DNA from: a bacterium
GTDB lineage: Bacteria > Electryoneota > AABM5-125-24 > Hatepunaeales > Hatepunaeaceae
Direction: 5' to 3'
Length of the DNA: 35,892 nucleotides
Assembly (NCBI GenBank): GCA_021734165.1
Contig: JAIPJL010000020.1
Coordinates: 1-35,892, forward strand
Position 1 is the first letter of the stretch; each line of letters opens with the position of its first letter. The notes under the pieces were generated by a model, which saw only the letters and a list, made by a program, of their open reading frames with translations, ran no database searches and was not told the origin of the DNA. The translations under genes and the position numbers were made by a program. Of the stretch, positions 1-35,892 are shown in pieces.

Positions 1-2
1 CT

Positions 3-692
3 GAAACAGAGCTTGAAGAGCGAATAGTTCAGCTTGGTGATCAAGCTGCGATGTCAGCCGGAGTGGATGGAATTCACCCGGAACTCTTAAAAAACCTCGG
101 CAAATTACATTACCGCACCAGCTACGGACAGAATGTATTAAAGCACTCCGTTGAGGTTGCCAGATTGTCTGCTCTGATGGCTGTTGAATTGGGATTAGAT
201 TCAAAACTTGCCGCCCGGGCTGGCTTGTTACACGACATTGGAAAGGCTATTGATCGAAATGCTGAAGGAACTCATACTGAACTTGGCGCTGAACTTGCCC
301 GTCGCTACCGCGAATCAAAGGTTGTACTCAATTCAATTGCTTCTCACCATGATGACCATGAACCGACATCCTTAATTGCCTGCTTGGTTCAGGCTGCCGA
401 TGCAATATCAGGAGCCAGACCGGGCGCTCGCAGAGACAGCCTTGAAGGTTATATAAAACGACTTGAAAAACTCGAAGAACTCGCAAATACTTTCTCAGGA
501 GTTTCTAAAACCTTTGCCTTACAGGCTGGGCGTGAAATTCGGGTTATTGTTGAAAATGATAAAGTTTCTGACGCCCACGCCGAGCAAATGGCACATGATA
601 TTGCTGAGCGTGTTCAGGAAGAGCTTGAGTATCCCGGACAGATCAAGGTTACTGTCATTCGTGAGTTCAGGGCTATCGAGTTTGCAAAGTAA
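3..692 (+). CDS. rny: Ribonuclease Y, C-terminal part (HD domain), truncated at left window edge
   Basis: Frame is open from base 3 upstream of the listed ATG ([60 protein letters not shown]...[10 protein letters not shown]); this is the characteristic RNase Y HD region. Confidence 0.93.
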
Positions 693-733
693 CTCCTCTA
701 AATACTTCGTTATTTTATCGTGATTCTGAGAAG

Positions 734-2272
734 ATGAAAAATCTCAAGTTGAGCGGAGGAAGAGTATATGGCGGTTCGGAATGGAATCCTCCGGAGTGGC
801 ATGACTCAATTTTAATCAGGAATGGGATTATTGATGGTATTGATTCTATTGATGATTCAATGACGTCTTTTGAGACTATCTCATTAGACAACTCTATATT
901 GTTTCCTGGTTTGTGTGATGCTCATATACATCTTGTTGTAGGTGGTATCTCGCTCAATATTCCTGATCTTGAAGGACTTGACCTGAATGGAGTTATTGAC
1001 GCATTAACAAATTATTGCTCTGAAAATATAAAACACGACTGGGTGAAGGCTTTCAACTGGCAGCCGTGGTTGTGTAAATTAGATGCAAAAACACTTGACA
1101 AAGCGATTCCGAATCGACCGGTAATCGTTTATAACCTGGATTTACATAGTTGTTGCTGCAATTCTACGGCGCTAAAACGAATTGGTCTGGGAAATGACTC
1201 GTTGGGATTTTCTTCCGATATTGTTGAGTGCGATGGAAACGGCAAGCCTACCGGCATACTAAAAGAAGATGCACTTCAGCTTTTTCATGATGTAATTCCT
1301 GCACCATCTTCAGATGAAACTAAGGAGGCAATCCTGACTGCACAGGATTACCTCCTTTCTCTTGGTATCACAGCAGTCAGCGAGGTTTTACAGCCAAATA
1401 GCGAGATAGTGTATCGTCAGCTTGATGATGAAGGAAAACTGAAACTTGATGTGGACGCCTGGCTGAGGATTGATGATTGGAAACCGGAAATGCTGCCGGT
1501 CGATTACGGCAGACGTTTCAGAATAAACACGGTCAAAGTTTTCCTTGACGGCTCACTTGGATCGCGGACAGCAGCAATGTGTGAGCCGTATAATGATAAA
1601 CCGCATCTATCGGGAATCTTGAATTATACAGATGATGAACTGATTGAGTTGTTGACGCCCGTGACTAAAAGCGGCTGGAGGCTTGCTGTTCATGCAATCG
1701 GTGATTGTGCGATAAAGCAGTTTTGTCGAATTATCGAGAAACTTCCTCATGTTGATGGGATAAATCATCGTATTGAGCATGTACAGGTATTGCCGGTTGA
1801 AGGTGTTGACATTCTTGTAAAAAGTGGTGCTGGCGCTTCAATTCAACCGATACATCTTATCGACGATCAACGCTGGTTGAAAGAAAGTATCGGCGCTGAT
1901 AGATGCAAGCGAAATGCTGTGTGGCAATCACTTTTTAATGCAGGGATTACATTGGCAATAGGCAGTGACTGGCCCGTAGCTTCGCCTGATCCACGTCTAA
2001 ATATTCACTGCGCAATCAACCGCTGCGGCTTTAATGGGAAACCTCATGAGTGTAGTTTGTTAAGTGAAGCTCTTACACCTAATACTGCTATTCGCGCAGC
2101 AAGTTATGGTTGGGCAGCAGCAGCGGGACTCCAAAAACACAGGGGCTCAATCACCGTTGGTCAAAAAGCAGACCTGACGGTTGTCTCCGGTGTATCAGAA
2201 GATCTTAAAGATTGGTCTGGCACAAAGATTGAAATGACAATTTGTAATGGTGAGATTGTATATAGAAGTTAG
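734..2272 (+). CDS. Amidohydrolase family protein (YtcJ-like metal-dependent hydrolase)
   Basis: ORF with 'FPGLCDAHIHL' N-terminal metal motif, 'VFLDGSLGSRTAAM', 'HAIGD', 'HRIEHVQ', 'IGSDWPV' typical of the YtcJ-like amidohydrolase family. Confidence 0.9.
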   Translation: MKNLKLSGGRVYGGSEWNPPEWHDSILIRNGIIDGIDSIDDSMTSFETISLDNSILFPGLCDAHIHLVVGGISLNIPDLEGLDLNGVIDALTNYCSENIKHDWVKAFNWQPWLCKLDAKTLDKAIPNRPVIVYNLDLHSCCCNSTALKRIGLGNDSLGFSSDIVECDGNGKPTGILKEDALQLFHDVIPAPSSDETKEAILTAQDYLLSLGITAVSEVLQPNSEIVYRQLDDEGKLKLDVDAWLRIDDWKPEMLPVDYGRRFRINTVKVFLDGSLGSRTAAMCEPYNDKPHLSGILNYTDDELIELLTPVTKSGWRLAVHAIGDCAIKQFCRIIEKLPHVDGINHRIEHVQVLPVEGVDILVKSGAGASIQPIHLIDDQRWLKESIGADRCKRNAVWQSLFNAGITLAIGSDWPVASPDPRLNIHCAINRCGFNGKPHECSLLSEALTPNTAIRAASYGWAAAAGLQKHRGSITVGQKADLTVVSGVSEDLKDWSGTKIEMTICNGEIVYRS

Positions 2273-2361
2273 CATTTTTCGTCATGCGAGAATACATGAC
2301 TGCTTTTCGAGATTTGCTCATAAATCGTAACTTGCAACTCGTAACTTAAAACAAGGTTTTT

Positions 2362-3093
2362 ATGAAACCAATTATCGGCGTCAGCGCTAATATGAGTCTT
2401 CCCGACGATGAAAAGCGTACTTTCTCCAAAGGTACAGCTTTGCATCTCATACAGGAAGACTACATCCGGTTCGTGACAAATGCAGGAGGTATTCCGATAT
2501 TACTGCCAATCGTAAACAATCCTGAATCCGCTGAAGGAATGATGAACAGGCTTGATGGTGTGATTATAACGGGTGGTCCGGATGTCGATCCTGCTCTCTA
2601 TAACGAAGAAAACACAAATTCGCTCGGTGTTTATTTAGAGAGAGACGGTTTTGAAATAGAACTTGTCAAGTCAGCACGCAAAATGGACAAAGCTCTGCTT
2701 GGAGTCTGTCGCGGCTGCCAGATTATAAATACTGCTTTCGGTGGATCTCTATATCAAGACATTCCGACATCCATCGAAGGAGCGCTGCTGCATACGCGCG
2801 CCGAGAGCGGTGAAGAAACCTATCACCAGACAAAGCTGATATGCAATTCAGTACTTGAAGATATTTTTGATTCCAATGAAATAAAAACCAACAGCAGCCA
2901 CCATCAATCAGTAAAGGAGCCGGGTGTCGAATTGACTATATTAGCTAAGGCTCTTGATGGTGTTGTTGAGGCTTTCCAGTGTCTCGATGATCGTTGCACA
3001 ATTGCGGTACAATGGCACCCCGAGCGTATGCACGATGATCCAAAACAGCAGGCGTTTGCGAAATGGTTTATTAGACAGGCAAATAATACGTAG
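2362..3093 (+). CDS. Gamma-glutamyl-gamma-aminobutyrate hydrolase-like class I glutamine amidotransferase (peptidase C26)
   Basis: 'GGPDVDPALY', 'LLGVCRGCQIINTAFGGSLYQDI', 'SSHHQSVK', 'AVQWHPE' match PuuD-like C26 hydrolases, with nucleophile Cys in GVCRG. Confidence 0.92.
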   Translation: MKPIIGVSANMSLPDDEKRTFSKGTALHLIQEDYIRFVTNAGGIPILLPIVNNPESAEGMMNRLDGVIITGGPDVDPALYNEENTNSLGVYLERDGFEIELVKSARKMDKALLGVCRGCQIINTAFGGSLYQDIPTSIEGALLHTRAESGEETYHQTKLICNSVLEDIFDSNEIKTNSSHHQSVKEPGVELTILAKALDGVVEAFQCLDDRCTIAVQWHPERMHDDPKQQAFAKWFIRQANNT

Positions 3094-3094
3094 T

Positions 3095-4096
3095 ATGAAT
3101 TTTCCAACTTTCAGACAGATGGTGCAAAAGGATAAAATCCGTCCGGCGTATTTTTTTCTTGGAGAAGAAGATTTTCTTGCGGAGAGTGGAGCTGCGATAT
3201 TAACGGATAAACTCCTTACACCCACCGAGAAATCAATGAATCTTTCGGTTTTCTATGGGAGTGAAGCTATTAGTCTGCCTGAAGCATTAAACACAATGCC
3301 TGTTTTTGGTGGTTACAAGGTTACCATTGTGCGTCACGCGCAGGAGCTTAATGCTAAAAATCAGGAAGCGGTAATCGATTATTTGAAAAATCCACCGAAT
3401 GACGGATGTCTGATACTTCTGAGCAGAAAGGTTGACAAGCGAAAGTTCTTATTCAAGAATCTGAATAAAAATATTGAAACTGTAGAATGCGATAAACCGC
3501 GCTTTCAACGTCTTAACGCCTGGATAAAAGAGTATGTCGCTCAATGGAATAAAAAACTGGATAACGAAGCCTTAGGTAAATTAACAGCCATCAATTGGCC
3601 TGGTCTAAGAGAACTTGCCGGTGAGTTAGACAGACTTACACTGCAGGTTGGCGATGCTGAAATTATTACAGTAAAAGATATTGAAGATCAAGGCGGTGGT
3701 TCATACCTTTTTGAACGGTGGGCTCTAAGTGATGCTGTTGCCGTCGGTGATCTGAAAAAAGCGCTAATTTCACTGGAAAACCTGCATTTCTGGAATACAA
3801 AACCTATGCAGATTATAAATGATTTGTTTAAACTTTTCAATGGACTATGGATTGTTAAGTATTATATACAGCATAATAAAGTTGTTGAGGGCAAACAGGA
3901 AAGTGGATTACATCAATTCGTTTATAAGAAATATACAGATTATTCCAGAGCAATTCCGCGGAAAGTTATCGAAGACGGACTGCTTAGGTTAGTTGAAGCA
4001 GATTTGAATATCAAACGCGGCATCCGACAACCAGCCATTGAGCTGAATATGCTCGTTGTTGATCTGACGAGGGCAATTGGAAAACGGAACATATAA
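3095..4096 (+). CDS. holA: DNA polymerase III subunit delta
   Basis: Internal ATG at 3095 gives MNFPTFRQMVQKDKIRPAYFFLGEEDFLAESGAAILTDKLL..., a typical HolA start. The longer ORF from 2954 overlaps the preceding gene and is unlikely. Confidence 0.85.
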   Translation: MNFPTFRQMVQKDKIRPAYFFLGEEDFLAESGAAILTDKLLTPTEKSMNLSVFYGSEAISLPEALNTMPVFGGYKVTIVRHAQELNAKNQEAVIDYLKNPPNDGCLILLSRKVDKRKFLFKNLNKNIETVECDKPRFQRLNAWIKEYVAQWNKKLDNEALGKLTAINWPGLRELAGELDRLTLQVGDAEIITVKDIEDQGGGSYLFERWALSDAVAVGDLKKALISLENLHFWNTKPMQIINDLFKLFNGLWIVKYYIQHNKVVEGKQESGLHQFVYKKYTDYSRAIPRKVIEDGLLRLVEADLNIKRGIRQPAIELNMLVVDLTRAIGKRNI

Positions 4097-4690
4097 GTGA
4101 CTCTCGAAGAACAGATAAAAAAAACCGATGAAGAGCTGATCCGAGAACTACAGAACGGAAGCAAGGATGCATTTGATGAACTCGTTGAACGTTTTTCAGC
4201 TCCACTACTTAACTTTATAGCAAGAATGATTGGAGATTATACTATTGCAGAAGATCTATTGCAGGAAACATTTATTCGGCTCTGGGTAAAAAAGGACAGT
4301 TATCGTGAGATCGCAAAATTTTCAACCTGGTTATATACCGTTGCAGGAAATCTTGCCAAATCTGAATTAAGACGCCGCCGTTTCCGCAGAATGCTACCTC
4401 TCAGCAGTGGTTCCAGTGGCTTTGGAGAGGATGATGATCGATGTTTTGATCTGCCGGATCCTAATTCCGATCCTGAGAAAGATCACGAACGCAGAAATAT
4501 TCAAAGACGACTTGATGAGGAAATTTCAAAATTACCTGTAGTTTTTAAAGAAATTATAATTTTACGCGACATTCAGGAACTTTCTTACGAGGAGATTAGT
4601 ACAATACTTAAAATACCTCTTGGTACAGTTAAATCAAGAGTGAATAGAGCCCGCGGACGTCTTCAGGAAAGCCTGAAAGACCTGCGTTGA
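4097..4690 (+). CDS. RNA polymerase sigma factor, sigma-70/ECF family
   Basis: GTG start abutting the holA stop; region 2 'DYTIAEDLLQETFIRLW' and region 4 'LSYEEISTILKIPLGTVKSRVNRARGRL'. Confidence 0.93.
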   Translation: MTLEEQIKKTDEELIRELQNGSKDAFDELVERFSAPLLNFIARMIGDYTIAEDLLQETFIRLWVKKDSYREIAKFSTWLYTVAGNLAKSELRRRRFRRMLPLSSGSSGFGEDDDRCFDLPDPNSDPEKDHERRNIQRRLDEEISKLPVVFKEIIILRDIQELSYEEISTILKIPLGTVKSRVNRARGRLQESLKDLR

Positions 4691-4738
4691 AAAAGAATGA
4701 AGAATCAATTTAAAGTTTAAGAAAGTAACAGGAGTAGA

Positions 4739-5254
4739 ATGGTAACTTGCGAGAGATTTGAGCAGGATTATGAAGCTTGGCGAAAAGGAGAATTGACAAC
4801 AGAGGAATCCGATGTTTTTCAGAAACATCTCGATACTTGTAATAATTGTCAACATTTTGCTGAGAGCTTTTCAACATTAAGACAGTATCTTGTGGCTATG
4901 CCTCAGCAGGAACCGTCAGTACGTTTCAAATACCAGCTCAATAGAAAAATTAACGATATTAACACTGGTGACTACAAAGAGAGATCATTCGTTAATGTTT
5001 TTCCGCGCTGGGCTGCTGTAGGCGCCGGTATAGCTACTGGTTTTACTTTAGCGCTGGTTGTGATTATTTTAAATATCGACAGTGGGACAAACAACACCCA
5101 GATGATGGCAGATAAACCCAAAGCAGAATCACATGAACAGTTTGCAAGTAACGAAATACCTGACAGTACAGTGCAGAATTCAGATACTATGAATGTTCCG
5201 GAGAGCAACTACCGACTTGACAAATACAGCCAGGCTGTTTCTTCGGAATACTAA
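4739..5254 (+). CDS. Putative anti-sigma factor with zinc-finger (HxxxCxxC) and one transmembrane helix
   Basis: Follows the ECF sigma gene; N-terminal 'CERFEQDYEAWRKGEL...HLDTCNNCQHF' and a hydrophobic TM segment 'AAVGAGIATGFTLALVVIIL'; RBS-like 'aggag' before the ATG. Confidence 0.8.
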   Translation: MVTCERFEQDYEAWRKGELTTEESDVFQKHLDTCNNCQHFAESFSTLRQYLVAMPQQEPSVRFKYQLNRKINDINTGDYKERSFVNVFPRWAAVGAGIATGFTLALVVIILNIDSGTNNTQMMADKPKAESHEQFASNEIPDSTVQNSDTMNVPESNYRLDKYSQAVSSEY

Positions 5255-5382
5255 ATCGGGAATCGGTTTTGCTGAATCTGACCGTTTGGAACACCCTTCA
5301 AATGCGCCACCTGAAGGATGATGATGACGTTGTAAGCGATACACATAAGTCAATCTTAACCTTGGATTCAGCTAATTCCTTC

Positions 5383-5413
5383 AAAACCCTGTCACTAAGT
5401 TGACAGGGTTTTT
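5383..5413 (+). terminator. Rho-independent terminator
   Basis: Perfect 12-bp stem aaaaccctgtca / tgacagggtttt with 6-nt loop (ctaagt), running into a T-tract; downstream of the sigma/anti-sigma pair. Confidence 0.85.
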
Positions 5414-5513
5414 ATATTCAGGACTATGCTTATTGCAATTCCTGCAATAAATTATTATTATGTAGTGTTGTTAATTTTACAACAAAGAAACTATAATTTA
5501 AGGATCATGAAAA

Positions 5514-5693
5514 ATGGCTAAAACAAAATCTTTTGCCGAGAAAATGCTGAAAAGCACAAAAATCAAAGATGACTTTGAAACATACAAAGTCATCAGGGCA
5601 AATACAACTGCTAAAGGTTCAATCCGTTATGAGAATCACATCGCCAAAGTCACTAAAGGTGATAATGAGATCAAGGAACTCGGTTTAGAATAG
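5514..5693 (+). CDS. Small basic protein (59 aa), uncharacterised
   Basis: ATG at 5514: MAKTKSFAEKMLKSTKIKDDFETYKVIRANTTAKGSIRYENHIAKVTKGDNEIKELGLE*; preceded by 'aagga'; stop codon directly followed by the rdgB ATG (tagatg). Below the length cutoff of the ORF track. Confidence 0.7.
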   Translation: MAKTKSFAEKMLKSTKIKDDFETYKVIRANTTAKGSIRYENHIAKVTKGDNEIKELGLE

Positions 5694-6293
5694 ATGCCTT
5701 TAGAGAATTGTATCTTCGTTGCGACTCATAATGCTGACAAGCTAAGAGAAATCCGCCAGATATTAAAAGATACGAACTGGGCAGTGTTTGGTCCTGACGA
5801 TTTTGAACCTTACCCTGAACCGGATGAAGATGGCGCTACTTTGCTTGAAAACGCTTTAATTAAGGCGCATGCAGGATTCAAATGGTTAGGTTTGTTAACC
5901 TTAGCGGATGATTCCGGTTTAGAAGTCGATGCTCTCGATGGGAAACCGGGTATTCATTCTGCAAGATATGCAGGCAGTGATGCAACATACGATGACAATG
6001 TTAACTTGTTATTGAGTGAACTGAAAGATATTTCTTATGATAAGCGAAGCGCTCGCTTTCGCTGCGTGATGGCTTTAGTTGGATCTGGAATCGAAAGATG
6101 GTGGGAAGGCGTCACTGAAGGTACGATAATAGAAGAAAAAAGAGGTCAATCCGGTTTCGGTTATGATCCTGTATTTTGGTCTCCTGAATTGGAGATGACT
6201 TTTGCAGAAGCTTCTGCTGAAGCTAAAAACAGAGTCAGCCACCGCGGATTAGCTCTGGCTGGGCTCATAGATGTCCTCAATAACCAAGCATAG
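5694..6293 (+). CDS. rdgB: RdgB/HAM1 family non-canonical purine NTP pyrophosphatase
   Basis: 'FVATHNADKLREIRQIL', 'ENALIKA', 'LADDSGLEVDAL.GKPGIHSARYAG', 'GFGYDPVF', 'KNRVSHRGLAL'. Confidence 0.95.
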   Translation: MPLENCIFVATHNADKLREIRQILKDTNWAVFGPDDFEPYPEPDEDGATLLENALIKAHAGFKWLGLLTLADDSGLEVDALDGKPGIHSARYAGSDATYDDNVNLLLSELKDISYDKRSARFRCVMALVGSGIERWWEGVTEGTIIEEKRGQSGFGYDPVFWSPELEMTFAEASAEAKNRVSHRGLALAGLIDVLNNQA

Positions 6294-6323
6294 CTCTGAA
6301 AGAAGTAGGCAAACAGTAACCAA

Positions 6324-7475
6324 ATGAATCGAATATACTTGGATCACAGCGCAACTACGCCTGTTGACCCGCGAGTTGCAGATGTCATGCGTGAATATAT
6401 GCTGAGAAAATTCGGCAATCCGTCCAGCATTCATGTTTTCGGCAGAGATGCGAAACCTGGGCTGGATGTCGCTCGTTCTAAAGTAACGTCTTTACTTAAG
6501 TGCTCACCAGATGAGTTATTCTTCACCAGTGGGGGAACCGAAGCTGATAATATAGCGGTGATTGGTTATGCGCTAAAAAATCGAAACAAAGGCAATCATA
6601 TAGTCGTAGGTGGAATAGAACATCCTGCCGTCAGAAACAGCGCTGAAGAACTTGAACAGCTCGGATTTAAAATAACCTGGATACAACCTGATCGCTATGG
6701 TGAGATAATTCCTGGCGCAGTGTCTGAAGCTTTAACCGAACAAACCATATTAGTTTCTGTTATGCATGTCAATAACGAAATCGGAACTATTAATGATATT
6801 GGAGCAATTGGAGCAATCTGCAGGCTGCAAGGAATTACATTTCACACCGATGCAGTGCAGTCGTTTGGCAAAATCCCGATTAACGTGACCAAAATGAATG
6901 TTGATATAGCTTCGGTATCCAGCCATAAGATATACGGTCCCAAGGGCGTCGGAGCGTTGTTTATAAGAGAAGGAATTGAAGTACAACCAATGACTTACGG
7001 TGGTCATCAGGAGCGAGGTGTGCGTTCCGGTACTGAAAACATGCCGGGGATTGTTGGTCTTGGCAAGGCTGCTGAGATTTGTCGATCTGAGATTAATGCT
7101 GAAGCGGAAAGACTTACTGCCTTAAGAGATTTGCTCTACAAGCAAATAACTGCGGAACTCGATGAGGTTCATCTGAACGGTCATCCTCAAAAACGACTGC
7201 CGGGTAATCTGAATCTGACTTTTGACGGTATTGAAGGTGAAGCGCTTCTAATGGCTCTTGATTTGGAGAATATTGCGGTTTCATCGGGATCTGCCTGCTC
7301 GTCAGGAAGTACCGCTCCTTCACCGGTACTAACGGCAATTGGACTAACCGATGAGGAAGCTCAATCATCACTCCGGATTACATTAGGCAGAGAAAACACT
7401 CGCCAAGATATGGAAATCACAGCGAATGTAATTATTAAAACTGTTAAACGTCTAAGAGCAATGGCTGGGATTTAG
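6324..7475 (+). CDS. Cysteine desulfurase (NifS/IscS family)
   Basis: 'MNRIYLDHSATTPVDPRV', 'FTSGGTEADN', 'HTDAVQSFGKIPI', 'SSHKIYGPKGVGALF', 'SSGSACSSGS'. Confidence 0.94.
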   Translation: MNRIYLDHSATTPVDPRVADVMREYMLRKFGNPSSIHVFGRDAKPGLDVARSKVTSLLKCSPDELFFTSGGTEADNIAVIGYALKNRNKGNHIVVGGIEHPAVRNSAEELEQLGFKITWIQPDRYGEIIPGAVSEALTEQTILVSVMHVNNEIGTINDIGAIGAICRLQGITFHTDAVQSFGKIPINVTKMNVDIASVSSHKIYGPKGVGALFIREGIEVQPMTYGGHQERGVRSGTENMPGIVGLGKAAEICRSEINAEAERLTALRDLLYKQITAELDEVHLNGHPQKRLPGNLNLTFDGIEGEALLMALDLENIAVSSGSACSSGSTAPSPVLTAIGLTDEEAQSSLRITLGRENTRQDMEITANVIIKTVKRLRAMAGI

Positions 7476-7564
7476 ATAAGTGAGAGAGTAAGGCGAATGA
7501 GTGGATTAGCTTGTCAAGAGCGCTGCCAATAAACACATGAATCCCACTGTCCCTTTAGAAGGAA

Positions 7565-8656
7565 ATGAGTACTATCAAACCCCATGTTGCAGTAGCTATG
7601 AGCGGTGGTGTTGATTCATCCGTCGCAGCGACAATACTTATTAAAGCCGGTTACCAAGTAACCGGCTTTACGCTTAGGCTCTATGACGAGCCCGGAGGCG
7701 AAGATATACCTCAAAGCCGCAACATTATAGATGCCAAGCATGTCTGTAAAATTCTTGATATTCCTCATCATATAATAGATCTGCGTCAAGCATTTAATAA
7801 TATAATTATTGATTCTTTCGAGCGTGAATACCTTGCCGGAAGAACGCCTAATCCTTGCGTCAGTTGTAATGCCTGGATTAAATGGGATCTTTTATGGGGA
7901 ATAGCAAGCGAGATGGGAATGGAAAGATTTGCTACAGGTCATTACGCGCGCCTTGTAAGAGATGAAAAAAAATCCGTACGATTGCTTAAAGGACTTGACC
8001 TTGCTAAAGAGCAGTCGTATTTTCTATGGCAGATACCTTTGAATTTGCTTGAATTGACAATATTACCACTTGGTGATAAAACCAAACCGGAAGTGCGGGA
8101 TATTGCTCGTCAACTCAATCTGCCTGTAGCTGAGAAAAGCGAGAGCCTGGAGATTTGCTTTATTCCTGATAATGATTACCGTAAGTGGTTAGCAGTTCGA
8201 CATCCTGAGCTTTTATCCTCGAAATCCGATGGTGAGATGGTTGATAAATCAGGAAAAGTACTCGGCATGCATTCAGGGTGTCATCAATTCACTATTGGAC
8301 AGCGAAAATGGCTGGGACTTGGAGGCGGAGATAAACTTTATGTAACTGCTATTGATCCTAAAAATAATCGTGTGTATGTTGGTAATGATAGTGAATTACT
8401 TCGATCTGATTTTATAGCTGCTTCAATAAACGTTTTAGATCGGCGTGTATTTGAAAATCCTGACGATCTAAAGGTTAAAATTCGCTACCGTGATCCAGGA
8501 GTATCGGTTTCAGTTACTAAAATTGATGAAAATAGATTATCAGTTCATACATTCGAGGCAGTTTCTGCAGTTACACCCGGTCAGTCGGCGGTGTTCTATG
8601 ATGGTGATCAGGTTCTGGGGGGTGGGATAATAATGTCTGATCAAAATTCAGCTTAA
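7565..8656 (+). CDS. mnmA: tRNA-specific 2-thiouridylase MnmA
   Basis: PP-loop 'VAVAMSGGVDSSVAA', 'GRTPNPCVSCN', 'ATGHYARL', 'KEQSYFLW', 'SLEICFIPDNDY', 'FTIGQRKWLGL'. Confidence 0.95.
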   Translation: MSTIKPHVAVAMSGGVDSSVAATILIKAGYQVTGFTLRLYDEPGGEDIPQSRNIIDAKHVCKILDIPHHIIDLRQAFNNIIIDSFEREYLAGRTPNPCVSCNAWIKWDLLWGIASEMGMERFATGHYARLVRDEKKSVRLLKGLDLAKEQSYFLWQIPLNLLELTILPLGDKTKPEVRDIARQLNLPVAEKSESLEICFIPDNDYRKWLAVRHPELLSSKSDGEMVDKSGKVLGMHSGCHQFTIGQRKWLGLGGGDKLYVTAIDPKNNRVYVGNDSELLRSDFIAASINVLDRRVFENPDDLKVKIRYRDPGVSVSVTKIDENRLSVHTFEAVSAVTPGQSAVFYDGDQVLGGGIIMSDQNSA

Positions 8657-8671
8657 CAATCGGTAAAAAAG

Positions 8672-9481
8672 ATGAAATCCGAAAATACTCCTGTTACAGT
8701 AAATCATATTATAGCTATGAAGCGTCATGGTGAAAAGATCATCGCTTTGACAGCTTATGATGCAATGTTTGCCAGGCTTGAGGATGAAGCAGGCATTGAT
8801 CTGATATTAGTTGGTGATTCGCTGGGAATGGTTGTGCAGGGTCATAAAGACACGATTCCTGTGACAATAGATGATACCATATATCATACCAGAGCTTGCG
8901 CAAAGGTTGTTAAACAAGCTTTATTAGTTTCAGATATGCCTTTTATGAGCTACCAGGAGTCAATCGAGCAGGCTTTACACAATGCAGGCAGGTGCATGAA
9001 GGAAGCCGGAGCGAGAGCTGTAAAGCTCGAAGGTGGTGCTTTTATCGCTGAAACCGTTCGCAGACTGGTGGAAGTTGGCATTCCGGTCATGGGACATATA
9101 GGGATGCAGCCACAGATGGTGAATATCTATGGCGGATATAAGATTCAGGGTAAAAAGAGCGAACAGGCTAAGCAGATCATGCGCGATGCGGAGGCTATTC
9201 AAAACGCCGGCGCATTTTCGATTGTCCTGGAAAAAATACCGCGTCAGTTAGCAGCGGATATTACCAAAAAGCTGAAGATTCCCACTATCGGAATCGCAGC
9301 GGGACCGGATTGCGACGGTCAGATACTCGTTAATTATGATCTCTTCGGTCTTGCCGATCAGTTTAATTTCAAGTTTGTCAGAAGATACATGGAAATGGCA
9401 CAGGATGTGAGAAATGCTGTAGCCAAATGGAGCGAAGACATTCGCTCAGGTGATTTTCCGAATGATGATGAATCGTTTTAA
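8672..9481 (+). CDS. panB: 3-methyl-2-oxobutanoate hydroxymethyltransferase
   Basis: 'IIALTAYDAMFARLEDEAGIDLILVGDSLGMVVQGHKDTIPVTIDD', 'AVKLEGG', 'VMGHIGMQPQ' - canonical PanB motifs. Confidence 0.96.
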   Translation: MKSENTPVTVNHIIAMKRHGEKIIALTAYDAMFARLEDEAGIDLILVGDSLGMVVQGHKDTIPVTIDDTIYHTRACAKVVKQALLVSDMPFMSYQESIEQALHNAGRCMKEAGARAVKLEGGAFIAETVRRLVEVGIPVMGHIGMQPQMVNIYGGYKIQGKKSEQAKQIMRDAEAIQNAGAFSIVLEKIPRQLAADITKKLKIPTIGIAAGPDCDGQILVNYDLFGLADQFNFKFVRRYMEMAQDVRNAVAKWSEDIRSGDFPNDDESF

Positions 9482-9692
9482 GTTTCAAGTTTACAAGTTT
9501 ACAAGTTGACAAGTTAGTAGATTAGAAACTTTTAATATATGGCATGTCCAACCGGTCTGGACATGATTCTCTTAAATTTTGTTAAAATCCATTTTTTCTT
9601 GATGGATAACAATTCTTTAAACTCATCTTTTTAGGTGGCTGACAAAATTAATTGCCCCACCTGTGATGTGAAATACAAACCAGAGGTTTGTC

Positions 9693-12600
9693 ATGAATAC
9701 ACAAAAGCCTAATCTTGCTTATCTTTTAACGCTTTTTCTTGCGCTTACTTTTACAGTACAGCACTTAAGCGCTGGATTAACTTCTTCAACCGAAGGGCTG
9801 TCCACCGGCAATTTCATTGCCCTGACCGTAGATTCTCCGGTTCAATGCAATATCACTGAGAGTAGCTCTACCATAGAAATGTCGGTAAACTTCTCAGATG
9901 CAATTAACATTAATGATGTTCAGGAAACTCATCAATTGCCTGTTCTCGCTCGCTGGATCAGGATTTCTGAGCGTGGTAATCCGGAGTTAGAATTTTCTGC
10001 CGTTAACACAAGACGTATTTCCGGAGAAGCGCCGGTCATTGATGGAAACCATACCGGAATATATCCTCCAGAGTCTGTCGTGATGAGTCAACCGATGATC
10101 ATGCGTGGAATCAGGGTAGTAAAACTGACTCTATATCCAGTCAGATGGGATTATGCCAGTGAAGAATATGTCATTTCACAAGGACTTAATGTTAATATCA
10201 AAAATGTAGGTGGTCAAGGTGTTAACGAGGTTGAGTCCCTTGACAGGCAGCCATCACAAGGATTTGATCGCATGATTGATGCGCTTCTCGTAAATCCTCC
10301 CCGCCGTGATGATCCTGTTAATTACCTTCCGGGCGGCTATCTGCTCGTGGCAGATGATAATTATCCTGATGTAATTAATGAATTTGCCGATTGGAAATTC
10401 GCATCCGGTCACCCGGTTCAGATATTAACATTTGATCCGGGAGCTACAGATGAAGTCCAGCTTAAAGAAATGATCCAGGATGTTTACCGCGAATTTAACT
10501 TTGAATATTTGGTCTTGTTTGGTAATGAAAACGCAGATACTCCCTGCCGGATACCATTCAACACTGATGCGTATTATGATATTTTCTTCGCTCAACTCGA
10601 AGGTGATGATCCGCTTGCTGATGTTACCGTAGGTTCATTTAACTGCATGGATGAAGATAACCTGACCTGCGCTGTCAGACGCGCTATATCATATCAATAT
10701 GAACCTTACACGGATGATCTCGATTGGTACACTATCGCCGGCGTCGCTGCCGGTGAATGTAGCGTTCCTAATGATATGTCACCGTCTTATACTACAAAGT
10801 GGGTAACGGAAGTACTAAGTCGCAAGGGATTTGACGTGACAGGTAGCTACTTCGTTGACAATCGTGTAAATGATCCTACTCCCATGGTGCGCGATCTATA
10901 CAATAACCGTTGTAATTTTATTTTGGTCAGGGCTCATCAGAATGATTTTGATGCGGACGAAATAGAAGCAACAGGCGTTTATCCTTTTCATTTCCTGGTC
11001 AGTTCATCAACCCTGACAGGCGCTTTCAATCGCGCTTTCAGAATGGGAACTCCCGACGATATGCGCGGTCCTTCCGCTGGATTCGGACACAACGGCAGTC
11101 CCCGTACAAACGTAGCCAATGCTATCGCAGGAGGCTTCATTGAGAGTACATTTTTGTTTAAAATCGGCTGCTATGGCTGGGCACGAAACTACACCATTGC
11201 CAATCTTGCTCGTGTGATGCCTGCCGATGACGACGATTATAGATACGGTTATTATTCAAGCTGGCGCTATTATGGCGATCCGGGACAGGATTGCTGGGTA
11301 GGAGTTCCTCGTCAACTCACCGTTTCGCATCCACAGAGTTTTGATCCTGATCAAACGATATTCTCAGTCAATGTTATAAATGCGGATAATGAGCGTCCCA
11401 TATCCGGCGCTGTCGTCTGTATTTCTCAAGTCGATGGCATTCAGTTTGTCAGACAAACCAATGCGGAAGGAAATGCTCAATTTACATTTGAATCTGGTGA
11501 TCTTAATGAGAACGAATTGAATATTATGGTCACAGGAGATGGATTACTTCCAAACAGACAAACTATTGAATCGGAAGATGTGGATATACTTTTTGTAACA
11601 GAAGAAATTGTGCTTAATGATGAAGAAGGTGGAAATGGTGATGGAATTGCATCACCTGGTGAAACGCTTACTGTATCGATGTCCCTGTTCAACCGTGGTG
11701 CAAGGGAATACAGAAATGATATGGTAAATCCGGATAGGATTGAGCTTTTTAGTCTTTCTCCCTGGGCGGAAGCCAACGGCGAAGTCAGAATGCCGAATGC
11801 TATTAATCAAAATGGATCGTTTGAGATCGAGGATGGATTTTCGCTGCAAATCCTGGAAGGATGTCCTAATGATGAAATTATTGATATCAACGTCTGGGTT
11901 GGATCAGAAGTAAACGCAGGTTTGGAATCCGGACTTTCAATTGATATCGAAGCACCATCACTTGAGTTTGAGGATATTGAGTTTATAAATAATCTGGAAC
12001 CGGGTTCAGATACTGAGTTTTCCGTATTCCTCACTAACAAAGGACATGTAAATACAGAAGAACTTGAAGCACGCCTTATGTCAATGTCTCCATTTATTTC
12101 TGTTACGAATGCGGCAGCGGCTTATGCGCCAATCGAGATTGATGACATAATTGAGAATGAAATACCTTTCAGAGTTGAAGCAGATGAAAACACTATCCCT
12201 GGTTCCATGGCGGAGTTCATGCTTATCCTCGAAGGCGATCCGGGAGTAATAGATACAGTATATTTCTCCCTGCCGGTTGGTGAAGCTGTTGAAGGTGATC
12301 CTCTCGGACCGGACAAATACGGATATATTGCGCTCGATGACGATGATGAAGATATTGAATGGTCGAGAGCGCCGGATTATGAGTGGCTCGATATAAATCA
12401 TTACAACGGTGAGATTCAAGGTGATCTGCTTGAATTGGGTGTTCACGAAGAGGAGGATTATTCCGTTCTCGTTGATTTGCCTTTCGATTTTACTTATTAC
12501 GGAGAAGATTACCGGCAGATTACCGTTTGCAGCAACGGCTGGATCGCCATGGGCGATCAAACTGAACTTGTCAATCAACAGAACTGGGTGATGCCAGGTT

Positions 12601-13850
12601 TCGACGGCGCTTTCGGTATGATAGCGATTTTCTGGGACAGGCTCTATATGGAAACACGCTCAGACGGTGTATTTACGTATCATGACGCTGATAATGGTCG
12701 ATTCTGTATTATGTGGGAAACAGGTGTTCACGTAGATGATGAGTGGCAGCCAAATATCTTTGAAGCTATGCTATATGATCCCGAACAACGCGAAACTCCA
12801 ACTGGTGATAGTCAAATACTAATGCAGTACAACACGGTTAACAACAACCAGGACGAATGGGAAGCCAATGCAAGTTGCACCGTTGGAATTTCGTCACCGG
12901 AAGGATTGGACGGTTTGACATACACATATTGGGGAGACTATCCCGCTCAGTGTGCTCCGCTTGAAGGCAGAAGAGCTATACTATGGACGACAGTTGCTTA
13001 CGAATGGGAAACAGGCTCTCTTTCTGGAAATGTAACACGCTATATCGACTCCACCGCTGTAGCCGGCGCTTCGGTAAGAACATCCAACGGTTTTGAAACC
13101 GTAACCGATGAAAACGGTGATTATGAGCTATTGGGAGTAACCGCAGGTACTTTCGATCTTACTGTAGCAGCCGAAGGCTACGGTGGATTAACCGAAGAGG
13201 ATATTGAGCTTGAAGTTGATGCAGAGTTGGAGTACAATTTCGTGCTACCGCATTCATGGATGGAGTTTGATAAAGATAGTTTATATAATTGGATTGGAGA
13301 TGATGTTATAGAAAGTGACCGTTTGACAATCTCTAACATTGGAAATCTTGATTTAGATTTCAGTATCACGATAGATAGCGATTATGAAATTTATATCGAA
13401 CCAGAGGAAGGAAGCATTGAATCAGGGAATAATCAAGTAATTTCGTTTGATATTGAAAATTTCATTCTAAGACCTGGTCACTATGAATATGAATTGGTAA
13501 TTAACAATAGTTCACCCGAACATACTGTAGTAGTACTATTTATTATTGATATACTAAGCGTTGATGAAGAAGAACTTACGATACCAACTGTCTTCTCCTT
13601 ATCCGAGCCTTATCCAAATCCGTTTAACTCATCAACTACCATCCGCTTCGGATTGCCAAAGGATTCCGATGTCAGCGTTCAGTTGTTCGACCTTACCGGA
13701 CGGAGGATCACAACATTGACTGAAGGACGCTATAAGGCTGGTTGGCATGACGCATTGGTTGATGCATCGGGACTTGCCACCGGAATATACTTTGTACGTA
13801 TGGAGGCGGGTGACTTCAAGTCGATAAAACGATTGTTGCTGGTAAAGTAA
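9693..13850 (+). CDS. Peptidase C25 (gingipain-like) secreted protein with carboxypeptidase-regulatory-like domain and type-A T9SS C-terminal sorting domain
   Basis: Signal peptide; propeptide-like N-terminus; C25-like 'YLLVADDNYPDVINEFADWKFASGHPVQILTFD...FEYLVLFGN'; 'GSLSGNVTRYIDSTAVAGASVRTSNGFETVTDENGDYELLGVTAGTFDLTV'; C-term 'YPNPFNSSTTIRFGLPKDSDVSVQLFDLTGRRITTL...GIYFVRMEAGDFKSIKRLLLVK'. Confidence 0.85.
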   Translation: MNTQKPNLAYLLTLFLALTFTVQHLSAGLTSSTEGLSTGNFIALTVDSPVQCNITESSSTIEMSVNFSDAININDVQETHQLPVLARWIRISERGNPELEFSAVNTRRISGEAPVIDGNHTGIYPPESVVMSQPMIMRGIRVVKLTLYPVRWDYASEEYVISQGLNVNIKNVGGQGVNEVESLDRQPSQGFDRMIDALLVNPPRRDDPVNYLPGGYLLVADDNYPDVINEFADWKFASGHPVQILTFDPGATDEVQLKEMIQDVYREFNFEYLVLFGNENADTPCRIPFNTDAYYDIFFAQLEGDDPLADVTVGSFNCMDEDNLTCAVRRAISYQYEPYTDDLDWYTIAGVAAGECSVPNDMSPSYTTKWVTEVLSRKGFDVTGSYFVDNRVNDPTPMVRDLYNNRCNFILVRAHQNDFDADEIEATGVYPFHFLVSSSTLTGAFNRAFRMGTPDDMRGPSAGFGHNGSPRTNVANAIAGGFIESTFLFKIGCYGWARNYTIANLARVMPADDDDYRYGYYSSWRYYGDPGQDCWVGVPRQLTVSHPQSFDPDQTIFSVNVINADNERPISGAVVCISQVDGIQFVRQTNAEGNAQFTFESGDLNENELNIMVTGDGLLPNRQTIESEDVDILFVTEEIVLNDEEGGNGDGIASPGETLTVSMSLFNRGAREYRNDMVNPDRIELFSLSPWAEANGEVRMPNAINQNGSFEIEDGFSLQILEGCPNDEIIDINVWVGSEVNAGLESGLSIDIEAPSLEFEDIEFINNLEPGSDTEFSVFLTNKGHVNTEELEARLMSMSPFISVTNAAAAYAPIEIDDIIENEIPFRVEADENTIPGSMAEFMLILEGDPGVIDTVYFSLPVGEAVEGDPLGPDKYGYIALDDDDEDIEWSRAPDYEWLDINHYNGEIQGDLLELGVHEEEDYSVLVDLPFDFTYYGEDYRQITVCSNGWIAMGDQTELVNQQNWVMPGFDGAFGMIAIFWDRLYMETRSDGVFTYHDADNGRFCIMWETGVHVDDEWQPNIFEAMLYDPEQRETPTGDSQILMQYNTVNNNQDEWEANASCTVGISSPEGLDGLTYTYWGDYPAQCAPLEGRRAILWTTVAYEWETGSLSGNVTRYIDSTAVAGASVRTSNGFETVTDENGDYELLGVTAGTFDLTVAAEGYGGLTEEDIELEVDAELEYNFVLPHSWMEFDKDSLYNWIGDDVIESDRLTISNIGNLDLDFSITIDSDYEIYIEPEEGSIESGNNQVISFDIENFILRPGHYEYELVINNSSPEHTVVVLFIIDILSVDEEELTIPTVFSLSEPYPNPFNSSTTIRFGLPKDSDVSVQLFDLTGRRITTLTEGRYKAGWHDALVDASGLATGIYFVRMEAGDFKSIKRLLLVK

Positions 13851-13857
13851 TCAGTAG

Positions 13858-13877
13858 GACAAACATTCTTGTTTGTC
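13858..13877. repeat. Short palindromic element GACAAACA-TTCT-TGTTTGTC
   Basis: Perfect 8-bp stem/4-nt loop; 18/20-nt match to a second intergenic copy at 20653-20672. Confidence 0.7.
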
Positions 13878-13906
13878 AATGAGTGAAGAAGAAATTTGCA
13901 GGTGGG

Positions 13907-13924
13907 GCAGGCGTTCCTGCCTGC
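13907..13924. repeat. Palindromic intergenic element GCAGGC-GTTCCT-GCCTGC
   Basis: Perfect 6-bp GC-rich stem; lies upstream of the likely DinB start and is translated as 'GQAFLPA' in the longest ORF. Confidence 0.6.
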
Positions 13925-13946
13925 GGTTTATAATCAGCAGGAAATT

Positions 13947-14453
13947 ATGTCTGCACCACCTAAAAAAGTAAAAATTATGACGAAATTTGATTTAATACAA
14001 CTATTCAGAATAAATTACAGCGCTCTACAGATGAACGTGAAAGACATATCTGACGCTGAGAGTCTGATTTTGCCGGGTGGAAAGGGCGGTAACTGCCTGA
14101 ACTGGGTGGTGGGACATATTACCCAGTCAAGAAACATTACACTGGATCTGCTCAAAGAAGAACCTGTCATTGAACCCAAAGACGCTGAGATTTACAAACG
14201 CGGCGAACATGTTGACAGCGTTGAAGACTTGATGCCTTTTACAGAAATTATGAATGCCTTTAATCAATCACAGAAAGCTTTATTAACAGCGCTCGATGAA
14301 TTATCAGATGACAGTCTCAATCGTCCGGTGAAAGAAGGTGAAGAAAGCACGTTAGAGCAGCAATTGAGCTTTCTGAATTTCCACGAGGCTTATCATATCG
14401 GTCAGACGGGATTACTGAGGAGGATTATCGGCAAAGACTGCGCAATTCCTTAG
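13947..14453 (+). CDS. DinB-like superfamily protein
   Basis: Helical protein with 'NWVVGHITQSRNI' and 'FHEAYHIGQTGLLRRIIGK' metal-ligand motifs. ATG at 13947 has a 'caggaa' RBS; the ORF-track start (TTG 13896) runs through a palindromic repeat. Confidence 0.75.
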   Translation: MSAPPKKVKIMTKFDLIQLFRINYSALQMNVKDISDAESLILPGGKGGNCLNWVVGHITQSRNITLDLLKEEPVIEPKDAEIYKRGEHVDSVEDLMPFTEIMNAFNQSQKALLTALDELSDDSLNRPVKEGEESTLEQQLSFLNFHEAYHIGQTGLLRRIIGKDCAIP

Positions 14454-14496
14454 CCCGACTTGTCCTCAAGCCGGGATTCTTGATTCCTGTAAGATC

Positions 14497-14536
14497 AAAA
14501 AAAAGACCCAACCGAAAATCAGGTTGAGTCTTTTTT
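14497..14536. terminator. Bidirectional terminator between convergent genes
   Basis: aaaaaaaagacccaacc-gaaaatca-ggttgagtctttttt: long stem with one mismatch, A-tract on one side and T-tract on the other, between the DinB-like gene (+) and the lipoprotein gene (-). Confidence 0.85.
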
Positions 14537-14553
14537 AAATATATAACTAAAAA

Positions 14554-15555
14554 TCAGAAACCTATCAGATATTCATAGTTTTGACTTTCAAGCGTAAAAT
14601 AGCCGTTAAATCCGGCGCTTCGTCCGGTGAAATATAGTTTTGCTATCGGTTTGCCATAAAGTGACATTTCACCCTCTCCGACGCCATTAGCTCCGATCTC
14701 TATTTCACCGCTAACATGATCTTCGCGGTATATATCGAGATCGTCATTATGTGGAAATGTGCCTTCAATTAGTATCCTGCTACTTTGATCAGTAGGATCA
14801 ACACTGAACTTCTCTATTTTCATTATCCATGTTGGATATTCATAGTAAATATAATCATATTCATAATCGCCAAGGTCTATGGTTTCACTGAAAGCTACTG
14901 AGCGGGTGACTTGAGTCCAACCCTGGATATGATTTGGATCCTGTCTGTCGCCAACTACTGCATTATCAGCATATTCTATATTCATATTTGAACTTTCGTT
15001 AATATCACGATAGAAAGTGCTTGTACGAAAATTAAAAAATTGACGGTAATCATCATATCCATATTCAAGACTGGATGGAGTTCGTACGGCGCCGGCAACC
15101 GGTTCGGTATCAAAACTCAGTTTCTGGAGAACATTATCAAGATGATTGTGTGTGTAAAAAGTATCAAGATCAACGATGCTTATCGCCAGCATGTTATCAA
15201 GTGTATCAAGAACATCGACTCTGTCCGCATTGATTGAAGTTAAATCAAAGTTAATAGCAACCGTATCATTCTCTGAGGATACAATGTTATATTCTTCAAC
15301 CCAGCCTGCAGGAAGGATTGTACTATATCGGTTAGTATGTGAAGCATCTTCGAGAAATCCGGAAGCCATGTCAAGCCGATCATACATCATACTGACAATC
15401 TCAGCCGTGACACGGGCAACCGAAGCTTCATCCGAAACATCAGGACGATATACGTAGCCGAGCGGTTGTTCTTCGCAAGCATTTAATCCAATTAATAAAA
15501 ATGATGCGAGTAAGAAGATTTTTAGTGTAAACTTAATGTTGTGTTGGTTCCGCAT
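14554..15555 (-). CDS. Putative lipoprotein of unknown function
   Basis: Start at internal Met (MRNQHNIKFTLKIFLLASFLLIGLNACEEQ) gives a signal peptide with lipobox-like 'LNAC'; no recognised domain. Confidence 0.7.
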   Translation of the reverse strand: MRNQHNIKFTLKIFLLASFLLIGLNACEEQPLGYVYRPDVSDEASVARVTAEIVSMMYDRLDMASGFLEDASHTNRYSTILPAGWVEEYNIVSSENDTVAINFDLTSINADRVDVLDTLDNMLAISIVDLDTFYTHNHLDNVLQKLSFDTEPVAGAVRTPSSLEYGYDDYRQFFNFRTSTFYRDINESSNMNIEYADNAVVGDRQDPNHIQGWTQVTRSVAFSETIDLGDYEYDYIYYEYPTWIMKIEKFSVDPTDQSSRILIEGTFPHNDDLDIYREDHVSGEIEIGANGVGEGEMSLYGKPIAKLYFTGRSAGFNGYFTLESQNYEYLIGF

Positions 15556-15849
15556 TTTTGTTCCGTAAAAAATTGTTAATGACCAAAATATCATAACACT
15601 TAATTTTACTAAAGATTCATACCGCTGTCAAGTTTTATTCTCACTACACCACAAATACATCTTAAAACATTGAAATCTGAGAGAATTTGCTATCCTGTTG
15701 TGTGGTCGTGTTTGTCTCAACGAGAAATGTATCACCGCAATGTGATACTTGAGACACTCCCCGATTACAGACGACAATATCTATCGCTTGTGGTTGACAT
15801 TTTCAAGGAGTTTCCGTAATTTATCTTTCATGTGTGAATAGGAGTCAGA

Positions 15850-17466
15850 TTGCAGACATTCATAAACATATATAGACGAAACTTCACAGCTTTTCTGGTT
15901 TTAGCGATGATTTTGTGCATGTTGTACGCTTTCAACAGAAATATGCTGATCGACGACTCGTTTATCTCATTTCGTTATGCGAAGAACCTTGTTGACGGGC
16001 ATGGTCTGGTTTATAATATTGACGAAAGAGTTGAAGGTTACTCCAATTTCCTCTGGGTGATGTTGCTTAGCTTTGGTTGTAAACTCGGCATTCAACCTGA
16101 GATATTCTTTTTGTTCCTCGCTATTCCAATTTACGTAGCAGTCCTTGTATTTACCTACCTGCTTGCTCTAAAAGTAACGAAAAGCAGAACCTATTCAATG
16201 ATCGCTATGCTGCTGGTTGGTTTTAATCACTCAATTGCCTGTTTCGCTGCGAGTGGAATGGAGACGCCACTGCAGATGCTCGAGTTTCTATCGGTTGGCT
16301 TTATCATTTACGGAGCGACTTGTACAGGATGGAGCATAAAAAAAACCATCTTACTGTCACTTATCTTAAGCCTCTCACTTTTAACGAGACCGGATAGCAT
16401 CATACTGGCGGGATGTTCTGCTTTAGCCTGGTATCATTCAGATCGAAAACGTAAATTAATTGATTATACAGCTTTTTTTGCGCCATTTGTGATTGTTGTA
16501 TTGCCCTGGCTCATCTGGAAATACAATTTTTACGGATCCATTCTACCGAATTCTTTTAACGCAAAAGTAAGAGGCTTCAGTGGTGTAGGTTTCGGATTTT
16601 ATTACTTCTATTTGTTTGTAATCTATTACGCGCTGGCGCCCTTTATAGCATTGGTTATCTGGCGTTGGCGATCGCTGTATCGCACTGACCGCGGCGCCGC
16701 TTACATTGCGTTATTCGCATTAGTTTGGTCGCTTTACGTGATCTTCGTCGGTGGTGATTTCATGGAATTTCGCTTCCTGACGCCTATAATACCATTTATA
16801 ATCATTGTCGTTCTGAAATCACAACTTCAATTTATAAGCGATAAATGGATAGTAATGGCGCTGACCTTTGCGCTCTGTCTCGGTACAGCTAATAATTTTT
16901 CATTTATCAATAAGATTTTCTTTACATATAGGGTAGAGCGCGTTGAGGAGTTAAACTCTCATCTCTATGCGCCTGAAGAAAACTGGGATGCGATTGGAAA
17001 GAAGTTGGGGGAACTATTTAAAGGAACAGACGTCACGCTTGGAATTGGCGCAGCGGGAGTTATTCCATATTATGCCGGACTGAAATCTATCGATTTCATG
17101 GGATTGACCGATAAAAATGTTCCCTTGATTGGTGAATTTTTCAGTTCAATGCCCGGACACCGCGTGATAGCGCCGTTGGAATATATGGTCAACAGCGGCG
17201 TCAATCTTGTCGTTCAGCCGATCAGATTAGTGTTTAACCAGCAGGAATTTATGAGTTGGCGACGTCAGCTAACCTGGAATTCAATATATACGTTTTTCCT
17301 GGACATAGATAAACCAGTCAATGGAGCATTTATAAACGAAGCTTTCTTATTGGTTATCCCGATTGAAAAAGGCTATTCTGTAGTGGTGTGGTATCTATCG
17401 CCTCATGAGGCTGTTGAGCAGGCAATTTATGATCATAATCTTATGAGAATCAGGCTGACGCGATGA
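15850..17466 (+). CDS. Polytopic membrane protein, GT-C/arabinofuranosyltransferase-like
   Basis: Multiple TM helices; N-terminal 'IDDSFISFRYAKNLVDGHGLVYNIDERVEGYSNFLWVMLLSFG' typical of this GT-C-like family; TTG start preceded by 'ggag'. Confidence 0.7.
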   Translation: MQTFINIYRRNFTAFLVLAMILCMLYAFNRNMLIDDSFISFRYAKNLVDGHGLVYNIDERVEGYSNFLWVMLLSFGCKLGIQPEIFFLFLAIPIYVAVLVFTYLLALKVTKSRTYSMIAMLLVGFNHSIACFAASGMETPLQMLEFLSVGFIIYGATCTGWSIKKTILLSLILSLSLLTRPDSIILAGCSALAWYHSDRKRKLIDYTAFFAPFVIVVLPWLIWKYNFYGSILPNSFNAKVRGFSGVGFGFYYFYLFVIYYALAPFIALVIWRWRSLYRTDRGAAYIALFALVWSLYVIFVGGDFMEFRFLTPIIPFIIIVVLKSQLQFISDKWIVMALTFALCLGTANNFSFINKIFFTYRVERVEELNSHLYAPEENWDAIGKKLGELFKGTDVTLGIGAAGVIPYYAGLKSIDFMGLTDKNVPLIGEFFSSMPGHRVIAPLEYMVNSGVNLVVQPIRLVFNQQEFMSWRRQLTWNSIYTFFLDIDKPVNGAFINEAFLLVIPIEKGYSVVVWYLSPHEAVEQAIYDHNLMRIRLTR

Positions 17467-18071
17467 CAGGAAAAAAATACCCGGTTTTGATACTTGCAGC
17501 AGGACTATCAACACGTATGGGCTTTCCTAAGTTGCTGCTCGCTGAGAATAATGAGCTTCTCTTTGAACGTATGATAAATAATCTACACTTAACAAACTGG
17601 AGTAAGATAGGAATTGTTCTATCCGTTTCGGAACTGTCGGATTTCGTTTTAAAAAGGCAGCCTGATATAAGTGTAATCCACAATCAATTTCCAGAGCGCG
17701 GAATGATCTCTTCAATCAGGCTTGGCTTGAAATGGGCTGGTGAGATCGGTGAAGGAATATTAACTTTGCCTATTGATCATCCTCTAATCGGTCGAAAAAC
17801 ATTTGATATTCTTCACCATGAAGCTTCACCTGATAACATATCGATACCGGTATTTCAAGGCAGACGTGGTCATCCAACTTGGTGGGGAAAAGCATACTGG
17901 AATTATCTGAATGATAAAATTGCCGATCATGGTGCTAATGCGGTACTTCGTTTACCTGATGTAAACATTAAGGAAATACCCGTTGATGATGAAGGGGTGT
18001 TAATTAATATAAACACACCTGAAATTGCGGAGCAACATAATTTAAAAAGGTATTTAGAGACAAATGATTGA
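17463..18071 (+). CDS. MobA/MocA-like nucleotidyltransferase
   Basis: 'PVLILAAGLSTRMGFPKLLL', 'LTLPIDHPLIG', 'RRGHPTWWG' - molybdopterin cytidylyltransferase-like; 4-nt overlap with the upstream gene. Confidence 0.82.
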   Translation: MTGKKYPVLILAAGLSTRMGFPKLLLAENNELLFERMINNLHLTNWSKIGIVLSVSELSDFVLKRQPDISVIHNQFPERGMISSIRLGLKWAGEIGEGILTLPIDHPLIGRKTFDILHHEASPDNISIPVFQGRRGHPTWWGKAYWNYLNDKIADHGANAVLRLPDVNIKEIPVDDEGVLININTPEIAEQHNLKRYLETND

Positions 18072-18876
18072 TATACATGACAGCGATCCTGGAAGATTAA
18101 TATGTGAAGCTGCCGAACGCCTTGAAAGACGTGAGAATTTTGCTATGGTGACAATAGTTTCAGTTTCCGGCTCAACCCCCCGCAAGCCTGGCTCAAGGAT
18201 GTTAGTCTCTCCGAATGGCAGCATAATTGGATCTGTTGGTGGAGGCGCAGTCGATAAACTGTCCATCAAAGCAGCGTTGAAAGCCTTAAACACCGGAAAC
18301 ACAGAGTTTATTGAACTTAATTTTGACAGTGAGGAAGAAAGTCGAACCGGAATGATCTGTGGTGGTAAAGTCAAGGTTTTGATTGAACCCTTCGGCGCTG
18401 GTCCGAAGCTGTTTCTGTTCGGAGCGGGACATGTCGGTCATGCAACTGCACGTTTAATTGTTGATATAGGTTTTGATCTGACAGTTCTGGATTCTCGGAA
18501 GGAGTGGGCTAACACGGAGCGTTTCCCGGCGTCAGCGATTAAAGTTGACAAAATTGAAAAACTATCAGAAGAACTCATAACAACGGATCGTGATTTTATC
18601 CTCGTAATGACTCACAGCCACAATGAGGATTTCAAAGCGGTTATCCGGTTATTGAAAAAACCGTTTTACTATTTAGGAGTTATCGGTAGTCCGAGCAAGG
18701 CTGCGGATATTCGTAAAAGACTTGCGCAAGAAGGTTTTACCAAAGAGGAGATCGCACGCATAACCTGCCCAATCGGCATAAAGATCGGCTCTCACACGCC
18801 TGCTGAAATTGCTGTTTCAGTGGCTGCTCAACTGATAGAGTTGCGTAACAAATGGGAAAAGGATATAATCGGCTGA
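18064..18876 (+). CDS. XdhC/CoxI family protein
   Basis: 'VTIVSVSGSTPRKPGSRMLVSPNGSIIGSVGGGAVD', 'LFLFGAGHVGHATARL', 'YLGVIGSPSKAADIRKRL', 'IGIKIGSHTPAEIAVSVAAQLI'. Confidence 0.9.
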   Translation: MIDIHDSDPGRLICEAAERLERRENFAMVTIVSVSGSTPRKPGSRMLVSPNGSIIGSVGGGAVDKLSIKAALKALNTGNTEFIELNFDSEEESRTGMICGGKVKVLIEPFGAGPKLFLFGAGHVGHATARLIVDIGFDLTVLDSRKEWANTERFPASAIKVDKIEKLSEELITTDRDFILVMTHSHNEDFKAVIRLLKKPFYYLGVIGSPSKAADIRKRLAQEGFTKEEIARITCPIGIKIGSHTPAEIAVSVAAQLIELRNKWEKDIIG

Positions 18877-18880
18877 GTCA

Positions 18881-19558
18881 ATGAGTAAGGTCAGAAAAAA
18901 ACTGAAAGACTGGCTGATCCTTAAGTTGAGCAGCCTGCTTGGTCCTTTGGTTATTCGCTTTTTTGGTTTGTCATGTCGTTTCAAAGTGGAAGGAGAGGAT
19001 AAAATCTTTCAGGCTAGTGAAGAAGGCAAACCTGTAATCCTGGCTTTCTGGCATGGACGCATGCTACTGCCGATATATCATTTTCGTAATCGTGGCATAT
19101 CCTCGCTGGTGAGCTATCACATCGACGGTGAAGCGATCACTCGCACTGTTCAAAGATTAGGTTATGTGATCAGACGCGGTTCACCCAAACTGGGAGGTCG
19201 TGAAGGTTTTTTTTCGATGCTCAGAGACCTGAAAAACGGTAAAATAGTGTCCGTATTCCCGGATGGCCCAAAGGGTCCAAGACATAAGCTCAAGGATGGT
19301 GTGCTTCAATTGGCTCGGCTTTCAGGAGCTGTTGTCTTTCCGATCAGCTATTCTGCTGAGAAACACTGGCTTGCGGGAAGCTGGGATCGCTTTATGATAT
19401 TGAAACCACTCAGCCGCGCTTTGATTATAGTCGGAGATCCGCTCACAGTACCAAGAAAGATAACCGACGACGAAGTTGAAGATTACCGCATAAAAATCGA
19501 AAACGCACTAACTGAAGTCGAAAGTGAAGTTGATTACCGTATGGGCGTTACAACATAA
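18881..19558 (+). CDS. Lysophospholipid acyltransferase family protein (DUF374)
   Basis: 'ILAFWHGRMLLPIYHF', 'VIRRGSPKLGGREGFFSMLRDLKNGKIVSVFPDGPKGPRHKLKDGVLQLARLSGAVVFPISYSAE'. Confidence 0.87.
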   Translation: MSKVRKKLKDWLILKLSSLLGPLVIRFFGLSCRFKVEGEDKIFQASEEGKPVILAFWHGRMLLPIYHFRNRGISSLVSYHIDGEAITRTVQRLGYVIRRGSPKLGGREGFFSMLRDLKNGKIVSVFPDGPKGPRHKLKDGVLQLARLSGAVVFPISYSAEKHWLAGSWDRFMILKPLSRALIIVGDPLTVPRKITDDEVEDYRIKIENALTEVESEVDYRMGVTT

Positions 19559-19573
19559 GATGGAAACCGTATT

Positions 19574-20635
19574 ATGAAACCACATGGCTGCCTCTGGCCA
19601 CTCAGTATCCCTTATCAAGCTGCCGTTCAGGTACGCAACAGACTGTATGACATTGGCGTATTAAAATCACAAAGTGTTAACGCTCCGGTAATCAGCGTAG
19701 GCAACATCTCCGTTGGAGGCACAGGTAAAACCCCTACGGTAATTCATCTATTAGAGCGTATTCGCAGACTGAGCGCAGGCAGAAAGATCAAAACCGCCGT
19801 TGTCAGCAGAGGGTATAAAGGGTTAGGAGGGGGAACTCAGGTTGTCGCTGACGGCAGAAAGCAGCTTGTTGATTTTATGACAGCAGGTGACGAGCCTGTT
19901 ATGATTGCCGAAGCTTCACCCGGAACGATTGTCATAACCGACGCCAACCGTGTGCGCGGCTGCGCGAAGGCAATCGATGAACTGAAAGCTAACCTGATAC
20001 TGCTTGACGATGGTTTTCAGCATCGCAGGCTAAACCGCAACCTTGACATTGTGCTGTTAGACGGTAGAAATCCACTCGGCAACAACCGACTGCTTCCGGC
20101 AGGATTTTTAAGGGAACCGGCGTCATCATTGAAGCGAGCGGATTTGATCGTGTTGTCGAAGGCTGTCGGAAATGATGAAGAACTCGCAGATCGCGCTAAG
20201 AAACTTGGTGAGCTACTTAAAAAGCCGGTAATTGCGACGCGGATGGTTAAGAAATACTGGCGTAGGCTTGACGGATCGGAGCTGTTGCAAGTTGAAGAGA
20301 TAAAGGGTAAGAAAACGCTGGCGTTTGCTGGGATCGCCCGACCGGAATACTTCTTTGATGACGTTGTGCAGCTTGGAGCCGATCTCGTCAGGTCGATTCC
20401 GCTTCCGGATCATTGCAGTTACAGCAAAGCTCAGCTTGATTATATATCGATGGAGTACGTTCGTGCAAAGTCAGAATGGCTGGTTACAACCTCCAAAGAT
20501 GCCCTGAAACTTCCTGCAATTATGCGTTTCCTGCCCGTTTATTATCTTGATACGGAGATAGAAGTTGTAGCAGGTGGTGATGTATTAGATGAGATGCTGC
20601 TTAAAACGATAAATGAGTTTGGGAGTGAGAAGTGA
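19574..20635 (+). CDS. lpxK: Tetraacyldisaccharide 4'-kinase
   Basis: 'VISVGNISVGGTGKTPTVIHL', 'VVSRGYKG', 'LILLDDGFQHRRLNRNLDIVLLDG', 'LPAGFLREP'. Confidence 0.94.
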   Translation: MKPHGCLWPLSIPYQAAVQVRNRLYDIGVLKSQSVNAPVISVGNISVGGTGKTPTVIHLLERIRRLSAGRKIKTAVVSRGYKGLGGGTQVVADGRKQLVDFMTAGDEPVMIAEASPGTIVITDANRVRGCAKAIDELKANLILLDDGFQHRRLNRNLDIVLLDGRNPLGNNRLLPAGFLREPASSLKRADLIVLSKAVGNDEELADRAKKLGELLKKPVIATRMVKKYWRRLDGSELLQVEEIKGKKTLAFAGIARPEYFFDDVVQLGADLVRSIPLPDHCSYSKAQLDYISMEYVRAKSEWLVTTSKDALKLPAIMRFLPVYYLDTEIEVVAGGDVLDEMLLKTINEFGSEK

Positions 20636-20652
20636 TGGAGATTGTCATTTAG

Positions 20653-20672
20653 AATAAACATTCTTGTTTGTC
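20653..20672. repeat. Second copy of the CAAACATTCTTGTTTG palindromic element
   Basis: AATAAACATTCTTGTTTGTC, 18/20 match to 13858-13877, in the gap after lpxK. Confidence 0.65.
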
Positions 20673-20683
20673 ATGTTTGTAAA

Positions 20684-20726
20684 AATCTTACTTCGATCCG
20701 TTCATTTGTGACATACAACACACATT
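20684..20726 (+). promoter_or_regulatory. Putative CRP/FNR-like upstream motif, copy 1
   Basis: aatcttacttcgatccgttcatTTGTGAcatacaACACAcatt; core TGTGA-N6-ACACA; similar to 28079-28118 (32/40 aligned bases by eye). Confidence 0.4.
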
Positions 20727-20811
20727 AGAGTAAAATTATGATTATATTGAAGTAAGCCAACTTGCAAATTTAAACAGCGATAATGTAGTCTTCAAAATTT
20801 TGAGGTTTATT

Positions 20812-21732
20812 ATGTTCCGACTGTTTACAGTACTTCTTATCATTCTGTCCTTAAATCAACTCATCATTGCACAACCTTTCGACAGTTTTACCGTGATCCC
20901 TGAAAATCCGATTGAAGGTGAAGATATAGTAACCAAGTTTGAGGGAGAGTTCAATCATACGGGATTCGATATTTACACTGAAGATTTTGAGATAGGTGAT
21001 CATGAACTATCGATTATTATAGGAATTATCGATTACGGTGTAGGTGGTCAGATGATTACTCCGTTCAAGCATAACCATATCTGGGGTGAGCTTGACGAAG
21101 GTGAATGGGAGTTGAATACTTTGGTTAGGTTTTATTACTGGTATGAGGAGGAAATGGAAGATCCTGAACTTGAAGATCAGTTTTCCTGGCAGTATGGATT
21201 TGATGTTGGTGAGGCTGAAGATGAAGTCAGGTTTTACATGGAGTTTCGAAGAGGCTGGCAGCTAATTTCCTTTCCGATTATACCAAATGAACGTGATGTT
21301 ACTGAATTATTCGCCGAACTCGCTGAAGATGACGATCGTTTTTCCCTGAAAGACTGCAATGGAAATTTTTATTACCCAAGATATGATTTTAATAGCATAA
21401 CGGAATGGGAACCTTTACAGGCATATTCCTTGAAATTAGGGGGATACTACAGAGAAATTATATTTACTGGTTGCCACCACGAAGAGAGAATGGAAACACC
21501 GATACAACTAACTGAGGGCTGGAATTTCGTTGCCTATCTTCCCGACAGAGAAATCCCCGCAGAGACTGCTTTCCGAAATATTAGCGAGCAATTGGTAATG
21601 GCTAAGGATTGCAGCGGAAATTTCTATAGTCCTGAAAACAACTATTGTAACATGTATCCACTGAAAAGACGACAAGGTTATTTTGTCAAGGTCAGCGAGG
21701 ATTGTGAATTAGTCTGGAACACTGAAGAATAA
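20812..21732 (+). CDS. Secreted protein of unknown function with an internally duplicated 'GW.(L/F)(I/V)(S/A)..P' domain
   Basis: Signal peptide MFRLFTVLLIILSLNQLIIAQPF; two repeats: 'GWQLISFPI...LKDCNGNFYYP...YSLKL' and 'GWNFVAYLP...AKDCSGNFYSP...YFVKV'. ATG 20812 preferred over the TTG start at 20800. Confidence 0.65.
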   Translation: MFRLFTVLLIILSLNQLIIAQPFDSFTVIPENPIEGEDIVTKFEGEFNHTGFDIYTEDFEIGDHELSIIIGIIDYGVGGQMITPFKHNHIWGELDEGEWELNTLVRFYYWYEEEMEDPELEDQFSWQYGFDVGEAEDEVRFYMEFRRGWQLISFPIIPNERDVTELFAELAEDDDRFSLKDCNGNFYYPRYDFNSITEWEPLQAYSLKLGGYYREIIFTGCHHEERMETPIQLTEGWNFVAYLPDREIPAETAFRNISEQLVMAKDCSGNFYSPENNYCNMYPLKRRQGYFVKVSEDCELVWNTEE

Positions 21733-21798
21733 CTTAGTTATTAAGTTGAAAATAAGTGGCGTCATGTGTCCTCGATACTTTTGAGATATTACCTTTAT

Positions 21799-21884
21799 GT
21801 GTCATTCCGGCGAAAGCCGGAATCCATAATGTTAGCATTATTAAGTGCTTAGCTTGTCTGGGTTCCTACCTTCGCAGGAATGAA
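21799..21884. repeat. 'VIPAKAGI'-type interspersed repeat (degraded copy)
   Basis: gtCATTCCGGCgaaaGCCGGAATcc ... ctgggttcctaccttcgcaggaatga; perfect 8-bp stem ATTCCGGC-GAAA-GCCGGAAT and terminal TCATTCC/GGAATGA inversion. Confidence 0.75.
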
Positions 21885-21970
21885 GATCTTAATCTTCTAA
21901 ATATTTCAAAGGCCTCGGGGACATGTGACAGCACTCTAAAATTATTTGCGAATTTAAACAGTTTTACGGA

Positions 21971-22018
21971 CAATCCTCCCCCTTACGGAGTAGGGGGGAA
22001 TTAAAGGGGGGTTTCCTT
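21971..22018. repeat. C/G-tract intergenic repeat (cctcccccttacggagtaggggggaattaaaggggggtttcc)
   Basis: Intergenic poly-C/poly-G palindromic segment of the type often found dispersed in metagenome-derived bacteria; only one copy in the window. Confidence 0.45.
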
Positions 22019-22072
22019 AGTTAAAACGACTTTTAACTACTAACTATTCTGTTTTTTGGGGAGATTCGGCTC

Positions 22073-23707
22073 ATGAAAAACATCACATCACTACTTTGCC
22101 TGTTCTGCATAGTAATTCTCACCAGCTCCGCCACCGCAGACGTCTGGATACCGCCCTGGGGTGAAGCGGTTTATGATTCCATTCACATCGATATCAATGT
22201 CCGGGAAAACCAGACTGTCCTGGAAGTCACTACCATGACAGGAGTCAGAAAACTCGTCAGCGACGATTATTTGCTTCATTTTGCGCGCGGTTCCATGATT
22301 GGGAATCTCCACGAAGAGAGCGCCGAAGCCAACGTCTCCGACCAATTGACGTCCTTCGAAGCGGACGGCGATCTGATTGAACTGACCTACTTAAGCACTC
22401 TCGCTCAAGAGGAGGAGCTCTCACTCTCGGTTTACAGCAGATATGTTTATAACCATGACAATCCGCAGGAAGCCTTAAACCAGTTTATTTTCAGTCAGGT
22501 TTTCCAACGAACATCCGATGATTCAGCATGGTGGTGGGCGGACTGTACTCCAGTCTATGAAGATGCCGGTGTGCAGGTTGCTGTTAAATCAAATATCGAA
22601 ATAACTGCTTGGACATGGAATTCAGTGAACGACAGTTGGGGAAGACCTGTTTCCGGTGAAGGTTTTTCTGCTGACGGAGAAATGTACTATTCATGGTATA
22701 GGGATTCGGAATGGCTCGGATACCAGATGAAGATCGTGCTTGACAACGAAGGAGCAACGGCTGATTCTCTCTTCGAGGATGTCTTATACGAACTTACACC
22801 TGAAATTCGCTTAAGAACTCCCGATTTGATCCTCGAAGAAGATGTGAGAATCACTCTCTCAAAATATCCTGATTACCCCGAAACTGATAATTACGATTAT
22901 TACATGGTGGCGGACATCAGCCTGAATCCCAATCTGGCGCTGGACCTCGCCCCCATGTGGTTGTGGTTTCCGAATGATCAGACAGTTAGTCCGGAAGTTC
23001 AGTTAAAAGGATATTTTGCGAAGGGAGCATGGGGACATTTTCCCGAAGAATATCGCGAGCAGTCACTTGAAGTCAGACAGGGACGAGTGAATGATCAGGA
23101 CGGTTTCTACATTAAGATACCGACGCTTGAGGTTAAATTTCAGGATCCGAACAATATCTGGTTCTGGAGCGATCCCAATCTGCATGTCGAGGTATGCCAG
23201 GACGTCAATTGCAACTCAGCACGTTTTATCCTGATCACTGCGCCTCTCGAACCGTCACGCATACGTTTTACCATCCCTGACTGGAAATACTTCAACACCT
23301 GGGAGAATCCGCTTGAAGAGGTTAGTATTGAGCGCCAGAGAATCGGCAACGTCCTGACATTCAGCGGTAACTGTCCCGAACCCGGAATCGCCGGCGTAAC
23401 CTGGAGTAGTGAATCCGCGCCTGAACAGGAACCCGACCTGCCAGAACGATTCGAGCTGACAGGAATCTACCCCAATCCCTTCAACTCAACCACGACGATC
23501 AGCTACACTCTGCCACAGCAGTCAGATGTCTCGCTTTCGGTTTACGATCCACTTGGTCAGAGAGTAGCAACATTGCTGAATGGAAATGAAAATGCAGGAT
23601 ATCATTCAGTTAATCTGAACGCAAACGACCTGCCGTCAGGACTGTATCTCGTCAGATTGACTGCGTCAGGGTATGTTTTTACAGAGAAGGTGATGTTAAT
23701 CAAATAA
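22073..23707 (+). CDS. Secreted protein of unknown function with type-A T9SS sorting domain
   Basis: Signal peptide; C-terminus 'FELTGIYPNPFNSTTTISYTLPQQSDVSLSVYDPLGQRVATLLNGNENAGYHSVNLNANDLPSGLYLVRLTASGYVFTEKVMLIK'. Confidence 0.8.
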   Translation: MKNITSLLCLFCIVILTSSATADVWIPPWGEAVYDSIHIDINVRENQTVLEVTTMTGVRKLVSDDYLLHFARGSMIGNLHEESAEANVSDQLTSFEADGDLIELTYLSTLAQEEELSLSVYSRYVYNHDNPQEALNQFIFSQVFQRTSDDSAWWWADCTPVYEDAGVQVAVKSNIEITAWTWNSVNDSWGRPVSGEGFSADGEMYYSWYRDSEWLGYQMKIVLDNEGATADSLFEDVLYELTPEIRLRTPDLILEEDVRITLSKYPDYPETDNYDYYMVADISLNPNLALDLAPMWLWFPNDQTVSPEVQLKGYFAKGAWGHFPEEYREQSLEVRQGRVNDQDGFYIKIPTLEVKFQDPNNIWFWSDPNLHVEVCQDVNCNSARFILITAPLEPSRIRFTIPDWKYFNTWENPLEEVSIERQRIGNVLTFSGNCPEPGIAGVTWSSESAPEQEPDLPERFELTGIYPNPFNSTTTISYTLPQQSDVSLSVYDPLGQRVATLLNGNENAGYHSVNLNANDLPSGLYLVRLTASGYVFTEKVMLIK

Positions 23708-23720
23708 GGAGGATTTAAAA

Positions 23721-25835
23721 ATGAAATACTCACGTCTATCATTCCTATTTATCCTGTTTGTCCTGATATTTTATACTTCTTCGCTTACTGCAAGGACTGA
23801 AATTCAGCGGATCGGCTGGACGATGAATCTATGGGCACGTGTTGTAGATATAGATATTCAAGGAGATTATGTGTATCTAATTGACTACCAAACAGGAATT
23901 ATCGTCATGGACGTTTCCGATCCTGCTAACCCGAAATGCGTGGATGTTTTTAACAATCCTGAAAAGTCAGATGGCATTCTAATTAACAGAGAGCGAGCCT
24001 ATGCTTCATCTGATCATGGTGCGATGATTCTAGATATCAGCGATCCTGAAAATGTTCGTCAGATTGGATATATAGATGAGAATTATCAGATATATGGTGG
24101 TTCAATAATGAATGATGTTGGTTATTTCGGCAGGTATATTGTAGATTTAAGTGATCTGGATCATCCTCTTACAACTTCAGATGATGAGATTCCATACTCG
24201 GTTTATGATACCGATGTTGATACGAATTATTATTATGTCGGAGGTCCGCAATATTTTTATATTTACAATTTATCCAATTTGGAAGATCCAAGACGTATTG
24301 GTTATTGTGAATTAGAAAGAGGACTTTCCGTACAAGCTGCTGGGGAATACATTTACGTAGCTACTTCAAATGGAGGATTGAGAGTCATCGATGCTACACG
24401 TCCCCAAAGACCGAACGTCATCGAGTCGGATACGGATACTCTGACCAATGTCTGGGTTGTGAAAACTGCTGGTGATTATGCTTATGCGGGAGGTTCTTTC
24501 GGACTATGCTCTGTGGATATTTCAGATAGAAGTCATCCGGTGTGTCTTAACGCGACAGGAACGCGGGTAAGGAGATTAGCTCTGCAGAATAACTATGCCT
24601 ATGGCACTGATCAGGACAAGCTTATGATTTTCGATATTTCAGATCCAGATAATCTCGTGCAGGTTTGCGATCATATGGAAGACAGGGGTGCAAGAGCGGT
24701 GGATGTGGTCGGTAATCTGGCTTATGTATCGTCAATCGGTTCGGACAGTCTTGGCTTGTACGTTTTGAATGTATCCGATCCTGCTAAACCGGAAATAATT
24801 GGTATTCTGAATAATAGTAAAAGGATGTATGAGATTGAAATCAGAGGTGATTATGCTTATACCGCCGCTTGGTCGAACGGTTTTAGGATAATAAATGTCG
24901 CTGATCCAGACAACATGTTTGAGATATATGAAAATCGATTTCATTATGCACAGCGTGTTACTCTAAATGGAGATTATGCTTTTGTTTCGACTAATAACGG
25001 GCGTAATTGCTATGAGCTTCATATTTTCGATATCTCTGATCCTGAAAACTGCGAGGAAATCCATGTAATGGAGGGAGAGTTCTGGACGTGCGCATCATCG
25101 GATGATCTGCTTTATGTATCGACTCCTGATTCGGGAATGCAAATATACAATATCAGCAATCCGGCTGAACCGGAACGAATTGCCAGCTATATGACATACA
25201 ACCGTGTTGAAGACATAGAATTATCGGACAATTTATGTTTCATTACAACAGGAGAAACGGGATTGAGAATTCTCGATGTATCGGTGCCTTCGGAACCGCG
25301 CTCAATAAGATTTTATAATACAATTGGAACAGCTTACGATATTGAAATAGAGGATAATCATGTTTATATATGTGATGGTGAATACGGTTTTCTTGTGCTC
25401 GATATTACTGACCCTGAACAGCCCGTAGAAATTGGTTATTCCTGTCAACCATTACAAGCAGAAAAAATTGAAGTTGAAAATGGTCTGGTATTTATTCCGG
25501 AAAATTACAGACTTGAGATTTATGACGCCCGTCTGGTATTGGGTGTAAAGAAAGAAAATATCAAAATACCAGATAATTATGAACTCCTGACCGCCTACCC
25601 CAATCCCTTCAACTCAACAACAACCATCACTTACGGACTCGCTAAATCAGCCCCTACGCGATTGATGCTCTATGATCTCACCGGACGCGAGGTTTTAACA
25701 CTATATGAAGGATTTAAACAGGCGGGTTGCCATACAGCAACTTTAACAGCGGGTGATCTGGCATCAGGACTATATTTCGTGAGGTTGAATGCAGGTGGAT
25801 TCAGGCAGTCAAGGAAGGTTGTGCTGGTCAGGTAG
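23721..25835 (+). CDS. LVIVD-repeat beta-propeller secreted protein with type-A T9SS sorting domain
   Basis: Signal peptide; about 14 repeats of ~40 aa with '(D/N)YAY....GL.(I/V)(I/V)D(I/V)SDPENP..IG'; C-term 'LTAYPNPFNSTTTITYGLAKSAPTRLMLYDLTGREVLTL...GLYFVRLNAGGFRQSRKVVLVR'. Confidence 0.85.
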   Translation: MKYSRLSFLFILFVLIFYTSSLTARTEIQRIGWTMNLWARVVDIDIQGDYVYLIDYQTGIIVMDVSDPANPKCVDVFNNPEKSDGILINRERAYASSDHGAMILDISDPENVRQIGYIDENYQIYGGSIMNDVGYFGRYIVDLSDLDHPLTTSDDEIPYSVYDTDVDTNYYYVGGPQYFYIYNLSNLEDPRRIGYCELERGLSVQAAGEYIYVATSNGGLRVIDATRPQRPNVIESDTDTLTNVWVVKTAGDYAYAGGSFGLCSVDISDRSHPVCLNATGTRVRRLALQNNYAYGTDQDKLMIFDISDPDNLVQVCDHMEDRGARAVDVVGNLAYVSSIGSDSLGLYVLNVSDPAKPEIIGILNNSKRMYEIEIRGDYAYTAAWSNGFRIINVADPDNMFEIYENRFHYAQRVTLNGDYAFVSTNNGRNCYELHIFDISDPENCEEIHVMEGEFWTCASSDDLLYVSTPDSGMQIYNISNPAEPERIASYMTYNRVEDIELSDNLCFITTGETGLRILDVSVPSEPRSIRFYNTIGTAYDIEIEDNHVYICDGEYGFLVLDITDPEQPVEIGYSCQPLQAEKIEVENGLVFIPENYRLEIYDARLVLGVKKENIKIPDNYELLTAYPNPFNSTTTITYGLAKSAPTRLMLYDLTGREVLTLYEGFKQAGCHTATLTAGDLASGLYFVRLNAGGFRQSRKVVLVR

Positions 25836-25846
25836 AGTTCTGAGTT

Positions 25847-25881
25847 CAAGCTTCAGCTTGTTTTCTGCAACCTAAAGGTTG
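25847..25881. repeat. Pair of small palindromes CAAGC-TTCA-GCTTG and CAACC-TAAA-GGTTG
   Basis: Two consecutive perfect 5-bp stems with 4-nt loops immediately after a CDS. Confidence 0.5.
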
Positions 25882-25967
25882 AACATGAAGTGCCTTTCAC
25901 TCTAAACTATGGACTTTTGACTTTCGATTTTCGACTTTCGACTTAATTCGTAATTGTTTCGTTACTT

Positions 25968-26049
25968 TTCCGTCACATTTCCGTCACACCCTCTAACCCT
26001 TACCCTGTAAGGCTTTCCGCCGATTCTGTGACGATGTGACGATAATTTT
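25968..26049 (+). repeat. 82-bp inverted repeat, left copy, flanking the DASS transporter gene
   Basis: ttccgtcacatttccgtcacaccctctaacccttaccctgtaaggctttccgccgattctgtgacgatgtgacgataatttt; reverse complement of 27856-27937 with 4 mismatches (78/82). Confidence 0.93.
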
Positions 26050-26151
26050 GGGTATGCCCCCCTTTTTTTGTGCCGTGCTCTGAAGTGAAACATGACTTCT
26101 GCAGAATAATGTTGATATGTTAAAACGAATCGATTTGCGGAAAAATCCAGC

Positions 26152-26180
26152 TTGACAAACAGAAATGTTTATCCTACTAT
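26152..26180 (+). promoter_or_regulatory. Putative sigma70-type promoter
   Basis: TTGACA - 17 nt - TACTAT, about 30 nt upstream of the TTG start at 26212. Confidence 0.5.
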
Positions 26181-26211
26181 AGAATTATAAAATGTAATCC
26201 AGGGAATCATC

Positions 26212-27741
26212 TTGCAGAATAACGAAGGCTACAGCTTAAGGCAGAAAACTGGTCTGATATTGGGACCAGCGCTTTTTTTGATCGTTCTGTTCATCCTCAA
26301 ACCGAATCCCGCTAACCCAGCAGTCGCGAAAACCGCTGCCATAGCAGCGCTGATTGCCACCTGGTGGATCACCGAAGCCCTACCAATTCCGGTCACCTCT
26401 CTCCTGCCGGTTGTGCTCTTTCCCCTGCTTAGTGTGATGAAAGGCAGAGAAGTCGCATCCAGTTATATGAACTCCAGCATTTTCCTCTTCATGGGAGGTT
26501 TCCTGATTGCCTTGTCAATAGAGAAATGGCAGTTGCACCGCCGGATTGCGTTGAACATCCTTAGAGTTCTCGGAGATAATCCTCGAAAGTTAATCCTGGG
26601 ATTTATGATAGCCACAGCCGGACTATCCATGTGGATTTCCAACACTGCCACAGCCATGATGATGCTGCCGATTGCAATAGCTGTGATTACGAAGGCTGAT
26701 GATGCAATTAAAGACGATAAAGCCCGCGCTAACTTCTCCCTTGCGCTGATGCTGGCTATCGCCTACTCTGCGAGTATCGGTGGGATTGGAACGCTGATTG
26801 GCACTCCTCCCAATCTCGCATTTTCAAGGATATTCGTTATCACATTTCCAAAAGCTCCTCCGATTACATTCGCACAGTGGCTGATGATGACAATGCCGTT
26901 GGTTATTTTATTTCTTGGAATAACGTGGGTACTCATGGTCAGAGTACTCGTTCCGGTGAAAAACGAGGGCTTTGCTGGAGGCAAGGATATTGTCAGGCAG
27001 GAATTAAAGCAACTTGGTGAAGTTACAACAGCGGAGCGGCGCATCGGAGCGGTTTTCGCCTTGACAGCGTTACTCTGGATTTTTCGTTCAAACATTGATC
27101 TGGGATTTATGGTGATACCCGGCTGGTCGAACCTGCTCGGACTGGAAGGCATGGTCGATGACGGAACGGTTGCGGTTGCGATGGGGACGTTATTGTTTAT
27201 TATACCTTCAGGTAAAGGCTCAGGGAAATTCCTTATCGACTGGCAGACGGCATTGAAATTGCCTTGGGGAATATTATTGCTTTTTGGAGGCGGTTTTGCG
27301 CTGGCGAAGGGATTCAAGGTTTCGGGGCTTTCGGAGTATATCGGTAACGGGTTGGCAGGACTGGCTGATGTGCCGTCGGTGGTGATGGTGGCTGGGACTT
27401 CAACGCTCTTAACATTCCTGACGGAACTGACCAGTAACACAGGCACGACGGAGATGATACTACCGGTTCTCGCTGCTCTCGCTGTTGCTGTTAAGGTTCA
27501 TCCTTTGTTACTGATGCTGCCCGCGACGATATCGGCATCCTGCGCATTTATGCTGCCGGTAGCGACGCCTCCCAATGCGATAGTCTTCGGATCAGGACGA
27601 GTACCGATAGCTAAGATGGCTATGGTTGGCATTGGGCTGAACCTTATTGGTATTGTGTTGGTAACGAGTCTCGTTATGCTGGTGATAGCACCGTTGTTTG
27701 GACTGCTGGGAGGAGAACTGCCCTCATGGATGTTTAATTAA
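26212..27741 (+). CDS. DASS/SLC13 family sodium:dicarboxylate/sulfate symporter
   Basis: 'AAIAALIATWWITEALPIPVTSLLPVVLFPLLSV', 'IFLFMGGFLIALSIEKWQLHRRIAL', 'MWISNTATAMMMLPIAIAV', 'GGIGTLIGTPPN', 'ELTSNTGTTEMILPVL', 'ISASCAFMLPVATPPNAIVFGSG'. Confidence 0.93.
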   Translation: MQNNEGYSLRQKTGLILGPALFLIVLFILKPNPANPAVAKTAAIAALIATWWITEALPIPVTSLLPVVLFPLLSVMKGREVASSYMNSSIFLFMGGFLIALSIEKWQLHRRIALNILRVLGDNPRKLILGFMIATAGLSMWISNTATAMMMLPIAIAVITKADDAIKDDKARANFSLALMLAIAYSASIGGIGTLIGTPPNLAFSRIFVITFPKAPPITFAQWLMMTMPLVILFLGITWVLMVRVLVPVKNEGFAGGKDIVRQELKQLGEVTTAERRIGAVFALTALLWIFRSNIDLGFMVIPGWSNLLGLEGMVDDGTVAVAMGTLLFIIPSGKGSGKFLIDWQTALKLPWGILLLFGGGFALAKGFKVSGLSEYIGNGLAGLADVPSVVMVAGTSTLLTFLTELTSNTGTTEMILPVLAALAVAVKVHPLLLMLPATISASCAFMLPVATPPNAIVFGSGRVPIAKMAMVGIGLNLIGIVLVTSLVMLVIAPLFGLLGGELPSWMFN

Positions 27742-27855
27742 TATTGAATTTTGGATTATTGCTAAGAGTTCGCCTCGCAATATTTTGATAATATGAAATA
27801 TTTCTCTAAAGAAGTCAAATCTCATGACAGTTTTCGGGAAAGTATCTGGGCAATG

Positions 27856-27937
27856 AAAATTATCGTCACATCGTCACAGAATCAGCGGTAAGCCTTACCG
27901 GGTAAGGCTTAGAGGGTGTGACGGAAATGTGACGGAA
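27856..27937 (-). repeat. 82-bp inverted repeat, right copy, flanking the DASS transporter gene
   Basis: aaaattatcgtcacatcgtcacagaatcagcggtaagccttaccgggtaaggcttagagggtgtgacggaaatgtgacggaa; reverse complement of 25968-26049 with 4 mismatches. Confidence 0.93.
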
Positions 27938-28078
27938 GTGATAAAGAAGTTCACATGTTTGTAAGTTTCAAGTTGTATGAAAATTTAGATTTTGGATTTT
28001 GAATTATTAGGTGATAGGGTAATCTGCTGAGTTTTAATGCAGGAGTAACGAAATTTGCTTCGTTGATTTTATAAAACA

Positions 28079-28118
28079 AATTTCATTTCAACCATTCAAT
28101 TGTGACAGACAGCACATT
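28079..28118 (+). promoter_or_regulatory. Putative CRP/FNR-like upstream motif, copy 2
   Basis: aatttcatttcaaccattcaatTGTGAcagacaGCACAtt; core TGTGA-N6-GCACA; similar to 20684-20726. Confidence 0.4.
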
Positions 28119-28180
28119 CAAGGAGTTGAAATCAGCATATATTACTCACAACCATTCCAATCCTAAACAGGTGAACAAAT

Positions 28181-30631
28181 ATGAAAACTTCACACTTGTT
28201 TCTCTTCATGCTGATTCTCACTTTGATAACCATTCCATGCATCGCACAGGACCATGAAAATGTTGAATTGGTTGGAAGATTATACAATCAGTGGGATTAC
28301 GCCTATGACGTCGTTGTGATTGACGATTTTGCTTATGTTGCTTCCGGGCGATCCGGTTTGCAGATTGTAGATGTTTCGCATGTTGAACATCCGGAAGTTA
28401 TAGGATATTGGGATGAAAACCGAGGAATTGCATCCAACGTCGCTATTCATCGTAACTATGCTTACATAGCAGATGGGGATGGAGGTTTAGGCATTGTCTC
28501 CGTTGCCGATCCTGAAGATCCGTATGAAGTAGGATACTGTGATTCAGTTGGACGAGTCAGTGGAGTAGCAGTTTCCGGTGATTATGTTTGTATTGCCGAT
28601 TCAAGGGGAGGCTTTAGAGTTATATCTGTTGAATATCCTGAAGATCCGCAAGAAGTAGGATACGTTGAAATTCAAAGCGCAAAAGGGATTGCTGTTTCTG
28701 GTGACTATGCTTATGTATGTGTCCAACAAGGATTGCATGTTATCTCAATTGCTGATCCTGAAAATCCTGAGGAAGTGGGATTCTGTGAAACTGAGCACAG
28801 CGCCAGGAGCGTTACTGTATCGGGAGACTATGCCTATGTGACTACTTCTCTATGTTTGTGTGTCATCTCAATTGCCGATACTGAAAATCCGGAAGAGATT
28901 GGGCGCCGTTATACTCATGGATCAGGCATTGATGTAGTGGTTTCCAATGGCTATGCTTACTTAGCGGTTGGTGACTGTGGCATGGTAGTCATCTCAATTG
29001 AAGATCCAGAAGATCTTTATTATGCAAGATATTGTGACACTCCGGATTATGCAAATGGGATCGCTGTTTCAGGTGATTTAGCATACGTTGCTGACAGGTA
29101 TGGCGGTTTACGAATCATCACCATTGCCGATCCTGAATATCTTGATGAGGTTGGATGCTATGAACCTAACGGATATATCGAGGATATTACCATATCCGGA
29201 GACTATGCTTATTTAGCTTCCGGAATCAGTGGTTTAAGGATTGTATCAGCAGCGAATCCTGAACATCCGGAGGAGGTGGGATGCTGTGACACACCTGGAT
29301 ATGGTTATGGCGTTGCTGTATCCGGTGATTTAGCATACGTCGCGGATGGGGATAGTGGTTTAGTGGTTATCTCCGTTTCAAATCCGGAGTATCCTGAGAA
29401 AATTGGGCACTGTAAAGCGCCTGAGAATGCTAGAGAAGTTGCTATTTCCGATGATTATGCTTACGTTGCTGACGGAATAACATGTTATTTGCGTGTTATG
29501 TCGATAGTCGATCCCGAGCATCCTGAAGAAGTGGGAAGTTGTGAAACGCATGGATGTGCTTTAGGAGTAGTGAGTTCGGGAGATTATGCTTATATAGCAG
29601 GTGATCAGGCAGGTTTGCGCGTGATAACCGTTGCCGATCCGGAAAATCCGCAAGAAGTGGGATACCTTGATACACAGGGGCATGCCTGTGACGTAGCAGT
29701 TTGCAATGACTATGCTTATATTGCAGACAAAACCCGTGGTTTACGAATCATCTCGATTGCCGATCCTGATAATCCAGATGAAATCGGTTATTATCATACA
29801 CCTGGAAATGCTTATGATGTCGTTGTTTCAGGTGACTATGCTTATGTTGCCGACGAAGACTATGGTTTGCGTATCATCTCAATAGCAGATCCTGAAAATC
29901 CGCAGGAAGTTGGTTATTATGACACACCAGGAGCTGCATATGGAGTAGCGGTATTTGAAGATGGTTTAATCTATTTAGCAGATAAAATAAACGTAGGTAT
30001 TTACCGTTTTTGGAAGAACGGAATACCTCCTTATATTGATCTATCGGCAGACACTCTGAACTTCAACCAAGTTGAGGTTGACTCGTCTGGCGCGATGATT
30101 TTAACTATTTTAAATACCGGCAATATAGAATTAACAATCTCTGATATAATCATAGAAGGTGACCGGTTTAACTCAGACTTTGATTCTCTATTCGTTATTG
30201 AACCGGATTCAAGCCACGATGTGATGGTTCGCTTCATGCCAAATGAAATTGGAAGTTACACTGGAATTCTGACAATTATTTCTGATGATCCGATTTATGA
30301 TTCGTTGACAGTTGCTTTAATTGGCGTCTGCCCTGATGTGGTTATTGAAACTCAGGATTTTACACCTGATAAGTTCAGATTATTCCCTGCCTATCCTAAT
30401 CCCTTCAATTCCTCAACAACTATCTGCTTTGACGTTCCGGAAAACAGTGATATATCAATAACGTTGAATGATATAAACGGCAGACAGGTAGCAACATTAC
30501 TTGATAACCATCTGACTGCCGGAAGTTACAGTCTTTCATGGAATGCGAAGGATTATCCTGCGGGAGTGTATTTATGCAGGATGGAAGCGAGTGGATTTGA
30601 TCAGACAAGGAAGCTTTTGTTGGTCAGGTGA
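28181..30631 (+). CDS. LVIVD-repeat beta-propeller secreted protein with Ig-like (choice-of-anchor/HYDIN-like) domain and type-A T9SS sorting domain
   Basis: Signal peptide; 14 repeats such as '[32 protein letters not shown]'; '[42 protein letters not shown]...[22 protein letters not shown]'; C-term '[40 protein letters not shown]...[22 protein letters not shown]'. Confidence 0.87.
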   Translation: [816 protein letters not shown]

Positions 30632-30836
30632 GGAAATATTAATTACAAGCTAAAAAAGTGTTCTATATCACACCATTTTCATCAAAATAAAGTAACTTAA
30701 AATGGTAGTTACTTGACATTTGAAGATGGTCTTATCATATTATATACTGATGAGTTGTCTTTAACGCCATGATTTCATGGTATGCGTAATTTTTAGTTGT
30801 TTTACATTTAATTTTGCCTCTTAACAAGGTAGAACG

Positions 30837-33800
30837 ATGAAATCTCCAGCTTATGGTTTACACGTCCTGATTTTAACTTTTCTCTTAATCTCTTGTTTAC
30901 AAGCGGAAATCCTCAACGTTCCCGACGATCATGAGACCATCCAGGCTGCTATAGATGCGGCTGAGGATGGTGATACCGTTTTGGTCGATCCGGGTGAGTA
31001 TGTCGAAAACATCGACTTCAATGGTAAGAACATTACCGTCGCCAGCCTTTATCTGATAGATCCGAATGATGATTATATTAATTCAACAATCATTGATGGT
31101 GATGAGAATGGTAGTGTTGTTACGTTTGAGAATGAAGAGACAGAAGATGCAGTTTTGACTGGTTTTACAATTCAGAACGGAGCTGCGAGAAACGGAGGTG
31201 GGATTTGCTGTTTAGAATCATCACCTACAATAAGCTATTGTGTAATCATGGATAATTTTGCACAGAGTTATGGAGGTGGTATTTATTTTAGACAAGTAGA
31301 TATGATAATCGAATGCTGTTACATTATCAATAACCATTCCCCGATAAACTCGGGATACGGTGGATTCTATTCATTATGCTCAGATATAACCTTTGATCAC
31401 TGTATTATTTCCGATAATGGAGTCGGTGAAAATACAAATACTTTCGTAATACACGCTTCAAATAATACTTTCATTAATTGTACTTTTTCTAATAATTCAT
31501 CTAACAATGATGTTTTTATACGAATAAATTCAGAATCCGTAGTTTCCTTTGAGAATTCGATCATTTGGCTAAACTCTGCAGGATGTATCTCGTTGACTGA
31601 TGACTGCGTAATTACATTTTCCTACACTAACTTTGAAGGTGGGCAGGAGAATATCTCCTCCAACGGAGGTGAAGTCAACTGGGGTGAGGGCAACATTGAC
31701 GATGATCCTCTGTTCTCTGATCCCGACAACGGTGATTATCACCTGACCGAAAACTCTCCCTGCATAGACGCCGGTGATCCCGACTCCCCCGAAGATCCCG
31801 ATGAAACAAGAGCCGATATGGGAGCTTATTATTTCGACCAGAGAAGAGATGATGAGATCGAATGGACTGAGCATGTGATTGATGGTGATTTTGATGGAGC
31901 TTATGATGTTGATGTTGCAGATATTGATGGCGATGGAGATATAGATGTTGTGGGAGTTGCAGAAGATGATAATACAGTTGCATGGTGGGAGAATGACGGT
32001 AATGAGGAGTTCCAGCGCCACGTGATAGATAATAATTTCACTCGCGGTCGAGTTGTACTGACAGTAGATTTTGACGGTGATGGTGATATTGATGTTATTG
32101 CCGGTGCAGCAACGCGGGGAGGTCAGGTTAAGTGGTATGAGAATAATAATGGTGATTTTGAGGGTCATGTAATCGATGATGAAATTTATGTTAATGCTCT
32201 TTTCGCAGAAGACATTGATAGTGATGGAGATATAGATTTATTGGGATCATGGGAGCAACCAAGAGTAGTGGTAGAAACGCTCTTTTGGTGGGAGAATGAT
32301 GGTGAGCAGAATTTTGAAGTGCATTATGAACGCGCACCAAGCAGAATTCAAGATGTAGTTGTACTTGATATTGACGATGATGGTGACATTGACATATTAG
32401 CATGCACGGAATCCAGAGATGAATCGGTCATATGGTGGGAAAACGATGGCAGTCAGGATTTTTCAGAAGAGAGTATGCATATAATATGTGAAGATATTAG
32501 TAATAGCAGTACTCTTTTCCCAGTCGATTTTGATGACGACAATGATATCGATATAATTTTGGGCACAGATCAAAGTCAGGTTTACTGGCTTGAGAATAAT
32601 GGAAATGAAAATTTTGAATATCACTTAATCATGGATGATCTTGAAGGTGTAACTTCAGTTTATGTTGTTGACTTAGATTTTGATGAAGATCTTGACGTTT
32701 TAATATCCAAATATGGAGAGGAAGGTAACTATATCACCTGGATGGAAAACCTTGGTAATGATGAATTTTCAGAAAATGTTATTGATGAAGATTTTAATGG
32801 CTGCTGGTCCTTAAAAGCAGTCGATTTAGATCAAGATGGAGATTTTGATTGTGTCGGTTCGTCAAGGTTTGAAGACAGTATAACCTGGTGGGAGAACAAC
32901 CTCAATCCTCCGATTCCCGATATTGCTGTTGAACCTGATGCTCTTGACTTTGGTGAAGTGAATGTTGATGAAATATCTGAGCAGACCTTTACGATTACGA
33001 ATAATGGTGAAGCGGATCTGATTATAAGTGAAATTTCTACTGAAGGTGATTATTTCGCTGTCGAATTTGAGGATGAATTTTTACTTGAAACAGACCAGGA
33101 AGTTGAAATTACTGTCACATTCTCTCCTGAAGAGGAAGGTGAATTTGCAGGTGTAATCACTATTATTTCCAATGATCCGGATGCGCGGGAGGTAGAGGTT
33201 ACGCTTGCGGGTATCGGCAGAAGGGACGATGAGATTGAATGGACGGAGCATGTGATAGATGGTGATTTCGACGGCGCTTATGATGTTTATGCTGCAGATA
33301 TTGATGGTGATGGAGATATGGATATAATAGGCGTTGCCTTTGATGGCGGTTATAGCGCCTTTTGGGAAAACAACGGTAATGAAGAGTTTGAACGTGTAGT
33401 GATTGATGTTCATTTTAATTACGGTGTTGTAGTGAAAGCAGTCGATTTAAATAGCGATGGCAATATCGATGTTATCGCAGGCACGGATGGACAAGGAAGA
33501 CTGGTAAAATGGTATGAATATATTGAAGGTAACTTCTGGGGACATGTTCTAGAGAGTGGTATTCCAAACGGTGTTCACTCGCTTTATCCACAGGATATCG
33601 ACAGCGATGGAGATATTGATATTCTGGCAGGCAGATTTAATAATGAAAATGCGCTTATGTGGTGGGAAAATGACGGTGAGCAGAACATGGAGAGATATTG
33701 GGATATAGATGGATGCCAGAGAATTCAGGATGTTGCAGCACTTGACCTTAACGAAGATGGTGAAATTGACTTTCTTGCCTGCAGGGATTTATCTGATGAA

Positions 33801-35892
33801 GCTGTTATCTGGTTGGAAAACAATGGCAATGAGGAATTTAATCAAAACTGCAGGCATGCGATTTTTAGTGGAGTTGAAGGCTGCCGGACGATCTTCCCTG
33901 TCGATTTTGATGGAGATGAGGATATTGATATAGTATTAGGTTCTGACACAGAAGGTTTAATTTTCTGGCTTGAGAATGATGGTGATGAGGATTTCGAGTA
34001 TCATCTTATTGCTGAAGGATGCGAGGGAGTAACTACTGTTTATATGGTCGATTTTGATCTTGATGATGACCTTGATGTTTTAGTGTCATTGTGTGAAGGT
34101 GATGATAATATAATCTGGTTAGAAAACCATGGTGATAATGAGTTTTCCCGATATCTTGTTTCAGATGGATTTGGTACACCCTTGTCTGTAATCGCTGATG
34201 ATGTAGATGGTGACGGTGATTTCGACATTGTTGGCGCTTCTTATGATGATGACGAGATCACCTGGTGGGAGAATAACATTATTGAGATTCCACATCCGGA
34301 TATTGCTGTTGAACCAATGGAGCTTGATTTTGGTGAAGTCAATGTCAACGAATCAGAGGAACTCAGTCTCACGATCATTAATAATGGTGATGAGAATCTT
34401 ACGGTTGAAGGTTTTTCTGTGGAGGGTGAGTATTTTGAAATCAATAACGAAAATGGCTTCATGCTCCGACCCAATCAAAGAAGTACAAGAACTGTCACTT
34501 TCTCTCCCGAAGAGGCAGGTGAATTTGCAGGAATAGTAACCATTACTTCCAACGATCCGCAGAGCCGAGAAGTGGAAGTTGCGCTTGCAGGGATCGCTGT
34601 TCACGCTAATATCTTCACAGCACACCAGATACACAGAAATTCCGCCGGTGCGCGAGCTATTGCTGCAGTTGAAATGAACAACGATGGAAATATTGATATT
34701 GTAGCTTGTGAAATGGAAGATCTTTACTGGTATGAGAACAATGGCGAGCAGGAATTTGAAGAGCATCATATAGCGCAAAACAGTGACGATATTCATTATC
34801 CAAGAAAGGTGGTTGTAATAGATTTCGATGGTGATGACGATCTGGATATTTTCCTGACCAACTATACAGGTAACTCCATCTATTGGTATGAGAATAGCGG
34901 CGATAATGAATTTGAGGAACATGTCGTAGATGATGACTTTAGAGCCCCACGCGGGCTTAATGCGACAGATTTTGATAACGATGGAGACGTTGACGTTATA
35001 GCAGGAGGTGTTGCCGGTGATGGGCTTGCCTGGTGGGAAAACGATGGTGATCAGAACCTGGAAAAACATGTTATAGGTGGAGACGAAGAGAATTCATGCT
35101 ATTCAATTTATACCGTTGATTATGATGAAGATGGGGATATGGATGTCATTGCAGGAGATTTTAATGGACAGATTATATTTTGGGAAAATGACGGTGATCA
35201 GGAATTTGACAGACATATAATCGAACAATCACAACACCCAGGGTCGGTTTATACAATCGATCTGGATAATGACGCTGATCTTGATGTTCTTACAGCATCT
35301 TACTCGATAAATTTAATTTTCTGGCTTGAGAATGAGGGTAATGGAGATTATAGTAATCATGTCATTAATAATCATATCAGTAGATGTTACAGTGTGTCTG
35401 CTGCTGATTTCGATCTGGACGGAGATACAGATATACTGGCTGCCGGTGATGATGAAACGTGTTGGTGGGAGAATGATGGAGAAATGGGCTTAACTGAACA
35501 CGCCGTTCCTGATAATTTAGCGAATGCTATGAGTGTTGTCCCCATCGATCTCGATAAAGATGGTGATTTTGACATTCTCGGAGGAGCGCTAAATGCCGCA
35601 ACCACCTGGTGGGAAAACAATCTTAATCCACCGATTCCCGATATTGCTGTTGAACCTGATGCTCTTGACTTTGGTGAAGTGAATGTTGATGAAATATCTG
35701 AGCAAACTTTCTCTATTAGCAATAATGGTGAAGCTGATCTAATTGTCAGTGAAATTTCTATCGAAGACGATTACTTCTCAGTCGAATTTGAAGAAGAGAT
35801 AGTCCTTGAACCAGACGAAGAGGTTGAGATTACGGTCGCTTTCGCTCCTGAAGAGACAGGTGAATATGCCGGATTAATTACCATATTTTCCA
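30837..35892 (+). CDS. Giant secreted repeat protein (N-terminal part): signal peptide, right-handed beta-helix-like region, then three modules of seven FG-GAP/VCBS-like blades plus Ig-like domain; truncated at right window edge
   Basis: Manual translation from ATG 30837 (MKSPAYGLHVLILTFLLISCLQAEILNVPDDHETIQAAIDAAEDGDTVLVDPGEYVENIDF...) shows no in-frame stop to the window end. Blades of type 'FERHVID.....AYDVYAADIDGDGDMDIIG....WWENDGNEE'; Ig-like 'PDIAVEPDALDFGEVNVDEISEQTFTITNNGEADLIISEI...TFSPEEEGEFAGVITIISNDPDAREVEVTLAGI'. Confidence 0.92.
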   Translation, partial: MKSPAYGLHVLILTFLLISCLQAEILNVPDDHETIQAAIDAAEDGDTVLVDPGEYVENIDFNGKNITVASLYLIDPNDDYINSTIIDGDENGSVVTFENEETEDAVLTGFTIQNGAARNGGGICCLESSPTISYCVIMDNFAQSYGGGIYFRQVDMIIECCYIINNHSPINSGYGGFYSLCSDITFDHCIISDNGVGENTNTFVIHASNNTFINCTFSNNSSNNDVFIRINSESVVSFENSIIWLNSAGCISLTDDCVITFSYTNFEGGQENISSNGGEVNWGEGNIDDDPLFSDPDNGDYHLTENSPCIDAGDPDSPEDPDETRADMGAYYFDQRRDDEIEWTEHVIDGDFDGAYDVDVADIDGDGDIDVVGVAEDDNTVAWWENDGNEEFQRHVIDNNFTRGRVVLTVDFDGDGDIDVIAGAATRGGQVKWYENNNGDFEGHVIDDEIYVNALFAEDIDSDGDIDLLGSWEQPRVVVETLFWWENDGEQNFEVHYERAPSRIQDVVVLDIDDDGDIDILACTESRDESVIWWENDGSQDFSEESMHIICEDISNSSTLFPVDFDDDNDIDIILGTDQSQVYWLENNGNENFEYHLIMDDLEGVTSVYVVDLDFDEDLDVLISKYGEEGNYITWMENLGNDEFSENVIDEDFNGCWSLKAVDLDQDGDFDCVGSSRFEDSITWWENNLNPPIPDIAVEPDALDFGEVNVDEISEQTFTITNNGEADLIISEISTEGDYFAVEFEDEFLLETDQEVEITVTFSPEEEGEFAGVITIISNDPDAREVEVTLAGIGRRDDEIEWTEHVIDGDFDGAYDVYAADIDGDGDMDIIGVAFDGGYSAFWENNGNEEFERVVIDVHFNYGVVVKAVDLNSDGNIDVIAGTDGQGRLVKWYEYIEGNFWGHVLESGIPNGVHSLYPQDIDSDGDIDILAGRFNNENALMWWENDGEQNMERYWDIDGCQRIQDVAALDLNEDGEIDFLACRDLSDEAVIWLENNGNEEFNQNCRHAIFSGVEGCRTIFPVDFDGDEDIDIVLGSDTEGLIFWLENDGDEDFEYHLIAEGCEGVTTVYMVDFDLDDDLDVLVSLCEGDDNIIWLENHGDNEFSRYLVSDGFGTPLSVIADDVDGDGDFDIVGASYDDDEITWWENNIIEIPHPDIAVEPMELDFGEVNVNESEELSLTIINNGDENLTVEGFSVEGEYFEINNENGFMLRPNQRSTRTVTFSPEEAGEFAGIVTITSNDPQSREVEVALAGIAVHANIFTAHQIHRNSAGARAIAAVEMNNDGNIDIVACEMEDLYWYENNGEQEFEEHHIAQNSDDIHYPRKVVVIDFDGDDDLDIFLTNYTGNSIYWYENSGDNEFEEHVVDDDFRAPRGLNATDFDNDGDVDVIAGGVAGDGLAWWENDGDQNLEKHVIGGDEENSCYSIYTVDYDEDGDMDVIAGDFNGQIIFWENDGDQEFDRHIIEQSQHPGSVYTIDLDNDADLDVLTASYSINLIFWLENEGNGDYSNHVINNHISRCYSVSAADFDLDGDTDILAAGDDETCWWENDGEMGLTEHAVPDNLANAMSVVPIDLDKDGDFDILGGALNAATTWWENNLNPPIPDIAVEPDALDFGEVNVDEISEQTFSISNNGEADLIVSEISIEDDYFSVEFEEEIVLEPDEEVEITVAFAPEETGEYAGLITIFS

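Follow-up and report, generated by a model that had tools for sequence, protein, structure and literature searches.

The stretch of DNA analysed here (the window) is an entire contig of 35,892 bp (G000:C137) from a fragmented metagenome-assembled genome of 3.40 Mb, in 169 contigs and 86% complete. At its right end lies a partial giant open reading frame (ORF) on the forward strand (30837–35891), which has homologues and is stop-free across 1,685 codons from an ATG at 30837, its last complete codon ending at 35891; the nearest in-frame stop upstream of the ATG is at 30822. Because the window is the whole contig, the ORF is cut by the end of the assembly. A preliminary description had stated that frame 3 is stop-free from this ATG to the edge, that the ORF track shows only short antisense or out-of-frame ORFs there, and that the large ORF does not appear in that track, presumably for want of a stop within the window. 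All three points were reproduced: recomputation found no in-frame stop, the default listing for 30837–35892 consists of ten short ORFs, all antisense or out-of-frame and including the three named earlier (31569–32168 −, 34353–35069 −, and 33709–33933 +), and the 1,685-aa ORF is listed once open ends are allowed, the default lister omitting open-ended frames. At a threshold as loose as E ≤ 1, Pfam gave no match for any of the three named ORFs.

Upstream of the giant ORF, LVIVD-repeat propeller proteins with a Por_Secre_tail are encoded at 28181–30631 and 23721–25835. A protein with an N-terminus similar to that of 28181–30631 is also encoded upstream of the giant gene of Ca. Hatepunaea (L140:766–2775). 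At the other end of the window, an ORF at 3–692 is cut by the left contig end and by eye resembles the HD part found at the C-terminus of RNase Y; the shorter ORF listed as 51–692 is only its tail.

The giant gene is preceded by a block at 30655–30754 (+) that is 82% identical over 100 bp to the block upstream of its closest paralogue, on contig C116, and that contains a promoter-like TTGACA-17-CATATT at 30713–30741. The protein begins with MKSPAYGLHVLILTFLLISCLQA (residues 1–23; 30837–30905, +), which reads by eye as the signal-peptide-like start that had been proposed. It contains a lipobox-like LISC, where the C116 paralogue has LISF, and given this motif the signal may be of type SPI or SPII. 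The beta-helix-like region proposed to follow also held up: residues 23–335 (30903–31841, +) are modeled by AlphaFold as a right-handed parallel beta-helix (pLDDT 84.5, pTM 0.85) and match DUF5123. Foldseek related the model to pectin methylesterases and a lyase at E 3e-5 to 1e-3, pectate lyase beta-helices being among the matches, at TM-scores too low for a catalytic family to be assigned from the model. A beta-helix with 59% identity to this one is found in a related genus inside a longer frame (L139, on G003:C51), where it follows cadherin-like domains, so that modules are shuffled between giant genes.

The remainder of the visible protein, residues 343–1685, consists of three units in strict alternation, each a propeller followed by an immunoglobulin-like (Ig) domain. 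Propeller 1 (31863–32915, +) has seven FG-GAP/VCBS blades, all of which contain a D-rich calcium-loop motif, as identified by profiles, loops and a structural model; it is followed by a HYDIN/ASH (choice-of-anchor D) Ig domain (32916–33218, +), identified by PF22544, NF012200 and the same model. The profiles and loops likewise define a seven-bladed propeller 2 (33240–34286, +) and a seven-bladed propeller 3 (34614–35636, +), and profiles place a second HYDIN/ASH Ig domain at 34287–34598 (+) and a third at 35637–35891 (+), the last cut by the contig end after ~85 residues. The preliminary description, which had recognized the large hidden ORF, the signal-like start and the beta-helix, missed this alternation. 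It had suggested HMM searches, and when these were run FG-GAP_3/VCBS (PF13517) matched 17 stretches of the ORF (2.7e-89, 294 bits against a cut-off of 26.9), while the HYDIN Ig family PF22544 (1.3e-38, 131.6 bits against 25.5) and choice_anch_D NF012200 (1.3e-47, 160.8 bits against 45) each matched three. The Asp-rich loops number exactly 21, or 3 × 7, and are spaced ~50 aa apart within each propeller. An AlphaFold model of unit 1, computed with 26 homologous units, reached a pLDDT of 92.4; its propeller comprises 28 strands, and an Ig sandwich comes after it. Model and loops together fit the VCBS pattern of seven four-stranded blades with an Asp-rich AB loop. Its best solved Foldseek neighbours were CRTAC1, BBSome subunits, integrin alpha-V and aldos-2-ulose dehydratase; Phmmer against solved structures (PDB) found none related by sequence. 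Ig 3 and Ig 1 are identical at 79 of 96 residues (last propeller residues counted), whereas unit 3 as a whole is only about 45–47% identical to unit 1. Since the Ig domains are closer to each other than are the units that contain them, Ig domains and propellers were probably duplicated or converted separately. Such regular arrays of seven-bladed propellers would offer a clean natural example of repeat-unit duplication and mixing.

The C116 paralogue, which shares both the N-terminal sequence and the upstream block with the window gene, is complete at 7,015 aa. Four beta-helix matches are followed in it by nine propeller–Ig units and then by further beta-helix and cadherin-like domains, with a Por_Secre_tail at the C-terminus. 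Giant ORFs of similar style, with 4,341–7,015 residues, occur elsewhere in the same genome, and six of the seven ORFs longer than 4,000 aa examined in the bin run off a contig end. The best named hits were to Ca. Hatepunaea meridiana and Ca. Electryonea clarkiae, of the phylum Ca. Electryoneota. The Ca. Hatepunaea meridiana relative has 11 propeller–Ig units, the first of which shares 65% identity with C116 unit 1, and Ca. Electryonea also has a propeller array, a protein of 5,028 aa with seven propellers. Giant proteins of this sort are a speciality of the Hatepunaea family, whose Electryoneota members spend much coding capacity on a giant surface-protein family.

We looked for the continuation of the window gene in the rest of the bin. 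The last 25 bases of the contig recur nowhere else at up to two mismatches, and the last 893 bases match paralogous repeats only; this search yielded no contig that continues the ORF. Contig C160, whose minus strand begins inside a similar Ig domain (GAYEAAVIISSNDP), was considered and rejected: its sequence differs over the stretch that the two contigs would share, leaving no overlap, although C160 may lie beyond the window contig with a gap between the two. Gene order gave no readable downstream neighbour either, because the contigs of the nearest relatives (G003:C51 and L042) are open at both ends. ORF lists that require a stop, combined with short-read assemblies, conceal the largest genes of uncultured bacteria, and recognition of their modules lets such cut fragments be assigned to the giant surface-protein family.

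The open frame is a genuine gene under purifying selection, as its codon-position bias, the third-position substitutions between its internal duplicates, its dN/dS values and its homologues attest. Given the base composition of the ORF itself, log10 P for a frame staying open over 1,685 codons by chance is about −54, and G+C at codon positions 1, 2 and 3 is 0.56, 0.32 and 0.33. The 289-bp copies at 32883–33171 and 35604–35892 are 83% identical as DNA and differ at 12, 5 and 31 sites in codon positions 1, 2 and 3, respectively, and dN/dS among the three repeated units is 0.21–0.29 (NG86), rough values given that dS, at 1.6–1.8, is near saturation. It could be argued that the gene is decayed, or mis-assembled by joining through collapsed repeats, since the contig ends within a repeated Ig domain and DNA identity between internal copies reaches 83–86%. 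Such an origin is highly improbable in view of the complete lack of stops and frameshifts across 5 kb, the low dN/dS between units, and the uniform length of complete propellers, which measure 337–351 aa in the window, in C116 and in Ca. Hatepunaea alike. How far the gene extends can be judged from its relatives. Secreted proteins of 500–1,400 aa with sorting tails are common in the same genome, and proteins with a single propeller, many of them ending in a sorting tail, occur widely across FCB-group and WOR-3 genomes, relatives included, so that the window gene might be barely longer than what is visible, ending soon after 35892 with a sorting domain at about 1,800–2,000 aa. We regard this as on the unlikely side, because the paralogue that is closest by N-terminus and upstream block has 7,015 aa and related arrays extend to 9–11 units.

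Our reading of the locus, with a probability of roughly 0.75, is that it forms the 5′ portion of a giant gene whose product is exported, probably sits at the cell surface, and acts in adhesion or ligand binding. An extracellular polysaccharide-degrading enzyme, in which the beta-helix would be catalytic (pectate-lyase- or pectin-esterase-like) and the propellers and Ig domains would be binding modules, would account for the Foldseek matches of the beta-helix to pectin methylesterases and to PL6 and PL9 lyases, and AUDH and lectins do contain VCBS propellers (PMC8023676). Those matches, however, have low TM-scores (about 0.3–0.5) and 12–16% identity, no Pfam polysaccharide lyase or pectin esterase family matched the ORF, and the beta-helix is repeated four to five times in sister proteins, as expected for a structural or binding module; a degradative enzyme is decidedly unlikely. 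VCBS propellers are known to act also as parts of enzymes or toxin scaffolds, and VCBS-core proteins bear signals, sometimes have multiple propellers and include Ig-like domains (PMC8023676); this literature supports the class assignment rather than any particular ligand.

The adhesion or ligand-binding reading suggests the following path for the protein. A Sec signal peptide would bring the giant protein into the periplasm; the missing C-terminus, if it carries a type A sorting domain, would direct export by the T9SS, with PorU removing the tag. That such a domain ends the window gene is a reasonable expectation by analogy, because the C116 paralogue and four other secreted proteins within the window end in Por_Secre_tail. 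The genome contains the PorU sortase (660 bits). The translocon of the T9SS, SprA, did not turn up in the 86%-complete bin (best match 18.8 bits) and is present in 10 of 10 relatives searched. Outside the cell, calcium would rigidify each propeller and the Ig domains would serve as spacers, so that the chain would form a long, multivalent fibre, with polysaccharide or protein partners held on the faces of the propellers and in the grooves of the beta-helix. Recombination between repeated units would let the array itself expand and contract.

Many sister giant proteins carry a recurrent, arginine-flanked and hypervariable linker, RD-x(1–9)-R-x-L-R-[3–71 variable]-P-x-R-D, which is located where modules meet and in cadherin-like loops; in a narrower form of the motif, the residue between R and L is S, T or Q (RD..R[STQ]LR). 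Carriers are found on G000:C66, C145, C7 and C116 and on G007:C357, from a genome in the same family (for example L099:14214–14324 −, L013:1823–1936 +, and L142:11059–11169 +). When 402,408 residues of long frames were scanned with a regular expression, 28 distinct matches emerged, compared with none in a reversed control and one in a three-fold shuffled control. A profile, built on examples from two of the nine family genomes, found matches in all nine, 47 of them in the genome of the window, and in one of 17 others (a single weak match). The linker was also considered as a conserved DNA element, an idea that was dropped: the codons of its fixed residues vary freely, so that conservation is at the protein level. 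One long linker core in Ca. Hatepunaea (L142:9610–9785) is built from a dispersed, partly inverted repeat, inserted in-frame, with more than 50 matches in that genome. Since a linker core can contain such a repeat, the site seems to tolerate arbitrary inserts.

The giant proteins in the genome of the window are strongly acidic and extremely depleted in lysine. Lysine makes up 0.6% of the window ORF and 0.3–0.8% across the giant ORFs (window, C116, C7, C145, C44, C23, C30 and C66), while Asp and Glu together account for 18–24% and the predicted pI is near 4; arginine makes up 15–25% of residues within linkers versus 2–4% outside. Matches to C25 (gingipain-family) peptidases that exceed the cut-off number 18 in this genome; one lies in the window, at 10338–10799, within a T9SS-tailed protein encoded at 9693–13850. 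The visible part of the window ORF has no RD..RxLR..PxRD linker. We offer linker cleavage as a hypothesis: the giants of the family would be a processed surface system, in which gingipain-like C25 peptidases cut the linkers and the products assemble non-covalently, and the unseen downstream part of the window gene would carry linkers, as C116 does. Taken as a whole, this scheme is tentative and, in our estimate, unlikely. As a finding, the family-restricted linker may be more novel than the ORF itself.

How does this protein compare with known systems? Its N-terminal region has the parallel beta-helix fold of right-handed beta-helix proteins (model pLDDT 84.5, and Foldseek). Like choice-of-anchor D/HYDIN-ASH proteins (NF012200, PF22544, PF15780), it scores well above the curated cut-offs, over three stretches, but here the domain serves as a spacer between propellers. 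With T9SS type A cargo (Por_Secre_tail/TIGR04183) it is connected by the tail on neighbouring genes and on the complete paralogue, its own C-terminus lying outside the assembly. The Giant1–5 proteins of Apilactobacillus kunkeei (PMC12863079) are alike in size class (3,000–8,000 aa) and in having several copies per genome; they come from a different phylum, and the likeness is one of size and copy number.

The propellers invite two closer comparisons. With the integrin alpha propeller and its bacterial counterparts (PMC3192720) the window ORF has in common seven blades with DxDxDG-type calcium loops, and integrin alpha-V is among its Foldseek neighbours; the calcium-type loop is present in all blades, as in the bacterial integrin-like forms (PMC3192720). 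Identity to the integrin alpha propeller is only 10–13%, however, no membrane anchor is seen in the window ORF, and the FG-GAP/Cage consensus PF01839, the criterion for the integrin type, is absent among the 23 Pfam families that match the ORF at E ≤ 0.001. We found no description of the array in Electryoneota in the open-access literature searched, a body that leaves out most subscription journals and preprints. The VCBS core group (PMC8023676) shares with the window ORF signal sequences, several VCBS propellers, Ig-like domains, the DxDxDG-type loop and seven blades. In contrast to that group, the arrays described here are very long and regular, with three units in the window and 9–11 in close relatives, alternate with HYDIN/ASH Ig domains, and are headed by beta-helices. 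The protein is therefore of a kind already known, the multi-propeller VCBS proteins, and it is the length of the array that is notable.
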